This document shows positions 1-64,000 of a DNA stretch of 64,000 nucleotides, piece after piece. Numbering within the stretch: the first letter of the stretch is position 1; every line of letters begins with the position of its first letter. Position numbers and translations under genes: made by a program. The stretch is from Klebsiella aerogenes. GTDB lineage: Bacteria; Pseudomonadota; Gammaproteobacteria; Enterobacterales; Enterobacteriaceae. Location of the stretch: positions 4,090,422 through 4,154,421 of the forward strand of contig CP119076.1 of NCBI GenBank assembly GCA_029027985.1. The letters run 5' to 3'. A model generated the notes under the pieces. It was not told the origin of the DNA. It saw only the letters and a list, made by a program, of their open reading frames with translations, and did no database searches.

Positions 1-210
1 GTCGCCGGGACGACAGACAAACTGCTCGCCGTGGTTTTTGATCACCCCCTCGCCGCGGATCGTCAGGTTAAGAATATAGCCTTTCATGCCCAGCGGACGG
101 TCGATAAAGAAATCCAGGTATCCTTGCGCCTCAATCGGCGTCAAGCCGGTGACCAGATGGGCGTTAAAGGAGTAACCCGGCAACAGCGGATCGTTTTGCG
201 TTTCGGCCAT
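1..210 (-). CDS. araC: AraC, arabinose regulator (N-terminal 70 residues, cut by window edge)
   Basis: This is the start of the AraC activator/repressor of arabinose genes. The minus strand reads [20 protein letters not shown] and continues open to the window edge, ending in QFVCRPGD. These 70 residues are the N-terminal arm and the first part of the arabinose-binding cupin domain. They are nearly identical to E. coli AraC as I remember it. The DNA-binding helices lie outside the window. The gene is divergent from araBAD, with a 335 bp regulatory region between them. Identification is very secure; only the truncation is artificial. Confidence 0.97.
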
Positions 211-244
211 AAGCGTCGTTCTCCCCAGGGTAACTTTGACACCA

Positions 245-262
245 ATTGTCCATATTCATCAT
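245..262. promoter_or_regulatory. Probable distal AraC half-site (araO2-like)
   Basis: The stretch around attgtccatattcatcat, in the araC leader, closely resembles the region that holds the distal araO2 operator in E. coli. There AraC bound at O2 and at I1 forms the repression loop. The spacing to the I1 half-site here (about 200 bp) fits a loop. The exact edges are inferred from similarity. Confidence 0.5.
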
Positions 263-418
263 TTTATCGCCAACTGCGCCACGCCGACTGCGACGCCGGT
301 GGAAATTTAAGCAAAAACCCGCATGGCGACCGAAAAACCGCCCACAGCATGCTTTCTTTGCGGATTGAGCGCATAACAAAAGTGTCTATAAATACGGCAG
401 AAAAGTCCACATCGAATA

Positions 419-434
419 TTTGCACGACGTCACA
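419..434 (+). promoter_or_regulatory. CRP site of the araBAD/araC control region
   Basis: The sequence tttgcacgacgtcaca differs by one base from the CRP site I recall at the same place in E. coli. It lies just upstream of the araI1/I2 pair. It should couple arabinose induction to cAMP. Confidence 0.85.
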
Positions 435-447
435 CTTTGCGAGGTGA

Positions 448-485
448 CAGCAAAATAATCCATAAGATTAGCGAATACGGCCTGA
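448..485 (+). promoter_or_regulatory. AraC half-sites I1 and I2
   Basis: Two direct half-sites are visible: cagcaaaataatccata (448-464) and tagcgaatacggcctga (469-485), separated by four bases. They match the araI1-araI2 arrangement. I2 overlaps the -35 region, as expected for contact between AraC and sigma-70. Confidence 0.85.
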
Positions 486-511
486 CGGATTTTGCCGTGG
501 CTATCTACTGT
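482..511 (+). promoter_or_regulatory. araBAD promoter
   Basis: The -35 hexamer ctgacg (482-487) and the -10 hexamer tactgt (506-511) are separated by 18 bp. The same weak elements are used by E. coli araBAD, which needs AraC and CRP for activity. Confidence 0.8.
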
Positions 512-545
512 TGCTTTATGAATGATTTTTGCATGGAGTAACAGG

Positions 546-2255
546 ATGGCAATTGCAATTGGCCTCGATTTTGGTAGTGACTCTGTACGCGCGTTGGCGG
601 TGGAATGCGCCACCGGCGCGGAGCTGGCGGCAAGCGTAGAGTGGTATCCGCGCTGGCAGGAAGGTCTGTTCTGCGATGGGCCGAATAACCGCTTCCGCCA
701 TCATCCGCGCGATTACATTGAATCCATGGAATCGGCAGTGAAAAGCGTGCTGGCGGCATTAAACGCGGAACAGCGCGCGGCGGTCGTCGGCATCGGCGTC
801 GACAGCACCGGCTCAACCCCGGCCCCCATTGACGCTGACGGCAACGTGCTGGCGCTGCGCGAAGAATTCGCCGACAACCCAAACGCCATGTTCGTGCTGT
901 GGAAAGACCATACCGCGGTGGAAGAAGCCGAAGCCATCACCCGCTTGTGTCACACGCCGGGTAAAGAGGATTACTCGCGCTACATTGGCGGTATCTACTC
1001 CAGCGAATGGTTCTGGGCCAAAATCCTTCACGTCACCCGCGAAGATAGCGCCGTCGCGCAGGCGGCGGCATCGTGGATTGAACTCTGCGACTGGGTACCT
1101 GCCCTGCTTTCCGGCACCACCCGCCCGCAGGATATCCGCCGCGGCCGCTGCAGCGCCGGACACAAATCACTGTGGCATGAAAGCTGGGGCGGCCTACCGC
1201 CCGCCAGCTTCTTCGACGAGCTCGACCCGATTATCAACAGACACCTCGACTGGCCGCTATTCCGCGACACCTGGACCGCCGATCTCCCGGTTGGCCACCT
1301 GACTGCCGAGTGGGCGCAGCGCCTGGGTCTGCCGGAGACGGTCGTCATTGCCGGCGGTGCCTTCGACTGCCATATGGGCGCGGTCGGCGCCGGGGCGCAG
1401 CCCAATGCGCTGGTCAAAGTCATCGGCACGTCCACCTGCGACATCCTGATCGCCGATAAAAACAGCGTCGGCAACCGCACGGTTAAAGGCATTTGCGGTC
1501 AGGTGGACGGCAGCGTGGTGCCGGACTTCATCGGCATGGAGGCCGGGCAGTCAGCTTTCGGCGATATCTATGCCTGGTTCGGCCGCATTCTCGGTTGGCC
1601 GCTGGCGCAGCTTGCCCAACAGCATCCGGAACTGCGCGAACAGATCAGCGCCAGTCAAAAACAGCTGCTGCCTGCGCTGACCGAAGCCTGGGCCGCCAAT
1701 CCGTCTCTCGATCACCTGCCGGTGGTGCTGGACTGGTTCAACGGCCGCCGCACGCCGAACGCCAACCAGCGTCTGAAAGGCGTGATTACCGATCTTAATC
1801 TCGCCACCGATGCGCCGGCGCTGTTCGGCGGGCTGATTGCCGCCACCGCCTTCGGCGCGCGCGCCATTATGGAGTGCTTCACCGAACAAGGCATCCCGGT
1901 CAATAACGTGATGGCGTTGGGCGGCATCGCGCGCAAGAACCCGGTCATCATGCAGGCCTGCTGCGACGTACTGAATCGCCCGCTGCAGATTGTCGCCTCC
2001 GATCAGTGCTGCGCGCTGGGCGCCGCTATCTTCGCCGCCGTTGCCGCCGGGGTCTATCAGGATATCCCTGCCGCGCAGCGCAACATGGCAAGCGAAGTGG
2101 AAAGCACGCTACAGCCGCGCCCACAGCAGGCGCAACGTTTCGAACAACTGTATCAGCGCTACCAGCAGTGGTCGGCTAGCGCGGAACAACACTATCTCCC
2201 TTCGGCTGCAAAGGCGGAAAACGCCCCGCAATCTCAGGCAGCGCTCACCCATTAA
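546..2255 (+). CDS. araB: L-ribulokinase AraB
   Basis: AraB phosphorylates L-ribulose to L-ribulose-5-phosphate, the second step of arabinose breakdown, in the cytoplasm. The 569-residue product starts [20 protein letters not shown], the phosphate-binding loop of FGGY carbohydrate kinases. It carries the [14 protein letters not shown] segment mid-protein and the C-terminal ATPase motif region [16 protein letters not shown]. coli AraB has 566 residues. The start is the ATG at 546, eight bases after the ggag at 535-538; an in-frame upstream ATG at 522 lacks a ribosome site. The gene is first in araBAD, and araA follows ten bases after the stop. Confidence 0.97.
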
Positions 2256-2265
2256 GGATACGAAA

Positions 2266-3768
2266 ATGACGATTTTTGATAACTACGAAGTGTGGTTCGT
2301 AATTGGCAGCCAGCACCTGTATGGCCAGGAAACCCTGCGCCAGGTGACGAAACACGCCGAACATGTGGTGAATAGCCTGAATGCGGAAGCGAAACTGCCG
2401 TGCAAGCTGGTGCTGAAACCGCTTGGCACCACGCCGGATGAAATCACCCATATCTGCCGCGATGCCAACTACGATGATAAGTGCGCCGGGCTAGTGGTCT
2501 GGCTGCATACCTTCTCGCCAGCCAAGATGTGGATCAACGGCCTGACGATCCTCAACAAGCCGCTGTTGCAATTCCATACTCAGTTCAACGCCTCCCTGCC
2601 GTGGGACAGCATCGATATGGACTTTATGAATCTCAACCAGACCGCACACGGCGGCCGCGAGTTCGGCTTTATCGGCGCGCGGATGCGTCAGCAACACAGC
2701 GTCGTAACTGGCCACTGGCAGGATACAGAGGCGCACCAGCGTATTGGCGCGTGGATGCGACAGGCGGTCTCTAAGCAAGATACCCGCCATCTGAAAGTGT
2801 GCCGCTTCGGCGATAACATGCGCGAAGTCGCGGTGACTGATGGCGATAAAGTCGCGGCGCAGATTAAATTCGGCTTCTCGGTTAACACCTGGGCAGTCGG
2901 CGATCTGGTACAGGTGGTCAACAGTATCAGCGACGGCGATATCAACGCACTGGTCGATGAGTACGAAAGCAGCTACCGCCTGACCCCAGCGGCACAGGTT
3001 CACGGCGATAAGCGCCAGAACGTTCTCGATGCCGCGCGCATCGAACTGGGGATGAAACGCTTCCTTGAACAGGGCGGCTTCCACGCCTTCACCACCACCT
3101 TCGAAGATCTACACGGCCTGAAACAGCTACCGGGTCTCGCCGTGCAGCGCCTGATGCAGCAGGGCTACGGCTTTGCTGGCGAAGGCGACTGGAAAACCGC
3201 CGCTCTGCTACGCATCATGAAAGTGATGTCGACCGGTCTGCAGGGCGGCACCTCATTTATGGAGGATTACACCTACCACTTCGAGAACGGCAACGATCTG
3301 GTGCTGGGCTCGCATATGTTGGAAGTGTGCCCAACGATCGCCACCGCCGAGAAACCGATCCTCGACGTCCAACCGCTGGGGATCGGCGGCAAAGCCGATC
3401 CGGCACGCCTGATCTTCAACACCCAAACCGGTCCGGCGATCGTCGCCAGCCTGATCGACCTGGGCGATCGCTATCGCCTGCTGGTCAACACCATCGAAAC
3501 CGTGCCGACGCCGCACGATCTGCCGAAGCTGCCGGTGGCTAACGCCCTGTGGCAAGCCCAGCCGGATCTACGCACCGCCTCGGAAGCCTGGATCATCGCG
3601 GGTGGCGCGCATCATACCGTCTTCAGCCATGCGTTGACGCTTGACGATATGCGCCAGTTTGCCGAACTGCAGGATATCGAGCTGACGGTTATCGATAACG
3701 ACACCCGCCTGCCATCGTTCAAAGACGCGCTGCGCTGGAATGAAGTCTATTACGGCAGCAAACGCTAA
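2266..3768 (+). CDS. araA: L-arabinose isomerase AraA
   Basis: AraA converts L-arabinose to L-ribulose, the first catabolic step. The protein is 500 residues, exactly the E. coli length, from [20 protein letters not shown] to the C-terminal EVYYGSKR. The metal-binding region is intact: the first glutamate lies in [11 protein letters not shown], the second in [10 protein letters not shown], and the last histidine in the [11 protein letters not shown] segment. The ATG at 2266 is preceded by aagga. An open frame extends upstream into araB in another phase and is not coding. The gene lies between araB and araD in one operon. Confidence 0.98.
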
Positions 3769-3783
3769 GCGCATAAGCAGCAT

Positions 3784-3809
3784 GCCCGATGGCGATCCGC
3801 TCATCGGGC
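3784..3809 (+). repeat. Intercistronic hairpin between araA and araD
   Basis: gcccgatg (3784-3791) pairs perfectly with catcgggc (3802-3809) around a ten-base loop. It sits in the 53 bp gap before araD, directly upstream of the araD ribosome site gggagag. Such REP-like hairpins often protect the upstream message; that role is inferred. Confidence 0.6.
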
Positions 3810-3821
3810 AGGGAGAGCAAG

Positions 3822-4517
3822 ATGTTAGAAGATCTGAAACGTCAGGTGCTGGAAGCCAACTTAGCGCTGCCGCAGCATCATCTGGTGACCTTAACCTGGG
3901 GCAACGTTAGCGCTGTCGATCGCGATAAAGGCGTTTTGGTTATCAAGCCCTCCGGCGTGGATTATAGCGTGATGACCGCCGACGACATGGTGGTGGTCAG
4001 CCTGGAAACCGGCGACGTGGTCGAAGGTAATAAGAAACCCTCGTCCGACACCCCGACGCATCGCCTGCTGTACCAGGCCTTCCCAACGCTGGGCGGTATT
4101 GTGCATACACACTCGCGCCACGCCACCATCTGGGCGCAGGCCGGGCAACCGATTCCAGCGACCGGTACCACCCACGCCGACTATTTTTATGGCCCGGTTC
4201 CCTGCACCCGACTGATGACCGACGCGGAGATCAATGGCGAATATGAGTGGGAAACCGGCAATGTGATTGTCGAAACCTTCCGTCAGCAGGCGATAGATCC
4301 AGCGCAGATGCCCGGCGTACTGGTGCATTCTCATGGGCCGTTCGCGTGGGGAAAAAACGCCGAAGACGCGGTGCATAACGCCATCGTGCTGGAAGAGATC
4401 GCCTATATGGGGATCTTCTGCCGCCAACTGGCGCCGCAGTTGCCGGATATGCAGCAAACGCTGTTGGATAAACACTATCTGCGCAAGCACGGAGCCAAAG
4501 CCTACTACGGTCAATAA
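3822..4517 (+). CDS. araD: L-ribulose-5-phosphate 4-epimerase AraD
   Basis: AraD epimerises L-ribulose-5-phosphate to D-xylulose-5-phosphate, delivering arabinose carbon to the pentose phosphate pathway. The protein is 231 residues, the same as E. coli. The class II aldolase-type zinc ligands are visible as the histidines of [11 protein letters not shown] and of [13 protein letters not shown]. The SSDTPTHR phosphate-binding segment is also present. The ATG at 3822 follows gggagagcaag; an earlier in-frame ATG at 3789 lies inside the hairpin and would add 11 unrelated residues. It is the last gene of araBAD and is followed by the repeat array. Confidence 0.98.
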
Positions 4518-4539
4518 CGGCCGCTGGTTGGGCCATTTT

Positions 4540-5166
4540 GTAGCCCGGATGAGGCGTAAGCCGAAATCCGGGAGTTTCCCTGCTCGCGCTGCGTTTAGCA
4601 GGGCTACAGGACAGGTAGCCCGGATAAGGCCGTGCCGAAATCCGGGAGTTTCCCTGCTCACGCTGCGCATAGCAGGGCTACAGGACGAGTAGCCCGGATG
4701 AGGCCGTGCCGAAATCCGGGAGTTTCCCTGCTCACGCTGCGCTTAGCAGGGCTACAGGACAAGTAGCCCGGATGAGGCCGTGCCGAAATCCGGGAGTTTC
4801 CCTGCTCACGCTGCGCTTAGCAGGGCTACAGGACAAGTAGCCCGGATAAGGCGCAAGCCGAAATCCGGGAGTTTCCCTGCTCGCGCTACGCTTAGCAGGG
4901 CTACAGGACAAGTAGCCCGGATGAGGCCGTGCCGAAATCCGGGAGTTTCCCTGCTCACGCTACGCTTAGCAGGGCTACGGGACAAGTAGCCCGGATGAGG
5001 CCGTGCCGAAATCCGGGAGTTTCCCTGCTCACGCTGCGCTTAGCAGGGCTACGGGACGAGTAGCCCGGATGAGGCCGTGCCGAAATCCGGGAGTTTCCCT
5101 GCTCATGCTACGCTTAGCAGGGCTACGGGACGAGTAGCCCGGATGAGGCCGTGCCGAAATCCGGGG
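4540..5166. repeat. Tandem array of a 74-75 bp REP-like palindromic unit
   Basis: The left arm tagcccggat begins at 4541, 4616, 4690, 4764, 4838, 4913, 4987, 5061 and 5135, so steps are 74 or 75 bp. Eight complete units are followed by one half unit that ends at 5166. Each unit holds three nested inverted repeats: an outer gtagccc/gggctac pair, an inner cccggatgaggc...gccgaaatccggg arm (REP-like) and an inner ccctgct...agcaggg arm. Units differ by only a few bases, such as gaggccgtg versus aaggcgcaag. The array fills the whole gap between araD and polB and contains no convincing gene. The open frames across it follow the repeat period. Confidence 0.93.
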
Positions 5167-5182
5167 CAATTTCGGCCTGAAT

Positions 5183-5202
5183 AACTGTATAAAACCCCAG
5201 CA
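5183..5202 (+). promoter_or_regulatory. LexA (SOS) box of polB
   Basis: aactgtataaaaccccagca contains CTG, ten bases, then CAG, the LexA consensus spacing. It is almost the same as the box I recall in front of E. coli polB/dinA. It lies 56 bp before the polB start, so polB should be DNA-damage inducible. Confidence 0.88.
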
Positions 5203-5210
5203 CTCATCGT

Positions 5211-5239
5211 AAAACCAGGCTATAATCAGGCCTGGTTTT
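5211..5239 (+). promoter_or_regulatory. Perfect inverted repeat in the polB leader
   Basis: aaaaccaggc (5211-5220) and gcctggtttt (5230-5239) are perfect 10-bp complements around tataatcag. The loop looks like a -10 hexamer (tataat, 5221-5226). The hairpin ends in tttt 18 bases before the polB GTG. It may be an operator-like element around the promoter or an attenuator in the leader; sequence alone does not decide. Confidence 0.55.
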
Positions 5240-5257
5240 GTATGGGTGAGGGCACGC

Positions 5258-7615
5258 GTGACGCAGCCGCAAGCAGGTTTTTTACTAACTCGTCACTGGC
5301 GGGATACTCCGCAAGGGACAGAACTGGCCTTCTGGCTGGCGACCGATAACGGCCCGCTGCAGGTCACGCTGCCGCCGCAGGAATCCGTCGCTTTCATCCC
5401 TGAGGCACAACGAGCGCAGGCGGAACGCCTGTTGCAAGGCGAGAACGGCTATCGCCTCGCCGGGCTTTCTCTCAAAGATTTCCACCGCCAACCGGTTTTC
5501 GGCCTCTATTGCCGCGCCCATCGCCAGCTGATGCGGCTGGAAAAAAAGCTACGTGAAAATGGCGTGACCGTCTACGAAGGCGATATCCGTCCGCCGGAAC
5601 GCTATCTCATGGAGCGCTTTATCACCGCCCCGGTCTGGGTCGAAGGCGACACACGCGGATCGCAGCTGGTCAACGCCCGCATGAAACCCAACCCTGACTA
5701 TCGCCCGCCGCTGAAATGGGTATCGCTGGATATCGAAACCAGTCGCCATGGCGAGCTCTACTGTATCGGTCTCGAAGGCTGCGGCCAGCGGGTGGTCTAC
5801 ATGCTCGGCCCTGAACCAGAAGCGCCCCCGGCCGTCGATTTCGAGCTGGTCTATGTCGCCAGCCGCCCGCTGTTGCTGGAAAAACTTAACGCCTGGTTTG
5901 CCGAATACGACCCCGACGTTCTGATTGGCTGGAACGTGGTGCAGTTCGATCTTCGCGTCCTGCAAAATCACGCCGAGCGCTACCGCATCCCGTTGCTGCT
6001 CGGCCGCGGCAATAGCGAACTGGAGTGGCGCGAGCATGGGTTCAAGAACGGCGTCTTCTTTGCTCAGGCCAATGGAAGACTGATCATCGACGGTATCGAG
6101 GCGCTGAAATCCGCGTTCTGGAACTTCTCCTCCTTCTCGCTGGAAGCGGTAGCCCGCGAACTGCTGGGCGAAGGTAAATCTATCGACAACCCGTGGGATC
6201 GCATGGATGAAATCGATCGCCGCTTCAATCAAGATAAACCGGCATTAGCGACCTATAACCTGCAGGATTGCGAGCTGGTGACAAGAATATTCCACAACAC
6301 GGAAATCATGCCGTTTTTGCTCGAACGCTCGACGGTTAACGGCCTGCCCGTCGACCGCCACGGCGGCTCGGTAGCCGCCTTCAGCCATCTCTATTTTCCA
6401 CGTATGCACCGGTTAGGCTACGTGGCGCCTAATCTCGGCGAAGTGCCGCCGCAGGCCAGCCCTGGCGGTTACGTGATGGACTCCCGCCCCGGCCTGTATG
6501 ATTCGGTGCTGGTACTGGACTACAAAAGCTTGTATCCGTCGATCATCCGTACCTTTTTAATCGATCCGGTTGGTCTTATCGAAGGGCTGGCGCAACCCGA
6601 TGAGCAGCACAGCACCGAAGGCTTTCTCGGCGCCCGTTTCTCGCGCGATAAACACTGCCTGCCCGGCATCGTCGGGCAGATCTGGCACGGGCGTGACGAA
6701 GCCAAGCGCCATAAAAATAAGCCGCTGTCGCAGGCGCTGAAGATCATCATGAACGCCTTTTACGGCGTGTTGGGCACCAGCGCTTGCCGCTTCTTCGATC
6801 CCAGACTGGCCTCGTCGATCACCATGCGCGGCCACGCGATTATGCGCCAGACGAAAGCGCTGATCGAAGCCAAAGGTTATGATGTCATCTACGGCGATAC
6901 CGACTCCACTTTCGTCTGGCTGAAGCGCCCGCATAGCGAAGCGCAGGCGGCGGAAATCGGCCGCGAACTGGTGGACTACGTCAACGGCTGGTGGGCGCAG
7001 GAGCTGGGGAAAAGCCAGTTGACCAGCGCGCTGGAGCTGGAATTTGAAACGCACTTCTGCCGCTTTTTGATGCCGACTATCCGCGGCGCCGACACCGGCA
7101 GCAAAAAGCGCTACGCCGGGATGATTCAGGAAGGAGACGCCCAGCGCATGGTGTTTAAGGGGTTGGAAACCGTACGCACCGACTGGACGCCGCTGGCCCA
7201 GCAGTTCCAACAGGAACTGTACCTGCGCATTTTCCGCAATCAGCCATATCAGGATTACGTACGTGAGACTATCGCCAGGCTGATGAACGGCGAACTTGAC
7301 GACCAGTTGATTTATCGCAAACGCCTGCGCCGCCCGCTAGCGGAATATCAGCGCAACGTACCGCCGCACGTCCGCGCCGCGAGGCTTGCCGATGAACAAA
7401 ATCTGAAACTTGGCCGGGCGCAGCAGTATCAGCAGCGCGGCGCCATTAAATACGTCTGGACCACCAGCGGCCCGGAACCGGTGGATTACCAACAATCACC
7501 GCTCGATTACGATCACTATTTATCAAAGCAGTTGGAACCCGTTGCGGAAGGAATACTTCCCTTCGTCAACGACGATTTTGCTACAATAGTGACAGGGCAA
7601 CTGGGGCTATTTTGA
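5258..7615 (+). CDS. polB: DNA polymerase II (family B, SOS-induced)
   Basis: Pol II is a high-fidelity family B polymerase with 3'-5' exonuclease activity, used in restart and bypass of damaged DNA. With the GTG at 5258 the product has 785 residues (E. coli 783). The exonuclease motif [14 protein letters not shown] starts near residue 158. Polymerase motif [11 protein letters not shown], is near residue 421 and motif C, YGDTDST, near residue 545. The C-terminus ends in GQLGLF, the beta-clamp contact. I chose the second GTG because gagg lies seven bases upstream and the protein then begins close to E. coli MAQAGF; the GTG at 5246 would add four residues. The LexA box upstream supports SOS control. 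Confidence 0.96.
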
Positions 7616-7749
7616 CAGGTGACTAACACCGCGGCATCCAGTACCATAGCGCCCTTTCCATTCCTGGACCCAATTTTGACCCATCTCCGATTATTCATGG
7701 AGATGTTCAACTATTGCCTGCTAATTAAAGAACAAAGAGCCGAACATAT

Positions 7750-10656
7750 ATGCCTTTTACACTTGGTCAACGCTGGATCAGCGACACAGAGAGCGAACTA
7801 GGACTAGGGACGGTGGTAGCGCTGGATGCGCGCATGGTCACTCTCCTTTTCCCCGCCATCGGTGAAAACCGTCTGTACTCTCGCAACGACTCCCCGATTA
7901 CCCGCGTGATGTTTAATCCGGGCGATACCATCACCAGCCACGAAGGCTGGCAGCTCCACGTTGACGAAGTGAATGAAGCAAACGGACTGCTGTCCTACAC
8001 CGGCACCCGCCTGGATACACAAGAAGAAAACGTGACCGTGCGTGAAGTGCTGCTCGACAGTAAGCTGGCGTTCAGCAAGCCGCAGGACCGCCTGTTCGCC
8101 GGCCAAATCGACCGTATGGATCGCTTTGCCTTGCGCTACCGCGCGCGTAAGTTCCAGAGCGAACAATACCGCATGCCGTGGAGCGGCCTGCGCGGCCAGC
8201 GCACCAGCCTGATCCCGCATCAGTTGAACATCGCTCACGATGTCGGCCGTCGCCATGCGCCGCGCGTTTTACTGGCGGATGAAGTCGGCCTCGGTAAAAC
8301 CATCGAAGCCGGGATGATCCTGCATCAGCAACTGCTCTCCGGCGCCGCCGAACGCGTGTTGATCGTGGTGCCGGAAACCCTCCAGCACCAGTGGCTGGTG
8401 GAAATGCTGCGCCGCTTCAACCTACGCTTCTCGCTGTTTGACGACGAACGCTATGCCGAAGCGCAGCACGATGCCTTAAACCCGTTTGAAACCGAGCAGC
8501 TGGTTATCTGCTCTTTAGACTTCGTGCGCCGCAGCAAGCAGCGTCTGGAGCACCTGTGCGACGCCGAGTGGGATTTGATGGTCGTCGACGAAGCGCACCA
8601 CCTGGTGTGGAGCGAAGACGCGCCAAGCCGCGAATATCAGGCTATCGAACAGCTGGCCGAACGCGTGCCGGGCATCCTGCTGCTGACCGCGACGCCGGAG
8701 CAGCTGGGCATGGAGAGCCACTTTGCGCGTCTGCGCCTGTTGGATCCGAACCGCTTCCACGATTTCGAGCAGTTTGTTGAAGAACAACAAAACTACCGCC
8801 CGGTCGCCGACGCCGTCGCCCTGCTGCTGGCGGGCAATAAGCTGAACGATAGCGAGCTCAATACGCTGGGCGATCTGATCGGCGAGCAGGACATTGAGCC
8901 GCTGTTACAGGCCGCGAACAGCGACAGCGAAGACGCACAGGCCGCGCGTCAGGAGCTGGTCGCCATGTTGATGGACCGCCACGGCACCAGCCGCGTGCTG
9001 TTCCGTAACACCCGCAACGGCGTGAAAGGCTTCCCAAAACGCGAACTGCACACGATTCGCCTGCCGCTGCCGACCCAGTACCAAACGGCCATCAAGGTCT
9101 CCGGCATTATGGGCGCGCGTAAAACCGCAGAAGAGCGCGCACGCGACATGCTCTACCCGGAGCAGATTTATCAGGAATTTGAAGGCGATACCGGTACCTG
9201 GTGGAACTTCGACCCGCGCGTCGAATGGCTGATGGGCTACCTGACCAGCCACCGCTCACAGAAGGTGCTGGTCATTTGCGCTAAGGCGGCCACCGCGCTG
9301 CAGCTTGAGCAGGTCCTGCGCGAGCGTGAAGGCATCCGCGCCGCCGTATTCCACGAAGGAATGTCGATTATCGAACGCGACCGCGCCGCGGCGTGGTTCG
9401 CCGAAGAAGACACTGGCGCGCAGGTGCTGCTGTGTTCTGAAATCGGCTCTGAAGGACGTAACTTCCAGTTCGCCAGCAACCTGGTGATGTTCGATCTGCC
9501 GTTTAACCCGGATCTGCTGGAGCAGCGTATTGGCCGTCTCGACCGTATCGGCCAGGCGCACGACATCCAAATCCACGTACCGTACCTTGAGAAAACCGCG
9601 CAATCGGTGCTGGTGCGCTGGTATCACGAAGGCCTCGACGCTTTCGAACATACCTGCCCGACCGGCCGTACCGTCTACGACAGCGTGCATAACGAACTGA
9701 TCACCTATCTGGCCGCGCCGGAATCTACCGACGGCTTCGACGATCTGATCAAATCCTGCCGCCAGCAACATGAAGCGCTGAAAGCGCAGCTGGAGCAGGG
9801 CCGCGACCGTCTGCTGGAAATCCACTCTAACGGCGGCGAGAAAGCGCAGGCGCTTGCGGAAAGCATCGAAGAGCAGGACGACGATACCAGTCTGATCGCT
9901 TTCTCGATGAACCTGTTCGATATCGTCGGTATCAACCAGGACGACCGCGGCGAAAACCTGATCGTCCTGACGCCGTCGGACCATATGCTGGTGCCGGATT
10001 TCCCGGGCCTGCCGGAAGACGGCTGCACCATCACCTTCGAGCGTGACGTAGCGCTGTCTCGCGAAGACGCGCAGTTCATCACCTGGGAACACCCGCTGAT
10101 TTGCAATGGCCTGGATCTGATCCTCTCCGGCGATACCGGCAGCAGCACCATTTCGCTGCTGAAGAACAAGGCGCTGCCGGTCGGCACCCTGCTACTGGAG
10201 CTGATCTACGTGGTCGAAGCGCAGGCGCCGAAACAGCTACAGCTCAACCGCTTCCTGCCAGCGACCCCGGTGCGCATGCTGCTGGATAAAAACGGCAACA
10301 ACCTGGCCGCTCAGGTAGAGTTCGAAAGCTTCAACCGTCAGTTGAGCGCGGTCAATCGCCACACCGGCAGCAAACTGGTCAACGCCGTGCAGCAGGACGT
10401 TCACGCGATTCTGCAGCAGGGTGAAGCGCAGATCGCCAAAGCAGCGCAGACACTGATCGACGCGGCACGCAGCGAAGCCGACGATAAGCTGACGGCGGAA
10501 CTGTCGCGTCTGGAAGCGCTGAAGGCGGTGAACCCGAACATCCGTGACGACGAACTGGCGGCGATCGAAAGCAATCGCCAGCAGGTAATGGATGCGCTGG
10601 CGCAGGCCGGGTGGCGCCTGGACGCGCTGCGTCTGATCGTCGTCACCCACCAGTAA
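7750..10656 (+). CDS. rapA: RNA polymerase-associated ATPase RapA
   Basis: RapA (HepA) is a SWI2/SNF2-type ATPase that binds core RNA polymerase and recycles it after termination. The 968 residues equal the E. coli length. A Tudor-like N-terminal part ([20 protein letters not shown]) precedes the ATPase lobes, with Walker A DEVGLGKT at 177-184 and the DEAH box at 280-283. The helicase C-terminal motifs include GSEGRNFQF and [12 protein letters not shown] long C-terminal region rich in Glu and Gln follows. It starts 134 bp after polB. rluA begins 12 bp after its stop and is probably co-transcribed. Confidence 0.97.
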
Positions 10657-10668
10657 CGGAACGCAAAT

Positions 10669-11328
10669 ATGGCGATGGAAAACTACAATCCGCCGCAGGA
10701 TCCCTGGCTGGTTATCCTGTATCAGGATGAACACATTATGGTCGTCAACAAGCCCAGCGGCTTGTTGTCTGTACCAGGAAGGCTGGAAGAGCACAAAGAC
10801 AGCGTGATGACGCGCATTCAGCGCGATTTCCCGCAGGCGGAGTCGGTACACCGGCTGGATATGGCAACCAGCGGCGTGATTGTGGTAGCCCTGACCAAAG
10901 CGGCCGAGCGCGAGCTAAAGCGTCAATTCCGCGAACGCGAGCCGAAAAAACAGTATGTCGCCCGTGTCTGGGGCCATCCGCATCCCGCGGAGGGTCTGGT
11001 GGATTTACCGCTGATATGCGACTGGCCGAACCGGCCGAAGCAGAAAGTGTGTTATGAAACCGGTAAAGCGGCGCAAACCGAGTATGAAGTGCTGGAGTAT
11101 GCGGACGATAACACCGCCCGCGTGCGCCTGAAGCCGATTACCGGGCGTTCGCACCAGCTGCGCGTACACATGCTGGCACTGGGGCATCCGATCCTCGGCG
11201 ACCGCTTTTACGCCACGCCGGAAGCGTTGGCTATGGCGCCGCGGCTGCTGCTGCACGCCGAGATGCTCACCATCACCCACCCCGCTTACGGTAACGCGAT
11301 GACGTTCCGCGCGCCGGTCGATTTTTAA
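10669..11328 (+). CDS. rluA: Pseudouridine synthase RluA (23S rRNA U746 / tRNA U32)
   Basis: RluA makes pseudouridine at 23S rRNA position 746 and tRNA position 32. The protein is 219 residues, the same as E. coli. The catalytic aspartate is in the family signature SVHRLDMATSGV, about residue 64. The C-terminal LKPITGRSHQLRVHM segment is the usual RluA/RluD-type end of the active-site cleft. It sits directly behind rapA, as in E. coli. A GC-rich stem (ccccgg 11340-11345 with ccgggg 11359-11364) follows the stop but lacks a T run, so I do not claim it as a terminator. Confidence 0.97.
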   Translation: MAMENYNPPQDPWLVILYQDEHIMVVNKPSGLLSVPGRLEEHKDSVMTRIQRDFPQAESVHRLDMATSGVIVVALTKAAERELKRQFREREPKKQYVARVWGHPHPAEGLVDLPLICDWPNRPKQKVCYETGKAAQTEYEVLEYADDNTARVRLKPITGRSHQLRVHMLALGHPILGDRFYATPEALAMAPRLLLHAEMLTITHPAYGNAMTFRAPVDF

Positions 11329-11385
11329 GCCAACCGCAGCCCCGGTAGCGTTATGCCGCCGGGGACATCCTCACGGTACCGTTAG

Positions 11386-11925
11386 TTAATCGCGGGCAAA
11401 CCACGCATCAATCATCTGCTCAACGCGAGCGACCACCTGCTCGGTATCATGACGACGGCTGCGCGCGCAGGCATGCGCCGGTTCATCACACAACAGGCAG
11501 CGGCGCATCGCTTCGCCCTGCGCCTGACGGCCAATCAGTCCTGCCTGCGGGCAAATCACGTCAATATCCCACAGACGACCCAGCGCATGGTGCTGTTCCA
11601 GTTCGGTGCATAGCGCTTTAATTTCTTCCGCAGAGTGCTCAACGCACCACATCGCTTCCGGCCCGGTCGGCAACCACAGCACCTGACGGTCCAACGCTTT
11701 CCAGCGCTGCTGCCACAGAAGCTGGTCGCACACCTGAAGCGCGACGCCCATCATATTGCGATAGCGGATACTGTCTTTTATCGCGCCTGGCGTCACCAGG
11801 GTGAGGGAAATAATCGGTTGCTGATAATGGTTGAGCCAGTCTTGTTGACGGGCTGCGCGCTGCTCTTTCGCCGCCAGCAGATTTTCCATGCTGACGCCCG
11901 CCCGGGCGGGAGTATGCACTGACAT
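11386..11925 (-). CDS. citX: CitX, apo-citrate lyase phosphoribosyl-dephospho-CoA transferase
   Basis: CitX attaches the phosphoribosyl-dephospho-CoA prosthetic group to the acyl carrier subunit of citrate lyase. The 179-residue product carries the family hallmarks LGRLWDIDV and the cysteine-rich RRCLLCDEPAHACAR, and a PGAIKDS segment. The ATG at 11925 follows a strong ribosome site (aggagagg, five bases away). It lies downstream of the citrate carrier gene on the same strand, which matches the citWX pair described in K. pneumoniae. No citrate lyase subunits (citDEF), ligase (citC) or citG are in this window, so CitX must serve a lyase encoded elsewhere. Confidence 0.92.
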   Translation of the reverse strand: MSVHTPARAGVSMENLLAAKEQRAARQQDWLNHYQQPIISLTLVTPGAIKDSIRYRNMMGVALQVCDQLLWQQRWKALDRQVLWLPTGPEAMWCVEHSAEEIKALCTELEQHHALGRLWDIDVICPQAGLIGRQAQGEAMRRCLLCDEPAHACARSRRHDTEQVVARVEQMIDAWFARD

Positions 11926-12024
11926 TCTTACCTCTCCTTTAATGATGAAAAAGACAGCACGGAGCTGCCGTCGCTATCGCTGATAACGCCGTCTATTGTA
12001 TCGCTAATTGCACAACATTCAGGA

Positions 12025-12055
12025 CACAGGACAAAGAAATTTTCTTCGTCCTGTG
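12025..12055 (-). terminator. Long inverted repeat between citW and citX
   Basis: cacaggacaaagaaa (12025-12039) is complementary to tttcttcgtcctgtg (12041-12055) with one mismatch, giving a near-perfect 15-bp stem. It is in the 169 bp between citW and citX. No T run follows on the minus strand, so it may be a processing or mRNA-stability element rather than a true terminator. Confidence 0.45.
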
Positions 12056-12094
12056 GAGGGAAATGGCGGATGTTACGGCTAGCGTGACGCTAAA

Positions 12095-13459
12095 TTACGA
12101 CAGGAAATGACTCAGGAACAGCAGGCCTAACGACACATTAATCGCGCCGCCGATGCGAGTCGCAATCTGGGCGAACGGCATCAGGTTCATACGGTTGCCG
12201 GAAGTCAGGATGGCGACGTCGCCGGTGCCGCCCTGCCCGCTCTGGCAGCAGGAGACAATCGCCACGTCGACCGGGTGCATGCCAATCTTTTTACCCACAA
12301 AGAATCCGGTGGCGACTAACGCTGAGACGGTACAGATAATCACCACCAGGTTCGTCAGGGTGAAGGCGTTCACCAGTTCCTGCCACGGCGTAATCGCCAC
12401 GCCGACAGCGAACAGAATCGGGTAAGTCACTGCCGTACGGAAGAATTTATAGACCACCTGCGAACCTTCCTGCAGACGCGGCGAGACCACGTTCGCCAGT
12501 TTCAGCAGTACCGCGAGGAACAGCATCCCAACCGGCGCCGGCAGGCCGATCATCTTTTGCCCCAGCATCCCCATCATATATAACAGCACCGCCAACAGCG
12601 CGCCGGAGGCCAGCGTCGCGACATCGGCTTTACCGCCAAATCCTTCGCTCTCGCTCTCAACGCGGGTTTCGTTGCTGCGATTCGGCATCAGTTGGCCTTC
12701 GCCGGTCAGATGCGGGAAGCGTTTGCCCAACTGGTTCAGGCAGCCGGCGATCACAATCGCCGTCAGGCTGCCCAGCATCACCATCGGCAGCACGCGCCCC
12801 AGCGCAACGCCCTGATCCATGTGCATCAGCGCGGCATAGCCAATCGACAGCGGGATTGCCCCTTCGCCCACGCCGCCAGCCATAATCGGCAGCACGATGA
12901 AGAAGAAGACCTGGAACGGATCCATCCCTAGCAGGCTACCAACACCCACGCCTACCAGCATACCGACGACTTCGCCGCACAGCATCGGGAAGAAAATCTT
13001 CAGGAAGCCTTCAATCAGCGTGGTGCGGTTCATGCTCATGATACTGCCGACAATAATGCAGCAGATGTAGAGATAGAGAATGTTGGTCGATTTATAGAAT
13101 TTCGTGGTGGATTCAACCACCACATCCGGCAGCAGGCCGTAATGGACCAGCGCGGAAGGGATAAAGGTGGCGCAAATCGCCGCCGCGCCGAGCTTGCCCA
13201 GCACCGGCAGGCGCTTGCCGAATTCGCCGCAGGCAAAACCGAAAAAGGCCAGCGTCGCGACCATCACCACGATATCGCTCGGCAGCTTGCCGCCCAGGCA
13301 ATCCAGCGCAATTAAGCCGCCGGCCAGCAAAAATAGCGGCAGCGGAATAATTCCGACTTTCCAGCTATCCATGACGTGCCACCAGCGCTGCTTCAGCGAG
13401 GCTTTCGGTTTGTTGATGGGTTCGAGGGTTGCAGAGAATGCGTTGTCTGTGGTGCTCAT
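12095..13459 (-). CDS. citW: CitW, 2-hydroxycarboxylate transporter family citrate carrier
   Basis: A polytopic inner-membrane carrier of the 2-hydroxycarboxylate transporter (2HCT, CitS/CitW/CitP) family. The 454-residue protein has the two GGxG re-entrant loop motifs of the family: GGVGEG at about 195-200 and QSGQGGTGD with GGTG at about 410-413. Around a dozen hydrophobic segments can be seen. K. pneumoniae CitW is reported to exchange citrate for acetate during fermentation; that activity is assumed here from family and gene order. I start at the ATG at 13459 because aggg precedes it by eight bases; an upstream in-frame ATG at 13486 has no ribosome site. It is divergent from citY. Confidence 0.9.
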   Translation of the reverse strand: MSTTDNAFSATLEPINKPKASLKQRWWHVMDSWKVGIIPLPLFLLAGGLIALDCLGGKLPSDIVVMVATLAFFGFACGEFGKRLPVLGKLGAAAICATFIPSALVHYGLLPDVVVESTTKFYKSTNILYLYICCIIVGSIMSMNRTTLIEGFLKIFFPMLCGEVVGMLVGVGVGSLLGMDPFQVFFFIVLPIMAGGVGEGAIPLSIGYAALMHMDQGVALGRVLPMVMLGSLTAIVIAGCLNQLGKRFPHLTGEGQLMPNRSNETRVESESEGFGGKADVATLASGALLAVLLYMMGMLGQKMIGLPAPVGMLFLAVLLKLANVVSPRLQEGSQVVYKFFRTAVTYPILFAVGVAITPWQELVNAFTLTNLVVIICTVSALVATGFFVGKKIGMHPVDVAIVSCCQSGQGGTGDVAILTSGNRMNLMPFAQIATRIGGAINVSLGLLFLSHFLS

Positions 13460-13550
13460 AAATTCAGCCCTGTAGTTATTATTCATTTTCAGGGTAGAGG
13501 GCCGGGCGAGACGTTAATGTGAGAGGAGGCAGATTAAAAAAGAAGTTTTA

Positions 13551-13629
13551 ATGGTCATTATGGTTTTTATGGTTTCTATTGGCCCTCGTGATACATATCT
13601 GATTTTTTAACGTGGTTTTTATGGTTTTT
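13551..13629. promoter_or_regulatory. Two clusters of 9-bp ATGGTTTTT-type repeats between citW and citY
   Basis: Cluster one is atggtcatt-atggttttt-atggtttct (13551-13577). Cluster two is gtggttttt-atggttttt (13612-13629). Within each cluster the repeat is exactly nine bases, and the first full copies lie 52 bp apart, about five helical turns. The position between the divergent citW and citY promoters suggests response-regulator (CitZ) binding sites; this is inference. Confidence 0.55.
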
Positions 13630-13748
13630 TTCATAACCGGATAATTGCCCTTTATAAATATGCGCCAGCAGATACATTTTCCTTCGGGCCGATGCCGGTA
13701 TTGTGAACGCGATACCGTACCGCATCTCAGATACTGTGCACAAAATAT

Positions 13749-15374
13749 ATGAAAGTTTCATTTCAATTTAAGCTGTTTGTCTCACTGGTGGCGTTTTTCT
13801 CCATCTTATTTGCCCTGCTGGGCGTCTATTATTATCTCGACGCCAGCCGCCAGCTCTATCAGGAAATGAGCGCCCGAGCGAGAATTCAGGCCGAAGAGAT
13901 CGCGCTGATGCCCGATTTGCGCCAGCAGGTGAGCCAGCATGACCCACAGGCGATCGGCGCTTTCATGAAACAAATCGCCGCCCATAGCGACGCCAGTTTC
14001 ATCGTTATCGGCAATGATAAAGGTATCCACCTGTTTCATTCCGTGCACCCTGAATGGGTTGGTACGCGACTGGTTGGCGGCGATAACCAGGCGGTGCTGG
14101 AAGGTAAGACCATCACCACTATCCGCAAAGGCGGCCTGGGCGTCTCGCTACGCAGTAAAACACCGATTATCGACGGCCAAGGACGGGTGATCGGCATCGT
14201 CTCCGTCGGCTACCTGACCAGCTATCTCGACAGCATCACCGTGCAAAAGGTGGTGAATATTTTTGTTGCCGCCATCCTGCTGCTAATCGCCCTGTTTATC
14301 TTCTCCTGGTACTTTACCCGCAGTATCAAAAAGCAGATATTTTCGCTGGAACCACGAGAGATAGGCCTGCTGGTCCGCCAGCAAAAAGCGATGATGGAAT
14401 CTATTTTCGAGGGGGTTATCGTTATCGACAGCCAGCGGCGGATTGAAGTCATCAACCACGCCGCCCGTAGCCTGCTGGGGCTTAAACAACCCGCCCATAT
14501 GCTGCGCGGCAAATCGATTGATAGCGTGATCGCACCGCAGCCGTTCTTCGCCAGCGGCGCGATGCTGGAGAACGATACCCATGACGAACTCTGCCGTTTC
14601 AACCAGTTGACGGTGCTCGCCAGCCGGGTGCGCATCATGCTGGAAAATTCACTACAGGGCTGGGTGATCACCTTCCGCGACCGCGATGAAATCAACGCCC
14701 TCACCGCTCAACTCAGCCAGGTGAAGCGCTACGTCGATAACCTGCGCATTATGCGCCACGAGCAGCTCAACCGCATGACGACCCTCTCCGGCCTGCTGCA
14801 TATGGGTCACTACGACGACGCCATTCGCTATATTCAGGCACAGTCGGAACATGCCCAGGAACTACTGGATTTCATCTCTTCACGCTTCCGCTCGCCAACG
14901 CTGTGCGGCCTGCTGCTCGGCAAAGCCACCCGCGCCTACGAAAAAGGCGTCGAACTCAGCTTTGACCCGGCCTGCTGCTTTGACCGCCCGCTGCCGTCGC
15001 TAATGGAGTCCGAACTTATCTCCATCATCGGCAACCTACTGGATAACGCCATCGAAGCCACCCAACGCGCCGAGCTGCCGCACGAGCCGGTCGAAGTGCT
15101 GATTCAGCTCAACGCTCGCGAGCTGATGATTGAGGTTGCCGACCGCGGCGTCGGCATCCGCCCGGATATCCGCGAACGCATCTTTGAACGTGGGATGACC
15201 ACTAAAACGCGTGGCGATCACGGCATTGGGCTGTATCTTATTGAACATTATGTCACTCAGGCTGGCGGCACGATTGAAGTCGCCGATAACGCGCCGCGCG
15301 GAACGATATTCACTCTGTTTATTCCCGCCGATACGCCAGCCCATCCGCCACTGGAGGCCAACGATGCATCATGA
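13749..15374 (+). CDS. citY: CitY, CitA/DcuS-family sensor histidine kinase
   Basis: A membrane sensor kinase, 541 residues. Transmembrane helix 1 spans about 9-29. A periplasmic PAS-like domain follows to about 167 and contains FHSVHPEWVGTRLVGG, typical of CitA/DcuS ligand domains. Helix 2 spans about 168-188, then a cytoplasmic PAS domain (SIFEGVIVIDSQRRIEVIN). The phospho-acceptor is His337 in RIMRHEQLN. The ATPase has NLLDNAIEA, DRGVGI and GDHGIGLYL. By its position next to citW it should sense external citrate. The ATG at 13749 has no clear ribosome site, but the first helix begins at residue 9, so a later start is unlikely. It overlaps citZ by 11 bases. Confidence 0.88.
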   Translation: MKVSFQFKLFVSLVAFFSILFALLGVYYYLDASRQLYQEMSARARIQAEEIALMPDLRQQVSQHDPQAIGAFMKQIAAHSDASFIVIGNDKGIHLFHSVHPEWVGTRLVGGDNQAVLEGKTITTIRKGGLGVSLRSKTPIIDGQGRVIGIVSVGYLTSYLDSITVQKVVNIFVAAILLLIALFIFSWYFTRSIKKQIFSLEPREIGLLVRQQKAMMESIFEGVIVIDSQRRIEVINHAARSLLGLKQPAHMLRGKSIDSVIAPQPFFASGAMLENDTHDELCRFNQLTVLASRVRIMLENSLQGWVITFRDRDEINALTAQLSQVKRYVDNLRIMRHEQLNRMTTLSGLLHMGHYDDAIRYIQAQSEHAQELLDFISSRFRSPTLCGLLLGKATRAYEKGVELSFDPACCFDRPLPSLMESELISIIGNLLDNAIEATQRAELPHEPVEVLIQLNARELMIEVADRGVGIRPDIRERIFERGMTTKTRGDHGIGLYLIEHYVTQAGGTIEVADNAPRGTIFTLFIPADTPAHPPLEANDAS

Positions 15375-16062
15375 CCTGGTCGATGTTCTGATCATCGAAG
15401 ATGAAAACGAGCTGGCCCGCCTGCACGCCGAGCTCATTCAGAAACACCCGCGCATGCGGCTGGCAGGCATGGCCGCGTCGCTGTCCCAGGCGCGGCAGAT
15501 GCTCAACGCCAAACCGCCGCAATTGGTCCTGCTGGATAACTATTTGCCGGATGGCAAAGGGGTCACGCTGATGACCGACCCGGTTCTGGCCAATGCCAAC
15601 TGCTCGGTGATTTTCATCACCGCCGCCAGCGATATGGAAACCTGCAGCCTGGCGATCCGCAATGGCGCTTTCGACTATATCCTTAAGCCGGTCTCCTGGA
15701 AGCGTCTGAGCCAGTCGCTGGAACGTTTTATTCAGTTTTACGACCAGCAGCGCGAATGGAAAATCGTCGACCAGCAAAACGTTGATTCCCTGTATCAACT
15801 GCAGGCGAAAAATTTCCGTGCCGATACCGGCAGTAAAGGCATCGAAGAAAAGACGCTGGCGCTGGTGCAAAATCTGTTTCACGGCCGCGAAGCGCATTGT
15901 TTTTCGGTTGACGAAGTGGTGAGCGAAACGGGGCTCAGCAAAACGACCGCCCGCCGTTATCTGGAGCACTGCGTAGAAGTGAGTTTTCTGGAGGTGGAAA
16001 TGCTGTACGGCAAGATTGGCCATCCGCGGCGAATGTATCGCCGGGCAAGCGGCGCGAGCTGA
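15364..16062 (+). CDS. citZ: CitZ, CitB-family response regulator
   Basis: The response regulator partner of CitY, 232 residues. The receiver domain (1-125) has the acidic pair Glu12-Asp13, the phosphorylation site Asp58 in LVLLDNYLPDG, Thr in FITAAS and Lys in ILKPVSW. The C-terminal part holds a helix-turn-helix of the CitB/DcuR type (VVSETGLSKTTARRYLEHC) and ends with a basic tail. The ATG at 15364 overlaps the end of citY, suggesting translational coupling. It probably activates citWX and possibly remote citrate genes; the 9-bp repeats upstream of citY are candidate sites. Confidence 0.88.
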   Translation: MHHDLVDVLIIEDENELARLHAELIQKHPRMRLAGMAASLSQARQMLNAKPPQLVLLDNYLPDGKGVTLMTDPVLANANCSVIFITAASDMETCSLAIRNGAFDYILKPVSWKRLSQSLERFIQFYDQQREWKIVDQQNVDSLYQLQAKNFRADTGSKGIEEKTLALVQNLFHGREAHCFSVDEVVSETGLSKTTARRYLEHCVEVSFLEVEMLYGKIGHPRRMYRRASGAS

Positions 16063-16063
16063 A

Positions 16064-16086
16064 GCTTCTCCCCAGCGGGGAGAAGC
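16064..16086. terminator. Strong hairpin between convergent citZ and djlA
   Basis: gcttctcccc (16064-16073) and ggggagaagc (16077-16086) form a perfect 10-bp stem with a three-base loop. It lies directly after the citZ stop and just before the end of djlA on the other strand. There is no T run on either side, so it may terminate weakly or serve mainly as a 3' end stabiliser. Confidence 0.55.
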
Positions 16087-16098
16087 CCGCGACGGCGT

Positions 16099-16926
16099 TT
16101 AGAAGCCGCGCTGCTCTTTGATAAGTTCCCAGGCCTTCTGGATTTCCTGCGCTTTCTGTTTCGCCATTTCCATCATCTCCGGCGGCAGCCCTTTCGCGAC
16201 CAGTTTATCCGGGTGATGCTCGCTCATTAACTTGCGGTAAGCGCGTTTTACGGTTGTCGCATCATCGGTCGGCTTCACGCCGAGCACGTTGCAGGCATCC
16301 TCAAGCGTCGGCCCACGTTGCGCCTGCTGCCATCCGGCATGACCGCCGCGCTGGCCATAAGATTGTTGCTGCGAGCCGCCGCCGAACTGCGCGCCGCCCT
16401 GCATCATGCGCAGGAACTGATCAAACTGGGCGCGGGAGATGCCGAGCTCGTCGGCAATAACAAACAGCACTTCACGTTCATTAGGATGTAATTCGCCGTC
16501 AGCGAAAGCCGCCTGGAGCTGAATTTCCAGAAACATCCTAATTAAATCGAAACGACCGAAACATGCGCTACGCAGCTGACGCATTTTCTCGCGCAGCGGA
16601 TAATTATCGGCCTTACCGGCGCGAAAAGCCTGCTGCGCCGCGGTGCGCGACTCGCCGTGCAGGTTCATACGGTCCATCAGCACGTTAGCCACGTGAATAT
16701 CGGCTTCCGTCACGCGCCCTTTGGATTTGGTCAGATGCCCCATCACTTCAAAAGTGGTGGAAAAGAACAGCGACTGCCGTTCCTGCTGGTTGGCAAATAA
16801 ATTCAGTCGACGGCTACGGGCGCGGTCAAACATATGCCCCACCAGTAAGCCCAGCACCACGCCCCAAAAGCCGCCGCCCATCAATAATGCGACCGCAACC
16901 CCAATCACTTTACCCAAATACTGCAT
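16099..16926 (-). CDS. djlA: DjlA, membrane-anchored DnaJ-like co-chaperone
   Basis: A type III inner-membrane J-domain protein that stimulates DnaK and influences the Rcs capsule pathway in E. coli. The 275 residues begin [19 protein letters not shown], a single glycine-rich transmembrane segment (about 5-30). A TerB-like central domain follows, then a Gln/Gly linker (about 185-205), and a C-terminal J domain with HHPDK. E. coli DjlA has 271 residues. It is transcribed away from lptD, with a 241 bp shared upstream region. Its host dnaK gene is also in this window. Confidence 0.96.
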
Positions 16927-17167
16927 AGACTCCCCAATCTTTCCGCTACCAGTTAAGCTATATCTGACCGCACGTTACCAAGCGCTGACGCCACGGTCAT
17001 GTGGGACATCGCCTATAATTTGCTTTATCATACTCGCCATTCTACACGGTGCCTAACGCTCAGAAACGAAACGAGTGGATTAAGACTAGCGCGATTAAGA
17101 TGAGTACGTTAGGCTCTGACCGTTTGCAAGCCGCTGCCACAAGATGACGGAACAACAAATAAAACGT

Positions 17168-19567
17168 ATGAAAAAACGTATTCCCAGCCTCCTGGCCACC
17201 ATGATCGCCAGCGCCTTGTATAGCCAACAGGGCATGGCCGCCGATCTCGCCACGCAATGTATGCTTGGCGTACCAAGCTATAATCGTCCCCTCGTTGAAG
17301 GGAAGTCCAACGATCAGCCGGTGACGATTAACGCCGATCATGCGAAAGGCAACTATCCTGATAACGCCGTATTTACCGGCAATGTTGATATTAATCAGGG
17401 GAACAGCCGCCTGCAGGCTGACGAGGTTCAGCTACATCAGCAGCAACCGACGGGGCAACCGCAGCCGGTGCGCACCGTTGACGCACTAGGCAATGTGCAT
17501 TACGACGACAACCAGGTCATCCTGAAGGGGCCGAAAGGCTGGTCGAACCTGAATACCAAGGATACCAACGTCTGGCAGGGTGACTACCAGATGGTGGGTC
17601 GCCAGGGGCGCGGCACCGCCGACTTGATGAAACAGCGCGGCGAAAACCGCTATACCATTCTGGAAAACGGCAGCTTTACCTCCTGCCTGCCGGGTTCTGA
17701 CACCTGGAGCGTCGTCGGCAGCGAAGTGATCCACGACCGCGAAGAGCAGGTTGCCGAAATCTGGAACGCGCGCTTTAAGCTCGGTTCGGTACCAATTTTC
17801 TACAGCCCGTATCTGCAGCTGCCGGTTGGCGATAAGCGCCGTTCCGGCTTCCTGATCCCTAACGCCAAATACAGCACCAAAAACGGCGTAGAGTTCTCGC
17901 TGCCTTATTACTGGAACATCGCGCCGAACTTCGATGCCACCATCACCCCGCACTATATGAATAAGCGTGGCGGCGTGATGTGGGAAAACGAATTCCGTTA
18001 CCTGACGAAGGCCGGTACCGGTGTGTTCGAATTCGACTACCTGCCGTCCGATAAAGTCTACGAAGACGACCACTCCAACGACAGCAACAGCCGCCGCTGG
18101 CTGTTCTACTGGAATCACTTTGGCGTGATCGATCAGGTCTGGCGCCTGAACGCTGACTACACCAAAGTCAGCGACCCGGACTACTTTAACGACTTCAGCT
18201 CCAAATACGGTTCCAGTACCGACGGTTATGCGACGCAGAAATTCAGCGCCGGCTACGTGGTGCAGAACTTCGATGCGACCGTGTCGACCAAACAGTTCCA
18301 GGTCTTCGATCGTAGCTCAAGCAACTCCTATGCGGCCCAACCGCAGCTGGACGTTAACTTCTACCAGAATGACGTCGGCCCGTTCGATACGCATCTCTAT
18401 GCTCAGGCCGTGCATTTCATTAACACCAACGGCGATATGCCGGAAGCGACGCGTCTGCACGTTGAGCCGACGATCAACCTGCCGTTATCTAACGGCTGGG
18501 GAAGCATCAACACCGAGGCTAAGCTGCTGGCGACGCACTACCAGCAGAGCAATGTCGATGAATACCGCGCTTACGCGCAGCGTCAATATAACAATAATCC
18601 GACCAGCGATAATCAGTACGCCCTTAACTCAGCGAATGCGTTAAGAGACTCTGTTAACCGCGTGATGCCGCAATTCAAAATCGACGGCAAAATGGTCTTC
18701 GAGCGCAATATGCAGGAAGGGTATACCCAGACCCTGGAACCGCGCATGCAGTACCTGTACATCCCGTATCGCGACCAGAGCAGCATCGGCGTTTACGACT
18801 CGACTCTGCTGCAGTCTGACTATAGCGGCCTGTTCCGCGACCGCTCGTACAGCGGCCTTGACCGTATCGCATCGGCAAACCAGGTGACTACCGGCCTCAC
18901 ATCTCGCGTTTATGATGATGCGGCGGTTGAACGTTTTAATATTTCCGTTGGTCAAATCTACTATTTCACCGAGTCTCGTACCGGTGCGGACAACATCAAC
19001 TGGGAGAATAACGACACAACGGGTTCACTGGTATGGGCCGGCGATACTTACTGGCGCATCTCCGATGACTGGGGTTTACGCGGGGGAATTCAGTACGATA
19101 CACGTCTGGATAACGTCGCGACCGGCAGCGGAACCATTGAATACCGCCGCGACGAAAACCGCTTAGTACAACTGAATTACCGTTATGCGAGTCCGGAATA
19201 CATTCAGGCGACGCTGCCTTCGTATTCCACCTCTCAGCAGTATAAAGAGGGTATTTCTCAGGTGGGTATGACCGCAAGCTGGCCGATTGTCGATCGTTGG
19301 TCGGTGGTCGGCGCGTACTACTTCGATACCAATACCAAAAAAGCGGCTAACCAGATGTTAGGGGTGCAGTACAACTCTTGCTGCTACGCTATCCGCCTTG
19401 GCTACGAACGTAAGATCAACGGCTGGGATACCAACAACGGCGGCGAGAGCAAATACGACAACACCTTCGGTATCAACATCGAACTGCGTGGTCTGAGCTC
19501 CAACTACGGTCTCGGCACCCAGCAGATGCTGCGTTCGAACATTTTGCCGTACCAGAGCTCCCTGTAA
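17168..19567 (+). CDS. lptD: LptD, outer-membrane LPS assembly barrel
   Basis: LptD forms with LptE the translocon that inserts lipopolysaccharide into the outer leaflet. From the ATG at 17168 the product is 799 residues: signal peptide [19 protein letters not shown], periplasmic beta-jellyroll domain with INADHAKG, then a large beta-barrel. The disulfide cysteines are present in [16 protein letters not shown] and the pair NSCCYAIR. It is about 15 residues longer than E. coli LptD (784), with an extra Asn/Gln-rich stretch ([15 protein letters not shown]) in a barrel region. An in-frame ATG at 17144 would extend past the signal peptide and is rejected. It heads the operon lptD-surA-pdxA-rsmA-apaG-apaH. 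Confidence 0.97.
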
Positions 19568-19621
19568 GGCGTCTGGTTTAAAACGTAACCCGCATTGGCG
19601 GTTAATTGAAATGGAAAAAGT

Positions 19622-20908
19622 ATGAAGAACTGGAAAACGCTGCTTCTCGGTATCGCCATGATCGCGAATACCAGTTTCGCCGCCCCGCAGGTGGTCGATA
19701 AAGTAGCGGCTGTCGTCAATAATGGCGTTGTTCTGGAAAGCGACGTCGATGGTCTGATGCAGTCGGTGAAGCTCAACGCCGGTCAGGCGGGACAGCAGCT
19801 GCCGGATGACGCCACCCTGCGTCATCAGATCCTCGAAAGATTGATCATGGACCAGATCGTTTTGCAGATGGGTCAGAAAATGGGCGTGAAAGTCAGCGAC
19901 GATCAGCTCGACCAGGCGATTGCCAACATCGCTAAGCAGAACAACATGAGCATGGATCAGATGCGCAGCCGTCTGGCTTACGAAGGTATTAACTACAACA
20001 CCTACCGTAACCAGATCCGCAAAGAGATGCTGATTTCTGAAGTGCGTAACAACGAAGTGCGCCGCCGCGTTACCGTGCTGCCGCAGGAAGTTGAAGCGCT
20101 GGCCAAACAGATTGGCAATCAGAATGATGCCAGCACCGAGCTGAACCTGAGCCACATCCTGATTGCGCTGCCGGAAAACCCGTCCTCCGATCAGGTGGCG
20201 GCGGCAGAAGAGCAGGCGAAGTCCATCGTCGAACAGGCCCGTAGCGGCGCTAACTTCGGCAAACTGGCTATCACCTACTCCGCTGACCAACAGGCGCTGA
20301 AAGGCGGCCAGATGGGCTGGGGCCGTATTCAGGAGCTGCCAGGCATCTTCGCTCAGGCGTTAAGCACCGCGAAGAAAGGCGACATTGTCGGCCCGATTCG
20401 TTCCGGCGTCGGCTTCCATATCCTGAAAGTTAACGATATGCGCGGCGGCAGCCAGAACATCTCCGTGACTGAAGTCCATGCCCGTCACATTCTGCTGAAG
20501 CCGTCGCCGATCATGAACGACGCGCAGGCGCAGGCGAAGCTGGAGCAGATTGCGGCTGACATTAAGAGCGGCAAGACCACTTTCGATAAAGCAGCGAAAG
20601 AGTTTTCTCAGGATCCCGGTTCCGCCAACCAGGGCGGCGACTTAGGCTGGGCAACGCCTGATATCTTCGATCCGGCATTCCGCGATGCGCTGATGCGCCT
20701 GAACAAGGGCCAGACCAGTGCGCCGGTACACTCCTCCTTCGGCTGGCACCTGATTCAACTGATGGATACCCGCAACGTCGACAGAACCGACGCGGCGCAG
20801 AAAGACCGTGCCTACCGCATGCTGATGAACCGCAAATTCTCTGAAGAAGCGGCCACCTGGATGCAGGAACAGCGCGCCAGCGCCTACGTGAAAATTCTGA
20901 GCAACTAA
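19622..20908 (+). CDS. surA: SurA, periplasmic chaperone and peptidyl-prolyl isomerase
   Basis: SurA escorts unfolded outer-membrane proteins, LptD among them, across the periplasm. The 428 residues equal E. coli. A signal peptide ends near residue 20 (NTSFA-AP). An N-terminal chaperone domain is followed by two parvulin domains, recognised by [13 protein letters not shown] with GGQMGWG and by [12 protein letters not shown] with GGDLGWA, and a short C-terminal helix. It starts 54 bp after lptD. Confidence 0.98.
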
Positions 20909-21020
20909 AGTTCTGCCCCTCGGCGCTATGATGGCGTATTGAGGCGGCAGACCGGTCGCCCCAGCAGTCGCTGGGGCTGACTGCGCAGCCGGGCAACAAA
21001 TAGCCCGAAGGAACGTTTCT

Positions 21021-22001
21021 ATGCAACGTGTTGTTATCACTCCCGGCGAACCCGCGGGGATTGGTCCTGACCTTGTCGCCGAGCTTGCGCAGCGCGACTG
21101 GCCGGTTGAGCTGGTGATTTGCGCCGATGGCGCCCTGTTAACGGACCGAGCCCGCCAGCTCGGTCTTCCTTTATCGCTCCTTCCCTACGATCCGTCATGC
21201 CCACCGCAGCCACAGCGGGCAGGCACTCTGACTCTCCTTCCCGTCGCCCTCCACGCGCCCGTACAACCCGGCATACTGAATGTGGACAACGGCGCCTACG
21301 TGGTAGAGACCCTGGCGCGTGCCTGCGACGGCTGCCTGAATGGCGAATTCGCGGCGCTGATTACCGGGCCGGTGCATAAAGGCAATATCAACGATGCGGG
21401 CATCGCCTTCACCGGCCATACCGAGTTCTTTGAAGCGCGCGCGCATGCCAGCAAAGTGGTGATGATGCTGGCTACCGAAGAGCTGAGGGTGGCGCTGGCG
21501 ACGACCCATCTACCGCTGAAAGCGATAAGCGAAGCAATAACGCCAGAGCTGCTGCGCGAAGTGATCACCATCCTGGATGACGATCTGCGGCATAAATTCG
21601 GTATCGCCCAGCCTCATGTGCTGGTGTGTGGCCTGAACCCCCACGCTGGCGAAGGCGGCCACATGGGAACGGAAGAGATAGATACCATTATTCCGGTGCT
21701 GGAAGAAATGCGCGCGAAGGGCATGAATCTCAGCGGCCCGCTGCCTGCGGATACTCTTTTTCAGCCAAAATATCTCGATAATGCCGATGCAGTGCTCGCG
21801 ATGTACCACGATCAGGGCCTGCCCGTGCTAAAATACCAGGGCTTTGGCCGTGGCGTGAATATTACGCTCGGTTTACCTTTTATTCGTACCTCCGTCGACC
21901 ACGGTACCGCGCTGGAATTAGCCGGTCAGGGGAAGGCGGACGTCGGCAGTTTTATCACGGCGCTTAATCTCGCCATCAAAATGATTGTTAATACCCAATG
22001 A
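21021..22001 (+). CDS. pdxA: PdxA, 4-hydroxythreonine-4-phosphate dehydrogenase
   Basis: PdxA oxidises 4-phospho-hydroxy-L-threonine in the DXP-dependent pathway to pyridoxal phosphate. The protein has 326 residues (E. coli 329, with three extra at the start). Metal-binding histidines are in [26 protein letters not shown] and [13 protein letters not shown]. The ATG at 21021 is preceded by aagga. Its stop overlaps the rsmA start (ATGA), which implies coupled translation. Confidence 0.97.
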
Positions 22002-22819
22002 ATAATCGAGTCCATCAGGGCCATTTAGCCCGTAAACGCTTCGGGCAAAACTTTCTCAACGATCAGTTCGTGATCGACAGCATTGTCTCGGCCATCAATC
22101 CACAAAAAGGTCAGGCGATGGTCGAAATCGGCCCAGGTCTCGCCGCGTTGACCGAGCCGGTCGGCGAACGCCTCGACCAGTTGACCGTTATCGAGCTGGA
22201 CCGCGATCTGGCGGCCCGTCTGCAAACACATCCGTTCCTCGGGCCGAAACTGACGATTTATCAGCAAGATGCGATGACCATGAACTTCGGCGAACTGTCG
22301 GAGAAAATGGGCCAGCCGCTGCGCGTTTTCGGCAACCTGCCGTACAACATCTCTACGCCGCTGATGTTCCACCTGTTCAGCTATACTGATGCCATTGCCG
22401 ATATGCACTTTATGCTGCAGAAGGAAGTGGTTAATCGTCTGGTTGCCGGGCCGAACAGTAAGGCGTATGGTCGACTAAGCGTCATGGCGCAGTACTACTG
22501 CCAGGTGATCCCGGTACTTGAAGTACCGCCGACCGCCTTTACGCCGCCGCCAAAAGTGGATTCCGCCGTCGTTCGCCTGGTGCCACACAGCACCATGCCG
22601 TATCCGGTGAAGGATATCCGCGTACTGAGCCGCATCACCACTGAAGCCTTCAACCAGCGCCGCAAAACTATTCGCAATAGTCTCGGCAACCTGTTTAGCG
22701 TTGAAGTGCTGACGGAGCTGGGCATCGACCCGGCCGTGCGTGCGGAAAATATTTCTGTCGAGCAGTACTGTAAGATGGCCAACTGGTTATCCAACCATCT
22801 GCCTTCGAAGGAGAGCTAA
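21998..22819 (+). CDS. rsmA: RsmA (KsgA), 16S rRNA A1518/A1519 dimethyltransferase
   Basis: RsmA dimethylates two adjacent adenines at the 3' end of 16S rRNA and acts as a late 30S assembly checkpoint. The 273-residue Rossmann methyltransferase shows motif [12 protein letters not shown] and the catalytic NLPYNIS. The RNA-binding C-terminal domain contains [12 protein letters not shown]. Loss of the E. coli gene gives kasugamycin resistance. Its start overlaps the pdxA stop by four bases, and apaG begins two bases after its own stop. Confidence 0.98.
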
Positions 22820-22821
22820 CC

Positions 22822-23199
22822 ATGATTAATTCGCCTCGTGTTTGCGTTCAGGTGCAAAGCGTCTATATCGAATCGCAATCTTCCCCGGAAGAGGAGCGCT
22901 ACGTCTTCGCTTACACCGTTACCATTCGCAACCTGGGGCGGAGTCAGGTTCAGCTTCTCGGCCGCTACTGGCTAATCACCAATGGTCACGGTCGCGAGAC
23001 GGAAGTCCAGGGTGAAGGGGTGGTCGGCGAACAGCCGCACATCCCTGCCGGCGAAGAGTATCAATACACCAGCGGCGCAGTTATCGAAACGCCGCTGGGC
23101 ACCATGCAGGGTCATTATGAGATGATCGATATTAACGGCGTGCCGTTCCATATCGAGATCCCTGTCTTCCGTCTCGCAGTCCCAACGCTCATACATTAA
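22822..23199 (+). CDS. apaG: ApaG (CorD-type) beta-sandwich protein
   Basis: A 125-residue protein of the ApaG/DUF525 family, a fibronectin-III-like fold. The sequence [28 protein letters not shown] and the [14 protein letters not shown] segment are diagnostic. In Salmonella the homologue (CorD) affects cobalt and magnesium transport; a biochemical function is not settled. The length equals E. coli. It lies between rsmA and apaH in the operon. Confidence 0.96.
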
Positions 23200-23206
23200 A
23201 AACACA

Positions 23207-24055
23207 ATGGCTACATACCTTATTGGCGACGTCCACGGTTGCTACGATGAACTGATCGCATTATTGGAGCAGGTGGAGTTTAATCCTGATACGGATACGC
23301 TGTGGCTCACCGGCGATCTGGTCGCACGCGGCCCGGGTTCTCTGGAAGTGCTGCGCTTCGTTAAAATGCTTGGCGATAGCGTACGCATCGTGCTGGGCAA
23401 TCATGACCTGCACCTGCTGGCGGTGTTTGCGGGGATCAGCCGCAACAAGCCGAAAGATCGTCTGACGCCACTGCTGGAAGCGCCGGACGCCGATGAGCTC
23501 CTCAACTGGCTGCGTCGCCAGCCGCTGATGCAGATCGACGAAGAGAAAAAACTGGTGATGGCTCATGCCGGCATCACGCCGCAGTGGGATTTAGACACCG
23601 CCAAACAGTGCGCGCGCGATGTTGAAGCCGTGCTGGCCAGCGACTCCTATCCGTTCTTCCTCGACGCGATGTACGGCGATATGCCGAACCACTGGAGCAC
23701 TGAGCTCAGCGGTCTGGCGCGCCTGCGCTTTATCACCAACGCCTTCACCCGCATGCGCTACTGCTTCCCGAACGGCCAGTTGGATATGTACAGTAAAGAG
23801 GCGCCGGAAGACGCGCCTGCGCCGCTTAAACCCTGGTTCGCCATTCCCGGTCCGGTCTCACGCGAGTACAGCATCGTATTTGGTCACTGGGCGTCGCTGG
23901 AAGGTCGCGGCACGCCGGAAGGGATTTACGGGCTGGATACCGGTTGCTGCTGGGGCGGCGATCTCACCTGTCTGCGCTGGGAAGATAAAACATATTTTAC
24001 CCAACGCTCGAACCGGCAGAAAAGCCTCGACGAGGGCGAAGCGGTCGCCTCCTGA
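23207..24055 (+). CDS. apaH: ApaH, symmetrical diadenosine tetraphosphatase
   Basis: ApaH hydrolyses Ap4A to two ADP and removes Np4 caps from RNA. The 282 residues carry the calcineurin-type phosphoesterase motifs GDVHGCYDE near the start, [10 protein letters not shown] and GNHDLHLL, with further histidines in [10 protein letters not shown] and [10 protein letters not shown]. coli ApaH has 280 residues. It is the last gene of the operon. A REP pair and a strong terminator follow. Confidence 0.97.
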
Positions 24056-24080
24056 GTTCATCCGGGATGCGCAGTATTCG

Positions 24081-24151
24081 GTAGCCCGGCTAAGCGTAGC
24101 GCGAGCCGGGATATTCCCGGATGGCGGCGCTCTGCGCCTGATCCGGGCTAC
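24081..24151. repeat. REP pair (BIME-like) after apaH
   Basis: Two REP-type palindromes face each other: 24081-24110 beginning gtagcccggc, and 24116-24151 ending ccgggctac. The outer gtagcccgg/ccgggctac arms are inverted copies. They share the gtagcccgg core with the array at 4540-5166, so both belong to one REP family. Confidence 0.8.
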
Positions 24152-24182
24152 AAACTCGCAGGTGATTCCCGATAAAACAAAA

Positions 24183-24215
24183 CCCCGGCCGCGCATCACG
24201 CGACCGGGGTTTTTT
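24183..24215 (+). terminator. Terminator of the lptD-apaH operon
   Basis: ccccggccgcg (24183-24193) pairs with cgcgaccgggg (24199-24209) with one mismatch and a five-base loop, followed by six Ts. An A-rich stretch on the other side makes it potentially bidirectional, serving folA as well. Confidence 0.88.
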
Positions 24216-24233
24216 AATCCGCACGATACCTGT

Positions 24234-24746
<513 letters not shown>

Positions 24747-24910
24747 CTATACGGAAAGCGTAATACTTCGTCGACTGAACGAAGAGTAAAGAATAAGAAA
24801 ATTTTTCGATTTGCTGGCGAGCCCACGTAAGCCTTGTGAGCCGCCAGTTCAGGAACTAAATTGAAAACAAAATGTTAGCTGTAAAGTTAACGTAACATTT
24901 ATTCACCGGG

Positions 24911-26776
24911 TCAGGCGGATGGCTTATTTTCCGGCTCATCGCGCATGTCTCCGGTATGCCGCCCCTCTTCGGTGCCCTGCCAACCATGACGCTGTACCAA
25001 CAACAGATGATTGCGGTCTTCGTTGATGATTCCGGTCAGCATATCGCTGGTACGTTTGTACACCGCCACGCGGGACGCGGCATCATTTTCCGCCAGCGCC
25101 ACCATCTCTTCCACCATCTGTAGGTTGAAGCGACGAAACAGATCGGCGCGCTCGCGGGCTTCATAAGCGCCCAGCCCTAAGGCTTCCAGCGTCATACGGC
25201 CGCTTTTCAACGCCGACTCGAAGGTCTCACGTTCCGGCGCCTCCACCCCAGCCTGGCGCAGTTGGATATAGTGATCGACATCGCGGGCGCGCGAAATGAT
25301 CTGCAGATGCGGAAAGTGCTCTTTTGCCAGTTCCACCAGTTGCAAACTCGCCTGAGGATCGTCGATGGCGTTAATCAGCACTTCCGCCTTTTCCGCCCCC
25401 GCCGACTCCAGCAAATCCACCCGCGTGGCATCGCCGTAAAACACTTTCATATCAAACTTGCGTAGCGTATCGACGTGATCCGGATCGTGGTCGAGGATCA
25501 CCATCTTCACGCCGCTGGAGAGCAACATACGGCCAGCGATCTGCCCATAGCGACCGAAACCCGCGACAATCACCCGCGGCTGCTCCTCGTCAATCTCGTC
25601 CGCTTCCCGTTCCTGCCCGCTGGCAGATTTATCCATCCGGGTCAGCAGCACCAGCAGGATCGGCGTTGCCGCCATCGACAGCGCCACCGCCAGGGTCAGC
25701 GCCTTCGCCCACTCGCTATCCAGCACATCGGCCATCTGCGCCGCGCCGAAGACCACGAAAGCGAACTCACTCCCCTGCCCCAGCAGCACGGCAAACCAGC
25801 GGCGCTGCGCGCGCGGTACGCCCAACGGTTTGGCAATCAACCATAACATCACCGCTTTAATCACCAGGAAACCAACCAACAGAATCAGGATGCGCAGCGG
25901 ATGGGTCATCAGCGTACCGAAGTCGATAGACATGCCGACGCCAATAAAGAACAGCCCCAGCAGCAGCCCTTTAAATGGCTCGATATCACTCTCCAGCGCA
26001 TGGCGATATTCCGAGCTCGCCAGCAGTACCCCGGCCAGGAACGCGCCCATCGCCATCGACAGCCCCACTTCTTCCAGCAGCAATCCGAAGCCGAAAACCA
26101 GGAACAGGGCCACGGCGCTGAATACTTCGCGCAGGCCGGAACGGGCGACGAAGCGCAGCATCGGCCGGGTCAGGTAACGCCCTAACAGCACCACCAACGC
26201 CAGCGCGCCAGCCACTTTCAGCGCCGACAGCGCAAACGCGGCAAGCGTGGTCGACCCGCCGCTGGCCGCCAGCAGCGGGATCATCGCCACTAATGGGATC
26301 GCCGCGATATCCTGGAACAACAACACCGCAAAGGCGCTACGTCCCAACTGCGTCACCGTCAGGTTGCGCTCATTCATTGCCTGCATCGCAATTGCCGTCG
26401 ACGACAGCGCCAGCGTCATGCCAATCAGCTCCGCAACCTGCCAGCGCAGACCAAGCAACATGCAGAACAGGCCGATAAATGCGCCGCACACCACCATCTG
26501 CAGCGCACCGCCGCCGAAGACCGATGCGCGCAGTTTCCACAAACGCTGCGGATCCAGCTCAAGGCCGATCACAAATAGCATCAGCACCACGCCGATCTCC
26601 GCAAAGTGCAAAATCGACTCGGCGTCGGTCACCAGACGTAGCCCCCACGGGCCAATAATGCAGCCGGCGATCAGGTATCCCAACACCGACCCCAACCCCA
26701 GGCGCACGGCAATCGGGACGATAAGCGCAGCGGATCCAAGATAAATCAGCGCCTGTATTAGCGTATGGCTATCCAT
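24911..26776 (-). CDS. kefC: KefC, glutathione-gated K+/H+ antiporter
   Basis: KefC is a CPA2-family potassium efflux system held shut by glutathione and opened by glutathione adducts, protecting against electrophiles. The 621 residues (E. coli 620) comprise about 12-13 membrane segments (1-380) and a soluble RCK/KTN domain from about residue 398. That domain contains the nucleotide-binding [16 protein letters not shown] and [11 protein letters not shown]. The start overlaps the end of kefF by eight bases, indicating coupled translation with its activating subunit. Confidence 0.97.
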
Positions 26777-27302
26777 TATTGTGCGCCTCCTGCCATTCGA
26801 TTAAACGTTGACGATAATGACGAGCCTGCGCCTGCAGCGTTTCATCGTCGCAGACAAAGGTGCAGTGCATCGCAAACGGCGGCAACCACGTCATCCCACA
26901 GTACAACGCGGTTGCCTGCAGCGGCTGCGCCAGCACGTCAAAGCCGGGGAATGAACCGATATCGAAATGGCTTTCACCGCCGCCGGTAGTCACCGCCCAC
27001 ATCAGCGATTTACCTCGCAGCGCAATGCCGTGATGGCCGTACGCCCAGCCGTGGGCTAGCACTTTATCCATCCACAATTTGAACAACGGCGGAACGCTGT
27101 ACCACTGCATAGGGTGCTGCCAGATAACCAGATCGGCGCGCGCCAGCGCCGCCTGTTCAGCAGCGATATCGATATTGAAGTCGGGGTAAAGCTCATAGAG
27201 GGAGCGTATCTCTACGCCATCAAGCGTCCCTGCTTGTTCAAGCATCCGCTTATTCGCATGCGAGTGATGCGGATAGGGATGCGAATAAATTATCAGAATC
27301 AT
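26769..27302 (-). CDS. kefF: KefF, flavin oxidoreductase subunit of KefC
   Basis: KefF is an NQO1-like FMN quinone reductase that binds KefC and is needed for full activity. The 177 residues start [20 protein letters not shown] and contain [17 protein letters not shown] and the TTGGGESHF loop that contacts FMN. E. coli KefF has 176 residues. The gene precedes kefC and overlaps it. In E. coli the fix/cai genes lie further upstream; here the sugar-acid cluster does. Confidence 0.97.
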
Positions 27303-27397
27303 TGATTAGCCTGCGTTAGCTCTTGTTGTAATCAGCAAGAGTGTAGACAGTTAATCAAAGCGCTTACAATGATAAATGTGATTTATATCTCACCTAT

Positions 27398-28702
27398 TTA
27401 CGCATTTCGCGGCTGTTTATTGACCGCGTTGGCAGATACATCAGCATCGAGATCACACCGCTTCGGCAACAGGTAAGTCAGAGTCCCGGCAATGATTAAC
27501 GACCCCGCCAGCGCGCAGACCGCCACATTCTGACCATACAAATAGATCATCACCCCGACCAAATACGGACCGCAAAAGCCGCCAAGATTCCCCAGACCAT
27601 TGATCACTCCACGGGCGCTACCGGCCACTTCCGGCGAGGCGATACGCCCCGGCATCGACCAGAAAGGGCTGGTGGCCGATTTGAGGAAAAAACCGCATAC
27701 CACCAGCGCCACGTAGGCCGCGACAACCTGCTCCCTCAGCACGACGGACGCCACCAGCGCCGCCGCGAAGCTGTAGAGCGAGAAACGCACCCACAGTCGG
27801 CGTTTGCCGCTGCGATCGCTGAACAGAGAAATGACGTAGATTCCCGCCAGGGTAGCGACGAATGGCAGCACCGCCAGAAAACCAACGCTGGCCATATCGC
27901 CGCTGGTTAACCCTTTGAGGATCGTCGGCAACCACAGGGTATAGCCGTAGTCGCCGGTCTGGTAGAAGAAGTTGAGAACCACCAGCTTCATCAGGCCACT
28001 GTTGCGAAAGACATCCTTCACCGGCGCATTGCTGACCGGCGCTTCCGCCATTTTCACCGCCCGCTCTGCTGCCAGCGTCGCGACCAAATACTCCCGTTCA
28101 CGCGTAGGCAGCCAGCGGGCCTGTTCCGGACGGTCGCTGATCGTCAGCCACCATACCGCCAGCACGATCAGCGATAGCAGACCTTCGATAATAAACAGCC
28201 AACGCCAGTCGAGCGCAGCGATAATCGCGCCTGAGACCGGCGCCGTCAGCATGCCGCCCAGCGGCGCAAACATCATCACGAAGGCATTGGCCCGGCCCAG
28301 CTCTTTTTCCGGGAACCAGTTGCTTACCATCGTCAGCACCACCGGCAGCATACCGCCTTCAGAAACGCCGAGAATAAAGCGCAAAACCAGCAGCTGATAT
28401 TCATGGGTGACGAAACCGGTCGCTATCGAAACAATGGCCCAGGCAACCAACGACCAGGCGATAAACCTTTTACCGCTCCCGTTAACCGCAATCCGCCCGC
28501 CGGGAATTTGCAGAAATAAATAACCAATAAAGAAGATCCCGCTCGCCACCCCCGCCATTTGGCTGGTGATGCCTAAATCCTCTTCCATACCGCCGGGCAA
28601 CGCAAAGCTAATATTGACCCGGTCCATAAACGAAATAATACAGGCGATTAAAACTGGCGCGATGATGCGCAGCCAGCGAGTGCCGGGAATGTTATCGTTC
28701 AT
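27398..28702 (-). CDS. MFS transporter, anion:cation symporter (ACS) family, probable sugar-acid uptake
   Basis: A 434-residue membrane protein with about 12 hydrophobic segments. The first helix pair carries FMDRVNISFALPGGMEEDLG, and helix 4 has LRFILGVSEGGMLPVV, the ACS-family signature seen in hexuronate, galactonate, tartrate and 2-ketogluconate permeases. The start is the ATG at 28702; a GTG three codons upstream is the alternative. It lies 65 bp behind a 2-hydroxyacid dehydrogenase, and near an IdnR-like repressor and an IdnO-like dehydrogenase. Uptake of gluconate, idonate or a ketogluconate is the best inference. The exact substrate cannot be read from the sequence. Confidence 0.75.
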   Translation of the reverse strand: MNDNIPGTRWLRIIAPVLIACIISFMDRVNISFALPGGMEEDLGITSQMAGVASGIFFIGYLFLQIPGGRIAVNGSGKRFIAWSLVAWAIVSIATGFVTHEYQLLVLRFILGVSEGGMLPVVLTMVSNWFPEKELGRANAFVMMFAPLGGMLTAPVSGAIIAALDWRWLFIIEGLLSLIVLAVWWLTISDRPEQARWLPTREREYLVATLAAERAVKMAEAPVSNAPVKDVFRNSGLMKLVVLNFFYQTGDYGYTLWLPTILKGLTSGDMASVGFLAVLPFVATLAGIYVISLFSDRSGKRRLWVRFSLYSFAAALVASVVLREQVVAAYVALVVCGFFLKSATSPFWSMPGRIASPEVAGSARGVINGLGNLGGFCGPYLVGVMIYLYGQNVAVCALAGSLIIAGTLTYLLPKRCDLDADVSANAVNKQPRNA

Positions 28703-28767
28703 ATTTCGCACGCTCTCTACAGAGGTTAACGTTGTAATGAAAATCGAGTGGGGTACAGCAACAGGCG

Positions 28768-29718
28768 TTAGTCGATAGCGTTCGGCAATGGGCGATCGGA
28801 GAAATAGGCTGCGATATTAGCGAATACGACGTCACTCATTTTTTGCCGCGTTTCGTGCGTGGCGCTGGCGACATGAGGTTGCAGAACCACATTATCCAGC
28901 GCGATAAGCTCGGCAGGTACCCACGGCTCCTCGGCAAAAACATCCAGCCCGGCGCCGGCGATAACACCGTTTTGTAACGCCGCAATCAGCGCCGGTTCAT
29001 CGACCAACGAACCGCGAGCAATATTGATAAGCCAGGCGTGCTTTGGCATCGCGTTGAATACCGAGGCATCAATAATTCCCCGATTGGCCTCGCCTGCGGA
29101 AGCGGCGATCACCAGAAAATCGCTTTCCCGTGCCAGGGTGTGCAGATCGGCACACCACTGATAACCCAGTGCTTCCTGTGGCTTACGGTCGGTATAACGC
29201 ACCTGCATATCAAAACCGCTGGCGCGGCGGGCGATCGCCTGACCGATGTTGCCCATGCCGAAAATACCGATGCGTTTACCGCTAACCTGGGTCGCCAGCG
29301 GCATACCGCCATTCGCCCAGCGGCCTTCACGCACAAAGCGATCGCCCTGACACAGTTGACGAGCGCCTGTCAGCAGTAGTCCCATCGCCAGATCGGCGAC
29401 GTCATTCGTCAGCACGCCGGAGGTAATCGAGACGGCGATATCACGGGAACGGGTATAGTGCAAATCGACCGCATCGGTTCCGACGCCAAAAATCGCGATC
29501 AGCCCAAGGTGCGGCAGTAACTCCAGTATGCTGTTGGCGACGCCCACATCGCCGCGGGTCACGACGGCAGCGATATTTTCGCCCTGCTCACGCAGAAAGG
29601 CGATCGGATCATCCTGCTCATACAGGCGGAATAGCGGATAGTCGGCGGCCAGCTGCGCCTGCAGCGAATCAACGACAGGAGCCACCAACAGTACGGCGCG
29701 GGTTAGAACGTGTTTCAT
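28768..29718 (-). CDS. D-2-hydroxyacid dehydrogenase, probable ketogluconate/hydroxypyruvate reductase
   Basis: A 316-residue NAD(P)-dependent enzyme of the D-isomer-specific 2-hydroxyacid dehydrogenase family. The Rossmann motif GIFGMGNIGQAIA is at 151-163. The catalytic triad appears as Arg235 (NIARGSLVD), Glu264 (DVFAEEP) and His282 (QPHVASATHE). Family members GhrB and TkrA reduce 2-ketogluconate, hydroxypyruvate or glyoxylate. Next to an IdnO-like enzyme, reduction of 2-keto-D-gluconate to gluconate is a sensible guess. It is in line with the downstream transporter and probably shares its transcript. A GhrB-type role in general ketoacid reduction remains possible. Confidence 0.8.
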   Translation of the reverse strand: MKHVLTRAVLLVAPVVDSLQAQLAADYPLFRLYEQDDPIAFLREQGENIAAVVTRGDVGVANSILELLPHLGLIAIFGVGTDAVDLHYTRSRDIAVSITSGVLTNDVADLAMGLLLTGARQLCQGDRFVREGRWANGGMPLATQVSGKRIGIFGMGNIGQAIARRASGFDMQVRYTDRKPQEALGYQWCADLHTLARESDFLVIAASAGEANRGIIDASVFNAMPKHAWLINIARGSLVDEPALIAALQNGVIAGAGLDVFAEEPWVPAELIALDNVVLQPHVASATHETRQKMSDVVFANIAAYFSDRPLPNAID

Positions 29719-29785
29719 CAGATCACCTGTTTAACTTTGCTTAATGACGGTTGCCATTATCAAACGGGTTTTCTGTGGGGGATTT

Positions 29786-29801
29786 TGCGACCTACATCAC
29801 G
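29786..29801 (-). promoter_or_regulatory. CRP-like site before the dehydrogenase-transporter operon
   Basis: tgcgacctacatcacg matches the CRP pattern at the gtga-N6-tca core when read on the minus strand, with one changed base in the weaker half. It is about 70 bp upstream of the dehydrogenase ATG. Confidence 0.4.
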
Positions 29802-29849
29802 CTGGATCGTGTTAAAAATAGCTGTTACGCCGTCCGTGATCGCTAAGGC

Positions 29850-29868
29850 AAAACCCGCGTCTGGCGGG
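29850..29868 (-). terminator. Small terminator after the IdnR-like gene
   Basis: On the minus strand cccgc-cagac-gcggg is followed by tttt (plus-strand coordinates 29868 down to 29850). The stem is only five base pairs, so termination may be partial. Confidence 0.45.
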
Positions 29869-29881
29869 CATCAGGAGATGG

Positions 29882-30874
29882 TTAGATGGTTTCGCCCATC
29901 GACAGACGATAATGGAGATCGACTTTCTCGATAGTCGGTAATCCTTTCATTTTCTTAATCAGGATTTCAGTCGCGACCTTCCCCATTTCAAAACGCGGGG
30001 TCAGCACGCTGGCGAGGCGCGGGGAGACGATTTGCCCCATTTCCAGACCGTGGAAACCCGCAATCGCCATCTCCTGCGGCACCCTGATGCCGCTGGCGAG
30101 ACACTCCTGCAACACGCCGACCGCCAGATCGTCGTTAGTGCAGAGGATAGCGTCCATGTCGGCATACATCTGCCGCGCAAGGGTCATCATGCCGGTGCCA
30201 ATAGAAACCGACGACACCTTGTTCGGTGCAATACGCCCGGCCGTTAATCCGGCGTTTTCCATCGCCTGGCAATAGCCAGCGTAGCGCTGTTCATCACGAA
30301 CATCCGACATGGAGCCAAAATAGATGACCTGCCGTTTACCGCTCGCCAGCAGCATCGCCGTCATATCGAATCCCGCTTTAACGTTATCGAAACCGACATT
30401 GATGCGCCCGGGGTTATCCGCCAGCCCCATCACTTCCGCCACCGGGATCTTCGCCGCATTGAGGTACTTCTCCGCCCGCAAAGTATGCACGGAATCGGTG
30501 AGCAGTATCCCTTTAACGTTAAAGGCCAGCACGGCGGCAATCTGTTCCTCTTCCCGTTGCCGGTCATAGTCATAATTAACGACCAATGTCTGGTAACCGT
30601 GAACGGCGGTGACCGCTTCGATACCGGCCAGTAAATCGGCAAAAATCTGGTTATGAAAGGAAGGGATCAGCACGCCGATGCGCGGCACGCTGACGCTGCT
30701 CATCGCCGGGTTATCCGGATCGGGCTGATAGCCAATCTCGGCAATGACGCTGGCGATACGCTCCGCCGTCTCCGGTTTAACCTTATCCGGGGTGCGTAAA
30801 TAACGGCTGACGGTCATTTTGGTTACGCCGGACAGCGCGGCAATATCATTGAGCGTAATACGTTGTGCTTTCAT
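29882..30874 (-). CDS. LacI-family repressor, IdnR/GntR-like
   Basis: A 330-residue LacI-type regulator. The N-terminal helix-turn-helix is ITLNDIAALSGVTKMTVSRYLR. The ligand domain includes LIPSFHNQIFADLLAGIEAV, DEQRYAGYCQAM and IAGFHGLEMGQ, very like E. coli IdnR and GntR, which sense 5-ketogluconate/idonate or gluconate. I chose the ATG at 30874; the frame is open to a TTG at 30889. It is divergent from the IdnO-like gene. The 261 bp between them carries a perfect palindrome (31046-31060) that could be its operator. It likely controls both flanking transcripts. Confidence 0.85.
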   Translation of the reverse strand: MKAQRITLNDIAALSGVTKMTVSRYLRTPDKVKPETAERIASVIAEIGYQPDPDNPAMSSVSVPRIGVLIPSFHNQIFADLLAGIEAVTAVHGYQTLVVNYDYDRQREEEQIAAVLAFNVKGILLTDSVHTLRAEKYLNAAKIPVAEVMGLADNPGRINVGFDNVKAGFDMTAMLLASGKRQVIYFGSMSDVRDEQRYAGYCQAMENAGLTAGRIAPNKVSSVSIGTGMMTLARQMYADMDAILCTNDDLAVGVLQECLASGIRVPQEMAIAGFHGLEMGQIVSPRLASVLTPRFEMGKVATEILIKKMKGLPTIEKVDLHYRLSMGETI

Positions 30875-31028
30875 CTTTCGACCCGTCAATTACTTCCACA
30901 GCATCAAGCCATTATGCCTGTCGGCGCGGAAAAAGAGAATCTCGCCGCGGCGGAGTTAACCCTTTGAACTGGAGGAATTTCTATCCTGCTTCACGTTTAG
31001 CGTAACCCCTTTTCGTAACACGGTTTTG

Positions 31029-31044
31029 AGTGATCGCCATCACG
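31029..31044 (+). promoter_or_regulatory. CRP-like site before the IdnO-like gene
   Basis: agtgatcgccatcacg has the symmetric gtga-N6-tcac core of CRP sites. It lies about 110 bp before the dehydrogenase ATG and directly abuts the palindrome at 31046. Confidence 0.55.
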
Positions 31045-31045
31045 G

Positions 31046-31060
31046 TTTTACCGGGTAAAA
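31046..31060. promoter_or_regulatory. Candidate operator palindrome of the IdnR-like repressor
   Basis: ttttaccgggtaaaa is a perfect palindrome around a central base, and the symmetry continues outward with cacgg (31041-31045) and ccgtg (31063-31067). Palindromes of this kind between a LacI-type regulator and its divergent target are usual operator positions. Assignment is inferred. Confidence 0.5.
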
Positions 31061-31150
31061 ATCCGTGAGATAGAGGTCAGGCGATTCCGACTCCACGATG
31101 CGTGAAATCAGCAACGTCATTTATCTTCAGCGGTTAATCAGGATATCAGG

Positions 31151-31915
31151 ATGAAAGATCTTTTCAGCTTACAAGGCAAACGCATTTTAATTACTGGCTC
31201 AGGACAGGGAATTGGTTTCGTGATGGCGCAGGGGCTGGCGCAGTACGGCGCAGAAATTATTATCAACGATATTTCCGCGCCGCGCGCCGATGAAGCGGTG
31301 ATGAAATTACGCGATGAAGACATTGCGGCGCACGCTGCGGTGTTTAACGTCACCGACCCCGATTCGGTAGAAAACGCGATTACCCGCATCGAAAACGAAA
31401 TCGGCGCCATCGACGTGCTCTTTAATAACGCCGGTATTCAACGCCGCCATCCCTTTACCGAATTTCCGGTACAGGAATGGAATGATGTGATTGCCGTTAA
31501 CCAAACGGCGGTGTTCCTCGTCTCTCAGGCTGTTGCGAAGCGCATGGTGAAACGGGAACAAGGAAAAATCATCAACATCTGTTCGATGCAAAGCGAACTT
31601 GGCCGCGACACCATCACTCCGTATGCCGCAGCCAAAGGGGCGGTAAAAATGCTGACTCGCGGCATGTGCGTTGAGCTGGCGCGGCACAATATTCAGGTCA
31701 ACGGTATCGCCCCGGGTTACTTCAAAACCGCCATGACGCAGGCATTAGTCGACGATCGCGCCTTCACCGACTGGTTATGCAAACGCACACCGGCAGCCCG
31801 CTGGGGCGATCCGCAGGAGTTGGTCGGCGCGGCGGTATTTCTCTCATCGAAGGCATCCGACTTCGTCAACGGCCATCTGCTGTTTGTTGACGGCGGCATG
31901 TTGGTCGCTGTCTGA
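31151..31915 (+). CDS. idnO: Gluconate 5-dehydrogenase (IdnO-like, SDR family)
   Basis: A 254-residue short-chain dehydrogenase closely matching E. coli IdnO, which reduces 5-keto-D-gluconate to D-gluconate. The cofactor loop is ITGSGQGIGF near residue 14. NNAGIQRRHPFTEFP and the active site CSMQSELGRDTITPYAAAKG (Ser/Tyr/Lys) are nearly letter-for-letter IdnO, as is VNGIAPGYFKT. It stands alone on the plus strand, divergent from the IdnR-like repressor. No idonate dehydrogenase (idnD) or gluconate kinase is in the window, so gluconate produced here must be phosphorylated by an enzyme encoded elsewhere. Confidence 0.88.
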   Translation: MKDLFSLQGKRILITGSGQGIGFVMAQGLAQYGAEIIINDISAPRADEAVMKLRDEDIAAHAAVFNVTDPDSVENAITRIENEIGAIDVLFNNAGIQRRHPFTEFPVQEWNDVIAVNQTAVFLVSQAVAKRMVKREQGKIINICSMQSELGRDTITPYAAAKGAVKMLTRGMCVELARHNIQVNGIAPGYFKTAMTQALVDDRAFTDWLCKRTPAARWGDPQELVGAAVFLSSKASDFVNGHLLFVDGGMLVAV

Positions 31916-31922
31916 GGATCGA

Positions 31923-31980
31923 CCGCGCCCTGGCTTATAACAGGGCGCGGACAACGGCTCTGCAACCTGTTGCGGAGCCG
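31923..31980. terminator. Two adjacent hairpins between convergent genes
   Basis: The first stem is ccgcgccctg (31923-31932) with cagggcgcgg (31941-31950), a perfect 10-bp match. The second runs from cggctctgcaac (31955) to gttgcggagccg (31980), complementary apart from one G-T pair. They separate the IdnO-like gene from the convergent lipoprotein gene. Neither has a T run. Confidence 0.6.
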
Positions 31981-31987
31981 CGTAAAC

Positions 31988-32221
31988 TTAGTTATCCAGT
32001 TCGTCCATTGACTTCACCTGGTCGCGATTAATCTGCTCCACGCGGCCGGTTTCGGCGTTTTTGTAGGACACTAGTCCAGTATCGTCATCGACCTGTGGCT
32101 TACCGCTGGTCACAATCGTTTTGCCGTCCGTCGTTTTGATCGACTGATTCGATGAGCAACCAGCAACAAATAATATCGCCGTTGCCGCCAGCGCGGATGC
32201 CACCAGAATGTTGTTCCGCAT
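31988..32221 (-). CDS. Small YgdI/YgdR-type lipoprotein
   Basis: A 77-residue secreted lipoprotein. The signal peptide MRNNILVASALAATAILFVAGC ends in a lipobox (FVAGC, lipidated Cys). The mature part, SIKTTDGKTIVTSGKPQVDDD, followed by GLVSYKNAETGRVEQINRDQV, is the DUF903/SH3-like domain of YgdI and YgdR. The ATG at 32221 has a near-perfect ribosome site (aggagg). Residue +2 is Ser, which predicts outer-membrane sorting. Function is unknown in the family. It is between carB and the sugar-acid cluster and has its own upstream region. Confidence 0.85.
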   Translation of the reverse strand: MRNNILVASALAATAILFVAGCSSNQSIKTTDGKTIVTSGKPQVDDDTGLVSYKNAETGRVEQINRDQVKSMDELDN

Positions 32222-32326
32222 TGTATCCTCCTGTCTTTTCATCAATTGATATCGTTATCATGCTAACTCTAGTTAGCCTGACCCGACAGGTGGATAAAAG
32301 CAGAACTCTCCGAAGATGACCGACAC

Positions 32327-32358
32327 AAAAAAAAACGGGCCGACGATATCGTCGGCCC
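32327..32358 (-). terminator. Terminator of carAB
   Basis: A perfect 10-bp stem (gggccgacga with tcgtcggccc, 32337-32358) is followed on the minus strand by nine Ts (plus-strand As 32327-32335). It ends the carAB transcript. Confidence 0.92.
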
Positions 32359-32365
32359 GGCGCGC

Positions 32366-35300
32366 TTATTTGGTGATTTGCGCGTGCATTTCCTGAACCG
32401 AAGTCACCTTCTCGGTGGCGTCGGCATTCAGCGCCATCGCCGTCGCGAAGCCGCCGTTCAGGGTGGTGTCGTAATGCACCTTGTACTGCAGCGCGCTGCG
32501 GCGAATCAGCTTGGAGTCTTCAATCGCCTGACGGCCTGCGGTGGTGTTGATGATGTAAGTGTACTCGCCATTCTTGATACGGTCCTGAATGTGCGGACGG
32601 CCTTCATGCACCTTGTTCACCAGACGCGGGTTGATACCCGCTTCGCCCAGCACAATCGCGGTACCGTGGGTCGCATCCAGCTCGAAGCCCTGCTTCAGCA
32701 GCTTCGCCGCCAGGTCGACAACGCGCTCTTTATCGCCTTCGCGAACGGAGAGCAGCGCACGGCCCTGTTTCTTTATGGTGGAGTTACTGCCGAGCTGTGC
32801 CTTAGCGAATGCTTCCGCGAAGGTGCGGCCCACGCCCATCACTTCACCGGTAGAGCGCATTTCCGGCCCTAACAGCGGGTCCACGCCCGGGAATTTGTTG
32901 AACGGCAGCACCACTTCTTTCACCGAGTAGTACGGCGGGATGATCTCTTTGGTGACGCCCTGTTGCGCCAGGGTTTTTCCGGCCATCACGCGCGCCGCCA
33001 CTTTCGCCAGCGGCACGCCGGTAGCTTTCGAGACGAACGGTACGGTACGCGCTGCGCGCGGGTTGACTTCAATCAGGTACACTTCGTTGTTTTTAACCGC
33101 GAACTGTACGTTCATCAAGCCACGAACCTGCAGTTCGAAGGCCAGCTTCTGCACCTGCTCGCGCATCACATCCTGAATCTCTTTGCTCAGGGTGTAGGCT
33201 GGCAGAGAACACGCGGAGTCGCCGGAGTGTACGCCTGCCTGCTCGATATGCTCCATGATGCCGCCAATCAGCACCATTTCACCATCGCAGATGGCATCGA
33301 CATCGACTTCCACCGCATCGTCAAGGAAGCGGTCCAGCAGCACCGGCGCATCGTTGGAAACGCTCACCGCGGTCTGGAAGTAGCGACGCAGGTCGGCTTC
33401 GTCGTAGACGATTTCCATCGCGCGGCCGCCGAGTACGTAGGATGGACGCACTACCAGCGGGTAGCCAATCTCTTTCGCCTTCTCAACCGCTTGTTCAATC
33501 GCGGTCACCGTGGCGTTGGCTGGCTGTTTCAGCTTCAGACGGTCAACCGCATGCTGGAAGCGCTCACGGTCTTCTGCGCGGTCAATCGCATCCGGGCTGG
33601 TGCCGATAACCGGTACGCCTGCGGCTTCAAGTTCGCGCGCCAGTTTCAGTGGAGTCTGGCCGCCGTACTGCACGATAACGCCTTTTGGTTTCTCGATGCG
33701 CACGATTTCCAGCACGTCTTCCAGGGTTACCGGCTCGAAGTACAGGCGGTCGGAAGTGTCATAGTCGGTAGAGACGGTTTCCGGGTTACAGTTGACCATA
33801 ATGGTCTCGTAGCCGTCTTCGCGCAGCGCCAGCGAGGCATGTACGCAGCAGTAGTCAAATTCGATACCCTGGCCGATACGGTTCGGGCCGCCGCCGAGGA
33901 CCATGATTTTGTCGCGGTCGACGGACGGGTTGGATTCACACTCGTCTTCATAGGTGGAGTACATGTAGGCGGTGTCGGTAGCGAATTCCGCCGCGCAGGT
34001 ATCCACACGCTTGTAGACCGGGTGCAGGTTGTACTGGTCACGCAGCTTGCGGATTTCCGCTTCGCGCACGCCCGCCAGCTTCGCCAGACGCGCATCGGCA
34101 AAACCTTTACGCTTCAGGTGACGCAGGAAGTCCGCGTCGAGGCCGTTGATGCCCACTTCCGCCACTTTCTCTTCCAGACGCACCAGCTCTTCAATCTGTA
34201 CCAGGAACCAGCGGTCGATATTGGTCAGGTTGAACACGCCATCGACGGAGAGGCCCGCGCGGAAGGCATCAGCGATATACCAGATACGCTCAGCGCCGGC
34301 GTCTTTCAGCTCGCGGCGGATTTTGGTCAGCGCTTCCGGGTCATCGAGGCTCACTTTCGGGTCGAAGCCGGTCGCGCCCACTTCCAGGCCGCGCAGCGCT
34401 TTCTGCAGCGATTCCTGCTGCGTGCGGCCAATCGCCATCACTTCGCCGACGGACTTCATCTGAGTCGTCAGGCGGTCATTGGCGCCAGCGAATTTTTCAA
34501 AGTTGAAGCGTGGAATCTTAGTCACAACGTAGTCGATGGACGGTTCGAACGACGCCGGAGTACGGCCGCCGGTGATGTCGTTCATCAGCTCGTCGAGGGT
34601 GTAACCCACTGCCAGCTTGGCAGCCACTTTAGCAATCGGGAAGCCGGTCGCTTTCGAGGCCAGCGCCGAGGAGCGGGATACGCGCGGGTTCATTTCGATA
34701 ACAATCAGGCGACCGTCTTTCGGGTTCACCGAGAACTGCACGTTAGAACCACCGGTTTCTACGCCGATTTCACGCAGTACCGCCATCGAGGCGTTACGCA
34801 TGATTTGGTATTCTTTGTCGGTCAGGGTCTGCGCCGGAGCAACGGTAATGGAATCGCCGGTGTGGATGCCCATCGCATCGAAGTTTTCAATCGAGCAGAC
34901 AATGATGCAGTTGTCGTTTTTATCACGCACCACTTCCATCTCGTACTCTTTCCAGCCGATCAGCGATTCATCAATCAGCAGCTCGTTGGTTGGCGAGAGA
35001 TCCAGGCCACGTTCGCAGATTTCTTCGAACTCTTCACGGTTGTAAGCGATACCGCCACCGGTGCCGCCCATGGTGAAGCTTGGGCGGATGATGCATGGGA
35101 AGCCGACGTCAGCGGCAACCGCCAGCGCTTCTTCCATGGTGTGCGCGATACCGGAACGCGCGGTGTCGAGGCCGATTTTCTTCATCGCTACGTCGAAACG
35201 GCGACGGTCTTCGGCTTTATCAATCGCATCGGCGGTAGCACCAATCATGGTCACGCCGAACTCTGCCAGCACGCCCTGACGTTCCAGTTCCAGCGCGCAG

Positions 35301-35590
35301 TTCAGCGCGGTCTGGCCGCCCATGGTCGGCAGCACCGCATCCGGGCGCTCTTTTTCGATGATTTTACGTACTACTTCCCAGTGAATCGGCTCAATGTAAG
35401 TCGCATCGGCCATTTCCGGGTCGGTCATGATGGTGGCGGGGTTGGAGTTCACCAGAATGACGCGGTAGCCTTCTTCACGCAGGGCTTTACATGCCTGCGC
35501 GCCGGAGTAGTCAAACTCGCACGCCTGGCCGATAACAATCGGGCCAGCGCCGAGGATCAGGATGCTTTTTATATCTGTACGTTTTGGCAT
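32366..35590 (-). CDS. carB: Carbamoyl-phosphate synthase large subunit CarB
   Basis: CarB makes carbamoyl phosphate from bicarbonate, ammonia delivered by CarA, and two ATP, feeding arginine and pyrimidine synthesis. The 1074 residues (E. coli 1073) show the duplicated ATP-grasp halves: the first begins [20 protein letters not shown] and the second [19 protein letters not shown]. Both have RPSF/RPSY motifs. A C-terminal methylglyoxal-synthase-like allosteric domain (from about 936) binds UMP and ornithine. It starts 18 bp after carA. Confidence 0.98.
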
Positions 35591-35608
35591 GGTCTTCTCG
35601 GCTCCTGA

Positions 35609-36757
35609 TTATTTAGCGGTCTTACGGTAAAGCTCGATAAGTTCGATAAAGTGATCGAACAGCGGCGCGGCATCGTGCGGCCCCGGGCTCGCTTCAGGGT
35701 GCCCCTGGAAGCTGAACGCCGGTTTGTCAGTACGATGAATCCCCTGCAGGGTGCCGTCGAACAGCGACTTGTGGGTCACGCGCAGGTTGGCGGGCAGCGT
35801 GGCTTCGTCAACCGCAAAACCGTGGTTCTGGGCGGTAATCATCACCACGTTGTTATCAATATCTTTAACCGGGTGGTTACCGCCGTGGTGGCCGAATTTC
35901 ATCTTAATGGTCTTCGCACCGCTCGCCAGCGCTAGCAGCTGATGGCCGAGGCAGATGCCAAATACCGGGATATCGGTGGTGAGGAATTTTTCAATCGCCG
36001 CGATAGCGTAATCGCACGGCGCCGGGTCACCAGGACCGTTGGACAGGAAAATACCGTCCGGATTGAGCTTGAGAACCTCTTCCGCAGAGGTCTGCGCCGG
36101 TACCACCGTCAGGCGGCAGCCGCGGTCAACCAGCATACGCAGGATGTTACGCTTGGCGCCGAAGTCATAAGCCACGACATGGAACGGCAGCTCGCTTTCC
36201 GCTTTCGCTTCCGGCAGGTCGCCTGCCAGCGACCAGCTCCCCTGCGTCCAGGCGTAAGTCTCTGCGGTAGTGACTTCTTTCGCCAGATCCATGCCATTCA
36301 GGCCCGGGAACGCCTGCGCTTTTTCCAGCGCCAGCTGCCCGTCGAGGTTGTCGCCCGCGATGATGCAGCCGTTCTGCGCCCCTTTCTCACGCAGCAGACG
36401 CGTCAGCTTACGGGTATCGATATCGGCAATCGCCACGATGTTATGGCGCTTGAGGTAAGAAGAAAGGTCTTCGGTATTGCGGAAGTTGCTGGCAATCAGC
36501 GGCAGGTCGCGAATGACCAGACCCTGAGCGTGTACCTGAGAAGATTCTTCATCGGCGGCGTTGGTGCCGACATTACCAATATGGGGATAAGTAAGAGTGA
36601 CGATTTGGCGGGAATAGGAAGGATCAGTGAGGATTTCTTGATAACCGGTCATTGAAGTATTGAAAACGACTTCCCCAACCGCCGTGCCGGTTGCCCCGAT
36701 GGCCCGACCGTGAAACTGGGTTCCGTCTTCCAGAACCAAAAGCGCTGACTTAATCAA
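35609..36757 (-). CDS. carA: Carbamoyl-phosphate synthase small subunit CarA (UUG start)
   Basis: CarA hydrolyses glutamine and channels ammonia to CarB. The start is a TTG at 36757, four bases after ggaggg, giving [16 protein letters not shown] at the N-terminus after the initiator. This gives 382 residues, exactly the E. coli length, and E. coli carA is known to use UUG. An upstream ATG at 36784 would add nine residues without a ribosome site. The glutaminase triad is Cys in [10 protein letters not shown], with His and Glu in [11 protein letters not shown]. Confidence 0.97.
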
Positions 36758-36788
36758 AACACCCTCCAGAGAATATTCACTCACTTTA

Positions 36789-36830
36789 TTTGCATATTAA
36801 TGCAGAAACTAGATCTGAATCAATGCAAAT
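36789..36830 (-). promoter_or_regulatory. ARG boxes upstream of carA
   Basis: Two ArgR-type imperfect palindromes stand 32-73 bp before the start: one centred on tgcatattaatgca (36791-36804), the other on tgaatcaatgca (36816-36827). Arginine repression of the proximal carAB promoter through two ARG boxes is established in E. coli. Their centres are a little further apart here than the usual 21 bp, so the exact second box edge is uncertain. Confidence 0.6.
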
Positions 36831-37136
36831 TTTTGCCCGCAGAATTTTGGCAAACGGCGGCATTCTGGAGAGATGTCGGGTAAAAGTCAACTTAAAGCGG
36901 ATATTTTTAATCTTCTTTTACGTCACTGGAGCGTAACTGTCGATTTTAACGCTAAAAAGATCAACTAACCTGGTTGAGAAAACGCTTGCGGGCGAGAAAG
37001 ATTGTAAAATCGGGCGAGGGGCGCTAAAAAAGTGGACCAGATGGTCAAAATTTACAATTCAATAACCAAAAAACAATAGATAAGTTAGTTTTATACCGGT
37101 TTAAATAAATAAAACATGAGATAAAGGTAAAATAAA
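36831..37136. other. AT-rich carAB upstream control region
   Basis: There is no gene between the ARG boxes and the dapB terminator. The stretch should hold the distal pyrimidine-regulated carAB promoter. A PurR-like sequence, gagaaaacgcttgcgg, is at 36976-36991 (about 11 of 16 positions fit the consensus as I know it). The 37040-37140 part is very AT-rich and would suit IHF binding, but I cannot place a site. Confidence 0.5.
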
Positions 37137-37161
37137 AAAGGGCAATAAAATATTGCCCTTT
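37137..37161 (-). terminator. Terminator of dapB
   Basis: aaagggcaata (37137-37147) and tattgcccttt (37151-37161) form a perfect 11-bp stem with a three-base loop. A-rich sequence on the plus strand just left of it becomes a T-rich tail on the minus strand. Confidence 0.85.
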
Positions 37162-37213
37162 GCAATCAATCACATATTGAATGCAATAACCACATCACGA
37201 TGGGTAATAATCA

Positions 37214-38359
<1,146 letters not shown>

Positions 38360-39376
38360 TTAATCGCCCCGGCGAAAACCACAAGATTCGCGGATCACCA
38401 GCGCGGGCGGAAGAATAATACGTTTCGGCGGCTCATCATTGCCCTGAATACGGCTATATAGCAGCTCGCCGGCTTTACGCCCAATCTCTTTCGCTGCCAC
38501 CGAAACGGTGGTTAGCGCAGGCTGGACCAACGCCGCTTCGGTAATATCATCGAAGCCCACCAACGCAAAATCTCGCCCCGGCTCGCGGCCCATTTTACGC
38601 AACGCCTGCATCACTCCCAGAGCGACAATATCCTGATAGCAAACGGCAGCGGTAATTTGCGGATGTTGGGATAACAGCGACTCCGCCACTTTGGCACCAT
38701 CAATCTGGCTTGCCTGCGCGGTGACGATCCACTGTGGATTTGGAGAAATACCGCTTTCCAACAGCGTGCTGGTAAAACCGCCAATGCGTTGCGCCCGGGT
38801 GCCGGAACTCGGGCTACCACCAATAAAGGCGATATTCTGATGACCCATTTTTAGCAGATGCGTCGTCGCCATCTGGGTACCAAGAAAGTTATCGGTGCCG
38901 ACAAAATCAAAGTCCGGATCGCTCAGCGGACGTACCACCATAATGGCCGGGATATTGCGTCTTTTCAGCGCATCGAAAAACGAGGACGGTGTTTCCCGTG
39001 CCGCGCACAGCACCATCCCGCAGGCACTATTGCGCATCAGCGAATCAACAAACTTCTGTTGGCGTTCGCCAGACTCTTCACTGTTAGCCAGAAACAGCAG
39101 TAAATCATGGCGTTCCATTTCATGGCTCAGTCCCGCCGTCATCTCGCCATAAAACGGGTTGGTGATGTCATGTAACAGTAATCCAACTTGGTTACTGCTA
39201 CGGTTGCGTAAGTTGGCGGCAGTCTGGTTGTAGACATAGCCGGTATCATCCAGCGCTTTCAATACCCGGTCCCGCGTGGCCTGCGAAATACGTCCCCGAT
39301 TACGCAATACCATTGAGACGGTTGCCGTAGAGACCCCGGCCCGTTCGGCAACCTGCGCCAGCGTCACTGTCGTCAT
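38360..39376 (-). CDS. LacI-family repressor of the PTS locus
   Basis: A 338-residue LacI-type regulator with helix-turn-helix VTLAQVAERAGVSTATVSMVLRN and a ligand domain resembling MalI in LLHDITNPFYGEMTAGLSHEM and SSGTRAQRIGGF. The ATG at 39376 follows aggagg. It is divergent from the PTS operon. GATTAATCGATTAACC-type palindromes occur in the shared region and again in front of the cupin isomerase operon at 45300. It therefore probably represses both, with a phosphorylated sugar as likely inducer. The ligand is unknown. Confidence 0.87.
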   Translation of the reverse strand: MTTVTLAQVAERAGVSTATVSMVLRNRGRISQATRDRVLKALDDTGYVYNQTAANLRNRSSNQVGLLLHDITNPFYGEMTAGLSHEMERHDLLLFLANSEESGERQQKFVDSLMRNSACGMVLCAARETPSSFFDALKRRNIPAIMVVRPLSDPDFDFVGTDNFLGTQMATTHLLKMGHQNIAFIGGSPSSGTRAQRIGGFTSTLLESGISPNPQWIVTAQASQIDGAKVAESLLSQHPQITAAVCYQDIVALGVMQALRKMGREPGRDFALVGFDDITEAALVQPALTTVSVAAKEIGRKAGELLYSRIQGNDEPPKRIILPPALVIRESCGFRRGD

Positions 39377-39400
39377 GATTCCTCCTGTTCGTTCACATCA

Positions 39401-39416
39401 GATTAATCGAATAACC
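39401..39416. promoter_or_regulatory. Operator copy 1 (one mismatch)
   Basis: gattaatcgaataacc differs by one base from the exact operator pair at 39523 and 45300. It lies 25 bp upstream of the lacI-type gene, suggesting autoregulation. Confidence 0.6.
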
Positions 39417-39435
39417 TAAAAATTGCATTTTTCCC

Positions 39436-39451
39436 TGTGACCACACTCACA
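39436..39451 (+). promoter_or_regulatory. Consensus CRP site of the PTS operon
   Basis: tgtgaccacactcaca fits the CRP consensus tgtga-N6-tcaca at every defined position. It lies between the repressor gene and the PTS operon, so both directions could be cAMP-dependent. Confidence 0.8.
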
Positions 39452-39490
39452 TTAACACCCATTTCACCCACTACGTTGCTGGTTATGCCG

Positions 39491-39507
39491 GGTTAATCGC
39501 GTTAACC
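39491..39507. promoter_or_regulatory. Operator-like palindrome with altered centre
   Basis: ggttaatcgcgttaacc has the same ggttaa/ttaacc arms as the other operators but a centre one base longer. It may be a weaker auxiliary operator. Confidence 0.5.
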
Positions 39508-39522
39508 ACACTATCAAAATGA

Positions 39523-39538
39523 GGTTAATCGATTAATC
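39523..39538. promoter_or_regulatory. Main operator of the PTS operon
   Basis: ggttaatcgattaatc has an even centre, ttaatcgattaa. It is the exact reverse complement of the site at 45300-45315 and lies 27 bp before the first PTS-operon ATG, a good position for repression. Confidence 0.72.
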
Positions 39539-39565
39539 TTAATTTAGCGAATACGGAGAGAAAAT

Positions 39566-41311
39566 ATGCAAACGACCTATGATAAATTCCCTGAAGTGGT
39601 TGTTCAGGGTTACGACGACCAAGCCTGGCAAGGCTGGGAGGCCATCTCCACGGCGCTTAATACCCGAATCGCCACCCAGTCCAGAACTATTGTGGTTGTG
39701 GATTGTTATCCAGGCGTCTGGCTTGCTGAGCTGGAGCAACGCCTGCTGCCGTTACTCAATGCCACACTGGCGCTCAACGTCGAATCTGCCCGCCGGGATG
39801 AACAAGCGCTACACGACCTGCTGGCCCGCAACCTCACCGACGACCGCGTATTCGGCGTCCTCTCCTGTCATCATCTGAATGAGTTTTTTGATGAGGAAAA
39901 ACTATGCCGGATGCGCCAGCAAATCGACGCCACTAGCAAGGGCGTCATTGTCGTCTACGGGCCAGGCGCGACATTAGTTCATCCGGGCGATGTTCTGATT
40001 TACGCCGACCTGCCGCGCTGGGAAATTCAGCAACGTATGCGCCACGATGGGCTGGGCAACTGGGGGGCTAAGAACCAGGATGAAGATATTCTTCGCCGCT
40101 ACAAGCGCGCCTTTTTTATTGAATGGCGGGTCTTCGATCGCCATAAAACACCGCTGCTCAAGCGAACCGATTTTTTACTCGATACCACCATAGAGAATGT
40201 CCCGATGCTGATCAGCGGAGACGCGCTGCGCGCCGGACTGCAACAAACCACCACTCGTCCATTCCGCGTTGCTCCCTTCTTCGACCCCGGCGTCTGGGGT
40301 GGGCAGTGGATGAAACAACAGTTCGATCTCGATCCCACGGCGCCCAACTACGCATGGTGTTTTGATTGCGTGCCCGAGGAAAACAGCCTGTTACTGCGTT
40401 TTGGCAACGTGCGGATCGAGATCCCCTCTCAGGACCTGGTACTGCTATACCCTCGTGCGCTGCTTGGTGAAAAGGTTCACGCCCGATTTGGAGCGGAATT
40501 TCCGATTCGCTTTGATTTTCTCGACACCATCGGCGGGCAAAATCTGAGTTTTCAGGTCCACCCGCTAACCGAATATATCCAGCAGCAGTTTGGTATGCAT
40601 TACACCCAGGATGAGAGCTACTACATTCTCGAAGCAGAGCCAGATGCGGTCGTTTATCTCGGCACCAAAACCGGCATTGAGCCGCAGGCGATGCTGGACG
40701 ACCTTCGCGCCGCCGGTCGTGGAGAAAAAGCGTTCAACGATGCGCGTTTTGTTAACTCGATCCCGGCGCAGAAGCACGATCACTTTTTGATCCCGGCCGG
40801 AACGGTCCACTGCTCCGGTAGCGGCACGATGGTACTGGAGATCAGCGCCACACCGTATATTTTCACCTTCAAGTTATGGGACTGGGGCCGACTGGGCCTC
40901 GATGGTTTACCACGTCCCGTACATCTCGATCACGGCGAGCAGGTTATAGACTGGCAGCGTGATACACAGTGGGTCGAGGAGAACCTGGTGAACCGTATCG
41001 ATCTCATCGCCGAAGGTGAAGGCTGGCGGGAAGAGCGAACCGGGATGCACGAACGCGAGTTTATCGAAACCCGTCGCCACTGGTTCACCAAACCGGTTAT
41101 TCACCACACGCAAGGCGGCGTTAACGTGCTGAACCTGGTGGAGGGCGCGAAGGCGGTGGTCGATAGCCCAAGCGGAGCATTCGAGCCCTTCACCGTTCAT
41201 TATGCCGAGACCTTTATTATTCCCGCCGCAGTCGGTGAATACCGGATTTCACCCGCAGGCGAAGGCGTCAGGCAACCGCTCGCCACTATAAAAGCCTGGG
41301 TAAGAGGATAA
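39566..41311 (+). CDS. Class I mannose-6-phosphate isomerase-like protein with kinase-like N-terminal domain
   Basis: A 581-residue protein of two parts. Residues 232-581 form a class I phosphomannose isomerase (cupin) with probable metal ligands Gln330 and His332 in SFQVHP, Glu350 in QDESYYILEA and His415 in PAGTVHCSGSGTMVLEI. Residues 1-230 look like a P-loop nucleoside kinase fold, but the loop position reads VVVDCYPGVWLAEL and lacks the GKS/T signature, so ATP binding is doubtful. E. coli ManA is about 390 residues. It heads the PTS operon and likely isomerises the incoming hexose-6-phosphate to fructose-6-phosphate. Substrate unknown; the kinase assignment of the N-terminal part is my inference. 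Confidence 0.78.
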   Translation: MQTTYDKFPEVVVQGYDDQAWQGWEAISTALNTRIATQSRTIVVVDCYPGVWLAELEQRLLPLLNATLALNVESARRDEQALHDLLARNLTDDRVFGVLSCHHLNEFFDEEKLCRMRQQIDATSKGVIVVYGPGATLVHPGDVLIYADLPRWEIQQRMRHDGLGNWGAKNQDEDILRRYKRAFFIEWRVFDRHKTPLLKRTDFLLDTTIENVPMLISGDALRAGLQQTTTRPFRVAPFFDPGVWGGQWMKQQFDLDPTAPNYAWCFDCVPEENSLLLRFGNVRIEIPSQDLVLLYPRALLGEKVHARFGAEFPIRFDFLDTIGGQNLSFQVHPLTEYIQQQFGMHYTQDESYYILEAEPDAVVYLGTKTGIEPQAMLDDLRAAGRGEKAFNDARFVNSIPAQKHDHFLIPAGTVHCSGSGTMVLEISATPYIFTFKLWDWGRLGLDGLPRPVHLDHGEQVIDWQRDTQWVEENLVNRIDLIAEGEGWREERTGMHEREFIETRRHWFTKPVIHHTQGGVNVLNLVEGAKAVVDSPSGAFEPFTVHYAETFIIPAAVGEYRISPAGEGVRQPLATIKAWVRG

Positions 41312-41315
41312 ATAC

Positions 41316-41744
41316 ATGATCAACGTGATTGTCGCCAGCCACGGTCCTCTCGCTGACGCTCTGCTCGCCAGCAGTCGGATGGTTTACGGTGAATTACCGC
41401 ATGTTTTCACCGTGACGCTTAGCGAGCAGGCGGGCATTGAAGGCTTTAAACAGGATTTCGCCACGACGCTGAAAAACGCAGGGCACAACGCTGATGGCGT
41501 GCTGGTGTTATGCGATATGCAAAGCGGGACCCCGTGGAACGTCGCCTGCCAGTATGCATTTTCCGCTGGAACAACGCCTCCGCTCGCCGTCATCGCGGGA
41601 GTGAATTTTCCCATGCTGCTGCAAAGTGAAGACATTAGCCATTTCACTGACGTTCATGCCGCAGCCGAGCAACTGCTGGAAATGGCCGTCCCGACGCTGA
41701 TAAAAGCCGCCCCGGTTTTATCTATTCAGTCAGATGATTTTTAA
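41316..41744 (+). CDS. PTS Man-family EIIA component
   Basis: A 142-residue cytoplasmic phosphocarrier of the mannose/fructose/sorbose (Man) PTS family. The phosphorylation site is His9 in VIVASHGPLADALL. LVLCDMQSGTPWNVA is the second family landmark. It accepts phosphate from HPr and passes it to EIIB. It is a separate protein here, as in sorbose and N-acetylgalactosamine systems, not fused to EIIB as in E. coli ManX. It starts four bases after the isomerase stop. Confidence 0.9.
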   Translation: MINVIVASHGPLADALLASSRMVYGELPHVFTVTLSEQAGIEGFKQDFATTLKNAGHNADGVLVLCDMQSGTPWNVACQYAFSAGTTPPLAVIAGVNFPMLLQSEDISHFTDVHAAAEQLLEMAVPTLIKAAPVLSIQSDDF

Positions 41745-41755
41745 AGGAAACCGCT

Positions 41756-42250
41756 ATGAGTATCTCTTTTGTTCGTATTGATGACCGCGTTATCCACGGG
41801 CAGCTCGTGACACGTTGGGCCAAAGAGCTGCCCTGCGATGGGATTATCGCTATTGATGATGCCGTCGCGGCCGACCCGCTGCTCTCATCGGTGATGAAAG
41901 GAGCCGTACAGGACACCAAAGTCTGGCTGTTCGATACCGCAACGGCAATTGAAAAGCTGCCCAAGGTGATCGCCAGCGAGAAGCACTATTTCGTTATCGG
42001 CAAATCCCCGCTCACTCTGCAACGCATTGAGCAAGCGGGGATTAGCCTAAAAAACGCCAACGGCAAAATCAACGTTGGCCCGATGAGCGCACGTGCCGAT
42101 ACCACCACCATCGGCCCGAATCAGTCGGTCAACGCGGACGAGATCGCTGCCTTTGACTGGCTGGTTCAGCACGGGCATCACGTGGAATTCCGCCTGGTAC
42201 CGGATGCCAGCTGCTACAGCTGGCAGGACGCCCGACAGAAGCTGAAATAA
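41756..42250 (+). CDS. PTS Man-family EIIB component
   Basis: A 164-residue EIIB with the family signature FVRIDDRVIHGQLVTRW, where His14 is the phosphorylated residue. NVGPMSARADTT is the typical mid-protein motif. It phosphorylates the sugar as it crosses through EIIC-EIID. Its sequence is of the mannose/sorbose type; similarity alone does not give the sugar. Confidence 0.92.
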   Translation: MSISFVRIDDRVIHGQLVTRWAKELPCDGIIAIDDAVAADPLLSSVMKGAVQDTKVWLFDTATAIEKLPKVIASEKHYFVIGKSPLTLQRIEQAGISLKNANGKINVGPMSARADTTTIGPNQSVNADEIAAFDWLVQHGHHVEFRLVPDASCYSWQDARQKLK

Positions 42251-42260
42251 GGAGCAAACG

Positions 42261-43058
42261 ATGATTATCGAAGCTACGCTAATTGGCATTCTCTGTTACC
42301 TGGGTGCGCTGAGCAGTCCCTGGCTTCTGGGGTTGACCGGCGGCTGGTACCTGATTACCCGACCACTGGTTTCCGGAATGCTGGTCGGGCTTATTCTCGG
42401 CGATCTGAAAACCGGGATCCTGATAGGCGTTGCGGTACAGGCGGTATATATCGCAATGGTGACGCCAGGCGGCTCAATGCCTGCGGATCTCAACTTTGTC
42501 GCTTATCCGGCCATCGCGCTGGGTATTTTGTCGGGCAAAGGGCCGGAAGTGGCGGTGGCGCTGGCGGCAACAATCGGTATCGCCGGAACCATTTTATTCA
42601 ACGCGATGATGGTGCTGAACTCCTTCTGGAACCACCGGGCCGACGTGGCGTTGGATCGTAGCGATGAGCGCGGGCTGTATCTGAACAGCGCTATCTGGCC
42701 TCAGGTGACTAACTTCATTTTACGTTTCGTACCCACGTTTATCGCGGTCTATTTCGGCGCACAGTACATCAGTGGTTTTATGGACAGCCTACCGAAAATC
42801 GTGCTGTCGACGATGAACGTGCTGGGCGGCATCCTGCCTGCCGTCGGGATCGCGATCCTGCTTAAGCAAATCATTAAAAACTACACCATGCTGATCTACT
42901 TTCTGGTCGGTTTCGTCTGCATCGTTTTTTTAAAGCTCAACATGGTCGCACTGGTGATCGTCGGTTCGCTACTGGCGCTTATTCATTACAACTATAAGCC
43001 GGAACCACCGCAGGCTGCGGGCGCGAGACCGGTGGTCGATGATGAGGATGAATTCTGA
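42261..43058 (+). CDS. PTS Man-family EIIC component
   Basis: A 265-residue integral membrane subunit. The N-terminal IEATLIGILCYLGALSSPWLLG and GLILGDLKTGILIGVAVQAVYI are standard EIIC(Man) segments; about seven hydrophobic helices are visible. With EIID it forms the sugar channel. The last base of its stop codon is the first base of the EIID start, a one-base overlap that couples translation. Confidence 0.93.
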   Translation: MIIEATLIGILCYLGALSSPWLLGLTGGWYLITRPLVSGMLVGLILGDLKTGILIGVAVQAVYIAMVTPGGSMPADLNFVAYPAIALGILSGKGPEVAVALAATIGIAGTILFNAMMVLNSFWNHRADVALDRSDERGLYLNSAIWPQVTNFILRFVPTFIAVYFGAQYISGFMDSLPKIVLSTMNVLGGILPAVGIAILLKQIIKNYTMLIYFLVGFVCIVFLKLNMVALVIVGSLLALIHYNYKPEPPQAAGARPVVDDEDEF

Positions 43059-43876
43059 TGGAAGACCGCACTCTTACCCGTAAAGATCTGCGCCGCTGCT
43101 GGCGGGCGTGGATGATGCATAATTTGTCGTCAATGAGCTTTGAGCGCCTTGAGTCCTTCGGCTTTTGCCTGAGCATGCTGCCGGTGGCGAAAAAACTCTA
43201 CCCGGATGCCACCCAGCGTACCGAGATGCTGCGTCGCCACGCTTCGTTCTATAATACGGAGCCGCAGATCGGCGCGATCGTTAACGGTATGGCACTGGGA
43301 CTGGAAGAGAAAAAGGCCAACGGCGAACCAATCGACGGCGAGACGATCAACACCCTTAAGGTGGGTCTGATGGGGCCGATTGCCGGGATCGGGGATTCGA
43401 TGATCCCTGGAATGTTGATCCCTATTCTGCTCAGTATCGGCATGGCGCTAGCGGCGGGCGGTAATATTCTTGGGCCGCTGTTTTACACCGTCGCCTGGCT
43501 GGCGATTATCCTGCCCGGTTCGTGGTTCCTGTTTCTCAAAGGTTACAAGATGGGCTCCGGCTCGGTGGAGATGCTGGTCAGCAGCAAATCAACCCGCCTG
43601 CGCGAAGCCTTGTCGCTATTAGGTGTTTTTGTGATGGGCGGCGTGGCGGCCAGCTACGTTAAGCTGGGTACCGGGCTGGAATTTATCACCCAGGATGGCG
43701 TCAATATCCACGTTCAGCAGATGCTGGACGGCATCTTCCCGCAGCTGCTGCCGCTGGTGGTGGTGTTAGGGACCTGGTATTTAATGGCGAAGCGCGGCGT
43801 TTCACCGGTGAAAGCGATGGTACTGCTGCTGGTGCTGGCAGCGCTTGGCGTCGCCAGCGGCCTGTTTGCCGGTTAA
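43058..43876 (+). CDS. PTS Man-family EIID component
   Basis: A 272-residue membrane subunit specific to Man-family systems. It begins with a soluble part (LTRKDLRRCWRAWMMHNLSS) and contains LMGPIAGIGDSMIPGMLIPIL, the conserved substrate-pathway segment. Presence of EIID confirms the Man family. It is the last gene of the plus-strand operon; a good terminator follows. Confidence 0.93.
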   Translation: MEDRTLTRKDLRRCWRAWMMHNLSSMSFERLESFGFCLSMLPVAKKLYPDATQRTEMLRRHASFYNTEPQIGAIVNGMALGLEEKKANGEPIDGETINTLKVGLMGPIAGIGDSMIPGMLIPILLSIGMALAAGGNILGPLFYTVAWLAIILPGSWFLFLKGYKMGSGSVEMLVSSKSTRLREALSLLGVFVMGGVAASYVKLGTGLEFITQDGVNIHVQQMLDGIFPQLLPLVVVLGTWYLMAKRGVSPVKAMVLLLVLAALGVASGLFAG

Positions 43877-43895
43877 TTTTTGTGGATGTGACACG

Positions 43896-43920
43896 CCGGG
43901 GCGTTCAGCCCCGGTTTTTT
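43896..43920 (+). terminator. Terminator of the PTS operon
   Basis: ccggggc (43896-43902) pairs with gccccgg (43908-43914), followed by six Ts. The T run touches the stop codon of the convergent cupin gene. Confidence 0.88.
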
Positions 43921-44701
43921 ATGGATGGAAGTTGCGCCACAGCTCCGCCGTTTTATCCGGGCGGGAGATAAACTGAAAGCGTGCCGGATCGTCAATAAAC
44001 TGCTGATAAATCGGGGCGGAGGTTATACCAAACTCGGTGTACTCCCGAGGGGTGACCGCCTGTAAACGTCCCGGAACGTAGCGCGGATTGTGCTGCCAGA
44101 CCACATGCTTATCCTGCAATAGCGGATACCACGCCAGCCCCTTATGCGCCCGTACGGCCTCATATTCAAAACCATATTCACGGTCACACCAGGCGCCAAA
44201 GGTAAGCGGCACTTCCGGGTTAGCTGATATTGTGGCATGCCCCCATCCCGGCGGGACCAGTACTTTTTCTCCTGGCCCAGCAATCACCGCAAAGCAGCGG
44301 CCCGGATCGTCCTCAACGTACTCCTGCATATAGATAATCGCGCTGCCCTGCCAGATTTCATATAGCTCCGGCGGCGACCAGCCGCTATGCTGGCTGACGC
44401 GATGAATATGCCCCTGGCTGCGAATCGGCTCTTCACCCAAGCGTCCGGCGGTATAGGTCACCACGCCGAACAAAAGCATCCGCTTTTGCAGCTCGTCGCG
44501 ATCCTGCATGCGCGCCACATCCATAGCGATAGCGTAAACGTCCTGCGGCCCGTCGCAATTCGGGTCACGCAGCGATGCGCGAATCTGATCGAGGCGGCGG
44601 ATCTCCGGCATCGGCCCGGTGACATCTTCGCCATAGCTAAAACCCAGCGGCTGATGATGAATCGCCATATCCAGGCCGTAACGGCGGGCTGAGTCAACCA
44701 T
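43919..44701 (-). CDS. Cupin-type glucose-6-phosphate isomerase, long form
   Basis: A 260-residue protein of the cupin phosphoglucose isomerase family (PF06560 type). Metal ligands are likely His98 and His100 in SQGHIHR, Glu112 in PPELYEIWQG and His155 in PPGWGHATIS. The ATG at 44701 has a textbook ribosome site (aaggagg) inside the end of the preceding gene, so the two overlap by eight bases. Cupin-type PGIs are convergent to the ordinary Pgi fold and have been characterised from archaea and, to my knowledge, from Salmonella. It should interconvert glucose- and fructose-6-phosphate or a related sugar phosphate. Confidence 0.8.
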   Translation of the reverse strand: MVDSARRYGLDMAIHHQPLGFSYGEDVTGPMPEIRRLDQIRASLRDPNCDGPQDVYAIAMDVARMQDRDELQKRMLLFGVVTYTAGRLGEEPIRSQGHIHRVSQHSGWSPPELYEIWQGSAIIYMQEYVEDDPGRCFAVIAGPGEKVLVPPGWGHATISANPEVPLTFGAWCDREYGFEYEAVRAHKGLAWYPLLQDKHVVWQHNPRYVPGRLQAVTPREYTEFGITSAPIYQQFIDDPARFQFISRPDKTAELWRNFHP

Positions 44702-45257
44702 TCTGCACCTCCTTTGCCTGAAAGGTCTGATTTTCCTCAATCACCCGCAGCGCAAAGCCGTCTGCCAGCGCGGCATAATCATGCCCGGCGACGGCGGGCC
44801 AAACCGCCAGCGCGGAAAGCACCTCGTCACCGGTATTGACAAGCCGGTGAGCGGTAAAACCAGGAATGATATGGACCGAACCGGCAAAGACCTTTTCCAG
44901 TCGTGCCTCACCTTGCTCATTTTGCAATAACAGCAAGCCGCTTCCGCGCAGGCCGAAATAGACTTCGCCCTGCTCGCGACGGTGATGGAAATGGCCGCGG
45001 GTCATAAAAAATTCATGGCCGACTTTGCCGGGATAAAGGTGAGTTACACCGGTGTAGAGTTCTCCCTCTGCCGGTGAAGTGGCTAGCATTTCAACATCAT
45101 AAACGCTGAGATCGCCGGGCATTGCCTGCCGGGCGAGTTCATCAACAAAAACCCCAGCAAGATCTCCGATTCGCGTTGATTTACGTAATAGCGGGCCGTC
45201 GGATAATGCTCCGCTGGCCCATGCCACCTGCGGTGGCTGGATAAAAACAGGGTTCAT
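44694..45257 (-). CDS. Cupin-type glucose-6-phosphate isomerase, short (archaeal-like) form
   Basis: A 187-residue cupin very similar in layout to Pyrococcus furiosus PGI (189 residues). LYPGKVGHEFFMTRGHFHHR and GEVYFGLRGSGLLLLQ align with the archaeal enzyme. The ligands fall at His89, His91, Glu98 and His137, one residue from the archaeal numbering. WPAVAGHDYAALADGF near the end is also shared. It is first in a two-gene operon whose upstream region carries the same operator as the PTS operon. It may form a hetero-oligomer with the overlapping longer paralogue, or the two may use different substrates. Confidence 0.82.
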   Translation of the reverse strand: MNPVFIQPPQVAWASGALSDGPLLRKSTRIGDLAGVFVDELARQAMPGDLSVYDVEMLATSPAEGELYTGVTHLYPGKVGHEFFMTRGHFHHRREQGEVYFGLRGSGLLLLQNEQGEARLEKVFAGSVHIIPGFTAHRLVNTGDEVLSALAVWPAVAGHDYAALADGFALRVIEENQTFQAKEVQNG

Positions 45258-45299
45258 ATGTGTCTCCGGCCCGAGGAGAACAGCACTGTCAGAATAGCA

Positions 45300-45315
45300 G
45301 ATTAATCGATTAACC
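45300..45315. promoter_or_regulatory. Operator of the cupin isomerase operon
   Basis: gattaatcgattaacc is the exact reverse complement of the PTS-operon operator at 39523-39538. It lies 43 bp upstream of the short cupin isomerase ATG on the minus strand. Confidence 0.72.
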
Positions 45316-45335
45316 TTCTATCAAAATGGCGGCTT

Positions 45336-45351
45336 TGCTGGCGAAATCACA
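45336..45351 (-). promoter_or_regulatory. CRP-like site before the cupin operon
   Basis: tgctggcgaaatcaca keeps the tcaca half of a CRP site and three of five bases in the other half. It is 21 bp upstream of the operator on the minus strand. Confidence 0.4.
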
Positions 45352-45382
45352 CAAACAGATCGCAGCCGCATGCTCTTCTTTT

Positions 45383-46012
45383 TCACTCCAGAGCGTAGTT
45401 TACGATCATCTGGCCCTTCTTCATCTTCACCTGAGTCACCATCACTTTTCCTAGCTCAGAAAGGCTGGCAACGTGGGTGCCGCCGCAGGGATAAGCCGGC
45501 AGCTCGCCAAACCCCACCGTGCGCAAACCGTCGGCGAAGGTCACGCGGCGCGGTAAATCCTGCCTCTGCCACGCCGCAACCTGCGCCAGCAGGGCGCTGG
45601 CTTCCGGCAACACCGCGCCGGCCCCGGCGGTAAAAGTAATCCGTCCTTCTCCCGGCCAGTGATGCGCTTTCACCGGCCGCCAGCCAAACTGCTCGCCCGC
45701 CAGACCCAACAGGTGGCCAGCGGAATGCAGGCGGGCATGCAACTGCCGCGCAGGTGCATCAATTCGCATCTCCACCTCGCCCAACGGCAGCGGCTGTGAG
45801 ACGATATGCAGTACGCTATCGCCGCGTGCGGCGACCGCCATCACCGCCTGACCGGCAATCCAGCCGCCATCGGACGGTTGGCCACCGCCTTGCGGATGAA
45901 ACAGGGTGCGGTCCAGTTCAATAGCGTAACGGCCATCGGCTTCGGCGGTGCAGCCAACAACCTGCGCGCGCCCTTCAGTGGCGTCGCTGGTGTAATAAAG
46001 ACGTTCAGTCAT
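45383..46012 (-). CDS. AlaX-type alanyl-tRNA editing protein
   Basis: A stand-alone editing domain of 209 residues that should hydrolyse mischarged Ser-tRNA(Ala) or Gly-tRNA(Ala). Zinc ligands are visible as the two histidines of ARLHSAGHLLG and the Cys/His of PCGGTHV. FHPQGGGQPSDGG is the AlaRS-like N-terminal motif. The ATG at 46012 follows agaggag. It is divergent from a LysR-type gene with a 92 bp gap. No alanyl-tRNA synthetase catalytic domain is present. Confidence 0.88.
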   Translation of the reverse strand: MTERLYYTSDATEGRAQVVGCTAEADGRYAIELDRTLFHPQGGGQPSDGGWIAGQAVMAVAARGDSVLHIVSQPLPLGEVEMRIDAPARQLHARLHSAGHLLGLAGEQFGWRPVKAHHWPGEGRITFTAGAGAVLPEASALLAQVAAWQRQDLPRRVTFADGLRTVGFGELPAYPCGGTHVASLSELGKVMVTQVKMKKGQMIVNYALE

Positions 46013-46104
46013 GGTTGTTCTCCTCTCTGTCAACACAGTATATTGATATTACCGACAGCGATAATCCCATCGACAACCAATGCACTTTTGCTTTGAGAGC
46101 ACAA

Positions 46105-47031
46105 ATGAACCTGAACCTCCTGCCGGACCTCGCCCTCTTCGTACAGATCGTCGAACAAGGAAGCTTTTCCGCCGTCGCCCGCCAGAACGGACTCACTCCT
46201 TCCGCCGTCAGCCGCAGTGTCTCGCGACTGGAACAGGAAATGGGTTGCAAACTACTGCATCGCACTACCCGCAAGCTTCGCCTGAGCGATGCCGGAAAAA
46301 CGGTGTATGAACATGCGCTGGAGATGCTGGAGGCGGCGCGGCAGGCGATGGACTCCGCCGGCAGCACCCAGGCGGTGGCGCAGGGTAAGCTGACCCTGAG
46401 CGTGCCAAAAGCCGTCGGGCGCTTTGTGATCCATCCGCTGATGATGGAGTTTTTCAGCCGTTATCCGCAGGTGGACGTCTGCCTGCGGCTGGAAGATCGC
46501 GATCTCGACTTTATCGACGACGGCATTGATTTAGCGCTGCGCATCACCCATACCCCCTCCCCCGGTCTGCACGGCAAACCGCTGATGCCGGTCACCCATG
46601 TTATCTGCGCCACCGAGGAATATTTACAGCGCCATGGCATGCCGCACACACCACAGGATCTGCGCGCGCATAGTTGCATCAGCCTTGGCGAAACGCCCGC
46701 CGACGCGCGCTGGAAATTCCGTCGCGAGGGCAAAACCGAAACCATCCAAACACACGGGCGTTACGCCGCCAACCATACCGCCGTTCGCCTTGATGCCGTT
46801 AAGCAACACCTGGGTATCGGCAGCCTGCCGTTGTTTACCGCCCGTGAGGCGCTGGCGCGCGGTGAAATCGTGCAGGTGTTAGCAGAGTGGGAGTTTATCA
46901 GCAGCTACTCCGGCAACCTGTGGCTGCTGTGGGCGGGCCATAAGCATATGCCCGCCAGAATGCGGGCGATGATTGATTATCTTAACGAGAAGGTGCCGGC
47001 GCTGCTACCGACTATGGCGCCAGAGCGATAA
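46105..47031 (+). CDS. LysR-family transcriptional regulator
   Basis: A 308-residue LysR-type regulator. The winged helix-turn-helix is [17 protein letters not shown] through [19 protein letters not shown]. The effector domain includes [20 protein letters not shown] and [16 protein letters not shown], typical of the CrgA/AaeR-like branch. I start at the ATG at 46105; an upstream in-frame ATG at 46015 would overlap alaX. The divergent arrangement suggests that it controls alaX, itself or both. Its stop lies 20 bases inside the end of convergent rihC. Confidence 0.85.
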
Positions 47032-47926
47032 CCTCCGCCGCCCAACGCTGGAAGCCTTCGACATCCAGATCTAACGCCACCTGCGCATTCGCCGGTTGCC
47101 CCAGACGCCCTTCGATATCCACAACGGTGGCGCCGGAAGTCCAGGTCCCCTGTGTTTCTACCGCCACAAAGCACGATTTGAGCGTAAACAGCTCCGGTCG
47201 CGCTAACCAGGCGATGGCGCATAAATCGTGCATTCTCAGGCCACTGGCCATGCTGCCGCTACGATAGTGGCTAAACAGCGCATGGAGCATTTTGCCGGTC
47301 TGGTTCAGCGTCGGCAGGGTCGCGAGGTAGTCCGCTGCCAGCATCGCCTTGTTGGTGACATCCAACCCACACATCACGATATCCAGCCCGCTCTGGAAGA
47401 CTTTGGCGGCGGCCTCCGGATCAATGGCGATATTGAATTCGGCGTTAGGGGTAAAGTTGCCGCGCCCGGCAGAGCCGCCCATCAGCACCAGCCGACGAAT
47501 ATTGAATTGGCACTCCGGATACTGCGTCAGCAGCAGGGCAATGTTGGTCAACGGGCCGATCGCCACCAGCGTGACCGGCTCCGGCGCATGCATCAGCGCA
47601 TCGCGAATCGCCTGAAAGGCCGGTTTCGCCAGCGGCTGGCGGTTATGTTCGACAAAATGATAGCCTTCCATGCCGGATTCACCGTGCACCGAGGCGGCAT
47701 CGCGCAGCGGGCGCACCAGCGGCATCGACGCCCCCTGCGCCAGTGGTACATCGGCATTCCAGAAATGCAGCAGCTGCAGCGCGTTGCGGGTGGTCTTCTC
47801 CACCGAGACATTGCCTGCCACCGTGGTCATCAATTGCAAATCCAGCTGCGGTGAGAAAAGCGCGGCGGCAATCGCCGCGGCATCGTCAATACCCGGATCG
47901 GTGTCGAGAATAATCGGTAAGCGCAT
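47012..47926 (-). CDS. rihC: Ribonucleoside hydrolase RihC
   Basis: RihC hydrolyses purine and pyrimidine ribonucleosides to base and ribose in salvage. The 304 residues equal E. coli. The calcium-binding [18 protein letters not shown] is at the N-terminus. [15 protein letters not shown] and [18 protein letters not shown] follow, and the active-site histidine is in [12 protein letters not shown] use the ATG at 47926; an in-frame ATG four codons upstream is the alternative. It is monocistronic or linked to ispH 66 bp upstream. Confidence 0.95.
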
Positions 47927-47992
47927 GGTTTTCTCCAAAAAAAATGCCAGACGTTAAGTCTGGCATCTTCTCATACTGACGGGTGGAAGAAC

Positions 47993-48943
47993 TTACTCTA
48001 CTTCACGGACATCCACACGCAGCTCTTTCGGCACTTCAAAAACGATATTCTCTTCACGGCCTTCCAGCGGTACCGCCTCGCCGCCACCCAATTCCTGCAG
48101 GCGGGCAATCACGTTCTGCACCAGAATATCCGGCGCTGAGGCGCCCGCAGTGACGCCGACGCAACCTGCGGATTTAACCCACTGCTCCTGGATATCGGTC
48201 GCATCGTCGATAAGATAGGCCGCTTTCCCCATCCGCTGAGCCAGTTCAGCCAGGCGGTTGGAGTTAGAGGAGTTTTTCGAACCAACCACCAACACCACGT
48301 CGGCCTGCTCGGCCAGCGCACGCACCGCTTCCTGACGATTGGTGGTGGCGTAGCAAATATCGTCTTTACGCGGACCGACGATTTTCGGGAAGCGCTCGCG
48401 CAGCGCATCGATGACGTCGGAAGTATCATCGACGGAGAGCGTGGTCTGGGTCATAAACGACAGGCGGGCATCGTTTTTGACTTCCAGCGTCAGCACATCT
48501 TCCGGCGACTCGACCAGGTACATCCCCCCTTCCGGGTTGTTGTACTGGCCCATGGTACCTTCGACTTCCGGGTGCCCGGCGTGGCCGATCAGAATCGACT
48601 CTTCGCCACGGCGGCTGGCGCGGGCGACTTCCATATGGACTTTGGTCACCAGCGGACAGGTGGCATCGAAGACCGTCAGATCGCGGCTCTTCGCTTCATT
48701 ACGCACCGCCTGTGAAACGCCGTGCGCGGAAAAAATCAGGATCGCGCCGTCCGGCACTTCGCTAATCTGCTCGATAAAAATCGCGCCTCGCTGGCGCAGG
48801 CTATCGACGACATAGCGGTTATGGACAACTTCGTGACGTACGTAGATCGGCGCGCCATACAGCGTCAGCGCGTTCTCTACAATGCTGATAGCGCGGTCAA
48901 CGCCAGCGCAAAAACCGCGCGGGTTAGCCAACAGGATCTGCAT
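47993..48943 (-). CDS. ispH: IspH, HMBPP reductase
   Basis: IspH (LytB) is the last enzyme of the MEP isoprenoid pathway, a [4Fe-4S] protein that makes IPP and DMAPP. The 316 residues equal E. coli. Cluster cysteines are in [12 protein letters not shown] (Cys12), FDATCPLV and [15 protein letters not shown] and [14 protein letters not shown] are also typical. The ATG at 48943 sits one base after the fkpB stop. It is the distal gene of ribF-ileS-lspA-fkpB-ispH. Confidence 0.98.
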
Positions 48944-48944
48944 C

Positions 48945-49394
48945 TTACCCCTCCAGCGCCGGATCGATTTCCAGCACTTCAATATCAAAATGAACGGTGC
49001 GCCCGGCCAGCGGATGATTGAAGTCAACGGTGATGGAATCGCCGTTCACTTCGCGGATCACGCCAGGCATTTCGCTGCCATCCATTGCGGTAAAGAGCAT
49101 AATTGCGCCAATTTCCGGCTCGCCGGCGTCGATAAACTCGCGACGAGAAAAATACTGGATCAGGTCAGGGGTCGGCACGCCGAACGCGGCGTCAGGCTCC
49201 AGCGAGAACGTGGTTTTATCACCCGCTTTCAGCCCCAGGAGATGCTGCTCAAGACCTTCAGAAAGCGACGCATCGCCAAGACGAAACAGCGCCGGTTTAC
49301 CGTTGCCGCGTGTGGACTCGGCGGTGGAACCATCATCCAGTTTCAACGTGAAGTGCACCAGCACCGCGCTGTTGCTCTGTACAGAGTTAGACAT
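48945..49394 (-). CDS. fkpB: FkpB, FKBP-type peptidyl-prolyl isomerase
   Basis: A 149-residue SlyD-like FKBP of the cytoplasm. [20 protein letters not shown] and [23 protein letters not shown] mark the FKBP core with an inserted flap; [18 protein letters not shown] is the C-terminal strand pair. The length equals E. coli FkpB. A REP pair separates it from lspA, which could alter relative expression within the operon. Confidence 0.97.
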
Positions 49395-49426
49395 GCCAAT
49401 TGCTCGCTTGTTTTAAGCCGCCTGTT

Positions 49427-49502
49427 GCCCGGTGGCGCTACGCTTACCGGGCCTACGGGGGCCACAAATTCTGTAGGCCGGGTAAGCGTAGCGCCACCCG
49501 GC
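49427..49502. repeat. REP pair (BIME-like) between lspA and fkpB
   Basis: gcccggtggcgctacgctta... (49427-49456) is the inverted copy of gtaggccgggtaagcgtagc... (49473-49502), 30-base arms with about two mismatches and a 16-base spacer. It is inside an operon, so the folded RNA may uncouple lspA and fkpB levels. Confidence 0.85.
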
Positions 49503-49510
49503 ATTTACAT

Positions 49511-50011
49511 TTACGCCTGCTCTTTCGCGGTCGGTTTCGGCAAGAAGCCTTCCAGCACGATCAGCGCCGCACCGATGCAGATAGCGCTATCGGCAAGGTT
49601 GAAGGTGGCGAAATGCCAGTCGCCGACGTAGAAGTCGATCATATCGACCACGAAGCCATGCCACAGGCGGTCGAACAAGTTACCCAGCGCGCCGCCAATA
49701 ATCAGCGCGTAGGCAATGTTGTTCAGCTTTTGCGTCGCCTTCGAACGGTACATCAGCACCGTCAGCACCACACAGATGCCCACGGCAATACCGGCGAAGA
49801 ACCAGCGCTGCCAGCCGCCGCTGTCGGCGAGGAAGCTAAAGGCCGCGCCATAGTTGCGCGCATAATGCAGATTAAGCGACGGGAACAGCGATACCGTTTC
49901 CCCCAGAGCGAAGTTCTGGAGGATCAGGAATTTACTGCCCAGATCGATAATCAGCACGGCTACGACGACCCACAGCCAGCGTAGCCCCGTTGAACAAATC
50001 GATTTACTCAT
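49511..50011 (-). CDS. lspA: Lipoprotein signal peptidase LspA
   Basis: LspA (signal peptidase II) cleaves prolipoproteins after lipid attachment, including the small lipoprotein encoded at 31988. The 166 residues (E. coli 164) form four membrane helices. Catalytic aspartates lie in [14 protein letters not shown] and [14 protein letters not shown], and NYGAAFSFL is the conserved periplasmic motif. The start overlaps the ileS stop by one base. Confidence 0.98.
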
Positions 50012-52827
50012 CAGGCGAATTTACGTTGTTCGCCGTCACCGGCGACGTTGCTAACACAGCGACCGCAGATATCTGCGTGTTCCGCTACCTTGCCGACATC
50101 GCTGGTGTAATGCCAGCAGCGTGGGCATTTCTCGCCCTCGGCTTTACTCAGGACCACTTTCAGCCCTTTCAGCAGATCGCTCTGCCAGGCATCAGACGGC
50201 GCCTGCGCATAATCGGCAACGTTGGCGCCGGAGGTCAACAGGACAAATCGTAATTCTTCACCCAGCGCGTTGAGCTTAGCCGCCAGTTGAGCATCGGCAT
50301 ACAGCGTCACCGCCGCTTCCAGAGAACCGCCGACTTTCTTATCCGCACGCGCCTGTTCGATCACCTTGTTGACTTCGCCACGCACTTTCAGCAGCTCGTC
50401 CCAGAAGCCATCGTTCATCGCTTCGTCGTCGGCCAGGCCGAACAGACCTTCATACCACTCGCCGGTGAAGACATATTTCTCACGCTCGCCTGGCAGGTAA
50501 CCCCAGATTTCGTCCGCGGTGAAGGACATGATCGGCGCCATCCAGCGCACCAGCGCTTCCACGATGTGGAACAACGCGGTCTGGCAGCTACGACGCGCCA
50601 CGCTGTCCGCTTTCGCGGTGTACTGGCGGTCTTTGATGATGTCGAGATAGAACGAGCCCATTTCGATGGAGCAGAAGCGCATCAGGCGCTGCACCACTTC
50701 GTGGAAGTCGTAGGATTCGTAGGCTTTCAGGATATCTTCCTGAGCCGCCTGCGCGCAGCCGACCGCCCAGCGATCCAGCACCACCATCTCTTCCGGTTTC
50801 ACCATGTCTTTGACCGGGTCGAAACCATTAAGGTTCGCCAGCAGGAAGCGCGCGGTGTTACGGATACGACGATAGCTGTCCGCGGCGCGTTTGAGGATCT
50901 CATCAGAGACCGCCATTTCGCCGGTGTAATCGGTGGATGCCACCCACAGACGCAGAATGTCGGCACCCAGCTTGTTCATCACGTCCTGTGGGCTAACAGT
51001 GTTACCGATAGACTTGGACATTTTGCGGCCCTGACCATCAACGGTGAAACCGTGGGTCAGCACCTGGCGGTACGGCGCTTTGCCTTTCATCGCCGTCGAG
51101 ATCATCAGCGAAGACATGAACCAGCCGCGATGCTGATCGGAGCCTTCCAGATACATATCCGCAGCGTGACCGGCGAATTCCGGACGCACGTCAACCACCG
51201 AGGAGTGGGTAGACCCGGAGTCAAACCAGACGTCAAGGGTATCCGGCACTTTCTCGTAGCTGTCAGCGTCATCGCCGAGGATGTCGCGGGAATCGAGATC
51301 CCACCACGCCTGGATGCCGTCAACTTCAACGCGCTTAGCGACTTCTTCCATCAGTTCCAGGGTGCGCGGGTGCAGTTCGTGGGTTTCTTTGTGCACGAAC
51401 AGCGACATCGGCACGCCCCAGGTACGCTGACGGGAGATACACCAGTCAGGGCGGTTCGCAACCATCGATTCGATACGCGCCTGGCCCCAGTCCGGGATCC
51501 ACTGCACGCCTTTGATCTCGGAAAGCGACTGCGCGCGCAGGCCTTTCTGATCCATGCTCACGAACCACTGCGGGGTAGCGCGGAAGATGATCGGCGACTT
51601 GTGGCGCCAGCAGCACGGATAGCTGTGCTGCAGTTTTTCGACGTGCAGCAGCGCGCCGCTGGTGCGCAGCATGTCAACAATGATGTCGTTGGCTTTGAAG
51701 ACATTGATACCGTCCAGAGACGGGTAAGTACCAGGCAGGTAAGAACCGTCCGGGCCAACCGGGTTGGCGATTTCCAGACCGTATTTCTGGCTGATGGTGT
51801 AGTCGTCCGGGCCGTGGCCACCGGCGGTATGCACCGCACCGGTACCGGCATCCAGCGTCACGTGATCGCCAAGGATCGCCGGCACGTCGAAGTCGAGGAA
51901 CGGATGCTTGAAGCGCATCAGCTCAAGTTCAGCGCCTTGCACCGCCGCCAGGATGGTGTAATCCGCGACGCCGATACGTTTCATAACGCTTTCAACCAGA
52001 TCTTTCGCCAGGATCAGAACCTGACCGTCAGCCTGCACCAGCGCGTAGTCGAACTCCGCGGACAGGGAGATAGCGCGGTTAGCCGGCAGGGTCCACGGAG
52101 TGGTGGTCCAGATAACCAGCGAAACCGGGCCATTGACGTCGGCTACGCCGAATTTCGCCAGCACGGCCGCTTTGTCTACCGCGTGGAAGGCCACGTCGAT
52201 AGACGGAGACGTTTTGTCGTAATACTCCACTTCCGCTTCCGCCAGCGCGGAACGGCAATCTACACACCAGTGCACCGGCTTGGCGCCTTTGTGCAGGTGG
52301 CCGTTGCCGATGATTTTACCCAGCGCGCGGATGATGTTGGCTTCGGTTTTGAAGTCCATGGTCAGGTACGGACGCGACCAATCGCCCAGTACGCCCAGGC
52401 GGATAAAGTCTTTACGCTGACCGTCGATCTGCTCAGAGGCATATTCGCGGCACTTGGCGCGGAATTCAGCGGCGGTGAATTTCTCACCCGGTTTGCCATA
52501 CTGCTGCTCGACTTTCAGTTCGATCGGCAGACCATGGCAGTCCCAACCCGGAACGTAAGGCGAGTCATAGCCCGTCAGTCCTTTGGACTTAACGATAATG
52601 TCTTTCAGAATCTTGTTAACCGAGTGACCAATATGAATGCTGCCATTCGCATAAGGAGGGCCATCATGCAGAATGAAGGTTTTTTTGCCTTTTTTCGCCG
52701 CACGGATGATGCCGTACAGGTCATCATCGGTCCAACGCGCCAGCATTCCCGGTTCGCGTTTGGCGAGATCGCCACGCATCGGGAACCCTGTTTCCGGCAA
52801 ATTCAGGGTGGATTTATAGTCACTCAT
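50011..52827 (-). CDS. ileS: Isoleucyl-tRNA synthetase IleS
   Basis: IleS charges tRNA(Ile). The 938 residues equal E. coli. The class I signatures are HIGH in [11 protein letters not shown] and KMSKS in [11 protein letters not shown]. The CP1 editing domain has [13 protein letters not shown] and the mupirocin-contacting region is normal bacterial type I. A C-terminal zinc finger shows EKCPRCWHY and CGRCVSN. It is followed without gap by lspA. Confidence 0.98.
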
Positions 52828-52878
52828 CAGATTCTCGGTTCCGTTATTTCGGTTTGATAAATACCAGTAGGATTATCC

Positions 52879-53811
52879 CTACCTGGTGAGCCCAAAGAAC
52901 TCGCGGGCCGTTAACTCATCACGCGCGATTTGCGCTTTTAACTCATCCAGCGATGCAAATCGCTGCTCGTTACGTATTTTTTTACGCAGTATTACATCTA
53001 TATGGCGACCGTAGAGGTCCATTACAACGTCCAGAAGGTGAACTTCCAGCTGCTGACGCACGCCGGAAACCGTCGGACGGGTGCCAATGTTGGCGACGCC
53101 GGGTAAAGGCATATCGCCGAGCCCTGTCACTTCTACCGCAAAGACCCCTTTCACCGGGGAAACCTGACGACGCAGCGGTAAATTCGCCGTCGGGAAACCG
53201 ATGGTGCGCCCCAGCTCGTCGCCGTGGACGACGCGGCCGGAGATAGTGAACGGATGCCCCAGCAGGTTTTCCGCCTGCGCGAGGTCATCGTCGGCCAGTG
53301 CCTGACGCACCGCGGTGCTGCTGATACGCACGCCGCCTTCGCAGAAGGTTTGGGTGCTGGTGACATCAAAACCGTACTCCGCCCCAGCCTTCTGTAATAA
53401 CAAGAAATCCCCCTGGCGACCAGCGCCAAAGCGGAAATCATCGCCTACGGCGAGGAACTGTACGCCCAGGCGGCGCACCAGCAGCTCGCTAATAAAATCT
53501 TGCGCGGTCAGCGCCGCGAAGCGCCGATCGAAACGCACGCACAGCACGTAGTCGACGCCGCTTTCCGCCAGGTAACCCAGCTTTTCGCGCAGCCGTGTTA
53601 TTCGCGCCGGCGCTTTATCGGCGGCAAACAGCTCCAGAGGTTGCGGCTCGAAAATCATCACCACAACCGGCAGACCGCGTTGGCGGCCCTCTGCGCGCAG
53701 GCGCTGCAGCAGAGCCTGATGCCCGCGATGCACGCCGTCGAAATTGCCAATGGTCAGCACGCACCCGTGCGGGGCCTGACTGAGATTATGTATGCCGCGT
53801 ATCAGCTTCAT
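52879..53811 (-). CDS. ribF: Bifunctional riboflavin kinase/FAD synthetase RibF
   Basis: RibF makes FMN and then FAD from riboflavin. The N-terminal adenylyltransferase shows TIGNFDGVHRGHQALL, and GGVRISSTAVRQAL. The C-terminal kinase domain shows GRTIGFPTANL and GVANIGTRPTV. The 310 residues start at the ATG at 53811 (MKLIRGIHNLSQAPHG); an upstream in-frame ATG at 53856 is rejected because family members begin with MKLIRG. It precedes ileS by 51 bp. Confidence 0.97.
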   Translation of the reverse strand: MKLIRGIHNLSQAPHGCVLTIGNFDGVHRGHQALLQRLRAEGRQRGLPVVVMIFEPQPLELFAADKAPARITRLREKLGYLAESGVDYVLCVRFDRRFAALTAQDFISELLVRRLGVQFLAVGDDFRFGAGRQGDFLLLQKAGAEYGFDVTSTQTFCEGGVRISSTAVRQALADDDLAQAENLLGHPFTISGRVVHGDELGRTIGFPTANLPLRRQVSPVKGVFAVEVTGLGDMPLPGVANIGTRPTVSGVRQQLEVHLLDVVMDLYGRHIDVILRKKIRNEQRFASLDELKAQIARDELTAREFFGLTR

Positions 53812-54065
53812 GTCTGGCTCAAAACAGTGAAAATCGTCCGAGTATACCTTGTACAACTGGCGACGTTAACCAGCGATTGCACCTCATCTACGAAAGTTCC
53901 CGCTAATTCATTCACTCAGCGTAAAAATGCAGGAAAAACTCGGTGCAGCCGTCGATTTTTATGGCGGAAAGGCTGTATTCGACCACAACAAGCTGGTAGA
54001 ATCTTGCGCCATCAATACGTAATGAAGCCTCGTTATCTTAAACGGCGCTTATTTGCACAAATCCA
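53812..54065. other. Divergent ribF/rpsT region
   Basis: There is no gene between ribF and the rpsT promoter. It should hold the ribF promoter and the distal rpsT promoter. I see no repeats or hairpins worth naming in this part. Confidence 0.5.
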
Positions 54066-54094
54066 TTGACAAAAGAAGGCTAAACGGGCATATT
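54066..54094 (+). promoter_or_regulatory. rpsT proximal promoter (P2-like)
   Basis: A perfect -35 ttgaca (54066-54071) is followed 17 bp later by catatt (54089-54094). The segment is nearly the same as the E. coli rpsT P2 region as I recall it. Confidence 0.7.
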
Positions 54095-54120
54095 CCTCGG
54101 CCTTTGAATTGTCCATATAG

Positions 54121-54405
<285 letters not shown>

Positions 54406-54428
54406 TCGCCCGCTTGCTGAACTTTGTT

Positions 54429-54456
54429 AAAAAAACCCGCGAAAGCGGGTTTTTTT
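54429..54456. terminator. Bidirectional terminator between rpsT and nhaR
   Basis: cccgc (54436-54440) and gcggg (54445-54449) close a gaaa tetraloop, flanked by seven As on the left and seven Ts on the right. It can terminate rpsT and the convergent nhaR. Confidence 0.93.
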
Positions 54457-54508
54457 ATGTCTGCCGTTTAGCCAGGCGAACAAACACCGTCCGGAAGAAC
54501 CCTTACGG

Positions 54509-55408
54509 TTAGCTTTGCGGTTGGGCAAACAGCGAGGCGTAATCGCGGTTGCAGATACGCTGTACCGCAGGGTGCTGAATCATCCGCTCGGCAAAAATAG
54601 CGTGATACTCTTCCATTACGTTCTCCATACGCCCGATTTCAATAATCGACTCGTCAGAGTAGAAATCGTGAGCGTAGAGCGTAGGCGCCACGAAAATAGC
54701 ATTGTGCGCCGCGCCGAACGCCTTCATTAACGCCGCATCGTCAAACTCGCCGAGAATCTCCACCTTCAGTCCCTGCGAATTAAACCAGTTCAGCAGCTTG
54801 CGACCCAGCATCGAACGGCGGCCCGGGATGAGCAAACGACGCTCCTCCAGGCAGGCCGGAAACGGTTTTTCCGGCGGTGGATTCATGCACCAGAAGCTGA
54901 CGCCGCACTCGCCGATTTTTACCGAGAACAGCCCTTCCTGCTGGGTTGAGTCAATCGGGCAATCCGAGATAATCATATCGAGTTTGTGCTGGCTAAGCTG
55001 CTCCAGCAGCATCTCATGAGTGGATTCAAAACAGCGCAGATGAATTTGCTCATCCTCCACTACCGCAGCATCCAGCACCCCGCTCACCAACCGTTTTGAT
55101 AGCGCGTCGGCGACGCCGACATCAAACAACAGGTTCGATTCCTTGCGATAGTTGACGATATCAAGCATCTCCTGGCTTAAGGTGAACATACGATCCGCGT
55201 AGCGAAACACCAGTTCCCCCAGTTCGCTCGGCTCCAGGCCACGCCCCTTACGTTTAAAGAGCTTCCCCTGCAGCCGTTCTTCCAGCGCCTTAATCTGCCC
55301 GGTAATCGTCTGCGGCGTCAGAAATAGCGCCTCGGCCGCGCCGACGACCGAACCTTCCCGGTAGACGTGCCAGAAGTAGTACAGGTGGTTGTAGTTGATA
55401 TGCGACAT
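54509..55408 (-). CDS. nhaR: NhaR, LysR-type Na+-responsive activator
   Basis: NhaR activates nhaA in response to sodium and, in E. coli, pgaABCD and osmC. The 299 residues (E. coli 301) start [20 protein letters not shown], with the helix-turn-helix [37 protein letters not shown] follows. The ATG is at 55408, 50 bp after nhaA, in the usual nhaAR order. Confidence 0.97.
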
Positions 55409-55458
55409 GCTTCTCTCCCTGATATGCCCAGGAGAGCCCGCAGGCTCCCCTGATGAAG

Positions 55459-56634
55459 TTACACGCTATGAGCCAAATCCGTTACGCGCTTACGCAGAAT
55501 CATATATCCCGTGACAGCCGACAAGATAGAGCCAATCAGAATGCCCAGCTTAGCCCAGTTGATCAGTCCGGGGTCTACGCTGCCGAAGGCGAGCGAAGCA
55601 ATGAAAATCGACATCGTGAAGCCGATTCCGCACAGCACGCCGACCGCCATGATCTGTGGGAAACTCGTCCCCGGCGGCAACGAAGCCCACTTCAATTTCA
55701 CCGCCAGCCAGCAGAACAAGCTAATGCCCAGCGGCTTACCGATGAACAGCCCGGCGATAATGCCCAGCGGCAACAGCGAGGTCAGCCCTTCAAAGGTGAC
55801 GCCCTGCAGCGAAACGCCAGCGTTGGCAAAGGCGAACAGAGGCAGGATCAGAAAGGCAACCCATGGGTGCAGCACATGCTCAAGCTGCTTCGCCGGCGAC
55901 TTGCCATTTTGCTCTTGCAGCGGAATCATAAAGCCGACGATGACCCCCGCCAGCGTCGCATGTACGCCAGATTTCAACACCGCGGTCCACAGCACCGCGC
56001 CAACCAGAATATAAATGCCGGTACGGCGCACGCCGCTCAGATTCAGCGCCGCCAGTACCAGAATCGCTCCGGCGGAGACTACCAACGACAGCACCGACAG
56101 ATCGTGGGTATAGAACAGCGCGATAATGACGATCGCCCCGAGATCATCGATGATAGCCAGCGCCATCAGGAAAATTTTCAGCGCCACCGGTACCCGGTTG
56201 CCTAATAGCGCCAGTACGCCAAGCGCAAAGGCGATATCGGTTGCCGCCGGAATAGCCCACCCTTCCCGCGCCAGTGGGTCCTGGGCGTTAAACGCCAGAT
56301 ACACCAGCGCTGGCACGACCATACCGCCAATGGCGGCAATCACCGGGAAGACCGCCTGACGGCGACTGGCCAGCGCCCCCTGAACCATCTCACGCTTAAC
56401 TTCCAGGCCAATCAACAGGAAAAACACCGCCATCAGCGCATCGTTGATCCACAACAGCATGTTCTTGTTGATTTCCAGCGCGCCGACGCGCAGCTGCACC
56501 GGCGTGTCTAAAAAGGCGTGATACAAGCCGCTTGTGATACCGCTGTTGGCCATGATCATCGCCAGCACGGCGGCGCAGATTAGGATAATGCCCCCGGAAG
56601 CATCGCTACTGAAGAATCGTTGCAGATGTTTCAC
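55459..56634 (-). CDS. nhaA: NhaA, Na+/H+ antiporter (GTG start)
   Basis: NhaA expels sodium for two protons and gives alkaline and salt tolerance. From the GTG at 56634 the protein has 391 residues (E. coli 388). The ion-binding aspartates are in [11 protein letters not shown] and AIIDDLGAI, and the pH-sensing [11 protein letters not shown] segment is intact. aaggtgag precedes the GTG. Earlier in-frame starts would add residues not present in the family. Confidence 0.96.
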
Positions 56635-56921
56635 TTTTACTCTCACCTTGTAGGTCAATAACTCGATAAAAGTATGATACCGCCGCAAACACATCGAAAA
56701 AATCAGATTAAAATTGCCATTACATTCATTTTTTCCGATCTATTATATTACTCCGTTAATCATAGACCACGCGCTGCAACGTCAGCGGTTTGTCTTCATC
56801 AAGTTTCGAGCCAACAACGTGCCGCTGATGCCGAAATGACAGCGTCAAGAATTTTGATTAAATTACAATCAAAGCTCTTATTGGCACCTTCGATCCCATC
56901 CACTGTCAGCCTCTCATAACG
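56635..56921. other. nhaA upstream region
   Basis: This is a gene-free stretch between nhaA and the dnaKJ terminator. It should hold the sodium-responsive nhaA promoter. The 56690-56770 part is AT-rich. I cannot place NhaR sites with confidence. Confidence 0.5.
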
Positions 56922-56951
56922 AAAAAAGCCTGAACAGGAATGTTCAGGCTT
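56922..56951 (-). terminator. Terminator of the dnaKJ operon
   Basis: aagcctgaaca (56926-56936) pairs perfectly with tgttcaggctt (56941-56951) around ggaa. Six As on the plus strand (56922-56927) give the T tail on the minus strand. Confidence 0.92.
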
Positions 56952-56976
56952 ATGCTCATAACGTGGGTAAACGCGA

Positions 56977-58119
56977 TTAACGCGTCAAATCATCGAAGAA
57001 TTTTTTCACGCCATCGAAGAAGCTTTTGGAACGCGGGCTGTTTTTCTCACCCGTCGGGCCGCCGAACGTTTCCTGCAGCTCTTTTAGTAATTGCTTCTGC
57101 TTGTCGTTGAGGCCAACCGGCGTTTCAACAACCACGCGACACAGCAGATCGCCCTGCGCGCCGCCACGCACGGACTTCACGCCCTTACCGCGCATGCGGA
57201 ACAGCTTACCGGTCTGCGTTTCACCTGGCACTTTCAGGTTGACGCGGCCATCCAGAGTCGGTACTTCGATCTCGCCGCCCAGTGCGGCCATCGTGAAGTT
57301 AATCGGTACTTCGCAGTACAAGTTATTACCTTCACGCTCGAAGATGGCGTGCTGTTTCACCTGCACCTGAACGTACAGGTCGCCTGCCGGCGCGCCGTGC
57401 TCGCCTGCTTCACCTTCACCAGCCAGACGAATGCGATCGCCGGTGTCGACGCCCGCCGGGATTTTCACCGACAGCGTTTTGGTTTTTTCGACACGACCGT
57501 GACCATGACACGTGTTGCACGGATCTTTAATCAGCGTACCGCGCCCCTGACAGTGCGGACAGGTCTGCTGAACGGCAAAGAAGCCCTGGCGCATCTGCAC
57601 CTGGCCGGAACCATGGCAGGTTGGACAGGTTTGCGGCTGGCTGCCGGATTTGGCGCCGCTGCCATGGCAGACTTCACACTCTTCCAGCGTCGGGATACGG
57701 ATCTCTTTGGTGACGCCACGGACCGCTTCTTCCAGCGTCAGATCCATGTTGTAACGCAGATCCGCGCCGCGCGCCGCCCGCTGACGACCACGACCGCCGC
57801 CAAAGATATCGCCGAACACATCGCCAAAGATATCGCTGAAATCCGCGCCGCCGCCAAAGCCGCCGCCGAAACCGCCACCGCCCATACCACCTTGTTCAAA
57901 CGCGGCATGACCATATTGATCGTAAGCGGCGCGCTTCTGGGCATCGGTCAGGATTTCATACGCTTCTTTGATTTCTTTAAATTTGGCTTCGGCCTCTTTG
58001 TCACCCTGGTTACGGTCCGGGTGATACTTCATGGCCAGGCGCTTATACGCCTTTTTGATTTCACGCTCTTCCGCTGTTTTGGAAACGCCCAAAATCTCGT
58101 AATAATCTTGCTTTGCCAT
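56977..58119 (-). CDS. dnaJ: DnaJ, Hsp40 co-chaperone
   Basis: DnaJ delivers unfolded clients to DnaK and stimulates its ATPase. The 380 residues (E. coli 376) comprise a J domain with YHPDRN at about 32-37, a Gly/Phe region (about 77-110), four CxxCxGxG zinc motifs ([32 protein letters not shown]) and the substrate-binding C-terminal domains. It is 87 bp downstream of dnaK, with a strong hairpin between them. Confidence 0.98.
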
Positions 58120-58147
58120 TGGTGTTTTTCAGCCCCTTAACATGCGT

Positions 58148-58180
58148 GCACGGGCGGAGAGGAAACCTCTTCGCCCGTGC
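58148..58180 (-). repeat. Intercistronic hairpin between dnaK and dnaJ
   Basis: gcacgggcggagagg (58148-58162) pairs with cctcttcgcccgtgc (58166-58180) through 15 positions including one G-T pair. There is no T run, so it should not end transcription. It may set the dnaK:dnaJ ratio by stabilising the dnaK message. Confidence 0.65.
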
Positions 58181-58206
58181 CAGTGTTTTACCCGTTCAAA
58201 GGGCGA

Positions 58207-60123
58207 TTATTTTTTGTCTTTCACTTCTTCGAACTCGGCGTCGACAACATCGTCGTCCTTCGCGTTGCTCTCTTGAGCATCAGCGCCACCAGCTTGCTGC
58301 TGTGCATGCTGCTGCTGAGCAATTTCCATCAGCTTCTGGGAAGCCTGAGCCAGCGCCTGCATTTTCGCTTCGATGTCCGCTTTGTCTTCGCCTTTCAGTG
58401 AAGTTTCCAGCGCGGTCAGCGCAGACTCGATGGCAGTTTTGTCGTCAGCCGGCAGCTTGTCGCCTGCTTCTTCAACCTGCTTACGGGTGCTGTGCAGCAG
58501 ATGGTCGCCCTGGTTACGGGTTTGCACCAGCTCTTCAAACTTACGGTCAGATTCAGCGTTAGCTTCTGCTTCGCGAACCATTTTCTGAATTTCTTCTTCA
58601 TTCAGACCGGAAGACGCTTTGATGGTAATCTTCTGCTCTTTACCGCTGTTTTTGTCTTTCGCGGAAACGTGCAGGATACCGTCAGCATCGATGTCGAAGG
58701 TGACTTCGATCTGCGGCATACCGCGCGGCGCCGGGTTAATCCCATCCAGGTTGAACTGACCCAGTGATTTGTTATCGGAAGCGCGTTTACGCTCACCCTG
58801 AATCACGTGGATGGTTACTGCAGACTGGTTGTCTTCCGCAGTAGAGAACACCTGGCTGTGCTTAGTCGGGATGGTGGTGTTCTTGTTGATCAGCGCAGTC
58901 ATCACGCCGCCCATGGTTTCGATACCCAGCGACAGCGGGGTAACGTCCAGCAGCAGAACGTCTTTAACTTCACCAGTCAGTACACCGCCCTGAACCGCTG
59001 CGCCGATAGCGACAGCTTCATCCGGGTTAACGTCTTTACGCGGTTCTTTACCAAAGAACTCAGCAACTTTCTTCTGCACCATCGGCATACGCGTCTGACC
59101 ACCAACGAGGATAACGTCGTTGATATCGGAAACGGACAGACCGGCATCCTGCAGCGCAACTTTCAGCGGCTCGATGGAACGGTTAACCAGGTCTTCTACC
59201 AGGCTTTCCAGTTTCGCACGGGTCACTTTAATGTTCATGTGTTTCGGACCGGTCGCATCTGCAGTGATGTACGGCAGGTTAACGTCGGTCTGCTGAGCGG
59301 AAGACAGCTCAATTTTCGCTTTTTCTGCGGCTTCTTTCAGACGCTGCATCGCCAGCGGGTCGTTACGCAGGTCAATGCCCTGCTCTTTCTTGAACTCGTC
59401 AACGAGGTAGTTGATCAGACGCGTATCGAAGTCTTCGCCGCCCAGGTGGGTATCACCGTTGGTTGCCAGTACTTCGAAGGTTTTTTCACCGTCAACTTCG
59501 TCGATTTCGATAATAGAGATATCGAAGGTACCACCACCGAGGTCGTATACCGCGATAGTACGGTTGCCGACTTCTTTATCCAGGCCGTAAGCCAGCGCTG
59601 CGGCAGTCGGTTCGTTGATGATACGTTTGACTTCCAGACCCGCGATACGACCGGCATCTTTGGTGGCCTGACGCTGAGCATCGTTGAAGTACGCCGGTAC
59701 GGTGATAACAGCTTCAGTTACCGGCTCACCCAGGTAATCTTCCGCGGTTTTCTTCATTTTCTTCAGCACTTCAGCAGAAATCTGCGGCGGTGCGGTTTTG
59801 GTGCCTTTCACATCAAGCCAGGCGTCGCCATTGTCTGCAGCAACGATTTTGTACGGCATGATGGAAACGTCACGCTGAACTTCTTCATCCTGGAAGCGGC
59901 GACCAATCAGGCGTTTAATCGCAAACAGGGTGTTTTGCGGGTTTGTCACTGCCTGACGTTTAGCCGGCTGACCAACCAGAGTTTCACCATCCTGGGTATA
60001 AGCAATGATAGAAGGCGTGGTGCGATCGCCTTCGGCGTTTTCCAGCACGCGAGCGGTAGTGCCATCCATAATCGCTACACAAGAGTTGGTAGTACCCAGG
60101 TCGATACCAATAATTTTACCCAT
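58207..60123 (-). CDS. dnaK: DnaK, Hsp70 chaperone
   Basis: The major Hsp70. It is 638 residues, the same as E. coli. The nucleotide-binding domain starts [20 protein letters not shown] and includes the phosphate loop [15 protein letters not shown]. The linker [12 protein letters not shown] is at about 388-398. The substrate domain and a Gln/Ala-rich tail ending EEVKDKK follow. A heat-shock sigma-32 promoter lies upstream at 60246-60273. Confidence 0.99.
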
Positions 60124-60245
60124 CTAAACGTCTCCACTAAAAATTCGATCAACATGTGGTTGTGAACCTGTAATAAGGGCGAAACGTGCGGTTTCAACTG
60201 CCCAAACATCATTTTTTTTCAGGTTCTTCACTGCGGTTGACTACA

Positions 60246-60273
60246 AGATGGGGTCGCCCTTCTTTTCCTCAAG
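60246..60273 (-). promoter_or_regulatory. Sigma-32 (heat-shock) promoter of dnaK
   Basis: On the minus strand cttgag (-35, 60273-60268) and ccccatct (-10, 60253-60246) are separated by 14 bases, the RpoH pattern. It resembles E. coli dnaKp1 and lies about 120 bp before the dnaK ATG. Confidence 0.85.
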
Positions 60274-60565
60274 GGGGAAGGCAAAAAAAATTTTTATGGC
60301 AAAACGGCGGCGCGGGCGCAAAAAGCGATTCTGACGGATAAAATCACACTCATAACATCTGTGAAACATAAATAATAAATAAGAACATATTGGTGGGATA
60401 TCGACTACGTTCGCGGAAGAATTCGTCATTATCGCCGCGAAAAGTAAATTGATGAAAAATACCCCGCCAGATCATAGACAGTATTTACGCGCCTCATTAT
60501 TATGCCGCGCCCCACCGTAAGTGGCGGGGTAATGCTTCCCTTTCTAATCATTATTTTGAGGAATT
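60274..60565. other. Divergent dnaK/satP upstream region
   Basis: No gene is seen. The 60340-60480 part is AT-rich. A cccc-a-cc/gg-c-gggg stem near 60509-60527 lies in the likely satP leader, shortly before the ribosome site gagga. I see nothing else that can be named. Confidence 0.45.
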
Positions 60566-61132
60566 ATGGGCAACACTAAGTTGGCTAATCCGGCACCGCT
60601 GGGCCTTATGGGTTTCGGCATGACCACTATTCTGCTTAACCTGGCGAATAGCGGCCTTTTCGCATTCGATGTAGCTATCCTGGCGATGGGCATTTTTTAC
60701 GGCGGCATTGCGCAAATTTTTGCAGGCCTGCTTGAGTATAAAAAAGGCAATACCTTTGGTTTAACCGCTTTTACGTCCTACGGCGCCTTCTGGCTGACGT
60801 TGGTCGCGATCCTCCTGATGCCGAAAATGGGCCTGGCTGATGCGCCGAATGCGCACTTCCTGGGCATGTATCTCGGCCTGTGGGGTATCTTCACGCTGTT
60901 CATGTTCTTCGGCACGCTGAAATCCCCGCGGATGCTGCAGTTCGTCTTCCTGAGCCTGACCGTGCTGTTCGCATTGCTGGCGATTGGTCACCTGATTGAT
61001 AACGAAAGCATTGTGAAAATTGCCGGCTGGATCGGCCTGGTATGCGGCGCGAGCGCTATTTATCTGGCGATGGGTGAAGTGTTGAACGAGCAGTTCGGCC
61101 GTACCGTTCTGCCGATTGGCGAACCACGCTAA
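60566..61132 (+). CDS. satP: SatP, succinate-acetate/proton symporter
   Basis: An inner-membrane acetate/succinate uptake protein of the GPR1/FUN34/YaaH family. The 188 residues equal E. coli. The family signature NPAPLGLMGFG stands at the N-terminus, and six hydrophobic helices are visible. The ATG at 60566 follows gagga. In E. coli satP adjoins mog; here an additional transporter gene lies between them. Confidence 0.96.
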   Translation: MGNTKLANPAPLGLMGFGMTTILLNLANSGLFAFDVAILAMGIFYGGIAQIFAGLLEYKKGNTFGLTAFTSYGAFWLTLVAILLMPKMGLADAPNAHFLGMYLGLWGIFTLFMFFGTLKSPRMLQFVFLSLTVLFALLAIGHLIDNESIVKIAGWIGLVCGASAIYLAMGEVLNEQFGRTVLPIGEPR

Positions 61133-61138
61133 TGCTCT

Positions 61139-61165
61139 GCCGCCGCCCTGACACAGAGCGGCGGC
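61139..61165 (+). terminator. Probable terminator of satP
   Basis: gccgccgc (61139-61146) pairs perfectly with gcggcggc (61158-61165), followed by cttt. The T run is short. Confidence 0.6.
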
Positions 61166-61188
61166 CTTTCACCTTCCTCGTAAGAGGA

Positions 61189-62493
61189 TTAACGCTGCAG
61201 TTCCCCTTCCGGCAACACCGCCTGCGTCGCCAGCCCCTGGCGCAGCCAGATACCTAATCCCAGCCCCATCAGCGACAGCGCCAGTACGTACCAGGCCGGC
61301 GCCATCGGCGAGACGCCCATCAACATCGTGACGGCAATCGGCGTCAGACCGCCGAAAATCGCGTATGACAGATTGTAGGAAAACGAGATACCGGTAAAAC
61401 GCACTTCCGCCGGGAAGGCGCGCACCATCACATAAGGTACCGCCCCAACCACACCGACACACAGCCCGACGGTGCCGTACAACAAGAACAGCCGCTGCGA
61501 GCTGGCGCCGGACAGGTGATAGAAGGCCCAACTGGCGGCCGCTAACAGCAGGCTGCCGACAATAAAGGTGCGGCTGGCGCCGAAGCGGTCCGCCGCCAGT
61601 CCGGCGAGCAAACAGCCGATACACAGCATGATCGTGGCGATGCTATTGGCCTGCAGGGTTATCGCTGGCGCAAAGCCATAATGTTTTTGCAGCCAGACCG
61701 GCGACATCAGGATCACCACCACCACACCGGCGGAGAGCAGCCAGGTCAGCAGCATCGACACCACCACCGCCTTCTGATGTTTGAGCGCCACCGCTTTTAC
61801 CGGCAGTTCCTGGGCCAGCGCTTTACGTTGCTGCATTTCGAGGAAGACCGGCGTCTCCTGTAGCCAGCGGCGAAGATACATCGCCACCAGGCCGAAGACG
61901 CCGCCAAGCAGGAAAGGAATACGCCAGCCGCCGTCATGGATGCCCTGCGGTGTCATGCTGGTATTGATAAGCGTCGCCACCACCGAACCCAACAGGATCC
62001 CGACCGTCAATCCAGCCGTCAGAGTACCGCAGGCAATCCCGATACGCTTTTCCGGTACATGTTCGGCGACGAAAACCCAGGCGCCCGGCACTTCGCCGCC
62101 AATCGCCGCCCCCTGCAAAATACGCATCAGGAGTAATAGAAGCGGCGCGACGATGCCCATCGAGGCATAGGTCGGCAGCAGGCCAATCGCCAACGTCGGC
62201 AGCGCCATCAGCAGAATACTGAGAGTAAACATTTTCTTGCGCCCGACCAGATCGCCAAAGTGGGCCATGATGAGCCCGCCCAGCGGACGAGCCAGATAAC
62301 CTGCCGCAAAAATGCCGAAGGTTTGCACCTGGCGCAACCATTCAGGGATATCGGCCGGGAAGAACAATTCGCCGACAACGGCGGCGAAGAAGACAAAGAT
62401 AATGAAGTCATAAAACTCCAGCGCCCCGCCGAGGGCGGCCAGCGTCAGAGTTTTATAATCTTGTCGATTCAGAGGTCGAGTGTGTTGTGACAT
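61189..62493 (-). CDS. MFS transporter, metabolite:H+ symporter (MHS) family
   Basis: A 434-residue membrane protein with about 12 helices, of the MHS family (ProP, KgtP, ShiA, citrate-proton symporters). ALEFYDFIIFVFFAAVVG in helix 1, then GYLARPLGGLIMAHFGDLVGRK between helices 2 and 3, and LRRWLQETPVF after helix 6 are typical. Start at the ATG at 62493; the frame is open to a TTG at 62526. The ribosome site is weak in either case. The substrate is not readable; organic acids are common for this family, and its neighbour satP also moves acids. E. coli has no gene here. Confidence 0.75.
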   Translation of the reverse strand: MSQHTRPLNRQDYKTLTLAALGGALEFYDFIIFVFFAAVVGELFFPADIPEWLRQVQTFGIFAAGYLARPLGGLIMAHFGDLVGRKKMFTLSILLMALPTLAIGLLPTYASMGIVAPLLLLLMRILQGAAIGGEVPGAWVFVAEHVPEKRIGIACGTLTAGLTVGILLGSVVATLINTSMTPQGIHDGGWRIPFLLGGVFGLVAMYLRRWLQETPVFLEMQQRKALAQELPVKAVALKHQKAVVVSMLLTWLLSAGVVVVILMSPVWLQKHYGFAPAITLQANSIATIMLCIGCLLAGLAADRFGASRTFIVGSLLLAAASWAFYHLSGASSQRLFLLYGTVGLCVGVVGAVPYVMVRAFPAEVRFTGISFSYNLSYAIFGGLTPIAVTMLMGVSPMAPAWYVLALSLMGLGLGIWLRQGLATQAVLPEGELQR

Positions 62494-62606
62494 AACTGGC
62501 GCTTCGTCCGCAGTAATATTACGCAATGTGTAAAGTAAAAAACACTATACCGTAAATAAAACAGCACACCACCGGCAATTCAGGTTATATCAGCAATGAA
62601 TAAAAT

Positions 62607-63194
62607 TCAGGATAAAGTTTCACGTCGTGCGCTTTTCGGGCGAAAAGCTGCTACCACGCTCGCTTCCGTCTCCACATACGGCCCCTCAAGCAGCTGTACA
62701 CAATAAGGTACACTTGCGAAGACACCATGCACCAGCACCTTGCCGTCAGCATCTTTAACCCCTTCCAGGGTCTCCTGAATGGCTTTCGGCTGGCCGGGCA
62801 AGTTGAGGATCAGCGCCTGCTTGCGGATGACGCCAACCTGCCGGGATAGGATAGCTGTCGGCACAAAGTGTAGGCTAACCTGACGCATCTGCTCGCCAAA
62901 ACCGGGCATCACGCGATCGGCAATCGCTAAAGTTGCGTCCGGGGTCACATCACGACGCGCTGGACCGGTGCCGCCGGTGGTCAGCACCAGATGGCAACCC
63001 ATCTCATCAACCAGCTCGCACAGCGTTTGTTCGATGATCGGCTGTTCGTCGGGGATCAGGCGAGTTTGCAGCTCAAAGGGCGTTGTCAGCGCACGCGCCA
63101 GCCACTCTTCCAACGCAGGAATGCCTTTATCCTGGTAAACGCCGCTGGAGGCGCGGTCAGAAATAGAAACTAAGCCGATGCGTAATTTATTCAT
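62607..63194 (-). CDS. mog: Mog, molybdopterin adenylyltransferase
   Basis: Mog adenylates molybdopterin before molybdenum insertion by MoeA. The 195 residues equal E. coli. LVLTTGGTGPARRDVTPDAT is the MoaB/Mog substrate loop. RIGLVSISDRASSGVYQDKG is at the start and NLPGQPKAIQE near the end. I use the ATG at 63194, seven bases after cgga; nearer and farther ATGs in frame (63200, 63218) fit the ribosome site less well. Confidence 0.96.
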   Translation of the reverse strand: MNKLRIGLVSISDRASSGVYQDKGIPALEEWLARALTTPFELQTRLIPDEQPIIEQTLCELVDEMGCHLVLTTGGTGPARRDVTPDATLAIADRVMPGFGEQMRQVSLHFVPTAILSRQVGVIRKQALILNLPGQPKAIQETLEGVKDADGKVLVHGVFASVPYCVQLLEGPYVETEASVVAAFRPKSARRETLS

Positions 63195-63271
63195 ATTCAT
63201 TCCGTTCAAATAGTGCAATTAGTCGGAATGATACACGCTGGAGAGAATTACAGACAGGATTCAAAAGAAGT

Positions 63272-63297
63272 AGCGTGACCGGGAACCCGGTCACGCT
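63272..63297 (-). terminator. Terminator of talB
   Basis: agcgtgaccggg (63272-63283) and cccggtcacgct (63286-63297) are perfect 12-bp complements. A T-rich stretch follows on the minus strand (acttcttttg). Confidence 0.8.
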
Positions 63298-63304
63298 GGG
63301 ATGA

Positions 63305-64000
63305 TTACAGCAGGTCGCCGATCATTTTTTCCAGTTTTTCCTGGTCGATGGCAAACTTACGGATACCTTCCGCCAGTTTGTCTACCGCCATCGGATCCTG
63401 GTTGTGCTGCCACAGGAACTGGGATTCGGTGATGCGTTCCGGACGCGCTTTCACTTCGCCGCTGAACGCCAGTTTACGCTCGATAGCGCCTTCGCTTTCC
63501 GCCAGCTCTTTCAGCAGCGCAGGCGCGATGGTCAGACGGTCACAGCCAGCCAGTTCAAGGATTTCGCCAACGTTACGGAAGCTTGCGCCCATCACCACGG
63601 TTTCATAACCGTGCTGCTTGTAGTACTCGTAGATTTCGCTCACGGAAACCACACCCGGATCTTCAGAGGCAACGTACTCTTTCTTGTCCGTGTTCGCTTT
63701 GTACCAGTCGAGGATACGACCAACGAACGGAGAAATCAGGAATACGCCCGCTTCGGCGCAAGCGCGAGCCTGAGCGAAGGAGAACAGCAGAGTCAGGTTA
63801 CAGTTGATGCCTTCTTTTTCCAGTTGCTCGGCGGCACGGATGCCCTGCCAGGTAGAAGCCAGCTTGATCAGAATACGATCGTTGCTGATACCCGCATCGT
63901 TATACAGTTTGATCAGGTGTTTCGCTTTGGCGATGGATGCGTCGGTGTCGTAGGACAGACGGGCATCAACTTCGGTAGAAATACGGCCTGGGATCAGCTT
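63305..64000 (-). CDS. talB: Transaldolase B (C-terminal 231 residues, cut by window edge)
   Basis: TalB moves a dihydroxyacetone unit between sugar phosphates in the non-oxidative pentose phosphate pathway. The minus strand is open from the window edge to the stop at 63305. It reads [20 protein letters not shown] at the start and [11 protein letters not shown] at the end. The Schiff-base lysine is in [13 protein letters not shown]. coli TalB has 317 residues, so about 86 are outside the window. The reading frame shows no break. Confidence 0.97.

Follow-up and report, generated by a model that had tools for sequence, protein, structure and literature searches.

A Man-family PTS locus of Klebsiella aerogenes with two predicted divergent isomerases, possibly centred on mannose

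Analysis of a 64,000-nt window of Klebsiella aerogenes DNA (contig CP119076.1) revealed an eight-gene locus (38360–45316) that encodes a LacI repressor, a 581-aa isomerase fusion, the EIIA, EIIB, EIIC and EIID components of a Man-family PTS, and two cupins specified by overlapping genes (Table 1). Our best reading is a module for hexose-6-phosphates, centred on mannose, in which two of the putative isomerases have diverged; we give this reading a probability of roughly 0.5. The isomerases in question, the fusion and cupin 2, are predicted from their sequences to have unusual active sites. The module occurs in several phyla, and public records name its proteins mannose- and glucose-phosphate isomerases, names that do not fit the active sites of these two families; databases may misname a common family.

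Layout and control of the locus

Three copies of one operator lie within the locus. The repressor combines a LacI helix-turn-helix with a sugar-binding domain and is accompanied by a palindromic operator, the features of the LacI family; its gene is present in 64 of the 66 enterobacterial cupin 2 loci. The operator core TTAATCGATTAA recurs exactly in 56/64 related intergenic regions between the LacI and fusion genes, and 5′ of cupin 1 in 50/64 related loci. Judged by this shared element, the two operons are co-regulated. The gene content and shared operators noted in the first-pass annotation are confirmed, and its self-contained PTS sugar locus is supported as a co-regulated, PTS-fed hexose-phosphate module.

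The EII components all score above the Pfam cut-offs of their families (EIIA-man, PTSIIB_sorb, EII-Sor and EIID-AGA), and the genome has five EIID matches in all, this one included. Four components of the right families make the PTS similar to those of ManXYZ, Aga and Sor loci; in contrast to these, the four EII proteins here reach the cut-off of none of the NCBIfam PTS models that they match, and the PTS is paired with the fusion and two cupins.

Table 1. Features of the locus (positions within the window)
Feature	Position	Strand	Remarks
LacI-family repressor (MalI-like)	38360..39376	-	Pfam LacI + Peripla_BP; NCBIfam MalI subfamily 314.1 versus cut-off 310
LacI-type operator, imperfect copy	39400..39417	.	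1–2 mismatches to RGATTAATCGATTAAYC, two strands
LacI-type operator, 5′ of fusion gene	39522..39539	.	0–1 mismatch
Fusion, 581 aa: unclassified N-terminal domain (~1–225) and phosphomannose-isomerase-fold domain (~228–581)	39566..41311	+	
PTS EIIA, Man family	41316..41744	+	EIIA-man 59.3 bits
PTS EIIB, Man/Sor family	41756..42250	+	PTSIIB_sorb 125.1 bits
PTS EIIC, Man/Sor family	42261..43058	+	EII-Sor 218.3 bits
PTS EIID, Man family	43058..43876	+	EIID-AGA 293.6 bits
Terminator-like hairpin between the convergent operons	43895..43922	+	Consensus scan (overall 12 versus 7.7 in shuffles, a modest excess only)
Cupin 2, 260 aa, cupin-PGI fold, altered substrate pocket	43919..44701	-	
Cupin 1, canonical-looking cupin-type phosphoglucose isomerase	44694..45257	-	GPI 85.8 bits; T. 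litoralis PGI E 3.5e-40
LacI-type operator, 5′ of cupin 1	45299..45316	.	0–1 mismatch

Housekeeping manA and pgi each have one match in the genome, so the isomerases of the module are extra enzymes. That Pgi and ManA are already encoded counts against the mannose-centred reading and suits a plainer one, in which the locus is a co-regulated Pgi/ManA duplicate with no special substrate, its metal-dependent enzymes standing in when the housekeeping ones are inhibited or limiting. Pgi is inhibited by mannose-6-phosphate, and cupin 1 resembles a plain cupin PGI, both in keeping with such a duplicate. However, the presence of two cupins and the invariant pocket changes in both cupin 2 and the fusion would be left unexplained, and we regard this explanation as unlikely.

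Active sites of the isomerase-like proteins

The fusion contains the fold of type I phosphomannose isomerases, with intact metal ligands (Q330, H332, E350 and H415) in 77/77 aligned rows (65 enterobacterial, 12 other). It departs from the B. subtilis (1qwr) and S. typhimurium (ManA) enzymes by an added N-terminal domain of unclassified family, by Asp317 at the position of ManA Lys86, and by Gln348 at the catalytic-lysine position in all 77 rows, an assignment based on alignment of Gln348 with B. subtilis Lys114, since MAFFT misplaces ManA Lys132/Glu134. In the B. amyloliquefaciens enzyme, the C2 proton is reported to be taken by the catalytic lysine, Lys116 (PMC4718643). Going by these residues, the name “mannose-6-phosphate isomerase” does not fit the active site of the fusion as a plain enzyme, contradicting the function first proposed for it; the missing C2-proton lysine likewise weighs against our favoured reading. 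The A. fulgidus relative 1zx5, an unassayed protein, also has no lysine at the catalytic position in the alignment.

No Pfam family scored above its cut-off for the N-terminal domain of the fusion. A P-loop kinase relic was considered and rejected, the best match of a profile of 15 N-terminal domains against the PDB being unconvincing (E 0.24). Comparison by hhalign with uridine-kinase-family loci of the same genome gave about 0.1%, one of the three templates being a wrong 37-aa frame, and in a fold search with the whole fusion model the matches were taken up by the isomerase domain.

The cupins are closest to cupin-type phosphoglucose isomerases (T. litoralis 1j3p, P. furiosus 1x82; S. meliloti pSymB relative). 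Cupin 1 resembles a typical member of this family, with its metal ligands and two conserved pocket threonines: T72, T86, H89 and H91 occur in 66/66 enterobacterial rows and E98 and H137 in 65/66, and T86, H89, H91, E98 and H137 in all 14 rows of other phyla, where position 72 is T in eight and S in six. Pocket residues are mostly kept relative to cupin PGIs, which would favour the mannose-centred reading; a Trp stands at the position of P. furiosus Tyr152.

Cupin 2 shares the cupin-PGI fold and metal ligands, but differs at four pocket positions in 80/80 rows, carrying V81, S95, C172 and F178 in place of P. furiosus T71, T85, Y152 and H158; T71 and T85, which cupin PGIs conserve, have a role in substrate binding. 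Cupin 2 is also set apart by a longer C-terminus and by an insertion that separates the HxH ligands from the Glu ligand. The earlier proposal of two plain phosphoglucose isomerases appears sound for cupin 1 but is contradicted by the pocket of cupin 2. The pocket changes would be needless for a plain PGI and speak against the mannose-centred reading. Given a fusion without catalytic lysine and a changed cupin 2 pocket, the module may carry out a dedicated reaction beyond Pgi and ManA. The first-pass annotation had seen in the surplus of isomerases a pointer to an unusual sugar; the surplus fails as a pointer, the gene context pointing to mannose, whereas the altered active sites lend the idea partial support.

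Distribution across phyla

Collection by cupin 2 yielded 80 loci, 66 enterobacterial and 14 from other phyla. The neighbourhood search for the fusion with both cupins across Enterobacterales, as proposed in the first-pass annotation, returned all eight genes in 64/66 loci. The dN/dS of the module is low and its genes are under purifying selection. Within the flanks taken, dapB was found in 40 and rihC in 35 of the 66 loci, and the recurrence of these flanks in many relatives fits an old residence of the module. PHROGs gave no match for the fusion, cupin 1 or cupin 2. No publication on this gene set was recognised among the top-ranked literature matches; a published entry for its regulon may exist.

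Both cupins recur in the 14 loci of other phyla; 12 of these loci also have the fusion and eight a ROK sugar kinase, and a Man-family PTS was not detected in any of them. This combination points to a free sugar, once phosphorylated, as the substrate of the isomerases; the six loci without a ROK kinase count against our favoured reading. An apparent kinase–cupin fusion (L111) was dismissed: its 539-aa ORF is merely an extended reading frame, and the kinase has a separate one. The fusion accompanies cupin 2 in 80/80 loci (77 in the locus, three elsewhere in the genome), and the pair spans six phyla, as assigned by record title.

Such constancy, together with active-site changes that both the fusion and cupin 2 keep unvaried from phylum to phylum, would suit a dedicated route for a hexose outside the reach of Pgi and ManA (e.g. 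allose, altrose or another epimer), along which the fusion and cupin 2 would run consecutive new isomerisations on the 6-phosphate and cupin 1 would finish or assist. Hydrolases beside cupin 2 outside Enterobacterales, mostly not mannose-specific, agree with this route. Yet the same two fusion changes, Gln348 and Asp317, also occur in cupin-free loci, mannosidase loci included; the fusion tree has no separate clade for cupin partnership, which changes at least six times (46/500 shuffles were as low); and no epimerase, aldolase or sugar kinase was found among the ORFs read in the module of the window. As cupin partnership does not follow the tree, the reaction of the fusion probably does not depend on the presence of cupins. 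We hold a rare-hexose route to be possible, but only tentatively so. Slightly more doubtful is the wider proposal that, in six phyla, cupin 2 is the linked enzyme partner of the fusion, the two performing new consecutive isomerisations on a hexose-6-phosphate other than those of glucose, fructose and mannose, and that with cupin 1 they could be a general funnel from several D-hexose-6-phosphates to fructose-6-phosphate; if the pair does carry out new chemistry, it would provide metal-dependent isomerases usable in rare-sugar synthesis.

Neighbouring genes and the candidate sugar

Nine annotated neighbourhoods of fusion relatives contained GH92, GH76, GH38 or GH125 genes in five cases, two of which (H13, H17) belong to distant relatives (35–38% identity), and a ROK protein in seven. 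GH38 was also found in the stretch of two further fusion loci and in 8/66 enterobacterial loci; in L058, L064 and L078, it shares a gene run with the fusion. Taken with the fusion tree, these alpha-mannosidase-type neighbours point to mannose. Along with co-regulation, the gene set kept in 64/66 loci and purifying selection, they favour the mannose-centred reading; the four of nine fusion neighbourhoods without any such gene, and the mixed hydrolases outside Enterobacterales, count against it. The latter, from a scan of 20 chosen neighbour proteins, comprise GH13-like (L101, L107), GH127-like (L104, L106), GH1 (L114) and GH2 (L023, L109) members, with GH38 only in L102 among the proteins scanned, a match found by Pfam and missed by blastp. 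With families so mixed, we discarded them as a guide to the sugar.

Under the mannose-centred reading, the PTS would import and phosphorylate mannose, and probably other hexoses too, yielding mannose-6-phosphate, which the fusion may convert to fructose-6-phosphate by a lysine-free variant of the phosphomannose isomerase mechanism. Cupin 1, going by its conserved residues, would interconvert fructose-6-phosphate and glucose-6-phosphate. Cupin 2 would be a second, divergent isomerase acting beside the fusion; our guess is a hexose-6-phosphate isomerisation that sustains glucose-6-phosphate flow under high mannose-6-phosphate. The LacI protein would repress both operons through the shared operators until a sugar or sugar phosphate appears.

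Certain relatives carry additional genes. GH1 and a lactose-family EIIC are part of the module of L057 and of L062, and its neighbours in L114; several other relatives have GH38 together with a fructose-family EIIABC next to the module. These could reflect uptake of mixed mannose/glucose saccharides or sugars, with the fusion serving mannose-6-phosphate and the cupins a parallel supply of glucose-6-phosphate. But no GH38 or GH1 was found in the window or in most enterobacterial loci (GH1 in 2/66), and two cupins for one sugar would still call for an explanation; we rank this reading as the least probable. The GH38–EIIABC arrangement of several relatives resembles mannosylglycerate-type loci (MngA/MngB); the module of the window differs in having neither component. 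One Superficieibacter locus (L062) has two copies of the fusion, one adjoining GH38 and the other in the module.

Gene layout and shared operators

The gene for the LacI-type repressor opposes a five-gene operon that encodes the 581-aa isomerase fusion, EIIA, EIIB, EIIC and EIID, and two cupin genes, overlapping each other by 8 bp, are convergent to this operon. All module proteins except the fusion passed their Pfam cut-off. The pattern of an 18-bp operator gave six matches (three sites, both strands) against 0.28 expected. Of 64 related loci, 50 carry an exact copy of its core TTAATCGATTAA upstream of cupin 1 and 56 carry one in the repressor–fusion gap (59 and 63, respectively, with at most one mismatch), compared with 0/320 for letter-shuffled controls in each region at the same tolerance. 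The self-contained module with shared operators proposed in the first-pass annotation is borne out: it is real, co-regulated and common to several phyla.

Features of the module and its insertion site (window coordinates)
Feature	Position	Location
Module	38360–45316	
18-bp operator	39400–39417	repressor–fusion gap
18-bp operator	39522–39539	repressor–fusion gap
18-bp operator	45299–45316	upstream of cupin 1
AlaX-like and LysR-type genes (names read from sequence)	45383–46036 and 46015–47031	between cupin 1 and rihC

Conservation within and beyond Enterobacterales

A scan of genome contigs with cupin 2 returned 212 relatives, the best 80 of which were kept (66 enterobacterial, 14 from other phyla). 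The full eight-gene set was present in 64 of the 66 enterobacterial loci among these best 80. One locus (L088) is without LacI and ends at a contig end; another (L083) contains the cupins only, the remaining module genes lying elsewhere in the same genome, beside dapB. dN/dS ranged from 0.012 to 0.208 (40 comparisons: eight genes, five relatives). Among the 19 relatives from the genus, seven carried a full-length fusion, each together with the whole module, and the sole match in a class-wide sample was the window's own genome (1/274). Complete E. coli genomes gave no module match at megablast sensitivity, with flanking DNA present in 5375 of 5426; the module is present, however, in L046, from a contig-collection genome bearing the E. 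coli label. The AlaX-like and LysR-type genes, found in some relatives and not in others, form a second variable insertion at the site.

Both cupins recur in the 14 non-enterobacterial loci, accompanied by the fusion in 12, a ROK kinase in eight and an MFS sugar porter match in nine (one weak); in Persicobacter the genes run cupin 1–ROK–fusion–cupin 2. Among the best 80 of 212 relatives, cupin 1 was local in all 80 and the fusion in 77, being found elsewhere in the genome for L083, L110 and L111. In one Parabacteroides distasonis strain, cupin 1–ROK–cupin 2 and the fusion occupy separate records. As for less similar cupin 2 loci, L134 contains both cupins and the fusion; L133 and L156 contain cupin 2 and the fusion, but cupin 1 was not detected in their stretches. 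Like the window, L156 has a Man-family PTS. At E 1e-60 cupin 2 is rare in three phylum samples (3/345, 2/398 and 1/296 genomes, each count including the centre genome). Beside a spirochaete cupin module lie two tandem proteins of ~680 aa each (L112:1435-5516), for which neither Pfam nor NCBIfam gave a model match at E 1e-5; they may be unrecognised glycoside hydrolases.

Active site of the fusion and its cupin partnership

Fusion residues 228–581 have the phosphomannose isomerase fold; residues 1–225 showed no known match by sequence. Fold and metal ligands (kept in 77/77) are shared with type I phosphomannose isomerase, from which the fusion differs by Gln348 and Asp317, placed at the positions of B. 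subtilis Lys114 and ManA Lys86, respectively (77/77 each). One study (PMC4718643) identifies the lysine matching B. subtilis Lys114 (Lys116 there) as the residue that takes the C2 proton. Gln348 and Asp317 are invariant among 14 aligned fusions, some accompanied by cupins and some not, and also occur in four fusions from cupin-less loci (Listeria, Parabacteroides, Deinococcus and Streptomyces). The novelty lies not in gene count, but in two of the three isomerases failing the residue tests of their name-giving families.

On a tree of 38 fusions (three rows ungrouped, a few with long branches), cupin partnership required eight changes, at least six of them forced by well-supported branches, where 'no cupin' denotes none seen within the stretch read. 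Partnership was not clearly clustered: 46 of 500 shuffles gave an equally low count, and 33 did so under the opposite label. Of two sister Hymenobacter fusions (100/100) one is accompanied by cupins and one by GH92. We infer that the fusion's reaction is probably independent of the cupins, the shared theme probably being mannose.

Neighbouring hydrolases and the candidate sugar

Most of the fusion was present in 17 plasmid records, ten of which were examined, one of them lacking annotation; in the nine annotated neighbourhoods, GH92, GH76, GH38 or GH125 genes occurred in five (two being distant relatives) and a ROK protein in seven. GH38 also lies in the stretches around two fusion copies located away from cupins, in Cohnella and in a spirochaete (its second copy, L129:2417-14000), and in 8 of 66 enterobacterial loci. 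Outside Enterobacterales, GH38 was found only in L102 among the proteins scanned, other loci carrying GH13-like, GH127-like, GH1 or GH2 hydrolases, and this mixture counts against mannose. GH1 with a lactose-family EIIC appeared in 2/66 enterobacterial loci and in L114. Overall, a mannose-centred module is the most likely reading, with a probability of about one half; a rare-hexose pathway, its main rival, appears rather unlikely.

In the L129 stretch, GH38 is accompanied by an MGH1-like hydrolase and by a gene whose sequence resembles that of glycerate kinase, a combination that suggests breakdown of mannosylglycerate. Another locus from a same-family genome (L034, G022) is a different sugar locus built around the same fusion (48% identical), with genes for an AGE-type epimerase, a mannitol-dehydrogenase-like protein and PTS components of the Man and fructose families; its stretch contains no cupins. 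Elsewhere in the window's own genome (L145:2955-8593; G000:C1:1151954-1157592), genes for an SgrR-like regulator, a ptsG-like EIIBC, a third cupin PGI, hxlB and hxlA are consecutive; the ptsG-like, hxlA and hxlB products are 98%, 98% and 93% identical, respectively, to those of a Salmonella IncI plasmid (L026); chromosome and plasmid may have exchanged a sugar/formaldehyde operon.
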